Shown here piece after piece: positions 1 through 64,000 of a stretch of DNA of 64,000 nt (positions within the stretch are counted from its first letter, which is position 1; each line of letters opens with the position of its first letter). The DNA comes from Frankia casuarinae (GTDB taxonomy: Bacteria; Actinomycetota; Actinomycetes; Frankiales; Frankiaceae), in assembly GCF_000013345.1 (NCBI RefSeq), contig NC_007777.1, forward strand, positions 4,154,001 through 4,218,000. Reading direction: 5' to 3'. The notes under the pieces are model-generated. The model saw nothing but the letters and a program-made list of their open reading frames with translations. It was not told where the DNA came from and ran no database searches. A program made the translations under genes and the position numbers.

Positions 1-1
1 G

Positions 2-1408
2 AGTCTGTCCACGATCGACCGAGTCGACCCCCGCACACCTCAGGCTCGGCTCGCCCGGTTTTTCGATCCAGACACCCTGTCGCTGTTCGCGGTCGGCGAC
101 CCGTCCGGAGTCGTTGCCGGGCAAGGGCTTGTCGGCGGGAACGAGGTTGTCGCCTTCGCGACAGATCCGACGGTACAGGGTGGCGCGATGGGGCGCGACG
201 GCTGTGCCCGCATCGTTCATGCCATCGAGTCCGCCGTCCGGATGAACTGCCCGGTCGTCGGGATTTGGCACTCGGGAGGCGCCCGGCTTCAGGAGGGTGT
301 CGCCTCGCTTGACGGAGTCGGCCGGATCTTCGCCGCCACGGTGCGGGCCTCCGGCCGGATCCCGCAGCTCTCGCTCGTGCTCGGGGCCGCCGCCGGCGGA
401 GCCGCCTACGGGCCGGCCCTGACCGACATCGTCATCATGGGCCCAGGGGCGAAGGTGTTCGTCACCGGCCCGGACGTGGTGCGTTCGGTGACCGGTGAGG
501 AATGCACCGCCGACAGCCTGGGTGGGCCGGACGTGCACTCCAGGCGCAGCGGCGTCGTGCACGTGACCTGCGACTCCGAGGACGAGGCCGTGGAGCGGAC
601 CCGGGCGGTCGCGGTGCTGCTGGCCGATCAGCGCGACATCGGCCCCGTCACCGGACGCGAGCTCGGGGAACTGCTGCCCGACAATCCTCGGCGGGCCTAC
701 GACGTGCGCCCGCTCGTGAAGGCGGTGCTCGACGACGAGGACGAGGCCGTCGAGCTCCACCCGAGGTGGGCGCCGAACATCGTGACGGTGCTGGGGCGCC
801 TCGGCGGACGTACCATCGGGGTGGTCGCGAACAACCCGCTGCGCCGTGGTGGATGCCTCGACGCGACCTCGGCCGAGAAGGCCTCCCGGTTCGTCCGGAT
901 GTGCGACTCCTTCGGTGTTCCGTTGGTCGTGCTCGTTGACGTGCCCGGTTACCTGCCGGGTGTGGGCCAGGAATGGGAAGGCGTGGTCCGGCGGGGAGCG
1001 AAGCTGCTCTACGCCTTCTCCGAGTGCACCGTGCCGCGCGTCACCGTCGTGACCCGCAAGGCGTACGGCGGAGCGTACATCGCGATGAACGCCAGCAGCC
1101 TGGGCGCGACCGCCGTGTATGCCTGGCCGACCGCCCAGGTCGCCGTCATGGGCGCCGAGGCCGCCGTCGGCATTCTGCACCGCCGCAAGCTCGCCGAGGT
1201 CCCGGCCCAGCGCCGCCCCAGCGTCCTGGCGGAGCTGACCGAGGAGCACATCCGCACCGTCGGTGGCATCGACCGCGCCGTGGAACTCGGCGTCGTCGAC
1301 GCGGTCGTCACCCCCGCCGCCACCCGGGGCGCGGTTGCCTCCGCCCTCGCCGACGCACTGACCCGTTCCCGCCCCGACAAGAACGTGCACGGCAACATCC
1401 CCCTGTAA
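2..1408 (+). CDS. Acyl-CoA carboxylase carboxyltransferase (beta) subunit, 5' end outside window
   Basis: Biotin-dependent carboxyltransferase subunit of the PccB/AccD type, which moves CO2 from biotin to an acyl-CoA (acetyl- or propionyl-CoA). The frame is open to the left edge, so the start lies upstream; about 468 residues are visible. The N-terminal crotonase-like half shows GGAMGRDG, WHSGGARLQEG and the oxyanion glycines GAAAGGAAYG. The second half shows GGRTIGVVANNP, VDVPGYLPG and RKAYGGAYIAMN, all typical of the family. No biotinyl or biotin carboxylase domain is present, so a separate alpha subunit must be encoded elsewhere. Substrate (acetyl, propionyl or longer acyl) cannot be decided from sequence. 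Family assignment is firm. Confidence 0.93.
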   Translation, partial: SLSTIDRVDPRTPQARLARFFDPDTLSLFAVGDPSGVVAGQGLVGGNEVVAFATDPTVQGGAMGRDGCARIVHAIESAVRMNCPVVGIWHSGGARLQEGVASLDGVGRIFAATVRASGRIPQLSLVLGAAAGGAAYGPALTDIVIMGPGAKVFVTGPDVVRSVTGEECTADSLGGPDVHSRRSGVVHVTCDSEDEAVERTRAVAVLLADQRDIGPVTGRELGELLPDNPRRAYDVRPLVKAVLDDEDEAVELHPRWAPNIVTVLGRLGGRTIGVVANNPLRRGGCLDATSAEKASRFVRMCDSFGVPLVVLVDVPGYLPGVGQEWEGVVRRGAKLLYAFSECTVPRVTVVTRKAYGGAYIAMNASSLGATAVYAWPTAQVAVMGAEAAVGILHRRKLAEVPAQRRPSVLAELTEEHIRTVGGIDRAVELGVVDAVVTPAATRGAVASALADALTRSRPDKNVHGNIPL

Positions 1409-1526
1409 CATCCGGATCCCTGTTATCAGAGCCATTCTGTTACGAGAGTCCACCCTGGAGGAAAATGTTTACCTGATGCGAAATAACGATCTGCCGGCCG
1501 GCGTTGCCCTCCCTGGAGGTGCACGT

Positions 1527-2879
1527 ATGACCCTGCAGATGGAGAAGGTAGCCGGTTCGGCATCGAAGGCGACAGGTGGCACGTTCGCTGCCCTGCGGGT
1601 GCCGAACTTCCGGCTCTTCCTCGGCGGCCAGATCGTTTCACTCTGCGGGACATGGATGCAGACCATCGCCCTCGGCTGGCTGGTCCTCTCGCTCGGCGCC
1701 TCCGGCACGGCGCTCGGCCTGGTCACCGCCGCCCAGTTCCTGCCGGTGCTGTTCTTCGGGCCCTACGGCGGTCTGCTCGCCGACCGGACGGACCGGCGCC
1801 GCCTGCTGATCTGCACGCAGGTGGGCTCCGGACTCGCCGCGCTGGCACTGGGCATCCTCGACCTCACCGGTACGGCCCAACTCTGGATGGTCGGGGTGGC
1901 CGCCGCGCTCATCGGCCTGTGCAACGCCATTGACAACCCGGCCCGGCAGAGCTTCGTCCAGGAGATGGTCGGGCCGGAGCACCTTCCGAACGCGGTCACC
2001 CTGAACTCGGTCGCGATAAACGCGGCGCGCATCGTCGGCCCGGCGATCGCCGGCGTCGTCATCGTGCTCGCGGGCACCGCCGGCTGTTTCCTCATCAACG
2101 CGGCCTCCTTCGGCGCGGTCCTGTTCGCCCTGCACCGCATGGACATCTCAGCGCTGTATGATCATCCGCCGATACACCGGGCGCCGGGGCAGCTGCGGGC
2201 CGGCTTCGCCTACGTGCGCCGCACGCCGGCGCTGCGCGTACCGTTGGTCATGATGGTGATGATCGGCACGCTGTCCTACGAGTTCCAGGTCGTGCTGCCG
2301 CTCCTGGCCCGGGAGACCTTCGGGGGCACCGCGGCCACGTACAGCCTGATGACCTCGGCCATGGGGGCGGGCGCGGTCGTCGGCGGCCTGCTGGTCGCCC
2401 GCCGCCGCCGGATCGGGCCCCGAGCGCTGAGCCTGACCGCGATGACCTTCGGTGTCATCCTGCTGCTCGCCGCCGCCGCGCCGACGCTGCCACTCGAGAT
2501 CGCGACGATGGTGCTGCTGGGCGCGACGAGCGTCGCCTTCATCTCGACCGGGAACGCCACGGTCCAGCTCTCGGCCGACCCGGCGATGCGTGGGCGGGTG
2601 ATGGCGCTGTGGTCGGTCGCGTTCCTCGGCACAACGCCGGTCGGCGGCCCGATCGCCGGCTGGGTCGCCCAGGCCTTCGGCGCGCGCGCCGGGTTGCTCC
2701 TGGCCGCGGGTGCGGCCATCGGCGCGGCGTTGTACGCCTTCGGCTCCCTTCGGGCCACGGCCGTGAAAGGCATGGCCGTGAAAGGCATGGCCATGAAGGG
2801 CACGGCCATGAAGGGCACGCGCCCGGACCCGGGTCGGCTCAGTCCGATCCGGCCCCGGGTGCCGCCTCGGCGGGGCTGA
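1527..2879 (+). CDS. MFS transporter, DHA3/EntS-like exporter family
   Basis: Major facilitator superfamily permease of about 450 residues with 12 hydrophobic segments, probably a drug or siderophore exporter at the cell membrane. The motif GGLLADRTDRRRLL after the second segment is the MFS loop 2-3 signature, and FVQEMVGPEHLPNAV with LNSVAINAARIVGPAIAG is characteristic of the EntS/DHA3 type. I chose the ATG at 1527 because GGAGG sits 7 nt ahead; an in-frame ATG at 1476 would add 17 residues with a poorer site. The C-terminal tail is odd: four copies of a 15-bp repeat encode AVKGM/AMKGT units, followed by a Pro/Arg-rich end that overlaps the convergent gene's 3' end by 41 bp. Substrate unknown. 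Confidence 0.9.
   Translation: MTLQMEKVAGSASKATGGTFAALRVPNFRLFLGGQIVSLCGTWMQTIALGWLVLSLGASGTALGLVTAAQFLPVLFFGPYGGLLADRTDRRRLLICTQVGSGLAALALGILDLTGTAQLWMVGVAAALIGLCNAIDNPARQSFVQEMVGPEHLPNAVTLNSVAINAARIVGPAIAGVVIVLAGTAGCFLINAASFGAVLFALHRMDISALYDHPPIHRAPGQLRAGFAYVRRTPALRVPLVMMVMIGTLSYEFQVVLPLLARETFGGTAATYSLMTSAMGAGAVVGGLLVARRRRIGPRALSLTAMTFGVILLLAAAAPTLPLEIATMVLLGATSVAFISTGNATVQLSADPAMRGRVMALWSVAFLGTTPVGGPIAGWVAQAFGARAGLLLAAGAAIGAALYAFGSLRATAVKGMAVKGMAMKGTAMKGTRPDPGRLSPIRPRVPPRRG
2760..2819 (+). repeat. 15-bp tandem repeat x4 inside MFS C-terminus
   Basis: Four head-to-tail 15-bp units, the first two identical (GCCGTGAAAGGCATG) and the last two identical to each other (GCCATGAAGGGCACG). They extend the cytoplasmic tail of the MFS protein by 20 residues in frame. 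The pairwise pattern suggests two rounds of duplication. Confidence 0.95.
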
Positions 2880-5322
2880 CGGCCGCCCGGCCGAGGTCGG
2901 GGAGCGTGTGCAGCTCATGGGTCTGCCCGCGATGAGCCTGGACCGCGTTGGAATGATAGCTCTCGGCGACAGCAAGGAAGTCGGGCTCGTGGTAACGGCG
3001 GCCGTCGACGGTGGGGCCCAGGTACCCCTCCATGATGGCCTCCACATCCTCACCAGTGATCGTCTTGTGGGTCTCCAGCGCGTGGGTGAGGGCCAGGATC
3101 TCCCGCCGGTTCGCGGCGAGCACCTCCTCGGTACGGGCATAGAGCTCCCGAAGTTTGCCCTCGACCTGCTCGCCGAACGGCCGGTCGGCGTCGATGGAGG
3201 CGTTACCCATCTCCTGTTCCAGCATGGACAGGCGCGAGGCCAGGGTCTCCCCCATCGCCGCCGAGGAGATGAAGTTGGCCACGAGCAGGGTCGCGCTGCG
3301 CAGGTCGCCGCCGACACCGACGGTGTTGTCCCCCTCGAAGAACATTCGTTCGCCGACGAGCGAGGCGAGGGAGACCATCACCTGCACCTCGATCTCGGAC
3401 TTCCACATGAACATGCGGTCCTCGACCGCGACGTGCGCCACGAACCCGCCGACGCCACCGCGGCGTTCGATGGTGGCGAGGTCGATCACCCGCCCACGCT
3501 GCATCCGGTAGGCGACGACGGCGTGGCACGCCTCGTGCAGGGCGATGCTGTGCCGTTCCCGGTCGATGTGCTCGTGGTCGTCGGCGAGGCCGTATTCCTT
3601 GATCACCCTGGCCCGGAGCATGTCCTGCCAGGTGATGACCTCCCGGCCGTCCTTCACCGCCTGGACCAGGGCCTCGTTGACGGTGTCCTTGATGGTCGCC
3701 CCGGTGGCCTCCGGGCTCATGATGGCCAGCCGGTCGATCTGATCCGGCGTGAGCTCGTGGCGCACCTTCGACAGATAGCCCTCGAAAGTGCGGATCCGCC
3801 CCTCCTTGCTGGGATAGCCCACCTTGTACTGCCGGTCGATGCGGCCGGGGCGCAGCAGTGCCTCGTCAAGCGACTGCGGCATGTTCGTCGCCATCATGAC
3901 GAGGATGCGGTATTTGGGCGGTGGCTTGGGCCGCATGCCCAACGTCCGGCGCACCACCCGGTTGAGGAAGCCCCGCGGCTTCTTCAGGCCGGACATCTCG
4001 GTGAGCAGCGCCTGCAGGGTGCCGTCGAAACCGCCGCCGCCCCCGCCCATCACGAACTGCTCACGGGTGATCTCCGCGCGGGCCGCCTCGCTCAGGTAGG
4101 ACAGGCCGTTGCACAGGTCCCCCGGACCGCCCTCGCCCACCGATCCGGGCCGGCCGGCGAACCGGCGCCCGGCGCCGGTCGGGAACGCACTCGCCGAGAC
4201 CCGTCCCGCCGGGGCCGCGCTCACCGGGACGAATGCGGGCGACCCGGAACGGGCAAACCACGACCGGGCACCGGTTCCGGCCCCGCGGCCGAATCCCCCG
4301 GCGAGCTGACCCCGGCTCCCCAGCGTGTCGGCCTCGTCAAAGAAGACGATCACCCCGCCATAACGCAGGGAGAGCTTGCGCAGCTTGCGGAACAGCGATT
4401 TCACCTTGAGGATGCCGACCCCGATGAACATCGCTTGGAAGGCACCCGGGTCGACGAACACGAAGGGCTTCCCGGTCTCTCCCGCGACCGCCTCGGCGAT
4501 GAGGGTCTTGCCGGTGCCCGGTGGCCCCCAGAGCAGGATACCGCCGGGAACATGACCACCCCGGCTCTCGATCTCCTCCGGCCGCTCCAGGTAGAAAACG
4601 TTCTCCTTCACCCGGCTGACAACGTGGTCCTGCCCCCACACGTCGGCGAAGCGGGTAGTGATGTCCTCGGGGAAGTAGACGTCGACGCCGCCCTTGGACA
4701 GGAACCAGAACATCACGACGAACTGGCCGACGACGAGGGCCATGAGCAGGACGATCTGCAGGACCGCCGGGATGGCCTTCCAGACGGCGCCGGGGACGTT
4801 CACCATCGCGTCGAAGACCGAGGTATCGGCCAGGCGGGCGTAGACGAACAGGGCGAGCGCGGCCCCGACGATCCACTTCAGCGCACGGCTGACCCGGTAC
4901 CGGTTCCAGTCGTTGAGCCGCAGCAACCGACGCTCGGCCTGCCCGAAGACCCGATCGGTCCAGAAGACGTAGTAGCCCGACCACCGTTCGCCCAGGAACA
5001 TGTGGAGCTGGTGCACCAGTTCCACGCCCAGCAGGGCCAGGACCCACCAGCTGTTCCTGGCCTGGATGCGGATCGAGTCGGCCCACGTCATCAACGGGTT
5101 GCCGGACACGTCGGCCGCCACGACGAAGACGAAGACCGCCCCGAGCAGGAGCAGGAACTTCACCCGGTCCCAGAAGGCGAGGGGACGGCGGCGTGGCTTG
5201 CCGGCGGTCGCGCTCGCCGGCTTCGCATCCGTGCCACCGGGGTCGGGACCAGCCAGACCGGCGGCATTCGGCTTCGGGTCCCCGCCGTCGGCGGTCCCAC
5301 CTGCCTGGTCTCTCACGCCCAT
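2839..5322 (-). CDS. Divergent FtsH-like membrane AAA+ ATPase with M41 metallopeptidase domain
   Basis: Predicted membrane-bound ATP-dependent zinc protease of 827 residues. Order: Pro/Gly/Ala-rich cytoplasmic leader (1-48), about four hydrophobic segments (56-70, 92-110, 149-165, 186-208), AAA+ module with Walker A GPPGTGKT (266-273), Walker B VIVFFDEAD (about 324-332) and second-region-of-homology arginines RPGRIDR (491-497), then the peptidase with HEACH (596-600) and a GGDLRSAT segment that may carry the third zinc ligand. It differs from housekeeping FtsH by extra membrane segments, FIG instead of FVG in the pore loop, and a roughly 90-residue Gly/Ala/Ser-rich insertion (about 338-430) after Walker B. 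The ATG at 5322 follows the lipoprotein stop by 2 nt with GAGGT upstream, so the two genes are co-translated. Function of this paralogue is unknown. Confidence 0.85.
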   Translation of the reverse strand: MGVRDQAGGTADGGDPKPNAAGLAGPDPGGTDAKPASATAGKPRRRPLAFWDRVKFLLLLGAVFVFVVAADVSGNPLMTWADSIRIQARNSWWVLALLGVELVHQLHMFLGERWSGYYVFWTDRVFGQAERRLLRLNDWNRYRVSRALKWIVGAALALFVYARLADTSVFDAMVNVPGAVWKAIPAVLQIVLLMALVVGQFVVMFWFLSKGGVDVYFPEDITTRFADVWGQDHVVSRVKENVFYLERPEEIESRGGHVPGGILLWGPPGTGKTLIAEAVAGETGKPFVFVDPGAFQAMFIGVGILKVKSLFRKLRKLSLRYGGVIVFFDEADTLGSRGQLAGGFGRGAGTGARSWFARSGSPAFVPVSAAPAGRVSASAFPTGAGRRFAGRPGSVGEGGPGDLCNGLSYLSEAARAEITREQFVMGGGGGGFDGTLQALLTEMSGLKKPRGFLNRVVRRTLGMRPKPPPKYRILVMMATNMPQSLDEALLRPGRIDRQYKVGYPSKEGRIRTFEGYLSKVRHELTPDQIDRLAIMSPEATGATIKDTVNEALVQAVKDGREVITWQDMLRARVIKEYGLADDHEHIDRERHSIALHEACHAVVAYRMQRGRVIDLATIERRGGVGGFVAHVAVEDRMFMWKSEIEVQVMVSLASLVGERMFFEGDNTVGVGGDLRSATLLVANFISSAAMGETLASRLSMLEQEMGNASIDADRPFGEQVEGKLRELYARTEEVLAANRREILALTHALETHKTITGEDVEAIMEGYLGPTVDGRRYHEPDFLAVAESYHSNAVQAHRGQTHELHTLPDLGRAAVSPAEAAPGAGSD

Positions 5323-5324
5323 GA

Positions 5325-6062
5325 CTACTGACCTCGGTCCGTCGGCTCGATCGTGAAGGACTTGGCGACATCGCCGATCTGCTGACCATGCGTGGCGTAA
5401 CACAGCGACGAACACGCGAGGATCAGCTGGTAGAGCACTCGCTGCCCGTTGTCGAGCAGGCTCGTCTGGTCAATGGTGACCAGCCCGGCCTGGGTCTGCA
5501 CCTGGTAAACGAGGTGCACCCCGTGCACACCATCCTTCTTGTGCACAACCTCGTCCGCGAGTAGCAGGAAGTTCGGCGTCAGCCGCGCACCGTAGGGGTT
5601 CTGCCGCACGGCCTGCTCCTGCGCGGCCACCGCGTCGTCGACGGAGAGGACGAAGTTGCGCAGATCGTTGGTGGAGACCGCGTTGGCCTCCTCCGGGAGC
5701 AGGTGGCGAACCTGGACGAACCCCTTCGGCTGCGTTGCGTCCGGCACGAGGAGCCGGGTGTTGTCGAACCGCTGGGCCGCGTCGATGCCGACGACCCATT
5801 CCCGCGACATGAGACCGCGCAGCATCTCGGGGCTGACATTGCGGGCGTCGATCCCGAAAAGCGCAGGTCCGGGCATCTCCTGGTGATTCCACCCGGTCGG
5901 GACACGCACAAACGCGCCGTCCTTCTTGTTGGTTACGTATTCGTAACTCGGCGAGCCGCAGGCAGCGGCGGCGAGGAACACCGAGACGATTACGCTGAGC
6001 AGCAGCAGGGTGCCAGGGGCGGACTTTCGGCGCGGACGTGTCATCCGACGTCGAGCCTCCAC
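5325..6062 (-). CDS. Putative secreted lipoprotein, operon partner of the FtsH-like protein
   Basis: About 245 residues with an Arg/Lys-rich n-region, a hydrophobic stretch and a lipobox-like end FLAAAAC followed by GSPS, so it is probably exported and lipid-anchored. The mature part begins YEYVTNKKDGAFVRVPTGW, and I recognise no known domain. The GTG at 6062 has GGAGG 6 nt upstream; an ATG at 6044 is a possible alternative. It is first in a two-gene operon and ends 2 nt before the FtsH-like start. By position it may act on the outer face with the membrane protease, as an adaptor or substrate; that is inference. Confidence 0.72.
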   Translation of the reverse strand: MEARRRMTRPRRKSAPGTLLLLSVIVSVFLAAAACGSPSYEYVTNKKDGAFVRVPTGWNHQEMPGPALFGIDARNVSPEMLRGLMSREWVVGIDAAQRFDNTRLLVPDATQPKGFVQVRHLLPEEANAVSTNDLRNFVLSVDDAVAAQEQAVRQNPYGARLTPNFLLLADEVVHKKDGVHGVHLVYQVQTQAGLVTIDQTSLLDNGQRVLYQLILACSSLCYATHGQQIGDVAKSFTIEPTDRGQ

Positions 6063-6550
6063 GGCGAACCTCCAGCTTCGCGAGGTTGAACACATGGTGC
6101 GGCGCCGGGCCATGGTCCTTTGCTTTCCTTCGAAAAGTGTGACTCAGGACGGGGTCGACCTACGCAACCTTCGCCAAAAAGAGAGGAAGTACATACCCTC
6201 CGCTGTCGGATGCTCCGGGTGCCCGACGCCACTCCGGCACGCCGAACCCCGATTCGGTGACCGCAGGAGTCAAGGAGATCACAATAAGTCATGATCTTCC
6301 TGCGGGGCAACACGAACGCCAACCTGGAGGTGGACGCCGCTGCCCGGGCCTCGGATCGGCGTGTGCGGCATACCCCGATCCCCCCGTGGTCGAACCAACG
6401 TCCCCGGGCATACCGCACGCCTCCTCCAGATCGGGCGCCGGATCGGGCGCCGGGCCGGGCGAAACGCCATCCCGGGTGAGGCACCGTGGCCGCACTCGGA
6501 CGGTGCGGCCACGGTCGGGCCGAACGCGGCATCCCAGGCACACTGTCGGT
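6063..6550. other. Divergent intergenic region, lipoprotein / small membrane protein
   Basis: About 490 bp between two divergent starts. It holds a short direct repeat of GGATCGGGCGCC type near 6430-6460 and no open frame with a convincing protein. Promoters of both flanking transcripts should lie here, but I could not pin them down. Confidence 0.4.
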
Positions 6551-6973
6551 ATGGCGCACTATCGGCATGGTCGTAAGGTTCCCGCGCTTCGTCCCGCGCG
6601 GCGGCACCTCATCGGCGGACTGACGGTGGTCGCGGTGTTCGTCCTGGTGGGGCTGGCCGCCTGGAACCCGATCGCGGCCCTGCCAGCACTCGCCGCGATC
6701 CTCATACTCGGCGTGATCGACTGGGTCGTCGTGACGGCCTCCCCCACCTCCGGCGACCTGCCCTCCGGACCTGCCGCGTTCACCGGGGACGAACCCGGCT
6801 GGGAGGGCGGGATGGACACACCGACGCAGGTGCTGCCGCGACTGACCTTCGGATACGCGCGGGCGTCGGCGCGTGGCGAGGAGTACGCGGAGCCGGACCA
6901 GGACGCGGTGCGCACCATGGCGATCGACATGCGCGGCTACCTCGACGAGGCGGGTCCGGGCCGGATGGGCTGA
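6551..6973 (+). CDS. Small membrane protein of unknown function
   Basis: 140 residues: a short basic N-terminus (MAHYRHGRKV), two closely spaced hydrophobic helices (about 19-60, containing VVAVFVLVGLAAWNP and ALAAILILGVIDWVVV), then an acidic soluble tail. I do not recognise the family. No clear ribosome site is visible before the ATG at 6551, and an upstream in-frame extension is low-complexity and unlikely to be translated. Its last 37 bp overlap the 3' end of the convergent mobA gene. Codon use with strong third-position G+C supports coding. Confidence 0.6.
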   Translation: MAHYRHGRKVPALRPARRHLIGGLTVVAVFVLVGLAAWNPIAALPALAAILILGVIDWVVVTASPTSGDLPSGPAAFTGDEPGWEGGMDTPTQVLPRLTFGYARASARGEEYAEPDQDAVRTMAIDMRGYLDEAGPGRMG

Positions 6974-8133
6974 GCGGGTCCGGTCCCCGCCCGCGCCCGC
7001 GCCAGGAGGCCGAGCACGGCCGACGTCGCCGCGCGCGCAGCCGCGGCCTCCCGCTCACCATCCGTACCCCCCTCGCCTCCGCCCTCCTCACCGTGGGCAC
7101 CGCCCGCGTTCCGGCCGGCGGCCAGACCAACCAGGAACGCGGTGAGTGGCGCCGCGGGACGCGCGACCCCGTGGGCGACGTCGCGCGCGAGATCGAGGAC
7201 GGCGCCCACGTCGATCCGTGCCGCGTCGAGGCCGAGCTCGGCGCAGACGTCCGACACCCACTGCGCCAGGACGTCCCGCTCCAGGAGGTTCTTGTCCCGA
7301 ACGTTCTTGTCCCGAACGTTGCCGGCACCCGAGCCGACGGCCGCGGCGGGCGGCGGGCGATGACGTCCGGCCTCCGGGGGCGGCGGGCGATGACGTCCGG
7401 CCTCCGGGGGCGGCGGATCCGCCGAAGCCCGATGATCGGACCACGACTGGTGATCAGGCTGCTGGTCATCGGCGGAGGTCATAGGCCTATCGTGCCGGGC
7501 CGGGCCACGCTCGCCCACCGCGGCCCAGCTGCGGGCCCGCGCCACATCCGCCGGTTCGTCGCAGTCGAGGCAGGTCCGGGCGTGCGCCCGGACCGCGGTC
7601 ACCGGACGGTCTGCGAACAGGCCGCGCACCGGGCGCCCGATCGGATCGGCGGGTAGCGCCGCCCACAGCGAGGCCGTCCGCCACACCGCGGCCAGAAACT
7701 GCCGGCGGCCGTCCGGGTCGACCAGCAGCGCGGCCTGCGCCGCGGGGTCCGCGACCCCGCGGCGCAGCAGCGCGATCTCCCGGCCGGTCAGGAACGGCAG
7801 GTCGGCGGCGAGGACGGCGACGAACGGTGTGGTGATCTCGACAAGGCCGGCGGCGATCGCCGCGACCGGTCCCCCGCCGGGCGGATCCTCCCGACACCAG
7901 CGCACCCGACCAGGCGGAATCGGATCGACGGCCAGGTCGCGCCGGGGACCGACGATGACCACCCGTTCGGCGTCCAACACCGCGGACAGCACCCGCTCGA
8001 GCAGGGTGGAACCGCCGACCATCACCGCCGGCTTGTCCCGGCCGCCGAGCCGGCGCGCCCCACCCCCGGCCAGCACCAGGGCACTCCAACCCGCGGGGAC
8101 ACCGGCATACGACCCGGACCGGGCCACCGTCAT
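6937..8133 (-). CDS. mobA: Molybdenum cofactor guanylyltransferase fused to DUF6457
   Basis: MobA transfers GMP to molybdopterin to make the MGD form of the cofactor. The N-terminal 200 residues show the nucleotidyltransferase signature LAGGGARRLGGRDK and the catalytic-type Asp in LAADLPFL. After a Pro-rich linker, the C-terminal part (LAQWVSDVCAELGL, LDLARDVAHGVARPAAP) matches the actinobacterial DUF6457 domain, found fused or next to MobA. The linker contains two perfect tandem duplications. The ATG at 8133 overlaps the moaA stop as ATGA, so moaA and mobA are translationally coupled. The N-terminus is longer in frame (up to 8226), but the overlap start is preferred. Confidence 0.88.
   Translation of the reverse strand: MTVARSGSYAGVPAGWSALVLAGGGARRLGGRDKPAVMVGGSTLLERVLSAVLDAERVVIVGPRRDLAVDPIPPGRVRWCREDPPGGGPVAAIAAGLVEITTPFVAVLAADLPFLTGREIALLRRGVADPAAQAALLVDPDGRRQFLAAVWRTASLWAALPADPIGRPVRGLFADRPVTAVRAHARTCLDCDEPADVARARSWAAVGERGPARHDRPMTSADDQQPDHQSWSDHRASADPPPPEAGRHRPPPPEAGRHRPPPAAAVGSGAGNVRDKNVRDKNLLERDVLAQWVSDVCAELGLDAARIDVGAVLDLARDVAHGVARPAAPLTAFLVGLAAGRNAGGAHGEEGGGEGGTDGEREAAAARAATSAVLGLLARARAGTGPAQPIRPGPASSR
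7288..7410. repeat. Two perfect tandem duplications in the mobA linker
   Basis: A 15-bp unit at 7288-7302 is repeated at 7303-7317, and a 30-bp unit at 7351-7380 is repeated exactly at 7381-7410. In the protein they give NVRDK twice and EAGRHRPPPP twice. Both are in frame and lie between the two folded domains. Confidence 0.95.
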
Positions 8134-9116
8134 CCGCCGATCGCGGACATCGGCCGGTCCGGCTGCCGAAAGGTCGGTTCGTCGATGCCGTGCCCCGCCT
8201 TCTTGCCCCGCACGGCCGCCCGCCACAGAGCCGCGAGCCGCTCGTCGTCCGCGCCGGCACGCATGGGGGTCCGCAGATCGCTCTCCCGCCGGGCGAACAG
8301 ACAGTCACGTACCTGGCCGTCGGCGGTCAGCCGGACCCGGTCACAGGCCGCGCAGAACGGCGCCGACACCGAGGCGATCACCCCCACCCGCCCGGGCCCA
8401 CCGTTCACCTCGAACAACTCGGCGGGCGCACTGCCGCGGCCCGGCAGCGGCGTGAGGGTGAACTCCGCCCGCAGGCAGGCAAGGATCTCGCCGGCCGTCA
8501 CCATCGTGTCCCGACGCCACGCGTGCTGCGCATCCAGCGGCATCTGCTCGATGAACCGCAGCTCGTAGCCCTCCCGCAGACACCAGCGCAGTAACCGGGG
8601 GGCTTCGTCGTCGTTGACGCCCCGAACGAGGACGCTGTTGACCTTGACCGGGGTGAACCCGCTCGCGGCGGCGGCGGACAGTCCTGCCAGCACGTCACCG
8701 AGCCGCTCCCGGCGGGTGATCCGGACGAACCGGTCCGCGTCCAGCGTGTCCAGGGAGACGTTGATCCGGTCCAGACCGGCGGCCCGCAGCGGGCCCGCCA
8801 GGCGGGCCAGGATCAGACCGTTCGTGGTGACGGACAGTTCGGGCCGCGGCCGCAGGGCCGCAAGCCGCGCCACCAGCTCCACCAGACCCGGACGCAGCAT
8901 GGGCTCACCGCCGGTGAGGCGAACCTCGGTCACGCCGAGCCGCCCAACCGCGACGCCAACCAGCCGGACTACCTCGTCGTCGGTCAGCATCCGCTCGCCA
9001 GGGAGCCACGCGAGTCCCTCGGCCGGCATGCAATAGGTACACCGGAGGTTGCAGCGGTCCGTCAACGACACCCGCAGGTCCGTCGCGATGCGACCATGGG
9101 TGTCGGTGAGGCTCAT
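8130..9116 (-). CDS. moaA: GTP 3',8-cyclase MoaA
   Basis: Radical SAM enzyme for the first step of molybdenum cofactor synthesis, converting GTP to 3',8-cyclo-GTP. The N-terminal cluster motif CNLRCTYC binds the SAM-dependent 4Fe-4S cluster, LTGGEPMLR is the SAM-binding GGE region, and FCAACDRVRL plus DCLF supply the C-terminal cluster. The protein ends in IGG, the conserved diglycine needed for activity in MoaA proteins. It is 328 residues, the usual size. The ATG at 9116 has GGAGGA almost directly against it, unusually close spacing. It is followed by mobA with a 4-bp overlap; no moaC or moaE is in this window. Confidence 0.95.
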   Translation of the reverse strand: MSLTDTHGRIATDLRVSLTDRCNLRCTYCMPAEGLAWLPGERMLTDDEVVRLVGVAVGRLGVTEVRLTGGEPMLRPGLVELVARLAALRPRPELSVTTNGLILARLAGPLRAAGLDRINVSLDTLDADRFVRITRRERLGDVLAGLSAAAASGFTPVKVNSVLVRGVNDDEAPRLLRWCLREGYELRFIEQMPLDAQHAWRRDTMVTAGEILACLRAEFTLTPLPGRGSAPAELFEVNGGPGRVGVIASVSAPFCAACDRVRLTADGQVRDCLFARRESDLRTPMRAGADDERLAALWRAAVRGKKAGHGIDEPTFRQPDRPMSAIGG

Positions 9117-9388
9117 TCCTCCAGGGTAAGAGCCGTTCGTCTGAGTCGCGGCTCGTCCCGAGTCGGGCCACGCGGCGGCGGACTCACCGGCGGGACGCGA
9201 TCGGGACGGAGAGGCCACGACGTGGGCAGTCGGACCGTGGCCGCCCCGATCGCCTGCGAGACTACAACTCGTGCGGTTGACGGACGTCCGCGGTCACTGG
9301 GCGGCGGTTCGGCCCACGGCACCGCGGCAGGGTCGGCGGGGTCGGCGGGGTCGGCAAGGTCAGAACATCGGTAGGGGAGGGCTCGGCG

Positions 9389-10225
9389 ATGCAGGTCTTC
9401 GGGGTTGACGTCGGCGGAAGCGGAATCAAGGGCGCTCCGGTCAACGTCGAGGACGGGTCGCTGGCCGCGCCCAGGTTCCGGCTGGCGACTCCGCAGCCGG
9501 CCGAGCCCACCGCGGTGGCCGCGACCGTGGCGGAGGTGGTTGGCCGCTTCGGCTGGTCGGGACCGGTGGGAGCCACCCTGCCCGCAGTGGTCAAGAACGG
9601 GGTGGCGCTCACGGCGGCGAACATCGCCCCGTCCTGGATCGGCACCGACGTGGTGTCCCTGTTCGCCGAGGCGCTGGGCGGGTCGGCCGCCGCCACGGGC
9701 CCGGTGGACATCACCGTGATGAACGACGCGGACGCGGCGGGCATCGCCGAGATGACCTTCGGCGCCGGACGCGACACCACCGGCCTGGTCGTCGTGACGA
9801 CGTTCGGAACCGGGATCGGTACCGCGCTGTTCCTCCACGGCCAGCTCGTGCCCAACACCGAACTCGGCCACTTGGAGATCTCCGGGCACGACGCGGAGAC
9901 CAGGGCGTCCGATGCGGCCCGGGAACGCGAGGGCCTCTCCTGGGAGAAGTGGGCCAAACGGGTGACCAGGTACCTCAACACCATCGAGGCGCTGCTCTGG
10001 CCCGACCTCATCATCATCGGTGGTGGGGTGAGCAAGAGAGCGGACAAATACCTCGACCAGCTCGAGGTGCGTACCCGAGTGATCCCCGCGCAACTCCAGA
10101 ACGAGGCAGGCATCGTCGGCGCCGCCATCTCCGGCCTGGTCGACCAGAACCGGCCCCGACCGGCTGCCCGGCCCGCCCGCCGCCGAGGTCCCGCGACCCG
10201 CCCCCCGGGCGGCAGGCGACCATAA
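9389..10225 (+). CDS. ppgK: Polyphosphate glucokinase
   Basis: ROK-family kinase that phosphorylates glucose using polyphosphate or ATP in the cytoplasm. The N-terminal phosphate loop [13 protein letters not shown], the central [12 protein letters not shown] and [12 protein letters not shown], and NTELGHLEI fit the PpgK subgroup. Length is 278 residues, slightly longer than the usual 250-265 because of a Pro/Arg-rich C-terminal tail. GGGGAGGG lies 7 nt before the ATG. It is monocistronic, divergent from moaA and followed by sepH on the same strand with a 264-bp gap. Confidence 0.9.
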
Positions 10226-10489
10226 TCCACCGGTCGCGAGTCCACTCGTCCCGGATCCGGACGTTCCGGGACTGCCCGAACAGGCCCAACACGGTCAGAC
10301 TGTGCGTGTCGCCCGCCGCCACGCCCGCGACCGACGCCATCGATGGCAGGCTGTCAGCTACCGGGACGCACAGGCCGAAGGCGGGTTGACGCATCATGCT
10401 GACATCCGCTCCCATGCGCGTCCGGCGCAACGGTCCGCCCGCCGCGGCACGGCGACAAGCGGTACGGCTTCGACGGAGGAGGAGGCGCC

Positions 10490-12271
10490 ATGCGCGAGCT
10501 GCGGGCGGTCGCACTCAGCGAGGACGGCGGCTACCTCGTGCTCACCGACGCGAACGGCAGGACGGACGGCGAGCAGTTCCGGGTGCCCGTGGACGACCGG
10601 CTGCGCGCGGCCCTGCGCGGTGTGCGTCGCAGCGAGGTGCGTACCGAGAGCGCGCTCACCCCACGGGAGATCCAGGCCAGGCTGCGCGCCGGGGAGACCG
10701 CGGCGGAGGTGGCCAGGGCCGCCGGGATCCCGGTGGAACGGGTGGAGCGCTATGAGGGTCCCGTCCTCGCCGAACGTGCCAGGGTCGTGCAGGAGGCGCG
10801 GGCCGCGCTGCTCCCCAAGGATCCGGGGGGCGTGCCGGGACGGCCGTTGGGCGAGGTCGTCGACGCGCGGCTGATGGGAGCCCAGGACAATCCGGCCGCG
10901 GCGCAGTGGGACGCGTGGCGCCGCGTCGACGGCATCTGGCTCGTCCAGCTCACCTCGGAAAGCCGCTGCGCCCGCTGGACGTGGGATCCGGTGGTGCGCC
11001 GGGTGCGCCCACATGACGACGCGGCCCGCACTCTTGTGGCGCCGGAGACGGCAGAGCAGCCGGCGCCGGTGCCCGCACCGTCATCCGTACCATCATCGTC
11101 GGCGGCGCTGCGGGCGGCGGGGCCAGCGCTCACCCTTGTGCACGACCAGGGCATCCCCGCCACCCCGGCCACCCCGGTCCAGCCGATGGTCGCTGCGATG
11201 GCGGAATCGGGCCTGCCGCCGGGAACACCGGCCCCGCAGCACGGCCTCCCCGAGCGACAGTACCCTCCGCCCGCGGCCCTGCCCTCCCACCCGGCCGCGT
11301 CGTATCCCGGGGATAACGCATATCCCGGGGATAACGCGTATCCCGGGGACACCGCGGGCGGTGGGATCGCGCCCGGGTCGCCCGGGTCGCCCGGGTCGCC
11401 CACCCGTCCGGAGACGATCCAGGCGGCCGAACCGCAACCCGTGGTCGCGGACACCCGATCCGCGGACACCCGAGCCGTGACCCCCTGGTCCGTACCTGCC
11501 CGGTCCGCAGACCCAGCGGCCCCGGGAGACCCGCGCGCGGTGGAGCGGAAGGCCGCCCGGGCCGAGGAAGCCGAGTCCCTGGATCGTCCCGTCCGGCCCG
11601 AACCGATCCGCGGCGAGGTCGCTCGCCGGACGGCCGCGACGGGGCGAGGCGTTCCCGGCAGCCGCCCCAGGGTGGGGTCCGCGTCCGGGACCGGACGATC
11701 AGGAGTGCATTCCCGACCGGCCGTCGCGCCGGCCGGTCCGCAGCCCGTGACATCCGCCACGTCTCCCACCGGGGCAGCCGCCAAGCTGCCGGTCCCGGGC
11801 TCGGCGCAGGTGCCTCCCGTCGCCGGCGGGGAGCGGGGCGGGACAGCCGCCGCGGCCCCGGCCGGACCGGAGCCGTCGGCCCCAGACGTCGGTACGGCAG
11901 CGCGATCCGCTCCCGCCGAACCGGCCGCGCTAGCGGGCACCGATGCCGCCGCAGCCGCCGCGGCCGCCGTGACCTCGGCACCAGCCGCCCGAGCCGCCGG
12001 ATCCGGCACAGATTCCACGCCCGGGGCGCGCCGCACGGCAGCCCGGCGGGAAGCCCGGCGGGAAGCCCCCGCCAAGGCTCCCTCCGCGCAGACGGAGGAT
12101 GCGCCGGACGGGACCGACGAGATGACCGTAGACACATCGAGCGCCTCCGCTGCGTCACGGGCACGCCCGAGTAACACCGCCCGTGGGAACGAACGTCCGG
12201 CAGGCGGTCGACGCGGACGCAAGTCAGTGCCAGCATGGGACGACATCGTCTTCGGTGCCCGACGTCCCTGA
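10490..12271 (+). CDS. sepH: Septation protein SepH
   Basis: Actinobacterial cell-division regulator that helps FtsZ assemble at the septum. The first 170 residues form the conserved domain (MRELRAVALSEDGGYLVLTD; LTPREIQARLRAGETAAEVARAAGIPVERVERYEGPV, a helix-turn-helix segment, then DAWRRVDGIWLVQL). The remaining 420 residues are Pro/Ala-rich and disordered with little conservation, ending in a basic GRRGRKSVPAWDDIVFG that is typical of the family. GGAGGAGGAGG precedes the ATG by 5 nt. At 593 residues it is longer than most, mainly from low-complexity expansions, including a YPGDNA repeat (11301-11351). Confidence 0.88.
   Translation: MRELRAVALSEDGGYLVLTDANGRTDGEQFRVPVDDRLRAALRGVRRSEVRTESALTPREIQARLRAGETAAEVARAAGIPVERVERYEGPVLAERARVVQEARAALLPKDPGGVPGRPLGEVVDARLMGAQDNPAAAQWDAWRRVDGIWLVQLTSESRCARWTWDPVVRRVRPHDDAARTLVAPETAEQPAPVPAPSSVPSSSAALRAAGPALTLVHDQGIPATPATPVQPMVAAMAESGLPPGTPAPQHGLPERQYPPPAALPSHPAASYPGDNAYPGDNAYPGDTAGGGIAPGSPGSPGSPTRPETIQAAEPQPVVADTRSADTRAVTPWSVPARSADPAAPGDPRAVERKAARAEEAESLDRPVRPEPIRGEVARRTAATGRGVPGSRPRVGSASGTGRSGVHSRPAVAPAGPQPVTSATSPTGAAAKLPVPGSAQVPPVAGGERGGTAAAAPAGPEPSAPDVGTAARSAPAEPAALAGTDAAAAAAAAVTSAPAARAAGSGTDSTPGARRTAARREARREAPAKAPSAQTEDAPDGTDEMTVDTSSASAASRARPSNTARGNERPAGGRRGRKSVPAWDDIVFGARRP
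11301..11351 (+). repeat. 18-bp tandem repeat in the sepH linker
   Basis: Two full units of 18 bp (CGTATCCCGGGGATAACG type) and a partial third encode YPGDNA, YPGDNA, YPGDTA. A triplicated CCCGGGTCG follows shortly after (PGSPGSPGS). Confidence 0.9.
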
Positions 12272-12429
12272 TCAGACGACCGGGCGTCCGAGACGGGTAC
12301 CCGTTCGTGGTATGGAGGACCACGGACACCACGCCGCTCTGGATGCAACGACGCCACGAGAGCCGGCTGTGAGTAAACCGTCACATGGTCAGTTGGAACG
12401 TCTGACCGCCTAACACAGTTGGAGTAGAT

Positions 12430-12630
12430 GTGACAGGGACTATCACGAAGCCGACGCTGACCAATCTTGATCGTTGCGACCGGTGCGGTGCCCAGGCCTA
12501 CGTGCGGGTCGTGCTGCCCGGGGGCGGCGATCTCCTGTTCTGCCGGCACCACGCGAAGTCGCACGACTCGAAGCTGCGTGAGATGGCTGTTGAGTATCAC
12601 GACGAGACCGACAAACTCAGCGTGTCCTGA
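12430..12630 (+). CDS. Small zinc-ribbon-like protein (DUF7455 type)
   Basis: 66 residues: CDRCGAQAY near the start and FCRHHAKSH later give a CxxC...CxxH arrangement able to bind one zinc. This matches a small, widely conserved actinobacterial family of unknown function that often sits near sigma factor genes. The start is GTG at 12430 with TTGGAG 5 nt upstream; an overlapping ATG is followed at once by a stop. A clear rho-independent-like terminator begins 23 bp after the stop, so it is a single-gene unit. Confidence 0.8.
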   Translation: MTGTITKPTLTNLDRCDRCGAQAYVRVVLPGGGDLLFCRHHAKSHDSKLREMAVEYHDETDKLSVS

Positions 12631-12652
12631 ACTCGGCCGCCCAGGCACCCTG

Positions 12653-12688
12653 AAGGGGCACATCACGATCTAGCGATGTGTCCCTTTT
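12653..12688 (+). terminator. Intrinsic terminator after the DUF7455 gene
   Basis: 12-bp stem (AAGGGGCACATC with GATGTGTCCCTT, one G-T pair), 10-nt loop, followed by T's. One of few sites in this GC-rich window with a T run after the stem. Confidence 0.85.
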
Positions 12689-12777
12689 GGCGTATCCAGG
12701 ATCCCTGACCACTTCCCTCGCCGCTGGCCGGCGGCCCATCCGTTACTCCGGGCGGCCTCCGCCGCGATCATCCACTC

Positions 12778-12809
12778 CGTTCCCGGGTGCCCTTCGGCAC
12801 CCGGGAACG
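12778..12809. promoter_or_regulatory. 14-bp perfect hairpin in the leader of the BrkB gene
   Basis: CGTTCCCGGGTGCC, loop CTTC, then its exact complement. It ends 21 bp before the GTG at 12831. There is no T tract, so it could be an actinobacterial-type terminator, an mRNA-stabilising stem or an attenuator; sequence alone does not decide. Confidence 0.6.
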
Positions 12810-12830
12810 CCAGGCCATACGGTGGGGGCC

Positions 12831-13922
12831 GTGTCCGCCGCGGGAAACAAAACACCGGCTCCCGTGGCATCGTCCCCGGTGAGCGGCCGCTGGATGGTGT
12901 TGCTGCGCAGGGTGGTCGTCGAGGTGAATCCCGGGCTGCTAACGCGGGCCAGAAACCGTCACGCCGCGACCTGGACCGCCATCCGGCGCAGCACGCTGTT
13001 CCACCGGCTGGATCGCCAGCGCCGCCGGCTGCCCCGAGGACCCCTGCGACTGGCCCATCGGACCATCACCAATGCCTGGCGGCACCGGGTCCTGGGGCTT
13101 GCGGCCGAGGCGGGATTCTGGCAGCTGCTGTCCCTGCCCCCACTCCTGCTGTCGTTGTTGGGAACGCTCGGCTACGTCGGTGACGCCATCGGAGCCGACG
13201 CCCTCGACAGCGCCCGGCAGAGCATCCTTCACGGCGCCGGCGGCCTGCTGACCGAATCGGTGGTCGACGACGCGGTGCGCCCGACCATCGACCAGATCCT
13301 CTCCCGTGGCCGACCGGATGTGATCTCCATCGGTTTCGTGCTGTCCCTGTGGACCGGGTCGACCGCGATGGCGACCTTCGTCAACACCATCACCATCGCC
13401 TACGGCCAGCGCGAGCTGCGCTCGGCGGTACGCAGCCGGCTCCTGGCGCTGTGGCTGTTTCTCGCCCAAGTGGCCAGCGGGGTCATCCTCCTGCCGGCGC
13501 TGGTCCTGGGGCCCGAACTGATCTCGCGGATCTTCGACGCCAGTCGCCATCCCCTCGTCAGTACCCTGATCACACTGCTTTACTGGCCGGTCGTGGGACT
13601 CGTGGCCCTGGCGATGCTGACCTCGCTGTACCACCTCTCGCTGCCGGTACGCCGACCCTGGTGGCGGGCGCTGCCCGGAGCGATCCTCGCGCTCGTCTGC
13701 TGGCTCGTGGGCAGCGGCGTGCTGCGGTACTACCTGGAGATCGTGTTCAGTCACGAACTGGTCTACGGCTCGCTCGGATCACCGGTGGCGGCGCTGCTGT
13801 TCTTCTACATCACCGCGCTGGCCGTGTTGTTGGGCGCGGAGCTCAACGCGGCGCTGGACGAGCAGCCACCGCGCCGCCGGGGCAGCCACTCGGCGCTGAA
13901 CGCCTTGAGGCCGCCTCAATAG
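12831..13922 (+). CDS. YihY/BrkB family inner-membrane protein
   Basis: 363-residue polytopic membrane protein with about six hydrophobic segments. Family landmarks include the RSRLLALWLFLAQV segment and the C-terminal SPVAALLFFYITALAVLLGAELNAALDE, which is the conserved end of the YihY/BrkB group. The molecular function is unsettled; older RNase BN annotation of the family is not supported by any nuclease motif here. The GTG at 12831 has GGTGGGGG nearby and avoids starting inside the upstream terminator. The stop codon overlaps the 3' end of the convergent LCP gene by 7 bp. Confidence 0.85.
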   Translation: MSAAGNKTPAPVASSPVSGRWMVLLRRVVVEVNPGLLTRARNRHAATWTAIRRSTLFHRLDRQRRRLPRGPLRLAHRTITNAWRHRVLGLAAEAGFWQLLSLPPLLLSLLGTLGYVGDAIGADALDSARQSILHGAGGLLTESVVDDAVRPTIDQILSRGRPDVISIGFVLSLWTGSTAMATFVNTITIAYGQRELRSAVRSRLLALWLFLAQVASGVILLPALVLGPELISRIFDASRHPLVSTLITLLYWPVVGLVALAMLTSLYHLSLPVRRPWWRALPGAILALVCWLVGSGVLRYYLEIVFSHELVYGSLGSPVAALLFFYITALAVLLGAELNAALDEQPPRRRGSHSALNALRPPQ

Positions 13923-15376
13923 GTGCAGGACACCCCGCCCGCGTCACCCGGGACGGACCTTCCCGCCGCGCTGGTCGGGGACCAGACCACCGGTACCGCG
14001 GCGGACACCGGTACCGCGGCGAAGGAGCCACCCCCCGCGCCGGCCGGGAGTGCGCCGGTGGAGCTCCCGTCGGCGACACGACCGCCGAAGGGCTTGAGGA
14101 AGGTGCCCAGCTGGGCTGGATCAGGAACTAGGACGCTCTGCCCCCCGCGGGTGCCAGCTGCCGCCGGCACCGTCGTGAACGCGACGCCGCCCGATCCGAT
14201 CGACTGCATCCGCACCGCGAGAAACCGGAGGTCGGCGAGGGAGGTGGCCTCGTCGAGCGTCAGCGCCGAGGTGGCGGAGTCGACCACCCCGAGCAGCTTC
14301 GCCGGGTTGAGCAGGGTGTCCGTCGACGCGATCCGCTGGAAGACGGCACCGAGGAACTGCTGCTGGCGGCGGATGCGGTCGATGTCGCTCTCGGGTAGGC
14401 CATACCGCTGCCGGACGAAGGAGAGGGCCTGCGCCCCGTTCAGCGTGTTCTCGCCGACCTGACCGGAAAACCCGGAGTAATGGTCGTGCAGGTTGTCGAA
14501 ACCCCGTGCCTTCAGCTCGGGGGGAAGCTCCTTGATGCAGACGGTGACCCCGCCGAGGGCGTCCGTCATCCCCTGGAAGCCGATGAAGTCGATCTGAACG
14601 TAGTGGTCGACCCGGATCCCGGTGAGGTTCTCGATCGTGGCCACGAGCAGGGACGGCCCGCCGTAGGAGAAGGCGGCGTTCAGCTTGGACCGCTGCGCCG
14701 CGTGCTGCGTGCCCGCCGCGTCGGTGTACGCGGGAATCCGCACCCACAGATCCCGGGGGAAGGAGATGAGAGTCGTCGAACCGTCGCCGTCGAGGTGGGC
14801 GAGGATGGTCGTGTCCGACCGCTGCCCCTCGACCTGGCCGAACTCGCCGTTGGTCCCCGTCCGAGTGTCCGACCCCACGAGCAGGATGTTCTGCGTTCCG
14901 CCCGATGCGGACGCCGGCCGGTCCGCGCTGGCGGAGAAGGCCAGCGGGATGTGATGCACCCTACCGTCGTAGTGCTTCAGCACGGCCCAGCCACCGGTCG
15001 CCAGGATCAGGACGAGGGTCGCCAACACCGCGGCCATGGCGGTGAGACCGCGCCGTAAGCCGCCCTGCCCGGGTGCCACGGGACCCTCCGGGGCCGGCCG
15101 GTCATACCGGGGCTCGGCCGCCGGGTGATCGATGGGGTACCGGCCGTAGGGATCGGGGTAGGCGCCGGGGGGTACGCGCGGCTCGTCATCATCGTGACCC
15201 CGCGGAGCGGGCCGGTGCTCCCGGCGCGGCCACTGCCCGACGGGCCAGTCCTCCTCAGGGGCCCGGCGTGGGTCCCGCGGGTCACGGACGGACCGGCCAG
15301 GCCGCTCGCCGTCCCGGCGTCCCGCCGTCGGCCCGTACCGTTCCGGACGATCCGGACGATCCGGAGGCCAGGTCAT
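13916..15376 (-). CDS. LytR-CpsA-Psr (LCP) family cell-wall glycopolymer ligase
   Basis: Predicted to attach arabinogalactan-like or teichoic-type polymers to peptidoglycan on the outer face of the membrane. The cytoplasmic N-terminus (1-110) is Pro/Arg/Asp-rich, one membrane helix follows (about 112-135), then the LCP domain: ILLVGSDTRTG, RSDTTILAHL, LISFPRDLWV, YVQIDFIGF, and a final LSFVRQRYGLPESDIDRIRRQQQF with the conserved Arg residues that bind pyrophosphate. The C-terminal 60 residues are Gly/Ala/Ser-rich, ending SCTY. GGAGGAGG lies 8 nt before the ATG at 15376. Length 486 residues. Confidence 0.92.
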   Translation of the reverse strand: MTWPPDRPDRPERYGPTAGRRDGERPGRSVRDPRDPRRAPEEDWPVGQWPRREHRPAPRGHDDDEPRVPPGAYPDPYGRYPIDHPAAEPRYDRPAPEGPVAPGQGGLRRGLTAMAAVLATLVLILATGGWAVLKHYDGRVHHIPLAFSASADRPASASGGTQNILLVGSDTRTGTNGEFGQVEGQRSDTTILAHLDGDGSTTLISFPRDLWVRIPAYTDAAGTQHAAQRSKLNAAFSYGGPSLLVATIENLTGIRVDHYVQIDFIGFQGMTDALGGVTVCIKELPPELKARGFDNLHDHYSGFSGQVGENTLNGAQALSFVRQRYGLPESDIDRIRRQQQFLGAVFQRIASTDTLLNPAKLLGVVDSATSALTLDEATSLADLRFLAVRMQSIGSGGVAFTTVPAAAGTRGGQSVLVPDPAQLGTFLKPFGGRVADGSSTGALPAGAGGGSFAAVPVSAAVPVVWSPTSAAGRSVPGDAGGVSCTY

Positions 15377-16289
15377 GGCCGCGTCCTCCTCCCTCATCCA
15401 CCGGGATGAGATCATCCGCGCCAGTGGCGCCGCCCGGGGTCGGCACCGTCCACCACCGGCGCGAACCCGCCGGACCACCTTGGCACGACGTGGGCGCGGA
15501 CGGACCGGAACCCTCCCGGACAGTCTTTTCGATGGTGACGGGTGACGGGCGTCATGGCATTCCCGAGGGGTTGTCGGATGTACGACCTCGCAGGCCCCCG
15601 GCCGGCCCGCGGACCGTGCGGACTCCGACGGTGCCGCCCGGACCGTCCCGGCCGAGCCGAGCGGCGGCGGACCCCGGCTGACGCCGAGCATCGAGACCGG
15701 TCGCGGGCCCGATCCCGATCCTGCGATCCCGACGACAGCCACCGGTATCGGGATGCGCAACAATGATGCCGGTACCCGATGGTGTTCGCGACACGCAGTG
15801 CAGTACCCGAATCGAGTGCAGTACCCGAATCGAGCACAGCACCCGAATCGAGCACAGCACCCGAATCGCACGATGCCGGTGGCTATCGGACCGGCATTAC
15901 GGCACACCGAGGACGTCCGCCCCCGGACCGACTCGATCCGTGCAACGTGGACCCGCCTTCCCCGCCGACCGGCAGATGAGTTAACAGTCCACGACGGAAG
16001 GTCACAACCGATCGGATCCCCCAGATCTCCCACAACCGATTGCGTGCCCTCGTTAACTCACCCGAGGTGGGAGGAACAGTCTTCATGGAAGGGTCCGAAG
16101 GCGGCGAAGTGGGTAGCGGCGTTCGGGCCCAGGTCGCGACGCGACCGCCCACATCGGCCCGGCATCACCGCGGCGGCGCGATGCACCAAATGCCCGGCGG
16201 ACCAACGACGAGAAGTCCGGCCAACGCGCCGGGCATGGCGGTGCGCCTCGCGCTACCCGCCGTCCGCAACGGGGCCTACCGTTAACGGT
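15377..16289. other. 913-bp divergent intergenic region (LCP / pepP)
   Basis: Long for this window. It holds the 18-bp tandem repeat at 15798-15869 and otherwise no frame with a convincing protein; open frames through it on both strands are Arg/Pro/Ser-rich. TTAACTCACC and GTTAAC motifs near 16052 and 16281 are locally A+T-richer and may belong to promoters. Confidence 0.5.
15798..15869. repeat. 18-bp tandem repeat x4, intergenic
   Basis: Two units of GTGCAGTACCCGAATCGA followed by two of GCACAGCACCCGAATCG(A/C). As in the MFS tail, units are identical in pairs, implying stepwise duplication. Confidence 0.95.
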
Positions 16290-17909
16290 ATGAGTGCCCA
16301 GTCCCACCAAAGCTCACCTCCACCGACCGGCACGGGGGTGCCCGAGAGCGCGCCGGCCGGGCGTGATCCGAACCTCATCACGACCGACGAGCCGGGCGTT
16401 GTCCCCACCGGGGCCAGTGAACCTCCGGCATCGGATGATTCCGTGCGCGAACCCGGACAGGCCAACCACGACGAGGAACCACACGCGGCGTTCCGGCGAT
16501 TTATGTCGACCGGGTGGGCGCCGATTGACGACGCTGTGCCATCCCGCGATGACTGCGCACCCTACACCACGAAACGTCGCGCCTTGTTGGGTTCGCGGTT
16601 CCCGGCGGACGCGCTTGTGGTGCCGAGCGGCGGTCTGCGGGTACGGGCAAACGACACAGATTTTCCGTTCCGTCCCGGAAGTGACTTCTTCTGGCTGACC
16701 GGCTGCCATGAACCCGATGCCGTGTTGGTTCTGCTACCCAACGCGGCCGGTGAGCATGATGCGGTGCTCTATGTCGCCGGGCGGTCCGACCGGTCGAGCT
16801 CCGCCTTCTACACCGACCGGCGATACGGGGAACTGTGGGTCGGTCCCAGACCGGGGGTTCGGGAGACCACGGCACAGCTGGAGATCGAATGCCGGCCGCT
16901 CACGGAGCTCGCGGACGCGCTCGCGCGGTTGGCACCGGGAAACACCCGGGTACTACGCGGAGTCGATCCGGTCGTGGACGGTTCGGTGCTGCGCTGGTCC
17001 GGCCGGGGTGGACCAGGAACCGACCGCGATCTGGCCCTCGCACAGGCCCTTTCCGAGCTGCGGCTGCTCAAGGACGACTTCGAGATCGCCCGATTGGACG
17101 AGGCGATCGCCGCGACCGTGCGTGGCTTCACCGAGTGCGTGGGAGAAATCGGTCGGGCGATGGACCTGCCCAACGGAGAACGATGGTTGGAGGGGACGTT
17201 CTGGCGGCGGGCCCGGGTGGACGGCAACGACGTGGGATACGGTTCCATCGTCGCCTGTGGCCACCACGCCACGACGCTGCACTGGGTCCGCGACGACGGG
17301 CCGGTACGCGCCGGTGATCTCGCCCTGCTCGACATGGGGGTCGAGGGACGGTCCCTCTACACGGCCGACGTCACCCGCACGCTTCCGATCAACGGACGGT
17401 TCACCGAGGTGCAACGCCAGGTCTATGACGTGGTTCTTCGCGCCCAGCAGGCCGGGATCGACGCGGTCCGGCCGGGAGCGTCCTTCCTGGAGCCGCACCG
17501 GGCCGCCATGCGGGTCATCGCCACGGCGCTCGACGACTGGGGGCTCCTGCCGGTCAGTGCGCAGGAGTCGCTGACCGAGGACCCACGCTCCCCGGGAGCG
17601 GGCGTCCATCGCCGCTATACCCTGCACTCCACGTCGCACATGCTCGGATTGGACGTGCACGACTGCGCGCAGGCGCGCGACCAGACCTATCGCGACGCGG
17701 CGCTGGAACCGGGCATGGTATTGACGGTCGAACCGGGCCTGTACTTCCAGCCGGACGACCTGATGGTTCCGCCGGAACTGCGAGGCATCGGCGTCCGGAT
17801 AGAAGACGACATCCTGGTCACCAGGGATGGAAGGCGGAACATGTCCGCCGCACTTCCGCGAACCGCGGAAGACGTCGAAAACTGGATGGCCCGGCAGCTG
17901 CCGAACTGA
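16290..17909 (+). CDS. pepP: Xaa-Pro aminopeptidase (aminopeptidase P, M24B)
   Basis: Cytoplasmic dimetal peptidase removing an N-terminal residue before proline. The first 60 residues are a Pro/Ser-rich, probably disordered leader. Then comes the AMP_N domain (about 70-220; FRPGSDFFWLTGCHEPDAVLVL) and the pita-bread catalytic domain with metal ligands in LLDMGVEGRSLYTADVTRT (two Asp), THSTSHMLGLDVHD-like HSTSHMLGLDVHDC (His), MVLTVEPGLYF (Glu) and GVRIEDDILVT (Glu). Length 539 residues, normal once the leader is counted. The ATG at 16290 lacks a strong ribosome site. A 15-bp hairpin closes the gene downstream. Confidence 0.93.
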   Translation: MSAQSHQSSPPPTGTGVPESAPAGRDPNLITTDEPGVVPTGASEPPASDDSVREPGQANHDEEPHAAFRRFMSTGWAPIDDAVPSRDDCAPYTTKRRALLGSRFPADALVVPSGGLRVRANDTDFPFRPGSDFFWLTGCHEPDAVLVLLPNAAGEHDAVLYVAGRSDRSSSAFYTDRRYGELWVGPRPGVRETTAQLEIECRPLTELADALARLAPGNTRVLRGVDPVVDGSVLRWSGRGGPGTDRDLALAQALSELRLLKDDFEIARLDEAIAATVRGFTECVGEIGRAMDLPNGERWLEGTFWRRARVDGNDVGYGSIVACGHHATTLHWVRDDGPVRAGDLALLDMGVEGRSLYTADVTRTLPINGRFTEVQRQVYDVVLRAQQAGIDAVRPGASFLEPHRAAMRVIATALDDWGLLPVSAQESLTEDPRSPGAGVHRRYTLHSTSHMLGLDVHDCAQARDQTYRDAALEPGMVLTVEPGLYFQPDDLMVPPELRGIGVRIEDDILVTRDGRRNMSAALPRTAEDVENWMARQLPN

Positions 17910-17957
17910 CGGAACGAACAGATCTGGCGACGGACTGCGTCAGCGGCAACGCCAATA

Positions 17958-17994
17958 GTTCCTGCCACACCGGCCCGGTCGGTGTGGCAGGAAC
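17958..17994. terminator. 15-bp perfect stem-loop between pepP and lsr2
   Basis: GTTCCTGCCACACCG, 7-nt loop, exact complement. It lies between convergent genes 48 bp after the pepP stop and is probably a bidirectional terminator without a T tract. Confidence 0.8.
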
Positions 17995-18130
17995 CTGACC
18001 ATGCAAAACCTGATCACACGATCTTCGGTCCGCCGGATCGCGCGGCCCGTCGTCCAATACCACGGGCACTACCGCTACAAGGGGTTCCACTGCTCCGGTC
18101 CCTACCCCGGAAAAGCAGTCAAGACCAGGA

Positions 18131-18472
18131 TCAGTGGGCCTTGTCGTACGCCTCGACGATGTTGGAAGCGATACGCCCCCGGTCACTCACCGTGTAACCG
18201 TTGCTGCGCGCCCACTCACGAATGTCGGCGGTACGGTCGGTTCCGCCGGTACGGCGCGAAGCGGCACGCACACCACGCCGGCCACCCGCCGCCCGACCGC
18301 CGGAACGGCGAGCCGCGGTGACGAACGGAGCCAACGACTCACGCAACTTCGTGGCGTTCTTCTCCGACAGGTCGATCTCATACTGCGCACCGTCGAGTCC
18401 GAACCGGACGGTCTCGTCGGCCTCTTCTCCACTGAGATCGTCAATCAACGAGACGATGGTCTTCTGGGCCAT
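18131..18472 (-). CDS. lsr2: Lsr2 nucleoid-associated protein
   Basis: H-NS-like xenogeneic silencer of actinobacteria that binds the minor groove of A+T-rich DNA. The N-terminal dimerisation domain (MAQKTIVSLIDDLSGEEADETVRFGLDG, 1-60) and the C-terminal DNA-binding domain are present, with the AT-hook-like RGR in SDRGRIASNIVEAY. The central linker is rich in Arg/Gly. At 113 residues it is full length. GAAGGAGAG is 4 nt from the ATG. Frankia-type genomes usually carry more than one Lsr2; whether this is the main copy is unknown. Confidence 0.96.
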   Translation of the reverse strand: MAQKTIVSLIDDLSGEEADETVRFGLDGAQYEIDLSEKNATKLRESLAPFVTAARRSGGRAAGGRRGVRAASRRTGGTDRTADIREWARSNGYTVSDRGRIASNIVEAYDKAH

Positions 18473-18911
18473 GCCACTCTCCTTCAGGTCAGCGGACCGC
18501 AGAACTCACGCGTCTATTATTACCACGAGAACGCGGGGAACTGTCACGCCTGGTTCGTCGGGCTCGCAGGCTTGGGTCGCCGAAGACGAAGTCAGCGCTC
18601 AACGCACGCCGCCCTGGCAGTCGGAGTGCGGAACCCAAAGACAGGGAGCAAGCTCCACATGATAGAGGGATGATCATGTTCTGCGAATCACACCTTCCCA
18701 GTCGAAAGGCCGACCGCAAGCGGACAGTTGGGCAGGCGTGGACCGAGCGGCGTCCATGTCCTCCGACCTTGGGACACCGATCGTGTTCGTCTACCGACTC
18801 CCGTGGACGATTGCCCGGCAAACGGCGGGCAACAGCCGCCGGCGCCTTTGGGGTGGTGGTGCCGCGAGCGGAACCGACCGGTACGAATGCCAAAGGGGAT
18901 CGCCGCGCCGG
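18473..18911. other. Intergenic region lsr2 / NYN gene
   Basis: About 440 bp with no supported gene. It should contain the lsr2 promoter; the stretch TCTATTATTACCACG (18512-18526) is the most A+T-rich part and a candidate control site. Confidence 0.4.
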
Positions 18912-19463
18912 ATGAGTACCCCTGATTCCGGCGCCGCCGGTATGAGCCGACCCACGGACGAGTACCCGCGCACGTGGGTGGTAGACGGTGCCAACGTGAT
19001 TGGCTCCCGGCCCGACGGGTGGTGGCGGGACCGCCCAGGAGCGGCCGGACGGCTGGTCGACGCTATTTCGGCGCGGATCACCCGTCCCGGCACGCACCCG
19101 CGGCCATCATCGAGGCCGGAATGGCCTGAGCGGATCGTGGTCGTTCTCGAGGGTGCGGCACGGGCCGGAGTTCCCGAGGGAACCGTACGGCCCGGAAAGA
19201 TCACACCCGAAAAGGTCCGGCCCGCGGACGTCGCGCCAGAGAAGGGCCGCCACGTTCCAGCGAGGGCGGACCGCGCGGCACCGACCATCGTCGTCGTGCA
19301 CGCCCCCGGGCACGGCGACGACGCCATCGTGGCGGCGGCGCGCGACGCGGTCGCGCCCGTGGTCGTCATCACCTCGGATCGGCAACTTGCCGGCCGGCTG
19401 AGGTCGCTCGGCGCGGGTGTGCGACGGTCGGGATGGTTGTGGGAGCTGCTCGACGAACGATGA
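18912..19463 (+). CDS. NYN/PIN-like domain protein, putative RNase
   Basis: About 183 residues. WVVDGANVIGSRPDGWWRDR near the start is the hallmark of an actinobacterial NYN/YacP-like group: an acidic residue and Asn at the end of the first strand. Later Asp residues in GHGDDAIVAAA and VVVITSDRQLAGRL fit the remaining acidic sites of a PIN-type nuclease fold. The middle contains a basic segment with KITPEKVRPADVAPEKG, likely a linker. The ATG at 18912 has AAAGGGGA 12 nt ahead; the next ATG, at 18942, is also possible. RNA or nucleotide substrate unknown. Confidence 0.7.
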   Translation: MSTPDSGAAGMSRPTDEYPRTWVVDGANVIGSRPDGWWRDRPGAAGRLVDAISARITRPGTHPRPSSRPEWPERIVVVLEGAARAGVPEGTVRPGKITPEKVRPADVAPEKGRHVPARADRAAPTIVVVHAPGHGDDAIVAAARDAVAPVVVITSDRQLAGRLRSLGAGVRRSGWLWELLDER

Positions 19464-19866
19464 ACGACGGCCAACCAGCGACGGGTCCGGGGGCAACCGG
19501 CGGTCAGCGTCCGTCCGGGTCGCCGGCCGGCCCACGAACGGACGAGCCTCGGAGAGGGAGCACGACGGCCGCCGCGAAAAAATACACCGGCGATACCGGA
19601 AAAGGCGCGCTACGACGGGCTGAGGCCGCTTGACGGGGATGGACGGCCCACCGGACCGTACGCGAAACGCCGGGACCGAGCGGTGACTCGGGACCGGATC
19701 ACGTCGGGACGGTCACCGCACCCCGCCGATCGTGGTCATCCGACCATCGACCGACCCCGTCCGACCATCGACCGACCCCGGTCACGGCCGATCGGCCCCT
19801 GAACGGACAAACACCCCGCGGCACAGACTCAGCCCCGCGGCACAGACTCAGCCCCGCGGCACAGAC
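19464..19866. other. Convergent intergenic region with tandem repeats
   Basis: About 400 bp between convergent genes, no supported gene. It contains an imperfect GACCATCGACCGACCCCG duplication (about 19741-19780) and the 19-bp repeat listed separately. Confidence 0.5.
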
Positions 19867-19870
19867 TCAG
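19814..19870. repeat. 19-bp tandem repeat x3 running into an ABC gene stop codon
   Basis: Three exact copies of CCCCGCGGCACAGACTCAG. The last copy contains the TGA of the minus-strand ABC gene (19867-19869), so the stop codon itself appears to lie within the duplicated unit. Confidence 0.93.
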
Positions 19871-20712
19871 ACCGAGGCGGATACCGGATGCCGGGGAGGC
19901 GGTCCAGCGGCAAGCCGGGCGGTGTAGCGACCGGCCGCCACGCCGACCTCCAACGGAATCCCGAAGCAGGAGGACAGCGCCTGCGCGGTGAGGACCTGCG
20001 CGACCGGACCGGCCGCAAGCGCCTGGCCGCCGCGCACCAGCAACGCGTGGGTCACCCCGACCGGGATCTCCTCCACGTGGTGGCTGACGAGGACGAGGAC
20101 AGGAGCGATGGGGTCGGCCGCGAAGCGGGTGAGCCGCCGCATCAACGCCTCCCGCGCACCCAGATCGAGCCCGGAGGCGGGCTCGTCGAGCAGGAGGAGT
20201 TCCGGGTCGGTCATGAGGGCCCGGGCAATGAGCACGCGCTTGCGCTCTCCCTCGGAGAGGGTTCCGAACCGACGGTCGACCAGTCCACGGCACCCGAACT
20301 GGGTCAGCAGGCCGGCCGCGCGGGTGAGATCGACCTCGTCGTACTCCTCGTCGGCGCGGCCCAGCACGGACCAGCCGGCGGTCACCACCGCGTCGAGTAC
20401 CCGCTCGTCGGCGGGTGGCGTCTCCACCAGCGCCGGGCTGACGACACCCACCCGGTATCGTAGATCGAGAAGGTTGACCTTGCCGAGACGGGCGCCGAGC
20501 AGGTCGACCGTGCCCCTGGTGGGAAACAGCCGGCCCGAGGCCACCTGCAGCAGGGTCGTCTTCCCGGCGCCGTTGGGACCGAGGACCACCCAGCGCTGGC
20601 CAGGGAACACCGCCCACGACACGTTCCTGAGCAGGTATGACCCATCTCGCACGACATTGACATTGTCGAGGCGCAGCACCGCGTCCGGCATGCAGCTCAC
20701 GTTACGCGACAC
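19867..20712 (-). CDS. ABC transporter ATP-binding protein, orphan
   Basis: 281-residue ABC ATPase with Walker A GPNGAGKTT, signature LSEGERKR, Walker B ELLLLDEP and H-loop LVSHHVEE. The early text DAVLRLDNVNVVRDGSYLLRNVSW and a C-terminal half lacking extra domains resemble the YlmA/ModF-like single-ATPase group. No permease gene adjoins it, so the partner is elsewhere or the protein acts in a non-transport role. GTG at 20712 has AGGAAG 4 nt upstream; an ATG at 20691 is an alternative. It stands alone on its strand. Confidence 0.85.
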   Translation of the reverse strand: MSRNVSCMPDAVLRLDNVNVVRDGSYLLRNVSWAVFPGQRWVVLGPNGAGKTTLLQVASGRLFPTRGTVDLLGARLGKVNLLDLRYRVGVVSPALVETPPADERVLDAVVTAGWSVLGRADEEYDEVDLTRAAGLLTQFGCRGLVDRRFGTLSEGERKRVLIARALMTDPELLLLDEPASGLDLGAREALMRRLTRFAADPIAPVLVLVSHHVEEIPVGVTHALLVRGGQALAAGPVAQVLTAQALSSCFGIPLEVGVAAGRYTARLAAGPPPRHPVSASV

Positions 20713-20894
20713 CAGACTTCCTGATGCCGCCGGGACGGCCGGTCCACCCGTATCAGGCCGTCTCGTGCCGTAGCCGGCAGGTCAGCCCGTCACCCGGGCA
20801 GCCCCGCCCCGGCCGTCCGGACGGATTCACCCGCCGGACTGAGGTAAATCGGACAGATATAACAGACCACGCAATTGACCCTCTGGCCATGGCG

Positions 20895-23800
20895 TCAGTC
20901 CGGTTCGGGCGGGGTCGTCCCGGTCAGGTCGATCTCGGCCCACACGGCCTTCCCGTCGGGGACCGGACGGACGCCATGCCGAACGGCGAGCTGGGAGACC
21001 AGGCCGAGCCCGCGGCCGGCCTCATCCTCGGCCGCGGCGTGGCGCCGCCGCAGCACCCGGCCGCCACCGTCGGCGACCTCGACGACGGCCCGGTCGCCCA
21101 GCAGCCGCAGCCGCACCGACAGTGGTGGGCGACCGTGCCGCACCGCGTTGCTCGCCAGCTCCGACAGCACCAGAACGATGGTGTCGACGACTTCCGAGGC
21201 CAGCGGCGCGTTCTCCAGCGCGAGCCTGGCCTGAGCCCGCACGGCGCGCAGGCTCGCCGCACCGTCGAAGGTGACGTCCAGGAGGGCCGCCGCGGCCGTC
21301 GGTTCAACGGGCAACCGGGCGAACAGAAGCGCGACGTCATCGGCCGCCACCTCGTCGGCCGCCCCGTCGGCCGCCCCGGAACCCACTGGGCCGGGGGCGA
21401 CGGCGGGACCGAGACCGGCACACGCCGTGGTGACCAGGTCGTCCAGATTCGCGGTGAACCTGTCGCTGGCGCGGGCGAGCGCGGCCGCGAGCTGCGAGAC
21501 CCCGGCGTCGAGGTCGCGCGCACGTCCCCGGACGAGCCCGTCGGTGAACAGGGCGATCAGATATCCCCGTCCCAGTCGCACCGTGTACTCGGTCACGTCC
21601 GACCGGGCCACCCCGAGTGGAGATCCCACCGCCATGTAGAGCCTGGAGACCAACCCGTCCGGCGCGACGACCAGGGGCGGCGGGTGCCCGGCACTCGCCA
21701 GCGTCAGCACCCCACTGTCGATCTCAACGACCGCGTAGATGCAGGTGGCGATCTCCTCCCCGGGCAGGTCCGCGACGATGCCGTCCAGCAGCGTCAGCAC
21801 CTCGGCCGGGGGAAGATCGAGACGGGCGCAGGTGCGGGCCGCCGCGCGCAGCTGCCCCATCACCGCGGTCGCCCGGATCCCTCGGCCCATCACGTTGCCG
21901 ATCATCAGGGCGACTCGCCCGGCTCCCAGGTCAATCACGTCGAACCAGTCGCTACCGGCGTCGTCATCGACCCCGCCGGGCAGGTAACGGGTGGCCACCT
22001 CGAGCCCGGACGGGACGGCGGGTGGAGAACCGCGCAACGCCTCGCGCAGTGCCAGCGCATTGCTGCGCTCGGCGGCCCCCCGATCGATCCGGTCCAGGAC
22101 GACCCCCACCCGGGCGGCGAGTTCGGTCAGCAAGAGCAGATCCGCTTCGGTGAACGGAGGTCGATCCGCAACGGCGGTCACACTCAGTACGGCGACGACG
22201 TGGCCGACCCGTACCACGGGTACGACAGCCATCGTGTGGGCCCCCACCTGGCGGATCCACCGCTCGGCGTCGGCCGGCGGATCCCACTCGCCCGCTGTCA
22301 GTGCGACGATCAGCCGTTCGCCCCGGCGGGCGGCCCGGGCGAACGGACTCGCCGGCGACGTCGCCGCGCCGGCCCCCGAGGCGAACGGAGGCACCGTGCC
22401 AAGCCCGTCACGGGCCAGGACGACGAGTGGACGCAGCTCGGGCACCGGCTCTGCCGCCCGGTCCCCCGCCGTCTCCTCGGCCCCGGCCTTATCCCCGGCC
22501 GCGTCCCCGGCCTTATCCCCGGCCGCGTCCCCGGCCCGGACGGACACCGCGGCAGCGCTCCAGGACGCCGGGACGGGAGCGGGTGTGCCAGTGACGAGCT
22601 GGACAACACACAGGTCGGCGACCTCCGAGACGATCAACTCGGCCAGGGAGCGCAGGGCGACGGGAGGCTCCACGGCCGCGGCCACGATCCCGGTAGCTCG
22701 CCCCAGCAGCTGAAGGCGTCGATCGGCGAGTGCCAGGGCGGCCTGCGCCTCGCGCGTCGCAGCCAGGGTCCGATGACCGCGCGCGGCGTCGGCGGCGAGC
22801 TGTTCGTAGCCGGTGGCCCGTTCCAGGGCCTGCGCGCAGGCGTCGGCGATCGCGATGAGGGACGCCTGATCAGCGGCGGTGAACTCCCGCGCCTGGCGGA
22901 ACCCGAAGGTCACCACGCCGAAGGGGGCGCCGCCCCCGACGGCCAGCGGCAGCATCGCCCAGGCATGCTCACCCGCCGCGGCGGCGACGTCGGCGACCTC
23001 CGGCACCGGCCAGCGGGCGAGCAGCTCGTCGCGGTCGACGAGAAACAGCGCACGACCGCCCCGCATGACCTCCGCCACCGGATGTACCGCCCCCAGCGCC
23101 ACCTCCGACCAGCGGGCGAGGCCGTCGGCGGGACCCGGCGGGGCGTGGAAGAGCAGCCGGTCGTGCGCCTCGTCCACGAGCGCGACGCCCCGGCCGGCGG
23201 CCCCGGCCATCCGCCCCCCGACGTCGAGGACGGTGGCGACGACGTCGTCCACGGTCAGGGTCCGGGCGAGCGCCACGGCCAACGTCGCGGTCTGTTCGGC
23301 CCGTTCCGTCGCGATCCGGGCCCGCTGGTCGGCCGTGGCCCGGTCGGCCTCGGCGGCGCGTACCTCGGTGAGGTCGCGGATCACCCCGAGCCACTCGCTG
23401 GGCCGGCTGTTCGGCCGGCCGGCCGCCGGCATGGGAACGATGCGGGCCTCGACCACCCGCATGGCGGTGCGGTCGCCTCCGCCACCGGAGATCCGGAACT
23501 CGGCCTCGAAGGTCTCACCGTGCTCGATCGCCCCGTGCCAGGCGCGCCCGACCCGCTCCCGGTCGTCGGGGTGGACCACGCCGAGCCAGCCGAACCCGGC
23601 CAGCTCCGCCGGATGCCGCCCGGTGAAGGCCCGCAGGCGGGGCAGATCGGCATCGAGTGCCCCGTCGCCTTCGGCGTGGAACACGTCCACCGCGGCGGCG
23701 TCCACGAGGCCGAGGTAACGTGCGTCGGCCCGCGCCCGCTCCCCCTCGACCGCCCGCGTCCCGCTGGCGTCGATCGCGACGAACGCCACGCCCACCAGCC

Positions 23801-24833
23801 CGACCTGAGGGTCGTTCACCGGATACCAGCTGGCGAGCCACGTCTGCGGCGGCCCGGAACCATCGGTGGCGACCATGACCTCCAAGTCCACCACCGGCTC
23901 GCCGGTGCGCAGTACCCGTGCCAGCAGAGCGTCGAGTTCCTGGCCGGTGTCGCCGAGGAGCTCGGAGACGGTACGGCCGAGGTGCTCGTGGACCGGCCGG
24001 CGGTCGAACCGGGCAAGTGTGTCGTTGACCCGCAGGAACCGCCCGGCCCGGTCGAGCAGGGCGAGACCGACCGGGGCCCACGCGAACAGCGCGTCCAGCA
24101 TCACGAACGTGGCCGCGGGGTCGGTTCCCGGGGCGTGTCCGGGCAGGGGGAAAGCGGACCGGACACGCCCCGGCAGCCCCGCCGGATCGGACCGGCGCAT
24201 CCCTGGCGCCTCCGGCGCGCGGCGCGGCTCGGTGCCGTCGATGACGTCCCGCGTGACCGGCTCGGCGGTCACGGCCGAAGCGGCCGGCCGGGCGACCATG
24301 GGCCAGCCCTCGGGTAGTCCGGGTAGCTCGGGGTCGGCTCCCCGGTCTTGACCGGGGCCGGTCTCCGGGCCGGGAGCGTGCTTCGGGCCGGGGACCTGGT
24401 TCGGGCCGGGATGCGCGCGTGGGGCGGGGTTGGTGTGTGGGGCGGGGTTGGTGTGTGGGCCAGCCGACGGTCCCCCTTGGGATCGGGTGACCGGATTCGG
24501 TCCCGGGGAGACATCCCCCTGGCCGGACGGAACAACGCCCGATGACGGGGAGGCGGATCCCGGGGGGCTCACGGAGAAGCGCGCACCCGCGGGCCCCGCG
24601 GCCACCGACCCCAGATCCACCGACCCCAGATCCACCGACCCGAGGTCCCCCGGCAGCGCCTCCGACAGCCCAACGTTCGCCGGCCGGTACATCGGCACGA
24701 GAGACGCCTGCCCAGGCATCCCCTCTACGGGGGTACCAGGCGCCCCGGCAACTCCCGCAGAATCAGGGGAGAGCATCGGGAATGCGCCGGAAGCGGGCCG
24801 GACAGGCGGCTGCGCGGAGTGCGGCGACGTCAT
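20895..24833 (-). CDS. PAS-PAS-GAF-GAF-SpoIIE-HATPase signalling protein
   Basis: 1312-residue cytoplasmic sensor combining a PP2C-type (SpoIIE) phosphatase with an RsbW-like anti-sigma kinase domain, as in partner-switching control of sigma factors. Order: disordered Pro/Gly leader (1-240), PAS (about 245-350), PAS/PAC (about 370-490; HPDDRERV, EWLGVIRDLTEVR), two GAF-like domains (about 510-870), SpoIIE domain (about 885-1100; GSDWFDV, SAGHPPPLV, FTDGLVRGR, ADDVALLFARL), HATPase (about 1165-1300; LSELASNAVRHG, GRGLGLVSQL). The metal-binding Asp expected in the GDVMGxG motif is Asn here (GNVMGRG, N980). Its ATG overlaps the patA stop as ATGA. Several in-frame tandem duplications lie in the leader and before the phosphatase domain. 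Confidence 0.88.
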   Translation of the reverse strand: MTSPHSAQPPVRPASGAFPMLSPDSAGVAGAPGTPVEGMPGQASLVPMYRPANVGLSEALPGDLGSVDLGSVDLGSVAAGPAGARFSVSPPGSASPSSGVVPSGQGDVSPGPNPVTRSQGGPSAGPHTNPAPHTNPAPRAHPGPNQVPGPKHAPGPETGPGQDRGADPELPGLPEGWPMVARPAASAVTAEPVTRDVIDGTEPRRAPEAPGMRRSDPAGLPGRVRSAFPLPGHAPGTDPAATFVMLDALFAWAPVGLALLDRAGRFLRVNDTLARFDRRPVHEHLGRTVSELLGDTGQELDALLARVLRTGEPVVDLEVMVATDGSGPPQTWLASWYPVNDPQVGLVGVAFVAIDASGTRAVEGERARADARYLGLVDAAAVDVFHAEGDGALDADLPRLRAFTGRHPAELAGFGWLGVVHPDDRERVGRAWHGAIEHGETFEAEFRISGGGGDRTAMRVVEARIVPMPAAGRPNSRPSEWLGVIRDLTEVRAAEADRATADQRARIATERAEQTATLAVALARTLTVDDVVATVLDVGGRMAGAAGRGVALVDEAHDRLLFHAPPGPADGLARWSEVALGAVHPVAEVMRGGRALFLVDRDELLARWPVPEVADVAAAAGEHAWAMLPLAVGGGAPFGVVTFGFRQAREFTAADQASLIAIADACAQALERATGYEQLAADAARGHRTLAATREAQAALALADRRLQLLGRATGIVAAAVEPPVALRSLAELIVSEVADLCVVQLVTGTPAPVPASWSAAAVSVRAGDAAGDKAGDAAGDKAGAEETAGDRAAEPVPELRPLVVLARDGLGTVPPFASGAGAATSPASPFARAARRGERLIVALTAGEWDPPADAERWIRQVGAHTMAVVPVVRVGHVVAVLSVTAVADRPPFTEADLLLLTELAARVGVVLDRIDRGAAERSNALALREALRGSPPAVPSGLEVATRYLPGGVDDDAGSDWFDVIDLGAGRVALMIGNVMGRGIRATAVMGQLRAAARTCARLDLPPAEVLTLLDGIVADLPGEEIATCIYAVVEIDSGVLTLASAGHPPPLVVAPDGLVSRLYMAVGSPLGVARSDVTEYTVRLGRGYLIALFTDGLVRGRARDLDAGVSQLAAALARASDRFTANLDDLVTTACAGLGPAVAPGPVGSGAADGAADEVAADDVALLFARLPVEPTAAAALLDVTFDGAASLRAVRAQARLALENAPLASEVVDTIVLVLSELASNAVRHGRPPLSVRLRLLGDRAVVEVADGGGRVLRRRHAAAEDEAGRGLGLVSQLAVRHGVRPVPDGKAVWAEIDLTGTTPPEPD
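22485..22532. repeat. 24-bp tandem duplication inside the SpoIIE-type gene
   Basis: Two exact 24-bp copies, giving a repeated GDKAGDAA run between the GAF domains. In frame. Further perfect duplications in the same gene lie at 24421-24456 (18 bp x2) and 24606-24635 (15 bp x2). Confidence 0.92.
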
Positions 24834-27448
24834 GGGAGACGATTGTGGACGGCGTGCGCATGTTGTGCTGAACCACCCCGGATAGTCGCCCCGTCCGGAG
24901 TCGGGTGGTTCGGTGTCCAGAACCGCCGAGGTCCGACGTCCGCGCGGGGCGCCGACGGTCCAGCAACGATCTCCACGGACAGCACGGTCACCCGCCCGGT
25001 CGACACGATCACTGGATCCAACGTGAGATGAACCACCTCCGGCACGTCGTCGGCGAGCCGGGCGATCTTGAGGAGCAGGTCCTCCAGCGCGGCGATGTCG
25101 ACCGGCGTCGAGCCGAGGTATCCCAGCAGCAGCGGCGCCGCCCGCACCGAGCGCACGAGGCGCGCCGCGTCAACGTCGGTGAGGGGAAGGATGTGATGTG
25201 CGCGGTCCTCCAGCAGCTCGGTCGCGGGGCCCGAGAGGCCGAACGAGACCAGGGGACCGTACCGGGGATGCTCCTCGGAACCGACAACCACCGACACGCC
25301 GACCGGGGCCATCCGCTGGACGACAATCGGCACCTCCGCCCCGAGCTGGGAGCGCAGCGACGCCCATGCCGCCCGCACGGCTGCCGCGTCGGGCAGGTCG
25401 AGACGCTGACCGCGCAGGTCCGGACGATGCCGGTAGGGCCGCGACCGCGCCTTGAGCGCCACCGGATAGCCGCGCTGGCCCGCCGCCTCGACGGCCCGGC
25501 GCGGGGACGTCACCAGGACGGCCGGCTCCACCGTGACGCCGTAGCAGTCCAGCAGGGCGGCAGCCCGATCCTCCGGAAGGCGACCGGTGAGTCCGGCGAC
25601 GAGCGAACGCGCCTCGTCTGCTCGCACCGTCGTCGTCGGCACGGTGCCGATCGGGCGCGCCCACCACTGGGCGTAGCCCACCACCCGGCGCAGCGCGGCG
25701 ACGGCAGCCTCCGGCGACGAATAGGCCGGGATGCCAGCGAGCTCGCCGGGCATCTCGACCCCCTGCACGGCGGCGAGAACCGGGATCTCGATGGTCGCGG
25801 CAGCCGCGACGGCGTCCACCGCGATCGGCCCGGCCGGGGAGGGCGGCAGCCGGACCAGCGTGGCGATCAGCGCATCCGCCCGGTCCGCGGCGGAGGTCAA
25901 CGCCCGGGTGAGGTCCCCGGGGGAGCTGCCAACCGGGAGGAGCACCTCCTCGACTCTGAGCCCGGCCGCGTCGGCGGCGCGGGCCGTCAGCCGGACCAGG
26001 GCCCGGGAGTCGCCGACGACGGCGACCCGACCGCCCGCGGGCAGCGGCTGCGTGGTGAGCAGCAGCGCGACGTCGAACGCCTGGGAGACCTGGTCGACGC
26101 CGATCACCCCGGCCTGCCGCAGAAGCGCGTCGTCAAGGGTCGAACGGCCGGAGTACACGACGATCACTGGTTTACGCCGACCCACCCGCCGGGCCAGCCG
26201 GGCGAACTTGCGGGGGTTACCGAAGGTCTCCAGATGCATGATCACCGCGTCGGTCTCGGGGTCCTCCTCCCAGTACTGGAGCAGGTCGTTGCCGCTCACG
26301 TCGGCCCGGTCCCCGGCGGAGACGAAGACCGACAGACCGACCCCGCGCGCGGCCGCCGCCGCCAGGATGGCCCCGCCGAACGGACCCGACTGGGAGTAGC
26401 AGCCGATGCGGCCGGCCGGGGGCATCCGGGGCACCATCGAGGCGTTCAACCCCGCCGCCGGATTCTGGATGCCCATGCTCGCCGGGCCGACCACCCGCAT
26501 GCCATCCGCCCGGGCCTCAGCCACCAGGGCCGCGTCTGCGGCGGCGTCGCGCTGGTCGGTGAGGACGACCAGCCCCCAGACTCCCGCCCGCCCGCAGGCG
26601 GCGACGACGTCGGGCACCTGCGCGGGCGGCACGCACACCACGGCCAGGTCGACCGGACGCGGCACGTCCTCGATGCCGGCGTAGGCCTGGATCGACGCCA
26701 CCGCGCCGCCGGCCGCGGCCGCCGCCGGGTTCACCGGGTAGACGGGGCCGTCGAAACCGCCGGCGAGCAGGTGACGCAGGACCGCGTTGCCCACGGACGC
26801 GGCAGACCGCCCCGCACCGATGACGGCGATCGCGCGCGGATGCAGCAGCCGACCGATCGAGGCGGCCTCGGCATGGTGCTCCCGGGCCCGCATCACCCCG
26901 ACCGACTTCTGGGTGGGGGTGATCTCGAAGGACAGCCGGACCGCGCCCGAGTCCCAGGTCCTCGAGACCGTGTAACCGGCATCGAGGAAGACCCGGATCA
27001 TCTGCTGGTTCTCCCCGAGCACGTCGGCGTCGAAGCGGCGGATCCCACGGTCCCAGGCCGCGGCGGCAAGATGCTCCAGCAGCACCGAACCCAGCCCTCG
27101 TCCCTGCTGGGCGTCCTCCACCAGGAAGGCGACCTCCGCCTCGGTCGGCCGTGCGGCGGTGCTCTCCCAGTGGGAGACCGCGACCAGGTCGTCGCCGATC
27201 ATCGCGACGATGGCGCCGCGCAGCCGCTGGTCCACGGTCGTCATCCGGTGGATGTCGGCGTCGCTCAGGGCACGGCGCACGGCGAAGAACCGGAAGTAGA
27301 TCGACTGGGTCGACAGCCGGGTCCAGAAGGTCCGCAACAGCGGGCCGTCCGTCGGCAGGATCGGGCGGATGTGGGCGGTGCCGCCGTCACTGAGGATGAC
27401 GTCGGCCTCCCACTCGGCCGGATAGACGACCGGAGGCTCGGTGCTCAC
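24830..27448 (-). CDS. patA: Protein acetyltransferase: GNAT domain fused to NDP-forming acyl-CoA-synthetase-like module (PatA type)
   Basis: 872 residues. An N-terminal GNAT domain (1-180; acetyl-CoA loop QQGRGLG, then NQQMIRVFLDAGY) precedes a module resembling ADP-forming acyl-CoA synthetases: CoA-binding (about 200-310; AIAVIGAGRSAASVG), ligase-CoA (GCYSQSGPFGG) and ATP-grasp (about 630-850; LLDCYGVTVEPAVLV). The active-site His motif of true synthetases (SHTGA) is not seen; the site reads GRSTLDDALLRQAG, so the module is probably regulatory, as in Pat enzymes. GNAT-first order is that described for Streptomyces lividans PatA, which acetylates acetoacetyl-CoA synthetase. Located 47 bp after acuC and overlapping the next gene by 4 bp. 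Confidence 0.9.
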   Translation of the reverse strand: MSTEPPVVYPAEWEADVILSDGGTAHIRPILPTDGPLLRTFWTRLSTQSIYFRFFAVRRALSDADIHRMTTVDQRLRGAIVAMIGDDLVAVSHWESTAARPTEAEVAFLVEDAQQGRGLGSVLLEHLAAAAWDRGIRRFDADVLGENQQMIRVFLDAGYTVSRTWDSGAVRLSFEITPTQKSVGVMRAREHHAEAASIGRLLHPRAIAVIGAGRSAASVGNAVLRHLLAGGFDGPVYPVNPAAAAAGGAVASIQAYAGIEDVPRPVDLAVVCVPPAQVPDVVAACGRAGVWGLVVLTDQRDAAADAALVAEARADGMRVVGPASMGIQNPAAGLNASMVPRMPPAGRIGCYSQSGPFGGAILAAAAARGVGLSVFVSAGDRADVSGNDLLQYWEEDPETDAVIMHLETFGNPRKFARLARRVGRRKPVIVVYSGRSTLDDALLRQAGVIGVDQVSQAFDVALLLTTQPLPAGGRVAVVGDSRALVRLTARAADAAGLRVEEVLLPVGSSPGDLTRALTSAADRADALIATLVRLPPSPAGPIAVDAVAAAATIEIPVLAAVQGVEMPGELAGIPAYSSPEAAVAALRRVVGYAQWWARPIGTVPTTTVRADEARSLVAGLTGRLPEDRAAALLDCYGVTVEPAVLVTSPRRAVEAAGQRGYPVALKARSRPYRHRPDLRGQRLDLPDAAAVRAAWASLRSQLGAEVPIVVQRMAPVGVSVVVGSEEHPRYGPLVSFGLSGPATELLEDRAHHILPLTDVDAARLVRSVRAAPLLLGYLGSTPVDIAALEDLLLKIARLADDVPEVVHLTLDPVIVSTGRVTVLSVEIVAGPSAPRADVGPRRFWTPNHPTPDGATIRGGSAQHAHAVHNRLP

Positions 27449-27495
27449 GCGGCGCTCACCCGGTTCTCACGCAGTGCTCAGCTCTCACGCAGGGC

Positions 27496-28776
27496 TCAGC
27501 GGTCGACGGTGGGGTCGAGGCCGTGCAACGGCAGCACCTGACGCCGGGTCGCCGCCACCGTCCGGTCCAACGGATCGTCGGGGTCTCCCTCTCCCGCGTC
27601 CCAGGGACGATACCGGACACTCACCCCGTCCCCGAGCGTCCGGGGCATGGCGGCGGCTCCGACGGACTTCTGCCCGGTCGCCGCCCGCACCCGTCCCGGC
27701 GCCGCGGAGCGCCAGTCCTCCGGCAGGGCGCGGCCGGCATCCAGGGGCACGTGGCCGGCGATCGCCAGCAGCTGCGTCCAGGCCCGCGGCACGACCGTGT
27801 CCAGCGCGTACCCGCCACCGCCGCAGGCCAGCCAGCGTCCGTCGCAGACCTCGTGGGCCAGCGCGTGCAGCAGGTCGTAGGAGGCCCGTTGGCCGTCCAC
27901 CGACAGCGCCAGATCGGCCAGCGGGTCGAAGGCGTGCGTGTCGCAGCCGTGCTGGGTCACCAGCACCTGCGGCCGGAAGGACCGCAGGAGCACCGGCACC
28001 ACCCCGGAGAAGGCGCGCAGCCAGCCGGCATCGCCGGTGGCGGGGGGCAACGCCACGTTCACCGCGGTGCCCTCCGCGGCGGGAGCACCCACCTCGGTCG
28101 GGAATCCGGTGCCCGGGAAGAGGGTACTCCCCGTCTGGTGTAGGGAGATGGTGAGCACCCGCGGATCGTCGTAGAACGCCGTCTGCACGCCGTCGCCGTG
28201 ATGCACGTCCACGTCGACGTACGCCACTCTGGCGGCTCCGGCGGAGAGCAACCAGGCGATCGCGATCGCCGGGTCGTTGTAGATGCAGAATCCGCTCGCC
28301 ATTCCCGGCATCGCGTGATGCAGCCCGCCGGCGATCGACACGGCGTGCCGCGGCGGCCCGCTCCACACCGCCCGTGCCGCCTCGATCGTGCCACCGGTGA
28401 TGAGTGCGGCGGCCTCGTGCATCCGTTCGAAGATGGGGTTGTCGGCCGTGCCCAGGCCGAACAGGGCCGCGAACCTGGCCTGCGCCGGGTCGGGCGCGGC
28501 GCGGACCGCGCTCAGGTAGACCGGATCGTGGATCAGGCCGATGAGGTCGTCGGAGGCGAGGGTCGGCCTGGAGATCCGGATGCCCGGCGCGTCGAGAACA
28601 CCGAGACTCATGGCGAGGTCCATGGTGAGCTCGAGCCGCACGGGATGCAGCGGATGCGTCGGCCCGAAGTCGTAGCCGGCCATGACCGGATCCCAGGCCA
28701 CGACCGTCGGCTCGACCTGCGGCTCGACCTGCGGACGGCCGTCGGTCCGCCGCTCGGAATCGCCCGGGACACCCAT
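27496..28776 (-). CDS. acuC: AcuC-type protein/amine deacetylase (class I HDAC fold)
   Basis: Zinc-dependent deacetylase of the AcuC branch, which in Bacillus removes acetyl groups from acetyl-CoA synthetase. Catalytic landmarks are all present: GGLHHAMPGMASGFC with the His pair and N-D in YNDPAIAI, the zinc ligands in VDVDVHHGDGVQ, the distal Asp in VTQHGCDTHAFDPLADL, and LACGGGGYA with the active-site glycine/tyrosine loop. Length 426 residues, including a C-terminal extension of about 60 residues. First gene of the acuC-patA-phosphatase unit, 108 bp from the divergent acetoacetyl-CoA synthetase. The start at 28776 is an ATG. Confidence 0.92.
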   Translation of the reverse strand: MGVPGDSERRTDGRPQVEPQVEPTVVAWDPVMAGYDFGPTHPLHPVRLELTMDLAMSLGVLDAPGIRISRPTLASDDLIGLIHDPVYLSAVRAAPDPAQARFAALFGLGTADNPIFERMHEAAALITGGTIEAARAVWSGPPRHAVSIAGGLHHAMPGMASGFCIYNDPAIAIAWLLSAGAARVAYVDVDVHHGDGVQTAFYDDPRVLTISLHQTGSTLFPGTGFPTEVGAPAAEGTAVNVALPPATGDAGWLRAFSGVVPVLLRSFRPQVLVTQHGCDTHAFDPLADLALSVDGQRASYDLLHALAHEVCDGRWLACGGGGYALDTVVPRAWTQLLAIAGHVPLDAGRALPEDWRSAAPGRVRAATGQKSVGAAAMPRTLGDGVSVRYRPWDAGEGDPDDPLDRTVAATRRQVLPLHGLDPTVDR

Positions 28777-28884
28777 CTGTCGACCGTAGCCCGATCACGC
28801 TCCCAGAGATAGCGGTGGTGTCGATGACGAGGATCCGGGGCCATCGGTGAGGCACGTAGATCTGCCCGGAATGGCCTAGGGTCA

Positions 28885-31020
28885 GTGCCCGTGGCAGCAG
28901 ACCGAGTGACACCGGACCATGCGGCGATGGAAGACGGGCGGCAGCCGGCCGGCCGTGATGGTGGGTCGGTGGCTGCCGGCACGCCACTGTGGGAACCGCC
29001 TCCCCGTCGGATCAGCCAGGCCGCGGTGACCAACTACCGCGCCTGGCTCGCCGCCGAGCGGGGGGTTGAGCTCGCCGACGACACGCGCCTGTGGGAGTGG
29101 TCTGTCACCGACCTGGACACGTTCTGGGAGTCGATCTGGGATTTCTGCGCGGTCGAGGGGGACCGCGGCACCGGTCCGGCGCTCGCCGACGCGGCGATGC
29201 CCGGCGCGGTCTGGTTTCCCGGTGCCCGGGTGAACTACGCGGAGAACGCGCTCACCCGGCGCGGGCCGGCCCCGGCCGTCATCGCCGTGCGCGAGGACGG
29301 TGCCACGGCCGTGGTGTCCTGGGACGAGCTGCGCCGGCAGGTGGCGAAGGCGGCGGCGGGACTGCGGAGCCTGGGTGTCGCCGAGGGTGACCGGGTCTGC
29401 GCCGTGCTGCCGAACACCGTCTACGCGATGGTGGGGATGCTGGCCACCGCCAGCATCGGCGCGGTGTGGTCGTCGTGCTCGCCGGAGCTCGGCCCGACGG
29501 CCCTGCGCGCGCGGTTCGGCCAGATCGACCCGAAGGTCCTGATCGGCGTTGACGGCTACAGCTACGGCGGGAAGAGCTACGACGCCCTCGACACCCTCGC
29601 CGCGCTCGCGGGCGACCTGCCGGGACTCGGGGCAAGCGTGATCGTGCCGTACCTGTGGCCGGACGCGCTCTCCCGGGCCCGGGCCGCGGGGCTGCCGGGG
29701 CTGCTCACCTGGGACGAGCTGATGGCTTCGGAGACCTCCGAGCCCGAGTTCACCCGGGTCGCCTTCGACGCGCCGCTGTGGATCCTCTACTCGTCCGGCA
29801 CGACCGGCCCCCCCAAGGCGATCGTGCACGGCCACGGCGGTATCCTGCTGGAGCATCTGAAGTCGCTGGCGTTGCACCTCGATCTCGGTCCGGACGACCG
29901 GTTCTGCTGGTTCACCACGACCGGCTGGATGATGTGGAACTATCTGGTCTCCGGTCTGCTCGTCGGCGCGACCGTCGTGCTCTACGACGGAGCGCCCGGC
30001 TATCCGGCGCTCGGCACCCTGTTCGGTCTGGCGGAGGCCCTGGAGCTCACGTGCCTGGGCACGTCCGTGGGCTACCTGCAGGCCTGCGAGGACGCCGGGC
30101 TGGTCCCGCGCGAGTTCGCCGATCTGTCCAGGCTGCGCACCGTCGGATCGACCGGATCGCCACTGTCCGCAGCCGGCTATGCCTGGGTGTACGAAGCGGT
30201 GAGCCCGACCGTGATGCTGTCGTCGATCAGCGGTGGCACCGACGTCTGCACGGCGCTGGTGGCGGGCCTGCCGACGATGCCGGTGCGGGCCGGGGAGATC
30301 GGATCACGCGCGCTGGGCTGCGCGGTGCGCGTCTTCGACGAGGCCGGCGAGGAGGTCGTCGACGAGGTCGGTGAGCTTGTCGTGACCGCGCCGATGCCGT
30401 CCATGCCGCTGTGCTTCTGGGCTGACCCGGACGGCGGCCGGCTGCGGGAGAGCTACTTCTCCGTCTACCCCGGCGTCTGGCGCCACGGGGACTGGGCGAG
30501 GATCACACCTACCGGTGCCGTCGTCATCCAGGGACGTTCGGACGCGACGTTGAACCGCGGCGGCGTCCGGATCGGTACCAGCGAGCTCTACAGCGTGGTC
30601 GAGCGGGTCCCCGGGATCGCCGACAGCCTCGCGGTCGACACCGCGGACGAGCGCGGGCACGGCGAGCTGCTCCTTTTCGTCGTCCTCACCGAGCCCGGCC
30701 TGACCGAGGCGGTGGCCGCTCGGCTGCGCGAGGTTCTGCGCGCCGAACTCAGCCCACGCCACGTTCCCGACCGGATCATCGAGATCACCGAGGTCCCTCG
30801 GACCCACACCGGCAAGAAGCTCGAGGTACCGGTGAAGCGCCTGCTCGCCGGGACCGCCCTGGACGAGGCCGTGAGCCTCGACTCGGTCGCCAACCCCGAT
30901 GCCCTGCTGCCCTTCGCCGCCGCCTCGGCCCGGTCGCGGCGGTCGGCGTCGGAGCCGATGACGGGAAGCGCACTGGAACCCGGCACCGGATCCGACGGAG
31001 AAGCCGAACCCGGAGCTTGA
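28885..31020 (+). CDS. aacS: Acetoacetyl-CoA synthetase
   Basis: AMP-forming ligase converting acetoacetate, ATP and CoA to acetoacetyl-CoA. Motifs: ATP loop YSSGTTGPPKA, WMMWNYLVSGLLVGA and GTSVGYLQACEDAGL typical of the AacS group, GDWARITPTGAV, and the C-terminal PRTHTGKK with the catalytic Lys (K644 counted from the GTG at 28885). That Lys is the usual target of reversible acetylation, fitting the divergent acuC-patA genes. Starts at GTG 28885, GTG 28891 or ATG 28927 are all possible; none has a strong ribosome site. 711 residues, with a 45-residue acidic Ser/Gly tail. A strong terminator follows directly. Confidence 0.9.
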   Translation: MPVAADRVTPDHAAMEDGRQPAGRDGGSVAAGTPLWEPPPRRISQAAVTNYRAWLAAERGVELADDTRLWEWSVTDLDTFWESIWDFCAVEGDRGTGPALADAAMPGAVWFPGARVNYAENALTRRGPAPAVIAVREDGATAVVSWDELRRQVAKAAAGLRSLGVAEGDRVCAVLPNTVYAMVGMLATASIGAVWSSCSPELGPTALRARFGQIDPKVLIGVDGYSYGGKSYDALDTLAALAGDLPGLGASVIVPYLWPDALSRARAAGLPGLLTWDELMASETSEPEFTRVAFDAPLWILYSSGTTGPPKAIVHGHGGILLEHLKSLALHLDLGPDDRFCWFTTTGWMMWNYLVSGLLVGATVVLYDGAPGYPALGTLFGLAEALELTCLGTSVGYLQACEDAGLVPREFADLSRLRTVGSTGSPLSAAGYAWVYEAVSPTVMLSSISGGTDVCTALVAGLPTMPVRAGEIGSRALGCAVRVFDEAGEEVVDEVGELVVTAPMPSMPLCFWADPDGGRLRESYFSVYPGVWRHGDWARITPTGAVVIQGRSDATLNRGGVRIGTSELYSVVERVPGIADSLAVDTADERGHGELLLFVVLTEPGLTEAVAARLREVLRAELSPRHVPDRIIEITEVPRTHTGKKLEVPVKRLLAGTALDEAVSLDSVANPDALLPFAAASARSRRSASEPMTGSALEPGTGSDGEAEPGA

Positions 31021-31026
31021 TACAGC

Positions 31027-31067
31027 AAAGTCGGATCTTCACCCGGCAAAAACGAAGATCCGACTTT
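31027..31067 (+). terminator. Terminator after acetoacetyl-CoA synthetase gene
   Basis: 14-bp perfect stem (AAAGTCGGATCTTC with its complement) and 13-nt A-rich loop, ending in TTTCAT. It starts 6 bp after the stop codon. Confidence 0.88.
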
Positions 31068-31209
31068 CATCGATCCCGCGATCATGACGTGACCGCCATG
31101 ATCGCGGTACTCCTGTCTTCCACCCGTGCCGCACCGTGCACCCGTACCGCACCGTGCACCCGTGGACGTGCCCCCGCGGACTCGACCGCAGGTGCGCTCG
31201 CCCGATCGA

Positions 31210-32478
31210 TCAGTCGAGGAACTCGCGCAGCCGACCGGCGACGGCGGGCTTGCGCAACTCCCGAAGCGTGTCCCGCTCGATCTGACGGATGCGCTCACGG
31301 GTCAGGCCGAGCCGGTTGCCCACCTCGGCGAGGGTGTGCTGCTTGCCGTCGGCGAGACCGAAGCGCAGCCGCATCACCTCGCGCTCCCGCGGGCTCAGGC
31401 CACCGAGGACGTTCTCGATCTCGTCCTGCATGGCGCCGTAGGAGGCGGCGTCCGCCGGGGAGGTCGCGTCGGAGTCCTCGATGAAGTCACCGAGCACGGA
31501 GTCACCATCGTCACCGACCGAGGTCTCCAGGCTGACGGTGTCCTGCGCATACCGGCGCAGCTCCACCACCTGCTCGATCGGCATGTCCAGCTCGAGGGCG
31601 AGCTCCTCGTCGGTCGGCTCACGGCCGAGCGTGGAGACAAGCTGGCGCTGCAACCGGGTGATCTTGTTAATCTGCTCGACCACGTGGACCGGGATGCGGA
31701 TCGTCCGCGCCTGATCGGCGAGCGCCCGGCCGATGGCCTGGCGGATCCACCAGGTCGCATAGGTCGAGAACTTGTAGCCCTTGGCGTAGTCGAACTTCTC
31801 CACCGCGCGGATAAGACCGAGGTTGCCCTCCTGGACCAGATCCAGCAGGGTCATCCCGCGACCGCTGTACTTCTTGGCGACGGAGACCACCAGCCGCAGG
31901 TTCGCCGAGACGAGCTGCTGCTTGGCGGCATGGCCGTCCTTGACCAGCAGACCGAGATCACGACGAAGGTCGGCGGGCAGGTCGGGGACGCTCTCGAGCT
32001 TGTACTCAGCGAACAGGCCCGCCTCGACCCGCTTGGAGAGTTCGACCTCCTGGGCGGCGTTGAGCAGCGGCACCTTGCCGATCTCGCGCAGGTACATGCG
32101 CACGAGGTCGGCGGTACCCGCGTGTTCGGCGGTGGACCGGCTGGCGGCGGTGGCGTCGTCGCTCGCTTCCTCCTCGTCGAGGAGTTCGATGCCAACGGCG
32201 TTGAGGCGCGCGATGAGAGCGGGCAACAGTTCAATACCGATGTCCGCGGACTCGAGCACATCACGCAACTCGGAGCGGCTGATCTCGCCGGCCTCGCGAC
32301 CACGGGCGATGACCTCGGCCACCGCGCTCACATCGAGCTCGTCGGTATCGTCGGGAACAGCGGCCAGCGAACGGCTGGGAGCGGTGCGGACAGGAGGAGC
32401 GGCCCGACGAGCACGCCGCGGGCTACGCGGGCGGTTGTCGTCGGTGCGCTCGGCAAGTTCCAGAGCAGGCAGCGTCAT
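31210..32478 (-). CDS. RNA polymerase primary-type sigma factor (SigA/HrdB-like)
   Basis: 422-residue sigma-70 protein. The N-terminal 80 residues resemble region 1.1 ([21 protein letters not shown]), then region 1.2 ([16 protein letters not shown]), region 2 ([44 protein letters not shown], contacts the -10 box), region 3 and region 4 ([38 protein letters not shown], contacts the -35 box). The region 2.4 and 4.2 residues match group 1 or 2 factors. It is shorter than the long SigA of mycobacteria, so it may be either the housekeeping factor or an HrdA/D-type relative. The ATG at 32478 has no clear ribosome site. Monocistronic. Confidence 0.9.
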
Positions 32479-33053
32479 CAGTGGCAAATCCGATGGTCGG
32501 TGCGGGTGGGTCGTCTCGTTCTGTGCACGTGGGAGGTAACGAACGAAGACGCGGAACCATTCCCCGTGCAGGCACACCCGGACATCAGCGATCGCCGGGC
32601 CTACCAAGCAGTGTAGACCCTAGCCCTCGAGACGCTGCACTCGCTGCCGCGAAGACTACCTGGCAGATTCCACCCTGTGGCGCGAACCGCGAACTCTCCT
32701 GAGCTTCTCTGGTGGCCGAGCAGCCTGCGGATCAGGCCAACGGCAACTTTAAGTAACAGATCCACTACTCACCGTAGAAGTTTTTTGCGTTCCACCATCC
32801 GTGCCATATTTTCTGACGATCACCAGTCGGTGCTAACCCGTAACGGTAGTCGGCAAGCCGACACCCGCGACCCGGCCCGGACCCGGGCTCTCCACCGGGA
32901 CGGAAGGACCGGCGGGCCGACGCGGGCGCCGCCGCCGACGCCACCCCGACGCCACCCCGACGCCGAGGCGCTCGAGAACGGCGATTCCGTTAGGCGGGCC
33001 ACACCCGACGGACCCTGCCTCTGTGCACAGCGTGTAACCGCTACTCTCACACG
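32479..33053. other. Divergent intergenic region, sigma factor / glycoside hydrolase
   Basis: About 575 bp with a notably A+T-richer block at 32740-32830 (CTTTAAGTAACAG, AGAAGTTTTTTGCG, CCATATTTTCTG) that is the likely sigma gene promoter region. No supported gene; Pro/Arg-rich frames on both strands look like noise. Confidence 0.5.
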
Positions 33054-34391
33054 ATGTCCGTCCCCAGCCTTCCCGCAGACCTGGCGGCACTACGGGAAAC
33101 CGCGATCGACGTGCTACGAGACAACGACCTCGGCGACATCACCCGGCCCTCCCCGACGCTCTACCCGCACCAGTGGCTCTGGGACAGCTGCTTCATCGCG
33201 ATCGGACTGCGCCGTCTCGACCCGGGACGGGCCGCCAAGGAGGTCCTCTCGCTGCTGCGAGGCCAGTGGCCGAACGGCATGATCCCCCACGTGATCTTCG
33301 CGGAGACCTCGGACTTCTACCACGCCGGTCCGCAGCGCTGGCGCTGCGACCAGGTGACCACGACCGCCGGCGGAGTGCAGAGCACGGGGGTCACCCAGCC
33401 GCCGATGATCGCCGAAGCCGCCGTCCGGATCGCAGCCATGATGACGCCATCCGCCCGCGACGCCTTCTACCGCGCGTTGTTCCCCGGCCTGCTGCGCTTC
33501 CACACGTGGCTCTACCTCGAACGCGACCCCGACGACGACGGTCTCGTCACCCTGGTCCACTCCTGGGAGTCGGGGATGGACAACACGCCGGCCTGGATGG
33601 AGATCACCAGGCCGGCGGCTCCGCTGGGAGTGCGGGCACTGCGCCGGATCAACGGCGGCGACGCCCTGGACGCGCTGCGGCGCGATTCCAAGGAGGTTCC
33701 CCCCGACGAGCGGCTCACCTCGGGAGACCTGTTCACGCTCTACCGGATCGTGCGTGAGCTGCGGCGGGCGCACTACAACTTCCGCGAGATCCGTCGGAGC
33801 ATCGTCCCCCTCGTCCAGGACGTCGCCTTCAACGCGATCCTCATCCGGGCCAACGAGCACCTCACCGCCATCGCCGCCGAGATCGGCCAGACCATCCCCG
33901 CCTGGCTGTGGCGGTCCATGCACAGGACGCGCGAGGCGATCGAGCGGCTCCACGCCGACGGCACCTACTACAGCCGCGACTTCCGGACGGGAACGCTGCT
34001 GCGCCACGAGACGATCTCGGGGTTCCTGCCGCTCTATGCCGGGGTCGTGCCCGAGGACCGGGTCGACGAGATGGTCAAGACGCTCACCTCACCGCGCTAC
34101 TGGTCCCGGTTCGGCATCGCGAGCGTGCCGCTCGACGACCCGGGCTTCCTTCCCCGGTGTTACTGGCAGGGTCCCGTCTGGGTCAACATGAACTGGCTGA
34201 TTGCCGACGGGCTGGAGCGTTACGGTCGGCTCGACGCCGCGGAGAACCTGCGCCAGAACACGATCGACATGATCGCATCGTCCGGGGCGATGTTCGAGTA
34301 CTACTCACCCCTCGACGGTTCCGGCGCGGGCAGCAACCGGTTCTCCTGGACCGCGGCGCTCCTGGTCGACCTCCTCGCCGCCGAGCACTGA
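33054..34391 (+). CDS. (alpha/alpha)6-barrel glycoside hydrolase, MGH1/GH63-like
   Basis: 445 residues. PHQWLWDSCFIAIGL near the start, QPPMIAEAAV, HSWESGMDNTPAW in the middle and YWQGPVWVNMNWLIADGL with YEYYSPLDGSGAGSNRFSWTAALLVDL at the end fit the six-hairpin glycosidase fold shared by mannosylglycerate hydrolase, glycogen-debranching and GH63 enzymes. The Asp in WDSC and the Glu in WESGMD are candidate catalytic or substrate residues. No signal peptide, so it acts in the cytoplasm. Exact substrate (mannosylglycerate, glucosylglycerate, trehalose-like) is not decidable. Convergent with nrdJ. Confidence 0.78.
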   Translation: MSVPSLPADLAALRETAIDVLRDNDLGDITRPSPTLYPHQWLWDSCFIAIGLRRLDPGRAAKEVLSLLRGQWPNGMIPHVIFAETSDFYHAGPQRWRCDQVTTTAGGVQSTGVTQPPMIAEAAVRIAAMMTPSARDAFYRALFPGLLRFHTWLYLERDPDDDGLVTLVHSWESGMDNTPAWMEITRPAAPLGVRALRRINGGDALDALRRDSKEVPPDERLTSGDLFTLYRIVRELRRAHYNFREIRRSIVPLVQDVAFNAILIRANEHLTAIAAEIGQTIPAWLWRSMHRTREAIERLHADGTYYSRDFRTGTLLRHETISGFLPLYAGVVPEDRVDEMVKTLTSPRYWSRFGIASVPLDDPGFLPRCYWQGPVWVNMNWLIADGLERYGRLDAAENLRQNTIDMIASSGAMFEYYSPLDGSGAGSNRFSWTAALLVDLLAAEH

Positions 34392-34457
34392 GCCACACCG
34401 CCGAGCACTGTCTCGGAGCAGGGACCCGATGCGGAGCAGGCACCCGATGCGGACCGC

Positions 34458-34479
34458 GTGCCCGATGCGCATCGGGCAC
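34458..34479. terminator. 22-bp perfect palindrome between convergent genes
   Basis: GTGCCCGATGC and its exact complement, no loop. It sits in the 113-bp gap between the glycoside hydrolase and nrdJ and probably ends transcription in both directions. Related partial copies (GCACCCGATGCGGA) precede it. Confidence 0.65.
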
Positions 34480-34504
34480 CCGGTCGGACCGGCCGCCGCG
34501 ACGC

Positions 34505-37500
34505 CTAGCTGCAGCCGCTGGTCGAACCGCACTGCTCACAGACGTAGCAGCTACCAGCTGGCCGCATGGTCACCCCGCAGGTGAAGCAGAGCGGAGCATC
34601 GACCACGGTCTGCGCGACGAGCGACTCGCCGGGCGGTGCCAGCCGCAACTCCCGTGCCACGTACGCCGGGCCGTTCCCTACCGCCGGACCGGGCGGGACG
34701 CCCGGGTCACCCCGATCGGCGACGGAAGCCGAGGATCCGGTCACCGCGGCCCCCTGGGATCCGGCCGGGCCGTCGATCCCGGCGGGCTGCGCCGATCGCG
34801 CGGCCTCCACCGCCGGCGCTGGACCGTACTGACCCGCGACCCGACGGGCCCGGTCGGCCGCGGTCGAGATGCCGAGTTCGGCCCGCTGATCGGCGTCGAG
34901 ATAGTCGAGCGCGAGGCGACGGAACAGATAATCCATGATTGACTGGGCGATCCGCACGTCCGGGTCGTCGGTCATCCCAGCCGGCTCGAACCGCATGTTG
35001 ATGAACTTGCTGACGTACGCCTCCAGCGGCACGCCGTACTGCAGGCCGATCGAGATGGCGATCGCGAACGCGTCCATCACGCCCGCCAGGGTGGACCCCT
35101 GCTTCGACATCTTGATGAAGACCTCACCGAGACCGTCGTCCGGGTAGGAACCGGCGGTCAGATAACCCTCGGCCCCGCCGACGGAGAAGGACACCGTCCG
35201 CGACGGGCGGGTCTTCGGCAGCCGGCGGCGCACCGGTCGGTACTCGACCTCCACCGGGGCGGGTCCGACGGAGCCGGCGGTCCCGACCGCGTCTCCCGTG
35301 CCGACCCCGACTCCCGTGCCGGTCCGGGTGGCGGCCAGCTCGGCGGCCTGCTTCGCCCCCTTGACGTCGGTCAGCGGCTGGCCGACCTTGCAGTTGTCCC
35401 GGTAGATGGCGAGGGCCTTCAGGCCCAGCCGCCACCCCTCCAGGTAGATCTGCTCGACCTCGGCGACCGTGGCGGTCGACGGCATGTTCACCGTCTTCGA
35501 GATCGCGCCGGAGAGGAACGGCTGTACCGCGGCCATCATGCGGACATGGCCCATCGGGGAGATCGCGCGCTCCCCGATGGCGCAGTCGAACACCTCGTAG
35601 TGCTCCGGACGCAGGCCGGGAGCGTCGATGACGTGCCCGTACTCGGCGATGTACTCGACGATCGCCTCGATGGTCTCCTCGGGGTAGCCGAGCGCCTGCA
35701 GGGCCGCCGGGACCGTCTGGTTCACGATCCTCATGCTGGCGCCGCCGACCAGCTTCTTCATCTTCACCAGGGCGAGGTCCGGCTCGATGCCGGTGGTGTC
35801 GCAGTCCATCGCCAGACCGATCGTGCCCGTCGGGGCGAGCAGGCTGGCCTGCGCGTTGCGCCATCCGTGCTTCTCGCCGACGGTCTGCGCCCGGGCCCAT
35901 TCCCGGGACGCGACGGCGAGGATCCGGGAGTCCTCGGCGTGCACGCTGCGCACCGCGTCGTTCGCGGCGGCATGCTTGCGCATCACCCGCCGGTGCGCGT
36001 CCGCGTTGCGGGCGAAGCCGTCGTAGGCGCCGACGATCCCGGCGAGTTCGGCGGAGCGCCGGTAGGCGGTGGCCGTCATCAGCGAGGTGATCGATGCGGC
36101 CAGCGCCCGGCCGCCGTCCGAGTCGTAGGCCCGGGCGCTGGCCATCAGCAGGGCACCGAGGTTGGCGTAGCCGATGCCGAGCTGCCGGTAGGCCCGGCTG
36201 ACCCTGGTGATCTCCGGCGTCGGGAAGTCGGCGAAGCAGATCGAGATGTCCATCGCGGTAATGATCAACTCGACCGCCGCGACGAACGCCTCGGCGTCGA
36301 AGCTGCGGTCCGGGCGCAGGAACTTCAGCAGGTTCAGCGAGGCCAGGTTGCAGCTGGAGTTGTCCAGGTGCACGTACTCGCTGCACGGGTTGGAGGCGCT
36401 GATCCGGCCGCTCTCGGGGCAGGTGTGCCAGTCGTTGATCGTTCCGTCGTACTGGATGCCGGGATCGGCGCAGGCCCACGCGGCCTCGGCGATCGTGTGG
36501 AACAGCCCGCGGGCGTCCACCGTCTCCAGGACACGGCCGTCGAGGCGGGCCCGCAGGTCGAAGCCGCCGCCGTCGACGACCGCCCGCATGAACTCGTCGG
36601 TCACCCGGACGGAGTTGTTGGCGTTCTGGTATTGCACGGAGGCGATGTCGCGCCCGCCGAGGTCCATGTCGAAGCCGGCGTCCCGCAACGCCCGGATCTT
36701 GTCTTCTTCCCGGGCCTTCGTCTCCACGAACTCGACGATGTCGGGATGATCGACGTCGAGCACGACCATCTTCGCCGCCCGCCGGGTCGCGCCACCGGAC
36801 TTGATCGTACCCGCCGAGGCGTCGGCGCCGCGCATGAAGCTCACCGGCCCGGAGGCGGTGCCCCCGGAGGACAGCAGCTCCTTCGAGGACCGGATGCGGG
36901 ACAGGTTGAGCCCGGCCCCGGAACCCCCCTTGAAGATCAGCCCCTCTTCCCGGTACCAGTTCAGGATCGACTCCATGGTGTCGTCCACGGAGAGGATGAA
37001 GCAGTTGTGCACACGGAGGCCGGCGGAGAGGTACTCGCCGCTGTCGGTCTGGATGTCGTAGACCGGCATCGGCCCGCGCGGCTCAATGCGCTCGATCTGC
37101 AACCGCTTCACCGGCTTCGCGGCCTGGCCGGGCTGATCGAACGACGCCTCCAGCTTCGCGGCCTTCACCGGATCGAGGAAGCCGATCTCGTCCGCGAACG
37201 TCCGCCGGTCACCGGCGTTCTGAATGCCCAGGCTCCAGAGGTCGTGGCGGTCGGGTCGCGGATCCGCCTCGCGGCGTACCCGCGCGAAGATGCCGAACCG
37301 GGCGAGCAAACCCTGCACCCCGCGAATGAGGCCCTCGCTGATCATGTCCAGCCCGATCAGCGTCGAGCGCTCCCGGCGGGACACGTAGCCATCGGCCTGG
37401 AACAGGCTGCGCAGATAAGCCGCGACAACGGGTAGCGGAGCATCATACAGCCGGGTCGGCACAGTCATCGCCTCGATGGTCAGCGAGGCGTTCGTACCGG

Positions 37501-38350
37501 CGTACCGACCAACAAAACCGTCCGCCTGCAGCCGGCCCGCGAGCGCCGCCTCGGCGATCTCCCGTGAAGTGATCTCACCCTCGCCCGGGGCGATGGTGCG
37601 ATGCCACTCGAGGGTGTCCCCGGCCCGCAGCGCGCCGGCGGGGACGAAGGCCCCGGCACCCGCGGAGGTGCTCCGCCACACCAGATGATCGGCGGTGACG
37701 TCGAGCGCGTGACCGGCCCTCGTCCAGATCCGCAGGACGTCCTTGACGCCGTTGGACTTGGTCGCGATCACCTGGGTCAGACCGTGCGCGTCGAAGACCT
37801 TCATCCCCACCGCGTCCGTCTCCACCAAGGCGCCGATGGGAACCAGACCGGATGGCGTGCTGACGAGGGCGTCATAGGGCTGGCACGCCGAGACCTGCTG
37901 CGGCGCGGGGGTTCCCACGTTGAACCAGACCGGCGAGTTGAAGCTGAAGACCTGGTGGAGCAGCATCCAGGTCAGTTCGTGCTCGAAGATCTCGGCGTCG
38001 GTGTCCGAGGCGAAGTAGCCGTGCTCGCGGCCGGCCGCGCCGTAGGCGTGCACGACCCGATCGATCAACTGCCGCAGCGACCACTCCCGCCCCGGCGTGC
38101 CGGGCGCCCCACGGAAGTACTTGCTGGTAACGATGTTGGAGGCGTTCACCGACCAGAACTGCGGGAATTCCACTCCCCGCTGCTCGAAGTTGACCGAGCC
38201 GTCCCGCCAGTTGGTCATGACGACGTCCCGGGACTCCCAGGTGACCTCGTCGTACGGGTGGACGCCGGCGGTGGTACGTGACCGCTGGATCTTCAACCCA
38301 CTCGCTTTCGCCGCTGACCTGCTCGGCTTCGTGCCGCGGCTGTCGGTCAT
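34505..38350 (-). CDS. nrdJ: Class II (B12-dependent) ribonucleotide reductase with intein
   Basis: Adenosylcobalamin-dependent ribonucleoside-diphosphate reductase. Precursor of 1281 residues; removing the intein leaves about 987, normal for actinobacterial NrdJ. Landmarks: WTWMLLHQVFSFNSPVWFNVG-type start, GGSGAGLNLSRIRSS, SNPCSEYVHLDNSSCNLASLN with the active-site Cys, PTGTIGLAMDCDTTGIEP, and the C-terminal CFTCG/CEQCG cysteine tail used for redox shuttle. I place the start at ATG 38350, with AGGAG 4 nt ahead; a GTG at 38368 adds six residues. A NrdR-box-like palindrome lies 35 bp upstream of that ATG. nrdR is the next gene upstream, 324 bp away, on the same strand. Confidence 0.95.
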   Translation of the reverse strand: MTDSRGTKPSRSAAKASGLKIQRSRTTAGVHPYDEVTWESRDVVMTNWRDGSVNFEQRGVEFPQFWSVNASNIVTSKYFRGAPGTPGREWSLRQLIDRVVHAYGAAGREHGYFASDTDAEIFEHELTWMLLHQVFSFNSPVWFNVGTPAPQQVSACQPYDALVSTPSGLVPIGALVETDAVGMKVFDAHGLTQVIATKSNGVKDVLRIWTRAGHALDVTADHLVWRSTSAGAGAFVPAGALRAGDTLEWHRTIAPGEGEITSREIAEAALAGRLQADGFVGRYAGTNASLTIEAMTVPTRLYDAPLPVVAAYLRSLFQADGYVSRRERSTLIGLDMISEGLIRGVQGLLARFGIFARVRREADPRPDRHDLWSLGIQNAGDRRTFADEIGFLDPVKAAKLEASFDQPGQAAKPVKRLQIERIEPRGPMPVYDIQTDSGEYLSAGLRVHNCFILSVDDTMESILNWYREEGLIFKGGSGAGLNLSRIRSSKELLSSGGTASGPVSFMRGADASAGTIKSGGATRRAAKMVVLDVDHPDIVEFVETKAREEDKIRALRDAGFDMDLGGRDIASVQYQNANNSVRVTDEFMRAVVDGGGFDLRARLDGRVLETVDARGLFHTIAEAAWACADPGIQYDGTINDWHTCPESGRISASNPCSEYVHLDNSSCNLASLNLLKFLRPDRSFDAEAFVAAVELIITAMDISICFADFPTPEITRVSRAYRQLGIGYANLGALLMASARAYDSDGGRALAASITSLMTATAYRRSAELAGIVGAYDGFARNADAHRRVMRKHAAANDAVRSVHAEDSRILAVASREWARAQTVGEKHGWRNAQASLLAPTGTIGLAMDCDTTGIEPDLALVKMKKLVGGASMRIVNQTVPAALQALGYPEETIEAIVEYIAEYGHVIDAPGLRPEHYEVFDCAIGERAISPMGHVRMMAAVQPFLSGAISKTVNMPSTATVAEVEQIYLEGWRLGLKALAIYRDNCKVGQPLTDVKGAKQAAELAATRTGTGVGVGTGDAVGTAGSVGPAPVEVEYRPVRRRLPKTRPSRTVSFSVGGAEGYLTAGSYPDDGLGEVFIKMSKQGSTLAGVMDAFAIAISIGLQYGVPLEAYVSKFINMRFEPAGMTDDPDVRIAQSIMDYLFRRLALDYLDADQRAELGISTAADRARRVAGQYGPAPAVEAARSAQPAGIDGPAGSQGAAVTGSSASVADRGDPGVPPGPAVGNGPAYVARELRLAPPGESLVAQTVVDAPLCFTCGVTMRPAGSCYVCEQCGSTSGCS
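37004..37885 (-). mobile_element. Intein (about 294 aa) with LAGLIDADG-type homing endonuclease, in nrdJ
   Basis: Protein-splicing element inserted in the reductase active-site region. It begins with Cys (GCA complement at 37883-37885; CQPYDALVSTPSG), carries a block B-like ALDVTADHLVW, two endonuclease motifs each with an Asp (AGRLQADGFV and LRSLFQADGYV), and ends YLSAGLRVHN before the extein Cys of CFILSVDD. The terminal His-Asn and +1 Cys are the splicing residues. Residues 156-449 of the precursor counted from the ATG at 38350. The reading frame is intact, and both endonuclease acidic residues are present, so the element may still be mobile. Confidence 0.93.
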
Positions 38351-38384
38351 GACGCTCCTCGTCTTCACTCGTCAGCTTCAACCT

Positions 38385-38402
38385 TCAACAATGTGTTGTG
38401 GG
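38385..38402. promoter_or_regulatory. Candidate NrdR box upstream of nrdJ
   Basis: TCAACAATGTGTTGTGGG contains a perfect CAACA-ATG-TGTTG palindrome and resembles the actinobacterial NrdR box (CACnAnATnTnGTG-like). Only one copy is clear, whereas NrdR usually needs two about 31 bp apart, so this is tentative. Confidence 0.45.
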
Positions 38403-38674
38403 CATCCCCGCCCCAGGCCGCAGCCAGTGGACGTCGGGACGGTGCGGGGCCGGACCTCGACGCACGGCGGTGCCCGCGGGGACGAGCACGCGCACGGCAA
38501 ACACACGCACGGCGAACGGCACCAGCCAGGTCGAGCCGGGCCGCATGCGTGCCGTCCGGGAGGTCCGCGGTCCTCGCACGGCCGCGACGCGGGATGTCAC
38601 CCGTCGCCGGCGGGACCGGGCCGGCACGGCGAGCCAGGGCGATGTATGACGCTTTCGGTCGAGCGGTCCCGGCC

Positions 38675-39220
38675 CTACCTGCTATGCACCTGCTGGGTGC
38701 CGATCACCGGCGAGACATCGACGGCGCCACGCGGGACCGGTCGTGCTGGTCCATCCCGCGTGGTGGGAGGTCCGGCGGCCTCGGAGCGCAACGCGGCGAT
38801 CGCGGACTCGAAGTCAGTCAACGACTCGAAGGCCAGGTACACCGAGGCGAAGCGGAGATAAGCCACCTCGTCGAGCTCACGGAGCGGACCGAGGATCGCC
38901 CGGCCGATCGCCTCCGCGGGCACCTCCGCCGACCCCGACGAGCGGACGGCGTCCTCTACCCGCTGCGCCAGAAGCGCGAGATCATCATCCCGCACCGGCC
39001 GGCCCTGGCAGGCCTTGCGGACACCGGCGATGACCTTGGCCCGGCTGAACGGCTCGGCCGCCCCACTGCGCTTGCGAACCTGAAGGGACGCCTCCTCCAT
39101 CGTAGTGAACCGGCGACCGCAGGACAGGCAGGACCGCCTGCGGCGGATCGCCGAACCCTCCTCGGCCTCCCGACTGTCAACGACGCGACTGTCCGGATGC
39201 CGGCAGAACGGGCACCGCAC
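38675..39220 (-). CDS. nrdR: Transcriptional repressor NrdR
   Basis: Zinc-ribbon/ATP-cone repressor of ribonucleotide reductase genes, sensing dATP/ATP. Zinc ligands CPFC and CLSC lie in the first 35 residues ([26 protein letters not shown]), and the ATP-cone covers about 45-135 ([23 protein letters not shown]). A 30-residue Pro/Arg tail follows the family's normal end, giving 181 residues. It lies between the LysM gene and nrdJ, all on the minus strand; the same order (LysM protein, nrdR next to lexA) is known from mycobacteria. Confidence 0.95.
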
Positions 39221-39387
39221 GCGCTACGCCTCCTTCGCCCGCGCCGGAGCCGACCGCCCCGGACCGGGGATGAGGGACACCGTTGAGGACCCGGCATCCA
39301 CGCCGGACAGACCACCTTGTGGATGGACCGCCAGCTCCCCGCGGAAGACCTGTGGAACAACCTGTGGATGACTTACACCCCGGTAAG

Positions 39388-39404
39388 CACCAGATGTTGT
39401 GTCC
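39388..39404. promoter_or_regulatory. Weak NrdR-box-like site upstream of nrdR
   Basis: CACCAGATGTTGTGTCC partly matches the NrdR consensus and is 168 bp from the nrdR start. A poorer match (ACAACCTGTGGATG) lies about 31 bp away at 39357-39371, the spacing expected for a NrdR pair. Autoregulation is inference. Confidence 0.3.
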
Positions 39405-39549
39405 AAGGTAGCGCACGGCCCCAGAGATGAGGACAGCACCCCCGTATGGTCCGTGTGGTCCGCATCGCACGTGGCACCGCACGTGGACGAAAGACGACGG
39501 TGCGCGAGAACCCTGCGCCGAGACACTCGTGGACCCGGGAAGCCGGGCG

Positions 39550-39924
39550 TCAGGGAAGGAGTAACGACTGGCCCGGGGCGATCAGTGGTGACCGCAGGTG
39601 GTTCAGCCGCATCAGCCGGTCCACCATGACCCGGGTGTCGGCGCTCTCGTCGAGCGCCACTGCCACCTCCCACAGCGTCTCCCCCGGCATGACCAGATGG
39701 TGCCGCGGCGCCTCCGCGGTATCCGGCCCGGCAATCGACACCCCAGGCATGATCATGATTGCTACCGCCACGACGACCGCCACGACGATCGATACCACCA
39801 CCACCCGACCCCGCCGGGTCAGCCGGAGCGGCGGGGGTGCGGGCGGGCGACCCGGCGGCCGATGACCCACCCGGTCCCTGGCCATCGACAGGTCGACGAC
39901 CCGCGCCCTGTGTGCGGATCCCAC
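39550..39924 (-). CDS. LysM-domain membrane protein, SOS-linked (ChiZ/DivS-position)
   Basis: 124 residues: basic, Pro-rich cytoplasmic start (ARDRVGHRPPGRPPAPPPL), one membrane helix (VVVVSIVVAVVVAVAIMIM), then an extracellular LysM domain (HHLVMPGETLWEVAVAL ... RLMRLNHLRSPLIAPGQSLLLP) that should bind peptidoglycan. It is divergent from lexA and next to nrdR, the position of Rv2719c (ChiZ) in mycobacteria and of the division inhibitor DivS in corynebacteria. A perfect LexA box lies 38 bp upstream. The GTG at 39924 has GGGAGGG 4 nt ahead. No hydrolase domain is visible. Role as a SOS-induced division brake is inferred from context. Confidence 0.85.
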   Translation of the reverse strand: MGSAHRARVVDLSMARDRVGHRPPGRPPAPPPLRLTRRGRVVVVSIVVAVVVAVAIMIMPGVSIAGPDTAEAPRHHLVMPGETLWEVAVALDESADTRVMVDRLMRLNHLRSPLIAPGQSLLLP

Positions 39925-39961
39925 GGCACCCTCCCGTTCCGACGACACCGAACACCGAAGA

Positions 39962-39977
39962 TCGAACCTTCGTTCGA
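39962..39977. promoter_or_regulatory. LexA (SOS) box, LysM gene side
   Basis: TCGAACCTTCGTTCGA fits the actinobacterial LexA consensus CGAACnnnnGTTCG exactly. It is 38 bp upstream of the LysM gene start. Confidence 0.92.
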
Positions 39978-40030
39978 TCGAACGCGTGGTCGATTGTCGC
40001 ATCGGGAACCGGAAACCGCCAGGGACACGC

Positions 40031-40046
40031 TCGAACAGACGTTTGA
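40031..40046. promoter_or_regulatory. Second LexA box, lexA side
   Basis: TCGAACAGACGTTTGA has one mismatch to CGAACnnnnGTTCG. It is 183 bp upstream of the lexA start and 53 bp from the first box, so LexA probably controls both directions. Confidence 0.8.
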
Positions 40047-40228
40047 GATTCTGCGACCCGCCGGTTACCGTCGAGTCGGTCGGGTGTGAACCGGGCGGTT
40101 TCCCCCGGTCACGGACGGCGGCGAGTCGGTGGGTGACCGCTTCCGGAGCGGGACGGTCCGCCGTGCGGTCGCCGGCCGGCCGGTGGCCGCACGGCGGAAG
40201 AAAAACGCGACGAGGAGAGCGGTAAGCG

Positions 40229-40999
40229 ATGACTAGCCAAGGCAGGGGTACGCGCCGGGGCGGAACCCGCGGCAACGTGCGAGCCTTTCCCGAAGGCCCC
40301 ACGGACGCGGGCCTGACCCCCCGGCAGCGCAGGGTGCTGGAGGTCATCCGGGCCGCGGTGGAGCGGCGCGGATATCCGCCCAGCGTGCGGGAGATCGGTG
40401 AGGCGGTCGGCCTCACCAGCACCAGTAGTGTGGCTCACCAGCTCAAGGTGCTCGAGGAGAAGGGCTACCTGCGGCGGGACCCGAACCGCCCGAGAGCGAT
40501 GGAGGTGCTGACCGTCGAGCACCCCCGGCAACGCGCGGATGTGGGCGCGGGCGCGACGACGGTGGCGGGCACGATTCCCATCGTCGGTGAGGCGGCGCCG
40601 GGCACCACCGAAGGAAGCAAGTCGGACGCGGCCTACGTGCCGGTGCTGGGCCGGATCGCCGCCGGTGGCCCGATCCTGGCCGAGCAGGCGGTCGAGGACG
40701 TCTTCCCGCTACCCAGGGAGATCGTCGGCGAGGGCACTCTGTTCCTGCTCCGGGTCGTCGGCGACTCGATGATCAACGCGGCGATCTGCGACGGTGACTG
40801 GGTGGTCGTCCGCCAGCAGCCGGTCGCGGACAACGGGGAGATCGTCGCCGCAATGATCGACGGGGAGGCGACGGTCAAGCGTCTGCGGGTTCGGGACGGC
40901 AAGATCTGGCTACATCCGGAGAACTCGGCCTTCGCCGACATCCCCGGTGAGGATGCGACCATCCTCGGCCGGATCGTGGCTGTGCTCCGCAGGGTTTGA
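40229..40999 (+). CDS. lexA: LexA repressor / self-cleaving protease
   Basis: SOS repressor, 256 residues. The N-terminal winged helix (28-95; [51 protein letters not shown]) binds LexA boxes. The C-terminal domain has the cleavage site Ala145-Gly146 (GRIAAGGP), the catalytic Ser180 in VGDSM and Lys217 in ATVKRL. An insertion of about 35 residues between the domains (100-135) is longer than in E. coli, as usual in actinobacteria. GAGGAGAGC is 9 nt ahead of the ATG. A strong hairpin lies downstream. Confidence 0.97.
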
Positions 41000-41006
41000 T
41001 GTGGAT

Positions 41007-41035
41007 CGGCCGGCCGCCCGGCGGGCGGCCGGCCG
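41007..41035. terminator. Bidirectional hairpin between lexA and hflX
   Basis: 13-bp perfect stem (CGGCCGGCCGCCC with its complement), 3-nt loop, in the 65-bp gap between two convergent stops. Confidence 0.8.
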
Positions 41036-41064
41036 GGTTGCCTCGCGTCTGATCGCTCCTGGGC

Positions 41065-42525
41065 TCAGGCCCGGTAGGCGTGCAGCTCCGCCGCGAGTCC
41101 CGAGGAAACCCGGGCGGACAGCCGGGTACCGGTCTCGGTGTGCTCCATCGTGAGCACCTCGCCGTTCGCGTGCACCCGGGAGACCAAGTCGCCCCGGGTG
41201 TAGGGCACGAGCACGCGCATCTCCACGTCGGGATGCGGCACCCGGGCACAGAGCGCGTCGACCAGCGCGGCCAGCCCCTCGCCCGTGCGTGCCGAGACGA
41301 ACACGGCGTCCGGGGCGAGCTGGCGCAACCCCGCGACGACCGTCGGCTCCACGGCGTCCACCTTGTTGACGACGATCAGCTCGGGAACGCCGCCCGCGTC
41401 GATGTCGTTGAGAACCTCGCGCACGGCGGAGATCTGCGCGGCCGGCTCCGGCGATGATCCGTCCACAACGTGCAGGATGAGATCGGCATCGGCGACCTCT
41501 TCCAGCGTCGAGCGGAACGCCTCGACGATCTGATGCGGCAGATGCCGGACGAATCCGACGGTGTCGGTCAGGGTGAAGGCCCGGCCGTCCGGCAGGGTCG
41601 CCCGCCGCACGGTCGGATCAAGGGTGGCGAACAGCGCGTCCTCGACCAGGACACCCGCGCCGGTCAGCCGGTTGAGCAGCGACGACTTACCGGCGTTGGT
41701 GTAACCGGCGATCGCCACGCTGGGGACCTCACCCCGCCGCCGGGCGGAACGCTTGGTCTCCCGCACGGTCGTCATCGCGGCGAGCTCGCGGCGCAACCGC
41801 GCCATCCTGGCCCGCAGCCGCCGACGATCGGTCTCGATCTTCGTCTCACCGGGACCACGGGTACCGATGGGCGCCCGGCCGCCGCCACTGGCCGCGGCCC
41901 GCGACATCGACTCACCCCACCCACGCAGCCGGGGCAGCATGTACTGCAACTGCGCGAGCTCGACCTGGGCCTTGCCCTCGCGAGAGGTCGCGTGCTGGGC
42001 GAAGATGTCCAGGATGAGGGCCGTCCGGTCGATGACCTTTACTTTGACGACCTCCTCCAGCTGCCGCAGCTGACCCGGGGTGAGCTCGCCATCGCAGACC
42101 ACCGTGTCCGCGCCGGTCGCCGCGACGACCTCGGCGAGCTCGCGGGCCTTGCCCGAACCGACGTAAGTCGCGGCATCCGGCCGGTCGCGACGCTGCACGA
42201 GCGCGTCGAGCACCACCGAACCGGCGGTCGTGGCGAGCGCCGCGAGCTCCGCCATGGAGCTCTCGGCCGACCGCGGGGAACCCGACGTCCATACGCCGAT
42301 GAGGACGACACGCTCCAGCCGCAGCTGCCGGTACTCGACCTCGGTGACGTCGTCGAGCTCGGTGGCGAGACCGGGAACCCGCCGCAACGCGGCGCGATCC
42401 TCCAGGTCGAAACCGTCCCCAGAATCGTCGAAGAAGTTCGGCAGGTAAGACGAATCGGCTTCGGTCAGCTTGATGAGGGATCTGTCGAGAGTGGACGCAT
42501 CGAAGGCGTCAGCAGGAAGTGTCAT
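41065..42525 (-). CDS. hflX: GTPase HflX
   Basis: Ribosome-associated GTPase that splits stalled ribosomes under stress. The N-terminal HflX domain (1-190; YVGSGKARELAEVVAATGADTVVCDGELTPGQLRQLE), a basic helical linker with GTRGPGETKIETDRR, then the G domain: G1 GYTNAGKSSL, G3 DTVGF, G4 NKVDAVEP. 486 residues. The start is taken at ATG 42525, although an upstream TTG could add five residues. No strong ribosome site. It is convergent with lexA and divergent from the AraC regulator. Confidence 0.95.
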   Translation of the reverse strand: MTLPADAFDASTLDRSLIKLTEADSSYLPNFFDDSGDGFDLEDRAALRRVPGLATELDDVTEVEYRQLRLERVVLIGVWTSGSPRSAESSMAELAALATTAGSVVLDALVQRRDRPDAATYVGSGKARELAEVVAATGADTVVCDGELTPGQLRQLEEVVKVKVIDRTALILDIFAQHATSREGKAQVELAQLQYMLPRLRGWGESMSRAAASGGGRAPIGTRGPGETKIETDRRRLRARMARLRRELAAMTTVRETKRSARRRGEVPSVAIAGYTNAGKSSLLNRLTGAGVLVEDALFATLDPTVRRATLPDGRAFTLTDTVGFVRHLPHQIVEAFRSTLEEVADADLILHVVDGSSPEPAAQISAVREVLNDIDAGGVPELIVVNKVDAVEPTVVAGLRQLAPDAVFVSARTGEGLAALVDALCARVPHPDVEMRVLVPYTRGDLVSRVHANGEVLTMEHTETGTRLSARVSSGLAAELHAYRA

Positions 42526-42763
42526 ACCATCCGTTCTCAACGCGGCCCGCTACCGCACCATTCCGCGATCATTCCGTGCCGCTTGCTCCGGCCGGGCCCC
42601 ACGACCCGGTGGCCCGAGGAGGATCCGCCGGACCGGAAGACCCTGCCGCACTCGTGGCGCGCCTCCCCCTCGTTTCCCGGCGAATCCCGTCGCCAACCAG
42701 GGTCCCACGTCACCACGTCGATCGCGAACCGTTTTGCCGCCCCGCCGACGTAGCCTCTGCGAC

Positions 42764-43642
42764 GTGTACCACGAGTACCACGAAAGACGGGCCCACCGCC
42801 TCGCCGCGACGATCTGGGACAGCTCGGGCCGCCCGACTCCCCCTGGACACCCCCCGGACACCACGCGGACGACGGCGGACCGGCATCCGGACCGCACCGG
42901 ACCCTCGGACCGCACCGAGCGCACCGAGCGCACAGGTGTGGTGGGCAGTCGGCGAGTGTTGCCGGACGGATGCATGGACATCATCTGGAGTTCCGACGCC
43001 AATCTGATCGTCGCGGGGCCGGACACGGCGGCGAAGCTGGTGCGCTGGGCACCAGGCGTGCGGCACGTCGGGCTCCGCTTCGACTCGGGCTCTGGACCAT
43101 CCCACCTCGGAGTGGCCGCGGACGAACTGCGCGACCAACGCGTCCCGCTCGCCGACCTGTGGGGCGACGGACCGGCGCAGCGACTCGCCGAGCGGCTCGC
43201 CATGGCCGCTGATCCCCTGGTCGCATTCGAGTCGTCGATCGCCGCCCGGCCCGTTCACCCGGCGCTCGTGGACCGGTTGGTTCCCGCCGTTCTGGCGGGT
43301 GCCCGCGCCCGGGCGCCTGTGGACGACCTCGCGCGCACAGTCGGGCTGAGCGAACGCCAGCTGCTGCGTCGCTGCCGGCGTGTCTTCGGATATGGCCCGA
43401 AGACGCTCGCCAGGATCCTCCGGATGCAGGACGCCCTGCACGCGGCGCGGGCCGGCATCCCGTTCGCGGTCGTGGCGGCCGAGGCCGGCTACGCCGACCA
43501 GGCGCACCTCGCCCGGGAGGTACGCGCGCTCGCCGGAGTTCCGCCGACTCACCTCATCCGAAATGTCAACGTTCAGGACGAGCTGGACGTCTCGGTGTCG
43601 GATGTCGCGGATGTCGCGGCCGCTACGGGCAGTGGGGCGTAG
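42764..43642 (+). CDS. AraC-family transcriptional regulator with DUF6597-type sensor domain
   Basis: 292 residues. The N-terminal domain has the family marker VLPDGCMDIIW and GLRFDSGSGPSHLGV; the C-terminal half is a tandem helix-turn-helix (VDDLARTVGLSERQLLRRCRRVFGYGPKTLARILR and FAVVAAEAGYADQAHLAREVRALAG). The start is uncertain: the GTG at 42764 (VYHEYHERR) gives the best fit to relatives. A Thr/Arg-rich insertion of about 35 residues separates the first strand from the LPDGC motif. Its 3' end overlaps the convergent VOC gene by 70 bp; such AraC-VOC pairs are common, which suggests the VOC gene is the target. Confidence 0.85.
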   Translation: MYHEYHERRAHRLAATIWDSSGRPTPPGHPPDTTRTTADRHPDRTGPSDRTERTERTGVVGSRRVLPDGCMDIIWSSDANLIVAGPDTAAKLVRWAPGVRHVGLRFDSGSGPSHLGVAADELRDQRVPLADLWGDGPAQRLAERLAMAADPLVAFESSIAARPVHPALVDRLVPAVLAGARARAPVDDLARTVGLSERQLLRRCRRVFGYGPKTLARILRMQDALHAARAGIPFAVVAAEAGYADQAHLAREVRALAGVPPTHLIRNVNVQDELDVSVSDVADVAAATGSGA

Positions 43643-44016
43643 AGGTCGACGTGGTTGCCGTCTGGATCGAGCACGACCGCGTACCGCTGGCCCCAGAAGG
43701 CGTCCCAGGGCGGAAGGTGGCCGGCGTGACCGGCGCCGACGAGGTCGGCGTAGACCTCGTCGACCTCGTCCGGCGTGTCGCAGGCGAAGGCCAGCCCGAC
43801 CCGCGGCGAGCCGGTACCCGCCGACCAGCGCGGATCAAAGGATCGGATGGTCGCCTCGCTGTCGAACGCGAGGCGCGGACCGCCGGGCAGCTGCACCTCG
43901 ACGTGCGGCTGGGCGTCGGCCCCGGCGGGCAGGTCGAGGCCGAGCCGGCGGTAGAACGCCAGGGACCGGGCCATATCAGCGACGATCACACCGGTCAGGG
44001 TGAACGATGGTGGCAT
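43573..44016 (-). CDS. VOC superfamily (glyoxalase/bleomycin-resistance-like) protein
   Basis: 147 residues with the two paired beta-alpha-beta-beta-beta modules of the VOC fold: SFTLTGVIVADMARSLAFYRRLGLDLP, HVEVQLPGGPRLAFDS, PRVGLAFACDTPDEVDEVYADLVGAG, RYAVVLDPDGNHVDLYAP. The HVE and DPDGNHVDL residues could bind metal. Enzymatic function unknown. ATG at 44016; an upstream in-frame extension is unlikely to be coding. The Thr/Ser-rich tail (SDTETSSSS) comes from DNA shared with the AraC gene's 3' end. Confidence 0.82.
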   Translation of the reverse strand: MPPSFTLTGVIVADMARSLAFYRRLGLDLPAGADAQPHVEVQLPGGPRLAFDSEATIRSFDPRWSAGTGSPRVGLAFACDTPDEVDEVYADLVGAGHAGHLPPWDAFWGQRYAVVLDPDGNHVDLYAPLPVAAATSATSDTETSSSS

Positions 44017-44068
44017 GAGGGCACCGTAGGGCAGGCAGGCGGGCCGGGTCTTGCAGGAAACGGACACC

Positions 44069-44944
44069 TCACCCGACCGGGTCGTGGGCCTCCGCACGGC
44101 GCAGCACGCCGTCGAAGACCAGCTCGGCGGGCCCTCGCAACAGCACGGTCTCCGGCTGCCAGATCACGACCAGGCCGCCGCCGGGCACATCCACCTCGAC
44201 CTCGACCGGCGCACCCGCCGGCCGGGCACCTCGCCGGGCCGCCCAGGCCACCGCGACCGCGCAGGCACCGGTGCCGCAGGACGCGGTCTCCCCGACCCCA
44301 CGTTCGAACACCCGCATCGCCACCCCAGCCGGCCGGTCGACGACGATCTCCACATTCACCCCGTCCGGGAAGTCAACCGGGGAGAAGGACGGTGGTCGGG
44401 TCAGGTCGAGCCGACGCAGCCCGGCGACGTCCAGGTCGCCGGCGAAGCAGACCGCGTGCGGATTACCCATCGAGACCGCGGTCGCGGTGAAGTCACGATC
44501 GGCGACGGTGACCGGGGCCCCGGGTCCGTCGATGATCCGCGGCGGTCCCATGTCGACCGTGACGTCACCGTCCACCGCGGCCTCGACGAGCCGCAACCCG
44601 GCGCGGGTCGCGACGTGGAACCGTCCGGGCTGGGCGTATCCGGCGTCGACGAGGTAGCGGGCGAACACCCGGGCGCCGTTACCGCACATCTCGGCAACCG
44701 AACCGTCAGCATTGCGGTAGTCCATGAACCAGCGCGCCCGGCCGGCCAGACCGGCCGCCTCGGGAACCGCGGCGCAGAGCACCACCCGCAGCACCCCGTC
44801 GCCCCCGATGCCGGTCCGTCGGTCGCACAGCGCGCGCACCAGGTCCGCGGTGAGGTCGAGGTCCCCGTCGGGATCCGGCAGCAGGACGAAGTCGTTGCCC
44901 GTCCCGTGGCCCTTGACGAATCGCAGTTCCAGCTCGTCCCGCAC
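44069..44944 (-). CDS. dapF: Diaminopimelate epimerase
   Basis: Converts LL- to meso-diaminopimelate for lysine and peptidoglycan synthesis, using two catalytic cysteines. Both are here: EMCGNGARVFARY and TASCGTGACAVAV. ELRFVKGHGTGNDFVLL at the start and GNPHAVCFA in the middle are typical. The GTG at 44944 gives 291 residues, the usual size; in-frame DNA upstream would add a Pro/Arg leader. Last gene of the miaB-...-dapF run, 59 bp after the EAL gene. Confidence 0.95.
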   Translation of the reverse strand: MRDELELRFVKGHGTGNDFVLLPDPDGDLDLTADLVRALCDRRTGIGGDGVLRVVLCAAVPEAAGLAGRARWFMDYRNADGSVAEMCGNGARVFARYLVDAGYAQPGRFHVATRAGLRLVEAAVDGDVTVDMGPPRIIDGPGAPVTVADRDFTATAVSMGNPHAVCFAGDLDVAGLRRLDLTRPPSFSPVDFPDGVNVEIVVDRPAGVAMRVFERGVGETASCGTGACAVAVAWAARRGARPAGAPVEVEVDVPGGGLVVIWQPETVLLRGPAELVFDGVLRRAEAHDPVG

Positions 44945-45003
44945 GTCGCCGATCGTACGGGGGATGCCGCTCGGCACCTGACGACCGGGCTCCCGCGGCG
45001 GCG

Positions 45004-45912
45004 TCAGCCGGCTGCGGCCCGCGCCCACTCCCGCATCCGGTCGTCGGAATGCGACGGCTTGTACCAGCGGTCGGGCCGGCCTCGCCCGAGAGCGATCATC
45101 CGAGCGTCCTCCACCGGCACCGGCGGACAGAACACCGGTCCGATGGCGCGATCGCAGTCGAGATCCACCACCCGGGACGCCAGGCGCGCGGTGTCGACAT
45201 CGTCGGCGACGACGGGCAGGCCGCGTTGGTGGGCAAGCCGGACGATGGCCGCGAGCACGGCCTCACCCTCGAGGTCCTTCATCGTCGCCCGCAGGAACAG
45301 ACCGTCGATCTTGACGAGGTTCAACGGCAGCTGGTCGAGCACGGCCAACGAGCCCAGCCACGTGCCGAAGGACCCGACGGCGATCGCCACCCCGAGGGCA
45401 CGCAGCCGGGTCAGCAACCGGGGCACCATCGGCGCGGCGAGTCCGAGGGTCTGCTCGCTGAACTCAAGGCCGATCGCCCCGGCCGGCAGCACCCGGCCCG
45501 AGACGAGCCGGTCGACCTCGGCCGCGAAGGCGAGGCTGGCAAGCTGGCGGCCATCGATGTTCACCCACAACCGGGGCGGGCGGATCGGCGTCCCGACCGC
45601 CATCCGATGCCAGGTGCGCGCCTCGGTCACGGCCATCCGCAGCACCCACTGGTCCACCTGATGGACGAGGCCCGCGGCCGCGGCGATCGGCATGAAATCC
45701 GCCGGACCCAGCACCCCGCGTTCCGGGTGCAGCCACCGCGGATGGGCCTCCATCCCCGGCACCGACCCGTTGCGCAGGTCGACCTCCGGTTGGAAGTGCA
45801 GCCGCAGAGAACCATCGTCGAAGGCGGCATAGAGCGCGGGGACGAGAGTCAGGTCGGGTGGGGTACCAGCATCGTCGGGTGGGGTACCAGCATCAGAGGT
45901 GGGCGCGGTCAC
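45004..45912 (-). CDS. Degenerate EAL-domain protein
   Basis: 302 residues, almost entirely one EAL domain, the c-di-GMP phosphodiesterase fold. The scaffold is recognisable (LRLHFQPEVDLRNGSV, LVKIDGLF, QVDQWVLRMAV), but catalytic positions are altered: EAL reads EAH (E55-H57), and the metal-binding DDFG motif reads GSFG (G180-S181). N118 and K201 remain. It is therefore probably not an active phosphodiesterase and may bind c-di-GMP or another ligand as a regulator. A 21-bp tandem duplication (45853-45894) repeats DAGTPPD near the start. GTG at 45912 has GGAGAG 6 nt ahead. Sits between miaA and dapF, same strand. Confidence 0.83.
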   Translation of the reverse strand: MTAPTSDAGTPPDDAGTPPDLTLVPALYAAFDDGSLRLHFQPEVDLRNGSVPGMEAHPRWLHPERGVLGPADFMPIAAAAGLVHQVDQWVLRMAVTEARTWHRMAVGTPIRPPRLWVNIDGRQLASLAFAAEVDRLVSGRVLPAGAIGLEFSEQTLGLAAPMVPRLLTRLRALGVAIAVGSFGTWLGSLAVLDQLPLNLVKIDGLFLRATMKDLEGEAVLAAIVRLAHQRGLPVVADDVDTARLASRVVDLDCDRAIGPVFCPPVPVEDARMIALGRGRPDRWYKPSHSDDRMREWARAAAG

Positions 45913-46021
45913 ATCGATCTCTCCAGACGCCGTGCGGGACCGGCCGCCGCGCACCGGTCACCGGCGACGCCGCGCATTGGCGGCGGCCCGATCGACCCCG
46001 ACCCGGTCGGCCGATCACCCG

Positions 46022-46933
46022 TCAGAGCGAACCCACCAGCCGTCGCACCTGGGTGACATCTGGTTGGTCCAACCAGGCTATCCGGTTATCCCGCCGGAAC
46101 CAGGATCTTTGTCGACGGGCAAAGCGCCGCGTCGCCGTAATTGTGGCGAGCTTGGCCTGTTCGGCGGAGTCCATTGCGCCGTCGAACCAGGCCAGAACCT
46201 GGGCATATCCCAGTGCGCGAGACGCGGTTCGGCCTTCCCGCAGGCCGCATTCCACCAACCTTCGCACTTCGTCAGGAAAACCAGCACCCCACATTTTCTC
46301 CACCCGGTCCGCAATCCGTTGGTCGAGATCGGGGCGATCCACGCCGATCTGCACGACCTCATAGACCGAGCGGTGCTCCGGCAGGGTGGCCGTGAAGGTT
46401 CCGGTGAGCTCGACGACCTCCAGGGCACGCACGATCCGCCGGCCGTTGCTGGGCAGGATCGCCGCGGCGGCCTGCGGCGCCCGCGCGGCCAGCCGGTCGT
46501 GCAGCGCCGGGGCGCCGACGCGGGCCAGTTCCTCCTCCCACCGCGCCCGGACGCCCGGATCGGTCCCCGGGAAGGCAAGATTGTCAAGAACCGCGCGGAC
46601 GTAGAGCCCGGAACCGCCGACCAGCACCGGAATGCGCCCGGCGGCGAGCAGGCCGTCGATTATCCGGCGGGCGTCCGCCTGGAAGCTCGCGACGTCCGCG
46701 GGATGCGTCACGTCCCACACGTCGAGCAGATGGTGGGGCACCCCGCGACGCTCCGCCTCGGGAACCTTGGCGGTACCGATGTCCATCCCACGGTAGAGCT
46801 GCATCGAGTCCGCGTTCACCACCTCGCCGCCGAGGGCGAGCGCGATCTCGATGCCGAGGTCACTCTTGCCGCCGGCGGTCGGCCCCACGACCGCCACCAC
46901 CGGTCCCCGGCGCGGTTCCTCCTGCCCGTTCAT
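46022..46933 (-). CDS. miaA: tRNA dimethylallyltransferase
   Basis: Adds an isopentenyl group to A37 of tRNAs reading UNN codons. P-loop GPTAGGKSDL, DSMQLYRGMDIGTAK, the conserved FDVTHPADVASF-like segment VWDVTHPADVASFQ, VGGSGLYVRAV and the C-terminal TRRFARRQRSWFR are all diagnostic. 303 residues. Its ATG overlaps the stop of the LigB-like gene as ATGA, and MiaB, which acts next on the same base, is two genes upstream in the same run. Confidence 0.97.
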   Translation of the reverse strand: MNGQEEPRRGPVVAVVGPTAGGKSDLGIEIALALGGEVVNADSMQLYRGMDIGTAKVPEAERRGVPHHLLDVWDVTHPADVASFQADARRIIDGLLAAGRIPVLVGGSGLYVRAVLDNLAFPGTDPGVRARWEEELARVGAPALHDRLAARAPQAAAAILPSNGRRIVRALEVVELTGTFTATLPEHRSVYEVVQIGVDRPDLDQRIADRVEKMWGAGFPDEVRRLVECGLREGRTASRALGYAQVLAWFDGAMDSAEQAKLATITATRRFARRQRSWFRRDNRIAWLDQPDVTQVRRLVGSL

Positions 46934-47730
46934 CCTCGCTCGGCAACATCCCGTGTCCAGAGGGCAACCAGATAGCCGACACCATACGGCGCGTCGTCAT
47001 ACCGGAGGTCACTGTTCCATGACCCCGGGCCCAGGGACCCCGGGCCCGGGGACGCCGGGCCCGGGCCGTCCCGGGTCGCGGCGAGCAGGGCGCCGGCCAG
47101 GACCTGCCAGGACGCCCGGCCCGCGGCGAGCAGCTCCCGGGCCAACCCCGGGTCCAAGGCGAGCAGGCCGGCCGGATCCCCTGCGGCCAGCGCCGCGGCG
47201 GCGGTCGCGTCGAACGCCGCGGCCCGTGGGTCCAACCCGCCGGGAGCCTTCAGCGTGCGACAGGCCGAGCCGTCGCCCATCACGAGCAGGGCGAGGCGCT
47301 CCTGCGGAGCGGAGCCCGCGACCAGCCGCGATCCGAGTGCGACGGCCCCGTCCGGGGAGATCTCCGCGGGCACCCCGACGGCGGTGCGGGCGCCGGGCCA
47401 ACCGACGACGCCCAGCAGCCAGGCGCCGATCGTGATCGACAACGGTAGAGCGGGCGACGACAGGACGGACGACGGCTCGGGGGCCGGCGCGGTCGGGCCA
47501 AGATCCACCCGGAGATCCACCCCGAAGCCGGCCAGCGACCCGGACGCGGCGGGGCCGTAGGACACCTCGGTCGCCGCGTCACCCACCACCACGATCGTGT
47601 CCGGCTCGGCGGCACACAGCAGGCGCACCGCGTCCACCGCGACGGCCCGCGCCTCGACCGGCTCACCACGGCCGACCTCGGGAACCAGCAACGGAGGATG
47701 AGGACAGACCGCGGCGGCGACGAGGGTCAT
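46930..47730 (-). CDS. LigB-like (class III extradiol dioxygenase-fold) protein between miaB and miaA
   Basis: 266 residues with the fold of class III extradiol dioxygenase catalytic subunits. The N-terminal [17 protein letters not shown] carries the CPHPPLL motif; [27 protein letters not shown] and the C-terminal [14 protein letters not shown] are shared with a family that sits beside miaA/miaB in many actinobacteria. It is coupled to both neighbours by 4-bp ATGA overlaps. Whether it binds iron and oxidises anything is unknown; a role in tRNA modification is suggested only by the conserved position. A GPGS-type repeat occurs near the C-terminus. Confidence 0.8.
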
Positions 47731-49349
47731 CGACGTACCGGAGTACAGCAGGCGTCCGCGCCGGCCGACGCCGCGTCGGCCGACGCCGGGCCGACGGGAT
47801 CGGGCGAGGACGGCCGCAGGGACGGGATGCCCAGGGTGACGATCGGCCGTCCGTCTGCCGGCTGCTGCGCGGCTGCCGCACCGCCACCGTCACCGTCACG
47901 CCCGAGCGCCCACGCGTCCCCCGCACGGGTCGCCCGGTGGGACCGCAGGGGGCCGTCGGCGGTGAGGTGATGGGGTGCTGCCCGCGTCACCACCGTCTCG
48001 ACGACGTCGCCCGGGCGCACCGTAGGCGCGACCGCCACCGCGACCGCGGGCGCGGCGCCGCCCGCCCTCGGGCCCGAGCCGGTGGACGAGCTCGCGGCCT
48101 CGTCCGCGCGGAAGTGCACGAGCCGTCCGTCCCGAGCCCGGCCGGACATCCGGCCGGTGGCGCCGTCCTTGCGCCCCTCCCCCTCCGAGACCAGCACCTC
48201 GACCCGCCGGCCGACCAGGGCCCGGTTCTCCGCCCAGGAGATCTCGTCCTGCAGGGCCACCAGCCGGGTATACCGGTCGGCCACGGTCGCCCGGTCCACC
48301 TGGGCGTCCATGGTCGCTGCCGGGGTGCCCGGGCGAGGCGAGTACTGGAAGGTGAAGGCGCCGGAGAACCGGGCCGCCCGCACCACGTCGAGGGTATCGG
48401 CGAAGTCCGCCTCGGTCTCGCCAGGGAAGCCGACGATGATGTCGGTGGTGATGGCCGCGTCGGGCATGGCCGCCCGCACCCGCTCGACAATGCCGAGGAA
48501 ACGGTCCCGACGGTACGAGCGGCGCATGCGGCGCAGCACGGTGTCCGACCCGGACTGCAACGGCATGTGCAGCTGGTGGCACACGTTCGAGGTGGTCGCC
48601 ATGGCCTCGATGACGTCGTCGGTGAAGTCGCGCGGATGCGGTGAGGTGAATCGGACACGTTCGAGACCGTCGACGCGACCGCAGGCGGCCAGCAGCTTCG
48701 CGAAGGCACCGGGATCGCCCAGCGAGCGCCCGTAGGAGTTGACGTTCTGTCCCAGCAGTGTGATCTCCAGGGCGCCCTCCGCGACCAGGGCCTCGACCTC
48801 GGCGAGCACGTCGCCCGGCCGGCGGTCACGCTCGCGGCCACGCAGGCTGGGGACGATGCAGAAGGTGCAGGTGTTGTCACATCCCACGCTGATGCTGACC
48901 CAGGCCGAGTGATGGCTGGCCCGCCGGGTCGGCAGGGAGCTCGGGAAGACCTCCAGGGCCTCGGCGATCTCGACCTGGGCCGCCGCGTTGTGCCGCGCGC
49001 GCTCCAGCAGCACGGGCAGTCGGTGCAGGTTGTGCGTGCCGAAGACCACGTCAACCCAGGGCGCCCGGTCGAGGATCGCGGCCCGGTCCTTCTGGGCGAG
49101 GCAGCCCCCGACCGCGATCTGCATGCCCGGATGGCCCTTCTTCACCGGGACTAGCTGGCCGAGGTTGCCGTACAGGCGGTTGTCGGCGTTCTCCCGCACC
49201 GCGCAGGTGTTGAACACGACCACATCCGCCTCGCCGCCGGGATCGACCGGGGAGTAGCCGGCGGATTCCAGCAGCCCACAGAGCCGTTCGGAGTCGTGGA
49301 CGTTCATCTGGCACCCGAACGTGCGGACCTCGTAGCTGCGGCCGTTCAC
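47727..49349 (-). CDS. miaB: tRNA-2-methylthio-N6-dimethylallyladenosine synthase
   Basis: Radical SAM methylthiotransferase completing ms2i6A at tRNA position 37. UPF0004 domain with three cluster cysteines (TFGCQMN, NTCAVRE, GGCLAQK), radical SAM motif CDNTCTFC, and a TRAM domain (about 370-445). A C-terminal extension of about 80 residues after TRAM is Ala/Gly/Pro-rich and ends in ACCTPVRR; it is absent from most relatives. GTG at 49349. First gene of a run reading miaB, LigB-like, miaA, EAL, dapF. Confidence 0.96.
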
Positions 49350-49406
49350 CCGACCAGCCTACGGCGCGTGCACCGGGCCGTAGCCGGGTCCGGGGTCGAG
49401 TCTGGG

Positions 49407-49487
49407 GTCTGGGCTGGGTTGGGGTCTGGGCTGGGTTGGGGTCTGGGCTGGGTTGGGGTCTGGGCTGGGTTGGGGTCTGGGCTGGGT
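49407..49487 (+). repeat. 17-bp G-rich tandem repeat (about 4.8 copies), potential G-quadruplex
   Basis: Unit GTCTGGGCTGGGTTGGG, repeated in the gap between divergent miaB and gluA, starting 58 bp from the miaB start. The plus strand carries more than ten GGG runs with 2-3 nt loops, ideal for quadruplex formation. Confidence 0.93.
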
Positions 49488-49792
49488 CCGGCGGGGACGG
49501 GATCGCGTCGCGGGCCGCCTCTCCTGCGGGGCCGGGACCCTCCCCGTCGGGAGCTGAGGCGCCCCACCCCGGCCTGGACACCGCCCGAGATATCAGGCAA
49601 CACCCCGCTCGATATATTTGCATAGCTGCAGGGATACTATTCTCGAATGTTCCCGTCAGTGCGCCGAAATCCGCGCGAGACGACCGCTCCAGCTGTCGGC
49701 TCCACGACTGATCCGCGCGCCTGGCCGTTCCATCATGAGGCCGCCGGGACGCTCGGCCCAACACCACACCGCCATTGTGTCGGGAGGTCGAC

Positions 49793-50527
49793 ATGCCTTT
49801 GGTGACTCTGGAAGGCGTCGGGAAGTCGTTCGGCGACAACCGGGTCCTGGCCGACGTCGACCTGTCCGTCGAGGCGGGCGAGGTCGTCATCATCATCGGG
49901 CCCTCGGGGTCGGGGAAGTCGACCCTGTGCCGCTGCGTCAACCGGTTGGAAACGATCGACGAGGGCCGGATCCTCTTCGAGGGCCGTCCCCTGCCCACGG
50001 AGAGCCGTGAGCTCGCCCGGATGCGATCACGGGTTGGAATGGTGTTCCAATCGTTCAACCTCTTCGCGCACAAGACGGTGCTCGAGAACGTCACCCTGGG
50101 ACCGGTCAAGGTCCTGGGGCACAACCGCTTGCAGGCCCGCGCCCGGGCCCAGGAACTACTGGAACGCGTGGGGATCGCCGACAAGGCGGACCGGTTGCCC
50201 CGCCAGCTCTCCGGCGGCCAGCAGCAGCGCGCCGCCATCGCCAGGGCGCTGGCGATGGATCCCGTGCTCATGCTCTTCGACGAACCGACCTCGGCGCTCG
50301 ACCCAGAGATGATCTCCGAGGTGCTGGACGTGATGAGGTCGCTGGCCACCAGCGGCATGACCATGATCGTCGTCACCCACGAAATGGGATTCGCGCGCTC
50401 CGCCGCGGACCGGGTGGCCTTCATGGCGGACGGTCGCATCCTCGAGATCGCCCCGCCGGAGAGTTTCTTCGCCGCGCCGCGGACCGAGCGCGCCCGGGAC
50501 TTCCTGGCCCGGGTCCTGCAGCACTGA
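49793..50527 (+). CDS. gluA: Glutamate ABC transporter, ATP-binding protein
   Basis: Polar amino acid ABC ATPase energising glutamate/aspartate uptake. Walker [11 protein letters not shown]-loop [19 protein letters not shown], signature LSGGQQQR, Walker [10 protein letters not shown]-loop VVTHEMGFA. 244 residues. The ATG at 49793 follows GGGAGG by 6 nt. First of the gluABCD operon; the 443-bp region before it contains a -10-like TACTAT at 49635 in an A+T-rich patch. Confidence 0.93.
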
Positions 50528-50595
50528 ACCTCCACCGACCCGACCCGGTCACGCCCACCGCCCACCGCGCCGCCGGCACCCGGAGGCACACCACC

Positions 50596-50645
50596 AGGCA
50601 CGCACCACCAGCAGGCACGCACCACCAGCAGGCACGCACCACCAG
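50596..50645 (+). repeat. 17-bp tandem repeat (about 3 copies) between gluA and gluB
   Basis: Unit AGGCACGCACCACCAGC, in the 209-bp gluA-gluB gap. A longer-than-normal gap for the operon; it may weaken or modify readthrough to the binding-protein gene. Confidence 0.9.
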
Positions 50646-50736
50646 AGGGACGCAGTTCCTCAGGGGGACACACACCACCCGACGCCAGATCACCTGCTCC
50701 GGACCCGCGGTCCGGAGCACTGCGAGAGGATCGGTC

Positions 50737-51693
50737 ATGCGTACACCGTTCAGCCGGACGCGACGCCCCGCCGCCGGGCATCCCAACGGGAGCTCCGGCG
50801 GGATGTCACGCGAACGCCGCCGCAGGCGCGGCGGCGCGCTCCTCGCCGGCGCGACGCTGCTCGCCGCCCTCGGACTGAGTGCCTGTGGGAGCAGCGGCGA
50901 TGACACCTCGACACCCACCCCCTCGGTGACCTTCACCGCCGGCACCACCATGGCCCGGCTGCACGACGCCGGAAAGATCATCATCGGGACGAAGTTCGAC
51001 CAGAACCTGTTCGGGCTGAAGAACCTCAGCGGCCAGCCCGAGGGCTTCGACGTCGAGATCTCGAAGATCGTCACGGATGCCCTGGGCATCCCGCGCGACA
51101 AGGTCTCCTACGTGGAGACAGTGTCGGCCAACCGTGAACCCTTCATCCAGCAGGGCCGGGTCGACCTCGTGGTGGCCACCTACACAATCAACGACAAACG
51201 AAAGAAGGTCGTCGACTTCGCGGGGCCGTACTACGTCTCCGGCCAGTCCATCATGGTCTCGAAGAACAACACCGACATCACCGGCAAGGACACCCTTGCC
51301 GGCAAGAAGGTGTGCTCGGTCAGCGGATCCACGCCGGCCGAGAACATCCGCCGGGTGGCGCCCACCGCCCAGCTCGTGCTGTTCGATGTGTACAGCAAGT
51401 GCGCCGACGCGTTGAAGAACGGTCAGGTCGACGCGGTCACCACGGACAAGGGCATCCTGCTGGGTCTCGTCGACAAGGACCCTGACGCCTTCAAGGTGGT
51501 GGGTGGCACCTTCACGAAGGAGCCCTACGGCATCGGCCTCAAGAAGGGTGACGACGCGTTCCGGAACTTCATCAACGACACGCTCGAGGCCGCTTACAAG
51601 GACGGGCGCTGGGAGAAGGCGTACACCTCGACCCTCGGCAAGGTGGAGCCGACCGTGCCCACTCCCCCGGCCGTCGACCGGTACACGTCCTGA
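50737..51693 (+). CDS. gluB: Glutamate-binding lipoprotein
   Basis: Periplasm-side solute-binding protein of the transporter. Long basic n-region (RERRRRRGG), hydrophobic core, lipobox LSACGSS; Cys is the lipidated residue. The mature part shows the SBP_bac_3 fold: IIIGTKFDQNLFGLKN, GFDVEISKIVTDALG, REPFIQQGRVDLVVATYTINDKRK, GPYYVSGQSIMV, and PYGIGLKKGDDAFRNFINDTL. 318 residues. GAGAGGA lies 7 nt before the ATG. Confidence 0.94.
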   Translation: MRTPFSRTRRPAAGHPNGSSGGMSRERRRRRGGALLAGATLLAALGLSACGSSGDDTSTPTPSVTFTAGTTMARLHDAGKIIIGTKFDQNLFGLKNLSGQPEGFDVEISKIVTDALGIPRDKVSYVETVSANREPFIQQGRVDLVVATYTINDKRKKVVDFAGPYYVSGQSIMVSKNNTDITGKDTLAGKKVCSVSGSTPAENIRRVAPTAQLVLFDVYSKCADALKNGQVDAVTTDKGILLGLVDKDPDAFKVVGGTFTKEPYGIGLKKGDDAFRNFINDTLEAAYKDGRWEKAYTSTLGKVEPTVPTPPAVDRYTS

Positions 51694-51869
51694 TCCGCTC
51701 CGCGGGTCGAGGGCCGTTGAGCGGCGGCCGTTGACCGGTAGCAGGTGATCGATATCAGGTGACCGGCACCGGCTGAACGGCATCCGCCGATCATCGCTCG
51801 GGGCACGACCGGTCGGCCTCACCCGCGCCGACCGGTCGTCCACCCGCCACCGCATGAGGGAGGACAGCG

Positions 51870-52517
51870 ATCGACGCCGTCATCGACAACCTCGACATCT
51901 TCGCCGAGGGCTTCCGCCGGACGGTCGGGCTAAGCCTGTTCGCGTCCGTGGCTGCGCTGATCCTCGGTACCGTCCTCGCGGCGATGCGGGTCTCCCCCGT
52001 GCCCCCGCTGCGCTGGACCGGCACCGCCTACGTGCAGACGGTCCGCAACACCCCGCTGACCGTCGTGTTCTTCTTCGTGGTGTTCGTCCTGCCACAGCTG
52101 GACATCGTCTTCTCGTATTTCACGTTCGCGGTGGTCGCGCTCTCGATCTATCACGCCGCGCTGGTCTGCGAGGCGGTGCGTTCCGGGATCAATGGGGTCG
52201 ACCTCGGTCAGGCCGAAGCGGCTCGTGCGCTGGGCCTGACCTTCTCCCAGACACTACGAATGATCATTCTTCCGCAGGCGTTCCGCAACGTGCTGCAACC
52301 GCTGGGCAGCGTGGTGAGCGCACTGATCCGCAACACCTCGATCGCCGCGGCGTTCGGCGTCCAAGAGCTGACCGGCATGGTCCAACGGCTCACGACCGCC
52401 AATCCGGACGCGGTGATCGCCGTGCTGCTCGGCGGCGTGGTGGCATACTTGATCCTCACCGTGGTGCTGGCAGCCGGGCTGTCCCTGGCCGAACGACGGG
52501 TGGCGAGGGCGCAATGA
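51870..52517 (+). CDS. gluC: Glutamate ABC transporter permease, apparent ATC start
   Basis: Inner-membrane permease, about 215 residues, five membrane segments; the EAA loop (GINGVDLGQAEAARALGLTFSQTLRMIILPQAF) contacts GluA. Similarity to other GluC proteins extends upstream to IDAVIDNLDIFAEGFRRT, but no ATG, GTG or TTG exists there: the codon after a perfect GGGAGGA (51858-51864) with 5-nt spacing is ATC at 51870. The first usual start codon is a GTG at 51948, which would cut 26 residues and half of the first helix. Stop overlaps gluD as ATGA. Confidence 0.85.
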   Translation: MDAVIDNLDIFAEGFRRTVGLSLFASVAALILGTVLAAMRVSPVPPLRWTGTAYVQTVRNTPLTVVFFFVVFVLPQLDIVFSYFTFAVVALSIYHAALVCEAVRSGINGVDLGQAEAARALGLTFSQTLRMIILPQAFRNVLQPLGSVVSALIRNTSIAAAFGVQELTGMVQRLTTANPDAVIAVLLGGVVAYLILTVVLAAGLSLAERRVARAQ

Positions 52518-53395
52518 GCACCGAGATCATCCTGGCCGATCCACCGGGTCCGCGTGGTCGGCGTCGCATCCTGATCGCGAGCGTGGTGGCCGCCGCTGTC
52601 CTCGTCGGGCTGGTCACGCTGGCGGTGCTCCGCCTCGCCGACTCTGGCCAGCTCGACGGCAAGCGCTGGAGTGTCTTCGTCGATCAGCCGGCGCTACGCA
52701 CCCTGCTGTGGAACGGGCTGCTCGACACGCTGCGCGCCGCGCTGACCGCGATGCTGTTCGCCTCGGCGGTGGGGACCCTGCTTGCCCTGGCCCGGCTGTC
52801 CCGGCGCCGGGCGGTACGCATCCCGGCCACGCTGCTGGTGGAGCTGTTCCGCAGCCTGCCCGTCCTGATGCTCATCCTGTTCGCCTACCTCGGTCTGCCG
52901 GCGCTCGGCTGGCGGCTCTCGGCGTTCTGGGCCCTGGTCATCGGGCTGACCGCCTACAACGGGGCGGTGCTCAGCGAGATCTTCCGCGCCGGGATCCAGT
53001 CGGTCGACCGGGGGCAGACGGAGGCCGCGGCGGCGGTCGGGCTGCGGCCGGTCCAGATCTTCCGCCTCATCCAGTTTCCCCAGGCGATCCGGCGGATGAG
53101 CCCGACGCTGGTGAGCCAGCTGGTGACGTTGCTCAAGGACACCTCGCTGGGCTACGTCATCGCCTACAGCGAGCTGCTGCGGTCGGGGCGCGGGGCGGTC
53201 GAGTATCTGGGCAGCAGGTACGCCCTGCCCATTTACACCGTCATGGCGGTGATGTACATCGTCACCAACGGGTTGCTGTCGCTGCTGGCCCGATGGCTGG
53301 ACCGCAGCCAGGACCGCCGCCTCGGCGGCCGCGTTCCGGCTCAGCGGGCGGTGCCCACCGCACGGGTCTCGCGCACGACGGTCACCCGGATCTGA
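52514..53395 (+). CDS. gluD: Glutamate ABC transporter permease, second subunit
   Basis: 293-residue partner permease. N-terminal cytoplasmic segment with GPRGRRR, one extra helix, then the conserved five-helix core and EAA loop (SVDRGQTEAAAAVGLRPVQIFRLIQFPQAI). The ATG at 52514 overlaps the gluC stop by 4 bp. The C-terminal 55 bp overlap the 3' end of the RNase Y gene on the other strand, giving an Arg/Thr-rich tail. Confidence 0.93.
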   Translation: MSTEIILADPPGPRGRRRILIASVVAAAVLVGLVTLAVLRLADSGQLDGKRWSVFVDQPALRTLLWNGLLDTLRAALTAMLFASAVGTLLALARLSRRRAVRIPATLLVELFRSLPVLMLILFAYLGLPALGWRLSAFWALVIGLTAYNGAVLSEIFRAGIQSVDRGQTEAAAAVGLRPVQIFRLIQFPQAIRRMSPTLVSQLVTLLKDTSLGYVIAYSELLRSGRGAVEYLGSRYALPIYTVMAVMYIVTNGLLSLLARWLDRSQDRRLGGRVPAQRAVPTARVSRTTVTRI

Positions 53396-55281
53396 CCCGG
53401 ATAGGTGAGCTCCTCCTCGATCTGCCTGGCGACGTCCCGGGCGAGCAGATGGGCGGCGAGATCGTCGATCTCCTCGGGCACGACCATGACACGCACCTCC
53501 CGGCCGGCCTGCATGGCGAACACCTTGTCGACACCCGGACGGTCACCGGCGATCTGCTCGATGCGCTCGAGCCGTTTCACATACGACTCCAGGCTGTCGC
53601 GGCGGGCGCCAGGCCGGCCACCGGAGATCTGGTCGGCGGCCTGGGTCAGCACCGCGCAGATCGAGCGGGGTGCGACCTCGTTGTGATGGGCCTCGATCGC
53701 GTGCACGACCTGCTCGTCCTCACCGTAGCGACGGGCCACATCCGCCCCGATCAACGCGTGAGAGCCCTCGATCTCGTGGGTGAGCGCCTTGCCGAGGTCG
53801 TGCAGCAGAGCCGCTCGTTTCGCGAGTGGAAGCGGCATGCGCAGCTCGGCGGCCATGATTCCGGCGAGGTGGGCGCTTTCGATCAGGTGCGCGAGCACGT
53901 TCTGGCCGTAGCTGGTTCGGTAACGCAACTGGCCCAGCAGGTTAACCAGCTCGGGGTGCATCTCGGAGATGCCGGTCTCAAGCAGGGCGTCCTCGCCCGC
54001 CCGCACGCACCGCTCGGCCACCTCGAGCTGGGCGCGGGCGTACTCCTCCTCGATGCGGTGCGGATGGATCCGGCCGTCGGACACCAGAGCCGCCAGCGTG
54101 ATGCGACCGACCTCGCGACGCACCGGATCGAAGCAGCTCAGCAGCACCGCCTCGGGCGTGTCGTCGATGAGCACGTTGACCCCGGTGACGGACTCGAAAG
54201 CCCGAATGTTGCGCCCCTCCCGCCCGATGATCCTGCCCTTCATCTCATCGCCGGGAAGATGCAGGACCGTCACGACGGACTCGGTGGTCTGGTCGGACGC
54301 GACCCGTTGGATGGCGGTGGTCACGATCCTGCGGGCGCGTTCCTCACCCTCCTCCTCGGCCCGGGCCTCGATCTCGCGGACCGTCAGCGCCGCCTCCCGC
54401 CGGGCCTCCTGCTCGATGACGGCGATCAGCTCTCCCCTGGCCTGCCCGGCGGTGAGCCCGGCCACCTGCTCCAGCGCGGCATGACGGGCACGTTCGAGGT
54501 CGGCCACCTCGGCCGTCCGACGGGTCAGGTCGTTCTCCCGGTCGAGCAGGTCGCGGTCGCGGTCCGCCAGCCGGCGACCATGATCGTCGAGGCTGGCCAT
54601 CCGGTCCTCGACGCGCTGTTCCCGGGCGGCTATCGCAACCTCCCGGCTCTGCAGTTCCGTCCGCCAGGCCTGCTGCTCACCGTCGAACGCCGCCCGAGTC
54701 GCGGCGATCTCGGTCCGGGCGGCCTCCTGCTCGGCGCGGACGGACTCTCTCGCCGCGGCCTGGACTCGCGAGGTTTCGACCGCCGCCTCGGCGAGCATCC
54801 GCTCGCGCAGTAGGGCGACATCCTCCTCGCCGCGCCGCCGGATCTCGGCGGCATCCCGCTCAGCCCGCGCCAACCGTTCCGCCGCCTCCCGTTCGGCTCG
54901 GGCCACAATCTGCGCCGCCTCCTCCGCGCTACCACCATGAGCCGCGCGGAGGCCGCCGTCGGAGCGACCGGCGGTCACCGCCGAATCCCCGGTCCGCGCG
55001 GCGGTGCCGTCCCGATCGGCGGGTGAGTCGGCGTCCGTCGTGGCCGGAGCACCGGAACCCTCCCAAGGGGCGGGCAGGACCCGGACCGTCGGCTCCTCGT
55101 CAAAGTCCGCCGGACCCGTCACGTCCCCGACGCCCCGGGCGGCCGGGGTTCGGGGCACCACCGGAGCGGGGTCGGGTACCTTGTCGACCCGGGTCGCCCG
55201 GACCAACCGCGCCACGGCGAGGATCAGAACGCTCAGGACAACAAGTACGAGTGACAACAGGACGACGAGGACGCCCTCCAT
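53341..55281 (-). CDS. rny: Ribonuclease Y
   Basis: Membrane-tethered endoribonuclease that initiates mRNA decay. N-terminal membrane helix (MEGVLVVLLSLVLVVLSVLIL), a Pro/Ala/Asp-rich segment of about 90 residues, a long coiled coil (about 115-330; many Glu/Arg/Ala heptads), a KH domain (VTVLHLPGDEMKGRIIGREGRNIRAFESVTG) and the HD phosphohydrolase domain with HDLGKALTHEIEGSH. 646 residues against roughly 520 in Bacillus; the extra length is mainly the segment between helix and coil. It lies downstream of recX on the same strand with a 343-bp gap. Confidence 0.94.
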   Translation of the reverse strand: MEGVLVVLLSLVLVVLSVLILAVARLVRATRVDKVPDPAPVVPRTPAARGVGDVTGPADFDEEPTVRVLPAPWEGSGAPATTDADSPADRDGTAARTGDSAVTAGRSDGGLRAAHGGSAEEAAQIVARAEREAAERLARAERDAAEIRRRGEEDVALLRERMLAEAAVETSRVQAAARESVRAEQEAARTEIAATRAAFDGEQQAWRTELQSREVAIAAREQRVEDRMASLDDHGRRLADRDRDLLDRENDLTRRTAEVADLERARHAALEQVAGLTAGQARGELIAVIEQEARREAALTVREIEARAEEEGEERARRIVTTAIQRVASDQTTESVVTVLHLPGDEMKGRIIGREGRNIRAFESVTGVNVLIDDTPEAVLLSCFDPVRREVGRITLAALVSDGRIHPHRIEEEYARAQLEVAERCVRAGEDALLETGISEMHPELVNLLGQLRYRTSYGQNVLAHLIESAHLAGIMAAELRMPLPLAKRAALLHDLGKALTHEIEGSHALIGADVARRYGEDEQVVHAIEAHHNEVAPRSICAVLTQAADQISGGRPGARRDSLESYVKRLERIEQIAGDRPGVDKVFAMQAGREVRVMVVPEEIDDLAAHLLARDVARQIEEELTYPGQIRVTVVRETRAVGTAR

Positions 55282-55624
55282 CGCTGCTCCCTCCGCTTCC
55301 GTCGGACCCGCACAGGCGGGCTGGAGCGGCGAAGGACCCTCGTCTCGGCACGATCACAGCCGTAGAGGGGCAGCACGCGGATTACGCCATTGCGATATGG
55401 AGCCCGGACGGCCTCCCGAACCGGCCAATCCAACGTCGACCGGCCGGCGGGCATACCGCCTTCGAGCACCCACGCGCAGCGGCTGCCTCCGTGTGAGTTG
55501 GACGAGCTATCAAGACCGCGTCGCCGCGGGAGTCCTGTCACCTTTCAAGAAAGACTAGGTCTCGCACAATCCCTGGTCAAGAAATAAGGGCACATTGACG
55601 GCCCAGGCTCAATCTCCCCACCAC
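55282..55624. other. Intergenic region recX / rny
   Basis: 343 bp with no supported gene. CAAGAAAGACTAGG and AAGAAATAAGGGC (55546-55592) form an A-rich patch near the recX end; no clear terminator stem. Confidence 0.4.
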
Positions 55625-56233
55625 TCACACCGAGCCGTCGTCTTCGTCGCCATCGACCACCCAGCCCATCCGACCTCCGCCGTCGGGCCCCTGAGCGACC
55701 TGCTCGCTCACGACCCGGACCGCCAGTTCGACCGGATAGCCCTTTCGGGTCAGCATGGCGAGGAGCCTTCGGGTACGAACCTGCTCGGGCAGGCGGTCCA
55801 TCGACCGCAGCCGACGAAGGACGAGCTCGCGGGCGCTCTCCTCCTCGTCGTCCGCTCCGACCAGCGCCATGGCGGCCTCGACGGTGTCCGGATCCACTCC
55901 CCGCTTACGCAGCTCTGTGGCCAGGGCCTGCCTACCCAGCCCACGACGGGCCCGAGCGGAGGAGACGAAGGCGGCAGCGAAGGCCTCGTCGTCGATTAGA
56001 CCGACGGCGGCCAACCGGTCGAGGACCACAGCGGCGATCTCATCGGTGACCCCCCGTCGCCGCATGGTCGCCGCAAGCTCCGCTCGGCTCCTCGCTCTGG
56101 TCGCCAGCTGATGCAGACAGATCTCCCGCGCGACCGAGATCGGATCCTTCGGCCGCGGCCCCCCGTCCACCACGACCACCGTCCGGGCGAATGACGGACC
56201 GGCCGCGGCATTCCCCGGATCTGCTCCTGCCAT
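55625..56233 (-). CDS. recX: Regulatory protein RecX
   Basis: Binds RecA filaments and modulates recombination. 202 residues: three-helix RecX repeats (AREICLHQLATRARSRAELAATMRRRGV; VVLDRLAAVGLIDDEAFAAAFVSSARARRGLGRQALATELRKRGVD; ARELVLRRLRSMDRL). It starts 3 nt after the recA stop, and an acidic tail (DGDEDDGSV) ends the protein. Confidence 0.95.
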   Translation of the reverse strand: MAGADPGNAAAGPSFARTVVVVDGGPRPKDPISVAREICLHQLATRARSRAELAATMRRRGVTDEIAAVVLDRLAAVGLIDDEAFAAAFVSSARARRGLGRQALATELRKRGVDPDTVEAAMALVGADDEEESARELVLRRLRSMDRLPEQVRTRRLLAMLTRKGYPVELAVRVVSEQVAQGPDGGGRMGWVVDGDEDDGSV

Positions 56234-56236
56234 CGG

Positions 56237-57274
56237 CTACAGATCGACCGGAACGGGCGCCACGGCATCGGATTCGAGACTGGGCAGGATGCCGAGCTTC
56301 TCCTTGATCTTCTTTTCGATCTCGTTGGCCAGATCGGGGTTGTCCCGCAGAAAAGACCGGGCGTTCTCCTTGCCCTGGCCGAGCTGATCGCCGTCGTAGG
56401 TGTACCAGGCACCGGACTTACGAATAATGCCGTGCTCGACACCCATGTCGATCAGGGAACCCTCCCGACTGATACCGCCTCCGTAGACGATGTCGAATTC
56501 GGCGGTCCGAAACGGCGGCGCCACCTTGTTCTTCACCACCTTGACGCGGGTCCGGTTACCCACGGCCTCCGTGCCGTCCTTGAGAGTTTCGATACGACGG
56601 ACATCGAGGCGCACCGACGCATAGAACTTCAGTGCCTTACCACCGGTCGTGGTCTCCGGGGAGCCGAACATCACCCCGATCTTCTCGCGCAACTGGTTGA
56701 TGAAGATCGCGGTCGTACCGGAGTTCGCCAGCGCCGCGGTCATCTTGCGCAGGGCCTGGGACATCAGGCGGGCCTGGAGGCCGACGTGACTGTCCCCCAT
56801 CTCGCCCTCGATCTCGGCCCTCGGGACCAGCGCGGCCACCGAGTCGATGACGATGATGTCCAGCGCGCCAGACCGGACGAGCATGTCCGCGATCTCCAAC
56901 GCCTGCTCGCCGGTATCAGGCTGGGAGACCAGCAGACCGTCGGTGTCGACGCCGAGCTTTCCCGCGTACTCGGGGTCGAGCGCGTGCTCGGCGTCGATGA
57001 ACGCCGCGATACCACCAGCCGCCTGCGCGTTCGCCACCGCGTGCAGGGCGACGGTCGTCTTCCCGGACGACTCCGGGCCGTAGATCTCAATGATGCGCCC
57101 CCGCGGCAGCCCGCCGATGCCGAGCGCGACATCCAGAGCAATCGAACCGGTGGGGATGGCCTGGACCGGCGGCCTGGTGTCGTCCCCCAACCGCATGACC
57201 GATCCCTTGCCGAACTGCTTGTCGATCTGCGCCAAGGCGTTATCCAACGCCTTCTCACGGTCGAGTCCTGCCAT
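56237..57274 (-). CDS. recA: Recombinase RecA
   Basis: Central recombinase and SOS co-protease, 345 residues. Walker [10 protein letters not shown], the DNA-binding loop 2 region, MAW-type [42 protein letters not shown], and the C-terminal [17 protein letters not shown]. No intein is present. ATG at 57274 with GGAGT 8 nt ahead. A perfect LexA box lies 125 bp upstream. In an operon with recX. Confidence 0.98.
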
Positions 57275-57398
57275 TGGAGTTACTCCATGCTGAGGTCGTC
57301 GAGTCTTGGCCACGAGGATGACGTTAGGCCGTGGGTCCGACAGTTTCGAGAGTCGAGGATGATCTGTGGACAAGTAGCCGCACGAGGACGACTCTAGA

Positions 57399-57412
57399 CG
57401 AACATGCGTTCG
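57399..57412. promoter_or_regulatory. LexA (SOS) box upstream of recA
   Basis: CGAACATGCGTTCG fits CGAACnnnnGTTCG exactly and lies 125 bp before the recA start. Confidence 0.93.
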
Positions 57413-57440
57413 ACGACCCGACGACACGCCGGACGGTGGC

Positions 57441-57635
57441 TCAGCGCTCCCGCGCCGGCACATCGAACTCCTCGCACACGGCCCGCCAGACGGTCTTGGC
57501 ATCGTCACCACGGGCCAGGGCCACCTCGACCGTCGCGCCACCGAGACCGGGCAGCACATGATCACGCGCAAACGACTCCGCGTACGCGGAACCGAACCGT
57601 GTGTTCATCTTCGCCCAGAACTCGGTCAACCGCAC
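57441..57635 (-). CDS. DUF3046 protein
   Basis: 64 residues ([22 protein letters not shown] ... [21 protein letters not shown]), a short conserved actinobacterial protein that nearly always precedes recA. Function unknown. GTG at 57635; the stop lies 166 bp before the recA start, with the recA LexA box between. It may be co-transcribed with recA from an upstream promoter. Confidence 0.85.
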
Positions 57636-57792
57636 TTCGCCAGTGTGCACCGTCCGGACGGGACGGGACCACCCAAGGGGGTCCTGGTCGGGGATCCCCA
57701 CCGGGGGTCCCCACCGGCGGAACCGCGGCCACGGGAAGCACGACCGCGGGAAGCACGACCGGGTCGAGGCCGGGCCCCACGGCGGGCCCGTC

Positions 57793-60700
57793 ATGAACCA
57801 CACCGGCGGAAGGTTGTCGGTCCCTCGACGCAGACTGGTCAACGTGCCCAGCTTCGCTTCCCCCGATCCGCCGGATCCGCTCACGGCGTTCTCCGCCCCG
57901 ACCCGGAGCTGGTTCGGCGCGGCCTTCACCGCCGCGACCCCCGCCCAGCGGGGCGCGTGGGAGGCGATTCGCACCGGCGGCAACGCGCTGGTCGTCGCAC
58001 CCACGGGTTCGGGGAAGACACTGGCCGCCTTCCTGTGGTCGCTGGACACCCTGGCCCGCTCGGCGCCGCCGGCCGAGCCCACCCGGCGCTGCCGGGTGCT
58101 GTACGTCAGCCCACTCAAGGCGCTGGCCGTCGACGTCGAACGGAACCTGCGGGCACCGCTCGCGGGGATACGCTCCGCCGCGCAACGGCTCGGTCTGCCC
58201 CAGCCGGACGTGACCGTGGGTCTGCGGTCGGGCGACACCCCCGCCGCCGAACGACGCGGTTTCGGCACCCGGCCCCCCGACGTCCTGATCACCACCCCGG
58301 AGTCGCTCTTCCTCATCCTCACCAGTGCCGCGCGGGAGTCGCTGCGCGGCGTCCGGACAGTGATCGTCGACGAGGTCCACGCGGTGGCGGGCACCAAGCG
58401 CGGCGCCCACCTCGCGCTGAGCCTGGAGCGTCTGGACGCCCTGCTGGACACCCCGGCCCAGCGGATCGGCCTGTCCGCCACGGTGCGGCCGGTCGAGGAG
58501 GCCGCCCGATTCCTGGGCGGAACGGCCCCGGTGGCGGTAGTCCGCCCGCCCGCGGCCAAGACCCTCCAGATCGACGTCGTGGTGCCGGTCGAGGACATGA
58601 CCCAGCTCGGCGGACAGCTCCTCGACGGGTCCCCGGACGGCTCGGCGGCCTCCGCCCCGCACCGAGCGTCGATCTGGCCGGCGGTCGAGCAGCGTGTCCT
58701 CGACCTCGTGTTGGCTCATTCCGCCAGCATCGTCTTCGCCAACTCGCGCCGGCTCGCGGAGCGACTCTGCGCCCGGCTGAACGAGCTGTACGCCGAGCGG
58801 CTCGCCGCGGCCACCGCCGCGGACGAATCCGTGGCCGGGGACGGGCCGGGGGAAGCCGGCCGGACGTCCCCCGCGGCGCTGATGGGCGCCTCGGGCCAAG
58901 GCGGCGGCACGGCGGGCTGGCCGGAGATCGCGCGGGCCCACCACGGCAGCGTGAGCCGCGAGCAACGGGCCGGAATCGAGGAGGATCTCAAGGCTGGCCG
59001 GCTGCCCGCGGTCGTCGCGACCTCCAGCCTGGAACTCGGCATCGACATGGGAGCCGTCGACCTGGTCGTGCAGATCGGGTCCCCGCCGAGCGTCGCCGCC
59101 GGGATGCAGCGCACCGGCCGCGCGGGCCACCAGGTCGGCGCCGCCAGTCGCGGCGTCATCATCCCGAAGCATCGCAGCGACCTGCTCGAATGTGCCGTGG
59201 TCGCCGAGCGGATGCGCTCGGGGGCGATCGAGCGGCTGCGGTACCCGCGCAACCCCCTCGACGTGCTGGCGCAGCAGATCGTGGCAATGACGGCGATGGA
59301 GGACTGGCACGTTGACGAGCTCGGCGCGCTGGTCCGGCGCACCGCGACGTTCGCGACGCTGCCGACCTCCGCCTTCGAGGCGGTCCTGGACATGCTCGCC
59401 GGCCGCTACCCCTCCGACACGTTCGCCGAGCTGCGCCCCCGCATCACCTGGGACCGCGTCACCGGGATCCTCACCGCCCGCCCGGGCGCCCAGCGGCTCG
59501 CCGTGACCAGCGGAGGCACCATTCCCGACCGGGGCATGTTCGGCGTCTTCCTCGTCGGGGAGCGCTCCAGCCGGGTCGGGGAACTCGACGAGGAGATGGT
59601 CTACGAGTCGCGGGTCGGCGACGTGGTGCTCCTCGGCTCATCCAGCTGGCGCATCGAGGAGATCACCGCCGACCGGGTCCTGGTGACGCCGGCTCCGGGA
59701 CGGCCCGGCCGGCTCCCCTTCTGGCATGGCGACGCCCCAGGCCGACCCGCCGAACTCGGCCGCGCGCTCGGCGCGTTCCTGCGCGAGATCACCAGGTTGC
59801 CGGCGCAGGCGGCGGCCGACCGCGTCCGGGCCGCCGGCCTCGACGATCGGGCCACCGCCAACCTGCTGCGCTACCTCGACGAGCAGAAGGCTGCCGTCGG
59901 CCGTCTCCACGACGATCGGACGATCGTCGTGGAGCGTTTCCGGGACGAGATCGGCGACTGGCGCCTGGCGGTGCACTCCCCGTTCGGTGCTCCGGTGAAC
60001 GCGCCCTGGGCGCTCGCCCTGGGCGCCCGGCTGCGCGAGCGGTACGGGGTCGACGTCCAGATCATGCACACCGACGACGGCATCGTCGCCCGGATCCCGG
60101 ATGCCGCCGAGCCGCCCGGCGCCGATCTCGCGCTGTTCGAGCCGGACGAGATCGACGCGATCGTACGGGCGGAGATCGGGAGCAGCGCCCTGTTCGCCAG
60201 CCGGTTCCGCGAGTGCGCCGGGCGGGCCCTGCTGCTGCCCCGCCGGACCCCGGGGCGGCGGACCCCGCTGTGGCAGCAGCGCCAGCGCAGCGCAGCGCTG
60301 CTGTCCGTCGCCGCGACGTTCGCCAGCTTCCCCGTCGTGCTGGAGACCATGCGAGAGTGCCTGCAGGACGTGTTCGACGTTCCGGCGCTCGCGGAGCTGA
60401 TGCGCGAGGTGTCGGCCCGCACGCTGCGGGTGGTGGAGGTGGAGACGCCGTCCCCGTCTCCGTTCGCCTCCGCCCTGCTGTTCGGCTACGTCGCCGCCTT
60501 CATGTACGACGGGGACGTACCGTTGGCCGAACGCCGGGCGCAGGTGCTGTCGCTGGACAGCTCCCTGCTGGCCGAGCTCCTCGGCGAGGCGGACCTGCGG
60601 GAGCTGATCGATCCAGCGGCGCTCGCGCAGGTCGCCGCCCAGCTCACGCGGCTCGCCCCGGACCGCCACGCCCGCGATGTCGAGGGAGTGGCCGACCTGC

Positions 60701-62496
60701 TGCGAATGCTCGGTGACCTCACGACCGAGGAGGCGGTCGCCCGGGGTGCCACCCCGGGCTGGCTCGCCGAGCTCGAACAGACCCGCCGGGCCCTGCGGGT
60801 CCGTATCGCCGGCGAGGAGCGGTGGGTCGCGATCGAGGACGCCGGCCGGCTGCGCGACGCCCTGGGCGTACCGCTGCCGGTGGGAGTTCCCGACGCCTTC
60901 ACCGAACCGGTGCGTGACCCTCTCGGCGACCTGATCTCCCGCTATGCCCGTACCCACGGACCGTTCGACACCGAGGAACCGGCCGCCCGGCTGGGGCTGG
61001 GCACGGCGGTGGTCGCCGGTGTCCTGGACGGGCTGGTCCGCAGCGGCCGCCTCGTCCGCGGTGAGCTGCATCCCGACCGCGGCGGTGAGCAGTGGTGCGA
61101 CGCGGGCGTGCTGCGGGCGCTGCGACGACGCAGCCTTGCCGCCCTGCGCAAGGAGGTCGAGGCGGTGCCGCCCCGGACCCTCGGTGCCTTCCTGCCGGCC
61201 TGGCAGTCGGTCACCAGCGGACGTGGCCGGGGGGTGGACGGTGTGCTGCGCGCCGTCGAGCAGCTGCAGGGCGCGCTGATCCCGGCGAGCGCATGGGAAC
61301 AGCTCGTCCTCCCGGCCCGCGTCGCCGACTACTCACCGACGATGCTCGACGAGCTGTGCTCCGCCGGCGAGGTGCACTGGGCTGGCGCCGGCGGGCTGCC
61401 CGGGGACGACGGCTGGTTGACCCTGGTCCTCGCCGACACCGCGCCCCTGCTGCTGCCTCCGCCCGACCCGGAGATCGCCTCGGGTCCGCTGCACACCGCG
61501 ATTCTCGACGCGCTCACCGGCGGGGCGGCCCTGTTCTTCCGGGCGCTGTCCGACCGGATGGGCTCGCTCGACGACACGGCGCTCGCTACCGCGCTCTGGG
61601 ATCTCGTCTGGGCGGGGCGGGTAACCAACGACACCCTCGCCCCGCTGCGTGCCCTGCTGGGTTCCGCCGGCCGTCCGTACCGTGCCCCCCGTCCCCGGGC
61701 GGCACGGTACGGACGGCCGGCGATGCCGCGGCGGGCCGGCCCCCCGACGGCCGCCGGCCGCTGGTCGCTGCTGCCCGAGCGGGACACCGACCCGACCCGG
61801 CGCGCCCACGCGCTGGCCGAGGCGCTGCTCGAGCGCCACGGCATCGTCACCCGCGGCGCGGTGACCGGCGAGCGGCACCCGGGCGGGTTCGCCGGGGTCT
61901 ACCGGGTCCTCAGCGCCTTCGAGGACGCCGGCCGCGCCCGCCGGGGCTACTTCGTCGAGTCCCTGGGCGCGGCCCAGTTCGCCGTCCCGGGAGCGGTCGA
62001 TCGGCTGCGCTCCATCGCCGCGGCACAGCGGGACGCCGAGGCGGCCCCGGCCTGGGCGCAGCCGGCGGCCGGCCCACCGAGCTCATCGTCCGCGCAGGCC
62101 GTCGTCCTGGCCGCGGCCGATCCGGCCAACCCGTTCGGTGCCGCGCTGCCCTGGCCGACCCGACCGGGGGATGACGCGGACGGCGCCGCCGGCCACCGGC
62201 CGGGGCGCAAGGCGGGCGCGATGGTCGTCATCATCGACGGGGAACTCATCCTCTACGTGGAACGCGGGGGCCGTTCCCTGCTGTCATGGACCGAGGACGA
62301 CCATCGGGTGGCCCCGGCGGTGGAGGCGTTGGCCCGCGCCGTGCGGGACGGCCTGCTCGGCAGGCTCACGGTGGAGAAGGCGGACGGCCAGACGATCGTC
62401 GGCAGCACCCTGGGTGCCGCCCTGGAGCGCGCCGGTTTCCACCCGACCCCGCGGGGCCTGCGGCTGCGGAGCATCAGTTCCGAGAGAAGGAAATAA
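57793..62496 (+). CDS. lhr: Large DEAD/DEAH helicase Lhr
   Basis: About 1567-residue helicase for DNA repair. RecA-like domain 1: APTGSGKTLAAF (Walker A), VDEVHAVAGTKRGAHLAL (DEVH box), SATVRP (motif III). Domain 2: VFANSRRLAERL, ATSSLELGIDMGAVDLV, QRTGRAGHQ (motif VI). Then a winged-helix and beta-barrel module (about 470-870) and the long Lhr-C region, with WxxLVWAGRVTNDTLAPLR-type text and a final HGxxxRGAVTGERHPGGFAGVYRVLS. Start is unclear: ATG 57793 and GTG 57844 are both possible. An Ala/Gly loop of about 40 residues interrupts domain 2. It overlaps the ECF sigma gene's 3' end by 23 bp. Confidence 0.95.
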   Translation: MNHTGGRLSVPRRRLVNVPSFASPDPPDPLTAFSAPTRSWFGAAFTAATPAQRGAWEAIRTGGNALVVAPTGSGKTLAAFLWSLDTLARSAPPAEPTRRCRVLYVSPLKALAVDVERNLRAPLAGIRSAAQRLGLPQPDVTVGLRSGDTPAAERRGFGTRPPDVLITTPESLFLILTSAARESLRGVRTVIVDEVHAVAGTKRGAHLALSLERLDALLDTPAQRIGLSATVRPVEEAARFLGGTAPVAVVRPPAAKTLQIDVVVPVEDMTQLGGQLLDGSPDGSAASAPHRASIWPAVEQRVLDLVLAHSASIVFANSRRLAERLCARLNELYAERLAAATAADESVAGDGPGEAGRTSPAALMGASGQGGGTAGWPEIARAHHGSVSREQRAGIEEDLKAGRLPAVVATSSLELGIDMGAVDLVVQIGSPPSVAAGMQRTGRAGHQVGAASRGVIIPKHRSDLLECAVVAERMRSGAIERLRYPRNPLDVLAQQIVAMTAMEDWHVDELGALVRRTATFATLPTSAFEAVLDMLAGRYPSDTFAELRPRITWDRVTGILTARPGAQRLAVTSGGTIPDRGMFGVFLVGERSSRVGELDEEMVYESRVGDVVLLGSSSWRIEEITADRVLVTPAPGRPGRLPFWHGDAPGRPAELGRALGAFLREITRLPAQAAADRVRAAGLDDRATANLLRYLDEQKAAVGRLHDDRTIVVERFRDEIGDWRLAVHSPFGAPVNAPWALALGARLRERYGVDVQIMHTDDGIVARIPDAAEPPGADLALFEPDEIDAIVRAEIGSSALFASRFRECAGRALLLPRRTPGRRTPLWQQRQRSAALLSVAATFASFPVVLETMRECLQDVFDVPALAELMREVSARTLRVVEVETPSPSPFASALLFGYVAAFMYDGDVPLAERRAQVLSLDSSLLAELLGEADLRELIDPAALAQVAAQLTRLAPDRHARDVEGVADLLRMLGDLTTEEAVARGATPGWLAELEQTRRALRVRIAGEERWVAIEDAGRLRDALGVPLPVGVPDAFTEPVRDPLGDLISRYARTHGPFDTEEPAARLGLGTAVVAGVLDGLVRSGRLVRGELHPDRGGEQWCDAGVLRALRRRSLAALRKEVEAVPPRTLGAFLPAWQSVTSGRGRGVDGVLRAVEQLQGALIPASAWEQLVLPARVADYSPTMLDELCSAGEVHWAGAGGLPGDDGWLTLVLADTAPLLLPPPDPEIASGPLHTAILDALTGGAALFFRALSDRMGSLDDTALATALWDLVWAGRVTNDTLAPLRALLGSAGRPYRAPRPRAARYGRPAMPRRAGPPTAAGRWSLLPERDTDPTRRAHALAEALLERHGIVTRGAVTGERHPGGFAGVYRVLSAFEDAGRARRGYFVESLGAAQFAVPGAVDRLRSIAAAQRDAEAAPAWAQPAAGPPSSSSAQAVVLAAADPANPFGAALPWPTRPGDDADGAAGHRPGRKAGAMVVIIDGELILYVERGGRSLLSWTEDDHRVAPAVEALARAVRDGLLGRLTVEKADGQTIVGSTLGAALERAGFHPTPRGLRLRSISSERRK

Positions 62497-63025
62497 GACG
62501 GGCACGTCCGCGGGTGAACGCTCCCTCGGCCGCCTTGAGACTGATCTCCAGATCCGCGGCCGCCTCCCGGGTACTCTTCCCGGCCGCCCGAGCCATGATC
62601 ACCTCACGCTCCCGGCCCTGCAGTCCCCCGGCCCGGGCCAGCAGCCAGCGGGCTTCCGCACGGTCACAGACGGCGTCGTCCGGGGCCGGCTCCCACGGCT
62701 GCAGATAGCCGCGCACGACCGCCCGCTCCGCACGCTGACGAGCTCTATGGTGATCAACGCAGAGACGTAGCACCGTCGTCGTCAGAAACTGCCCGACCCG
62801 GCTCGCGTCGAGATCCCGAAATCCGGCGGCGCGGATGAATGCCTCGTGTACGCAGTCCTCCGCGTCGGCCTTGCTCGGCAACCGCCTACGGGCTATGTGG
62901 ATGAGCCGATCACGGTGCGGGAGCATCAGCGACCAGCGCTGCTGGCTGTATGGCCGGTCCAGCTCGACCACGGGCGCAGCGGATACAAAATCAACCGAGG
63001 GCGTGTCCCCGGCAGGGCATGTCAC
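62474..63025 (-). CDS. ECF-type sigma-70 family factor
   Basis: About 183 residues with region 2 (LPSKADAEDCVHEAFIRAAGF) and region 4 (LQGREREVIMARAAGKSTREAAADLEISLKAAEGAFTRGRARL), separated by a short linker; no C-terminal extension. Closest in type to small, RsgA-less ECF or SigK-like factors. The GTG at 63025 has GGTGGAG 6 nt ahead; a GTG at 63037 is less likely. No anti-sigma gene adjoins it. Convergent with lhr. Confidence 0.82.
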   Translation of the reverse strand: MTCPAGDTPSVDFVSAAPVVELDRPYSQQRWSLMLPHRDRLIHIARRRLPSKADAEDCVHEAFIRAAGFRDLDASRVGQFLTTTVLRLCVDHHRARQRAERAVVRGYLQPWEPAPDDAVCDRAEARWLLARAGGLQGREREVIMARAAGKSTREAAADLEISLKAAEGAFTRGRARLISFSRN

Positions 63026-63575
63026 GGTTTGCTCCACCTGTCATGCTCAGACCGCGCCACCCCCCAGCACGATCGCCTACCTTCCCGGAACGCGCCAGCA
63101 CCGAGAACCGCGATGTGCCTTGGTCAGTTGGACCCGCTGCTTGCCAGAACAGCGGACTAGGACAAGGCGGACATTACCATCCGCTCCCGGGTAGGCCAGC
63201 AGCGGCATATCCCGGTGGGCGACGTACCCGCCCGATCGATACGCACCGTGTTATCGCCTGGCCGTGACCCGAGCTTATCGAGAGCCGCATTGGCGCCATC
63301 AACCGGTCAGTACACCGCCAAAACGGGCGAGATAATGACGTTCTGCTTCGTAAGCTCTTATGGAGTCACTCGCCCTCGGTCACTGTGGGTACACGAAGGA
63401 ACTGGGCGGAACGTCTCGACGACCTACCCGATGGCGCTACCCGGTCTGGTACACGACGCCTGATACACGACACGAGGTACGACAGCCCGTCCCCGCTGTC
63501 GGGTGTCATCGAAGATTTTAGTATGACATCCTATTTTCGGCCTAGATTTCAATAGGAAGCCAAAGGTTTTAGTAG
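63026..63575. other. Intergenic region with an A+T-rich junction
   Basis: About 550 bp without a supported gene. Base composition drops sharply at 63505-63580 (AGATTTTAGTATGACATCC, TTTCAATAGGAAGCC), far from the window norm. Short TACACGAC repeats lie near 63452-63475. Confidence 0.55.
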
Positions 63576-64000
63576 CTGACCCGGTTTGGTGACGGCACGG
63601 CGCGGTGCAGGCCCGGAGCGGGAGCCGTTCAGGTGCGACTGCGTGGGTATCCGGTGGGGTATCGCGGGAGCGTGCTGCCCACGCCGCCACCGGGGATCTC
63701 CGAGCGCGACGAGCGGCTGCTGGTGCTGACCTGGCAGGCGATGGCCGACGGCACCCGCGAGATCATCCTGACCGACGACGTGATCGGCGAGCTGACCGGC
63801 GAAACGTTTGACGACCGGTACATCCCGCCACACGTAGAGTTGTCCGCCCGCATCCACGCCGCCACCACCCAAGCACTGGATCGGGGCGACTTCCTGCTCA
63901 CCGTCGCGCCCGCCCGCTCCGCCGGCACCCTCACCAGCCGGTTCACCCCGACGGCCACCGGGTCCGGCCTGGCGCGGGCGTACCGGGCACTGCCCGCCGC
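63576..64000 (+). pseudogene. Lantibiotic dehydratase-like fragment, 5' truncated, runs off the window
   Basis: The frame opens just after a TAG at 63573 and runs to the right edge. RLRGYPVGYRGSVLPTP, SERDERLLVLTWQAM, ELSARIHAATTQALDRGDFLL and SAGTLTSRF resemble the middle of the N-terminal domain of LanB-type dehydratases, which glutamylate and dehydrate Ser/Thr in precursor peptides. The several hundred residues that should precede this region are missing, and the upstream DNA is A+T-rich and noncoding. A GTG at 63633 could start a short product. Assignment is by remembered motif similarity only. Confidence 0.5.

Follow-up and report, generated by a model that had tools for sequence, protein, structure and literature searches.

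A conserved Frankiaceae gene block groups predicted lysine-acetylation enzymes with a PAS/GAF sensor whose PP2C domain has lost a metal-ligand Asp in Frankia

In Frankia casuarinae, genes for a predicted protein acetyltransferase, a predicted deacetylase and their putative target synthetase lie next to the gene of a large sensor protein, which raises the question of whether the sensor belongs to the acetylation system or is simply its neighbour. The DNA analysed (the window) comprises 64,000 nt of NC_007777.1 (GCF_000013345.1; positions 4,154,001-4,218,000, forward strand). A preliminary description of it had proposed that the synthetase, the two modifying enzymes and a partner-switch sensor form a single system. 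The reading that we favour, with a probability of about 0.55, is that a known acetylation switch is co-expressed with a PAS/GAF sensor, the PP2C half of which is dead in Frankia. One conserved operon of the Frankiaceae, a family known for nitrogen-fixing plant symbionts, would then combine a stress-type sensor with reversible lysine acetylation.

Gene order and conservation of the block

Pfam and NCBIfam profiles were used to assign domains to the open reading frames of the window. The acuC gene (27496..28776, minus strand) encodes a class-I HDAC-type deacetylase (PF00850, 271 bits), the single PF00850 match in the genome at E values up to 0.001. It is followed on the same strand by patA (24830..27448), the product of which has an N-terminal GNAT domain and a C-terminal NDP-forming acyl-CoA synthetase-like part (CoA-binding, Succ_CoA_lig and ATP-grasp), and by the sensor gene (20895..24833), with the Pfam order PAS_4-PAS_3-GAF_2-GAF-SpoIIE(PP2C)-HATPase_c_2. 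The aacS gene (28885..31020, plus strand), encoding an acetoacetyl-CoA synthetase (TIGR01217, 796.5 bits against a cut-off of 520.9), is divergent from acuC. All these reading frames were found as the preliminary description had claimed, and so were two of its details: the stop of patA and the start of the sensor gene overlap as ATGA (24830-24833), and AacS contains PRTHTGKK from residue 638, the Lys after Gly being residue 644. That description did not mention a gene for a primary-type sigma-70 factor with regions 1.1-4 (31210..32607, minus strand), which is convergent to aacS.

We compared 28 loci, 13 from Frankia (g1, window included) and 15 from four other Frankiaceae genera (six from the sister genus g3, seven from g4 and one each from g2 and g5). 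aacS, acuC and patA occurred together in all 28, and the sensor gene came next after patA in 24 of the 24 loci in which the contig continued. The order sigma, aacS, acuC, patA was found in the 12 other members of the genus, with the sensor next in 9/9 continuing contigs; in the other genera the three genes were present in 15/15 loci and the sensor in 14, the fifteenth lying on an 8 kb contig. The sigma gene adjoined aacS in 12/12 genus loci and 13/15 other family loci, the contigs of the remaining two (L021, L024) stopping at aacS. Adjacency of the sensor gene to patA in this strain alone had been set beforehand as a refutation of the proposed unit; the adjacency was found far beyond one strain (9/9 genus and 14/14 family loci), and the unit was not refuted in this way. 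Chance adjacency in a single strain is ruled out by this synteny.

Putative promoter elements were seen on both sides of the intergenic region. On the plus strand, TAGGGT (28877..28882), a putative -10 box, lies 8 nt before a GTG at 28891, from which aacS may in fact start without a leader; TAGGGTCA was found upstream of aacS in 23/28 loci (13/13 g1, 6/6 g3, 4/7 g4, 0/1 g2 and 0/1 g5). On the minus strand, a putative -10 box, TACGGT (28783..28788), lies 6 nt before the acuC ATG, and this element was matched in 13/13 g1 loci, 2/7 g4 loci and none of the eight loci of g2, g3 and g5.

We considered the possibility that the sensor gene is merely part of a stable neighbourhood of the primary-type sigma gene, without functional relation to acetylation. 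Genes for an ABC ATPase and a glycoside hydrolase also neighbour the block in most loci, and the sensor is its least conserved member (50-63% identity among genus loci, against 72-94% for the others). Furthermore, in two family genomes, G302 and G303, match coordinates left only about 3 kb between the sensor match and aacS, a gap that would be filled by the sensor itself, so that patA and acuC cannot sit between them; these genomes appear to hold the sensor and aacS without acuC-patA. Against this reading stand the linkage across five genera and the -4 start offset between sensor and patA, which was found in the window, in 9/9 readable genus loci and in 6/6 g3 loci, and is thus kept throughout the g1+g3 clade, though it was not seen in the g2, g4 and g5 loci. 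On balance, we regard a mere neighbourhood as rather unlikely. The operon signs suggest that the sensor is tied to acetylation, while the missing overlap in g2, g4 and g5, G302 and G303, and the loci outside the Frankiaceae count against such a tie: the sensor was beside patA in 0/63 PatA-centred loci and beside acuC in 0/60 AcuC-centred loci outside this family.

Acetylation enzymes and the synthetase

The class-I deacetylase motifs of AcuC (HH, D-VHH, GCDTH and GGGGY) were present in 28/28 loci, and the PatA motifs were likewise kept in the loci compared. PatA has the architecture of SlPatA, an N-terminal GNAT followed by an ACD-like domain. The Glu of its GNAT domain (AEVAF), a catalytic-type residue, was found in 92/92 aligned PatA homologues. 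Acyl-CoA synthetase-like domains carry an SHTG motif with a His; PatA has RQAG at this position, and His was found at that column in 0/92 homologues. In the window, AacS has both the P-loop and the Lys of PRTxxGK. The ATP loop and this Lys were kept in 13/13 g1 loci, 7/7 g4 loci and the g2 locus, and in L011 and L012 the Gly before the Lys is replaced by A or D.

In Bacillus subtilis, the acu genes comprise AcuA and AcuC, which act on AcsA. As in the window, a writer and an AcuC-type eraser are encoded near their synthetase; in contrast, the writer in the window is a GNAT-ACD PatA rather than AcuA, its presumed target is AacS, and a sensor gene is added. The acu operon is named in a passage of PMC11532494. 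In Streptomyces lividans, SlPatA acetylates SlAacS, as the work of Tucker and Escalante-Semerena (2013) is described in passages of PMC8007912 and PMC4053389; the site is K617 according to PMC8007912, where this acetylation is reported to be reversed by a sirtuin-type enzyme, not by AcuC. The S. lividans pair shares with the window a GNAT-first PatA with an ACD-like C-terminal part and the same type of target Lys in AacS, but in the window patA sits with acuC and the sensor gene, with aacS beside them, whereas the S. lividans deacetylase is of the sirtuin type. The PatA-AacS core is thus of an already known kind. Support for the proposed grouping of writer, eraser and synthetase comes from the genes present and their conserved linkage, from active-site motifs that are intact, and from the SlPatA-SlAacS pair of the literature. 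By analogy, PatA would acetylate AacS in the window strain at Lys644 (codon 30814..30816, plus strand), the site predicted by motif comparison, and AcuC would deacetylate it.

The state of AacS was different in two other genera. In 6/6 g3 loci it had lost the ATP loop and was without the C-terminal domain and its target Lys; in g5 both the ATP loop and the target Lys were lost. An assembly error behind the short g3 protein is disfavoured, as the truncation is common to six species. In the g3 loci, the C-terminal part of AacS had no match better than short or weak ones (18-24 bits), and no second AacS match of at least 48% identity was found in the g3 genomes. Yet, PatA and AcuC were intact in 6/6 g3 loci, and AacS therefore cannot be the sole reason for their presence.

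The sensor: PP2C and HATPase domains

The SpoIIE/PP2C domain of the sensor (residues 971-1174; 21312..21923, minus strand; 133 bits) is followed by an RsbW-like HATPase_c_2 domain (residues 1193-1299; 20937..21257, minus strand; 47.5 bits). Residues were mapped with a motif of 18-residue spacing and then checked against the solved SpoIIE, the SDGMGNG of which aligns with the GDV-G-G column. At the positions of the SpoIIE metal ligands D610, D628, D746 and D795 the window sensor has D, N, D and D, the choice of Asp in the DD pair as D795 being our assignment; the ligand set of an active SpoIIE/RsbU PPM phosphatase is thus incomplete. The Asn at the D628 position is Asn980 (codon 21894..21896, minus strand), as placed by the metal-ligand table and the alignment. 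Asp628 of SpoIIE is a metal ligand (PMC3517971, PMC5468089), and an Asn in its place makes the label 'phosphatase' doubtful; this part of the sensor is predicted to be catalytically dead. The Asp was lost in 8/8 g1 and 5/5 g4 readable sequences and kept in 6/6 g3 and 1/1 g5 sequences, all PP2C metal ligands being intact in the latter two genera. The other 12 SpoIIE-family genes of the window genome keep an Asp there (L166 and L168, divergent sequences, were judged by eye).

The degenerate domains did not look like decaying ones. For PP2C, dN/dS was 0.13-0.22 in five g1 pairs and 0.21-0.37 in four g4 pairs, and for the g3 pseudo-AacS 0.20-0.36 in five pairs, all pairs being hand-chosen and not independent. 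Neutral decay of either protein is disfavoured by these values, and under purifying selection both resemble maintained pseudo-enzymes. Two natural pseudo-enzymes would thus be found at one locus, the first a pseudo-phosphatase with a SpoIIE domain and the second a shortened AacS, and Frankiaceae genes annotated as SpoIIE phosphatase or acetoacetyl-CoA synthetase may lack these activities. No bacterial SpoIIE-domain pseudo-phosphatase was named in the titles and abstract starts of the best 12 of 137 literature matches.

The best solved relative was Mycobacterium Rv1364c (PDB 3ke6; E 3.8e-27 over residues 6-356 of the 382-residue query), a protein with a SigF-related role. Like the window sensor it combines PP2C and HATPase, but it reads GDVVGHG where the window sensor reads GNVMGRG, and the latter differs from it, by Pfam, in its pairs of PAS and GAF domains and in its lack of a STAS domain. 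A single-sequence structure model of the catalytic part had a mean pLDDT of 46.9 and was set aside. The HATPase domain keeps the N-box Glu and Asn, residues with roles in RsbW-type HATPases.

These findings bear on the possibility that the sensor is a full partner switch, with active phosphatase and kinase, through which acetyl-CoA or ketone-body status would reach sigma-factor signalling. The conserved linkage in family loci, the intact ligands of g3 and g5 and the domain pair shared with Rv1364c would agree with it. The phosphatase half lacks support in the window strain, however, as the D628-type Asp is Asn in the window and lost in 8/8 genus sequences, and where the ligands are intact AacS lacks its ATP loop and target Lys. 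Moreover, none of the six STAS matches of the genome (PF01740 only) lies in the window, and the one above-cut-off SigB/F/G-type match of the genome is sited outside it, while the window's own sigma-70 matches that model below cut-off; a local partner-switching module was thus not found with these models, and a partner may be encoded farther away. We consider this explanation improbable, and any coupling of sigma signalling to acetyl-CoA would be conjectural. The sigma-70 gene is a conserved neighbour with a putative part in the unit.

A proposed role for the locus

The gene order, the start/stop overlap, the intact writer, eraser and target motifs and the Asn in place of the D628-type Asp are read directly from the sequence. 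In the favoured reading of a co-expressed acetylation switch and sensor, the Frankiaceae operon acuC-patA-sensor and the divergent aacS would be expressed from a common intergenic region. At high acetyl-CoA, PatA would acetylate AacS on Lys644 and, by analogy with S. lividans, throttle acetoacetate activation, and AcuC would take the acetyl group off. The sensor and PatA would be translated jointly, which would keep their amounts in step; in Frankia the sensor may use its HATPase, under PAS/GAF control, as a kinase or an anti-sigma-like switch, its PP2C half being a non-catalytic, conserved pseudo-phosphatase. AacS would be one PatA/AcuC target among others, since the sister genus g3 retains both enzymes with a dead AacS. 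Titles and abstract starts of the few Frankia papers matched on lysine acetylation and acetyltransferase, SpoIIE/anti-sigma and sigma factor/acetoacetyl-CoA showed nothing on this locus.

Finally, AacS and the sensor PP2C could be alternative outputs, one being active in each lineage and the other maintained as a regulatory pseudo-enzyme. The two AacS losses (g3, g5) and the two PP2C losses (g1, g4) never coincide, and the g3 pseudo-AacS, with the dN/dS values given above, keeps TAGGGTCA upstream in 6/6 loci. In addition, a long AacS match was found in G300 (g103) and none to the PP2C domain at 1e-30, and in G302 and G303 sensor and aacS apparently lie side by side with acuC-patA missing. Yet, these are four events only, and two losses of each kind in four lineages would be disjoint by chance in 1 case in 6; the reciprocal losses are suggestive only, and we give this explanation little credence. 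Still less credible is a two-output switch with one catalytic output per lineage, in which PatA/AcuC acetylation would affect not only metabolism but also the signalling branch; if true, Frankia would have the pseudo-phosphatase sensor and g3 a truncated pseudo-AacS serving as an acyl or acetyl sensor.

The sigma gene beside acuC-patA in families f4 and f30 was about equally similar to the window sigma and to its paralogue, and its orthology was therefore not accepted. Eight loci found in genome contigs with the whole sensor protein were left out of the comparison; seven are titled Streptomyces and one is from an actinobacterial MAG.

Organization and distribution of the operon

The operon described here is new in being family-wide, though not universal, in the Frankiaceae and in carrying two lineage-specific, conserved proteins that appear from their sequences to be pseudo-enzymes; operon and pseudo-enzymes are worth experimental testing. 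The source genome is a single contig of 5,433,628 bases, of which the window covers 4154001-4218000. Transcription of the minus strand runs from acuC (27496-28776; Hist_deacetyl, the only PF00850 match genome-wide) through patA (24830-27448; GNAT, CoA-binding, Succ_CoA_lig and ATP-grasp_5) to a gene that overlaps patA by ATGA and encodes a 1312-residue sensor (20895-24833; PAS_4, PAS_3, GAF_2, GAF, SpoIIE and HATPase_c_2). The opposite direction is taken by aacS (28885-31020, plus strand), an acetoacetate-CoA ligase scoring 796.5 bits, where the cut-off is 520.9 (all assignments by Pfam/NCBIfam). The preliminary description was thus right about the genes, their domains and the overlap. A primary-type sigma-70 gene with regions 1.1-4 (31210-32607, minus strand) is convergent to aacS, and the genome has a second primary-type sigma gene at another site. 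In most loci of the family the sensor gene is followed by an ABC transporter ATPase gene (19867-20712, minus strand), which is several kb further off in L026, the locus of genus g5. A glucosylglycerate/mannosylglycerate hydrolase-like gene (33054-34391, plus strand) is also kept near the block, with inverted orientation in the 5 loci of genus g4 that show it.

The interval 28777-28890 holds an element on each side. TAGGGT, the TAGGGTCA element, stands 8 nt before GTG 28891 on the aacS side, and TAGGGTCA recurs upstream of aacS in 13/13 Frankia loci and 23/28 loci overall; this GTG, rather than 28885, may be a leaderless aacS start. TACGGT, a TAC[CG][GT]T box, stands about 6 nt before the acuC ATG, and such a box is found in 13/13 and 15/28 loci, respectively. 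The divergent elements are suggestive of two leaderless promoters.

The locus was read in 28 of 35 family genomes, the window included. All 12 other Frankia genomes keep the order sigma-aacS-acuC-patA, with the sensor next after patA in the 9/9 whose contig continues (those of L006, L009 and L013 stop at this point). In the four other genera (g2 to g5), aacS, acuC and patA are present in 15/15 loci, with the sigma gene beside them in 13 (the L021 and L024 contigs end at aacS) and the sensor in 14 (L024 is an 8 kb contig). The −4 patA/sensor overlap occurs in the window, in 9/9 readable genus loci and in 6/6 g3 loci, and is absent from the g2, g4 and g5 loci. Match coordinates in G304 place sensor and aacS far enough apart to accommodate patA and acuC; in G305 and G306 the sensor and aacS matches lie on separate contigs, and G301 (63% complete) gave no aacS match. 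In two g2 genomes, G302 and G303, the sensor match lies about 3 kb from aacS, apparently adjoining and divergent. The N-terminal part of the sensor would fill this gap and leave no room for patA and acuC, so that the locus apparently lacks both.

Linkage of the four genes, proposed earlier as one acetylation and sigma-signalling system, held across the family loci whose contigs extend far enough; in the loci compared outside the family the sensor was not found beside its partners. A PatA search of 295 class genomes listed matches in at least 196, and an AcuC search in at least 211, family included in both. Loci outside the family were picked non-randomly, to spread over genera. Among the matches listed, acuC adjoins patA in 7 of 63 PatA-centred loci (L029-L091; L029 has only 3 kb), and neither the sensor nor a close aacS lies beside patA in any of them; six contain AMP-ligase-like matches of 24-30% identity. 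Among the 60 AcuC-centred loci compared, again from the matches listed, patA adjoins acuC in one and the sensor in none. The acuC-patA pair reaches beyond the family patchily, into four families (f4, f28, f30 and f39). A midpoint-rooted PatA tree, whose inner nodes are weak, unites acuC-linked and Frankiaceae PatAs in one clade (local support 0.924), together with two Frankiaceae paralogues lacking the acuC link and the short L029. A primary-type sigma gene different from that of the window adjoins acuC-patA in f4 and f30 (L055, L056, L061, L066 and L120).

PatA, AcuC and the degeneration of AacS

The GNAT Glu is kept in 92/92 PatA homologues (fragment L013 left out). None of these 92 has a His in the SHTG column, the phospho-His position of true NDP-forming synthetases, and this argues that the large domain of PatA is probably not a synthetase. 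A PatA-like match at C1:3486305-3488365, limited to the synthetase part (about residues 188-831) and found in two pieces within a 758-aa frame, may represent an ordinary NDP-forming acyl-CoA synthetase. All 28/28 loci preserve the AcuC motifs, and the window AacS retains SSGTTGPPK and PRTHTGKK (Lys644). A review (PMC8007912) describes, for S. lividans, a PatA with the domain order seen here, which acetylates AacS at K617 and gives 34-fold less acetylation of Acs; the eraser there is a SIRT-type deacetylase. PMC4053389 describes SlAacS as efficiently acetylated and inactivated by SlPatA. The acetylation half of the operon adds a new member to this already known system; the intact motifs and the published pair make the acetylation reading a reasonable one, in which AcuC would be the AacS eraser.

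To judge from its sequence, AacS is dead in the sister genus g3. In its 6 genomes the AacS match runs only to residues 563-566 (of 711), and the protein has neither an ATP loop (e.g. TAENIGPPR in its place) nor a PRTxxGK domain. We found no convincing remnant of the C-terminal part downstream in the g3 loci and no other close AacS in the g3 genomes; two further AacS-type matches in one of them, G055 (32-33% identity), are probably other ligases. This pseudo-AacS has a dN/dS of 0.20-0.36 (5 pairs), against 0.14-0.31 in 6 Frankia pairs, and TAGGGTCA with its GTG is kept upstream in 6/6. Since the PatA and AcuC motifs of g3 are intact, both enzymes, if active as predicted, must act there on targets other than AacS. 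The g5 AacS (L026) has also lost the loop, and its target Lys is replaced by Glu.

The SpoIIE domain of the sensor

PMC3517971 and PMC5468089 give Asp628, Asp746 and Asp795 as the Mn ligands of SpoIIE, and Asp610 with Gly629 for a second metal. The residue mapping uses a profile built from the window domain plus four paralogues and aligned to solved SpoIIE (3t91), whose GGD, GDV-G-G, TDG and DDVALL columns match those of the profile. At the D610, D628, D746 and D795 positions the window sensor has D, N, D and D. The ligands were readable in 8/13 Frankia and 5/7 compared g4 loci; the alignment has 21 rows, counting the window (L019 is cut by its contig end). At the D628 position the 8/8 Frankia proteins carry N, G or E, and the 5/5 g4 proteins N. 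D610 is lost in 7, D746 in 3 and D795 in 3 of the 8 Frankia proteins, and D795 in 5/5 from g4, where the alignment is gappy. All four ligands are kept in 6/6 g3 proteins and in the single g5 protein. As a control, the 15 SpoIIE matches of the genome represent 13 genes (two of which account for two matches each, in pieces); the remaining 12 keep Asp at the D628 position, 10 of them in a plain GD[VA]-G-G and two (L166 and L168) in divergent sequences judged by eye. The best solved relative, Rv1364c (3ke6; E 3.8e-27), has GDVVGHG, whereas the window sensor has GNVMGRG.

The window sensor is therefore, as far as these ligands indicate, probably not a phosphatase, and neither the active phosphatase nor the coupling of acetylation to sigma factors that had been proposed finds support in this strain. 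The dN/dS values of the domain (0.13-0.22 in 5 Frankia pairs and 0.21-0.37 in 4 g4 pairs; 0.09-0.41 in 5 pairs of intact g3) indicate that it is being maintained in Frankia and g4. The N-box Glu and Asn of the HATPase domain are kept in Frankia, g3 and g4. The g5 sensor, with intact phosphatase ligands, has lost this Asn, the reverse of the Frankia state. Two SpoIIE genes lying far apart, L154 (C1:4514520) and L155 (C1:3064465), have identical catalytic-domain translations over about 200 residues, which suggests a recent duplication.

Distribution of the two losses

A PatA+AcuC tree of 27 family loci (L013 left out) and five outgroups branches in the order g5, g2, g4, then g3 with Frankia (nodes 0.99, 0.99 and 1.0; family node 0.24). 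Mapped on it, the predicted activity of AacS is lost in g5 and g3 and that of the phosphatase domain in g4 and Frankia. Each is thus lost twice, no lineage has lost both, and both proteins are intact in none of the lineages read. The g2 sensor (L019) has D at the D610 position, and its contig stops just after. Two losses each over four lineages would be disjoint by chance in 1 case in 6, so that the apparent reciprocity is a lead and not a result. The pattern in G300, a long aacS match and no phosphatase-domain match at 1e-30, fits it. If G302 and G303 truly have adjoining sensor and aacS genes without acuC-patA, a tie of the sensor to aacS would be favoured over one to PatA.
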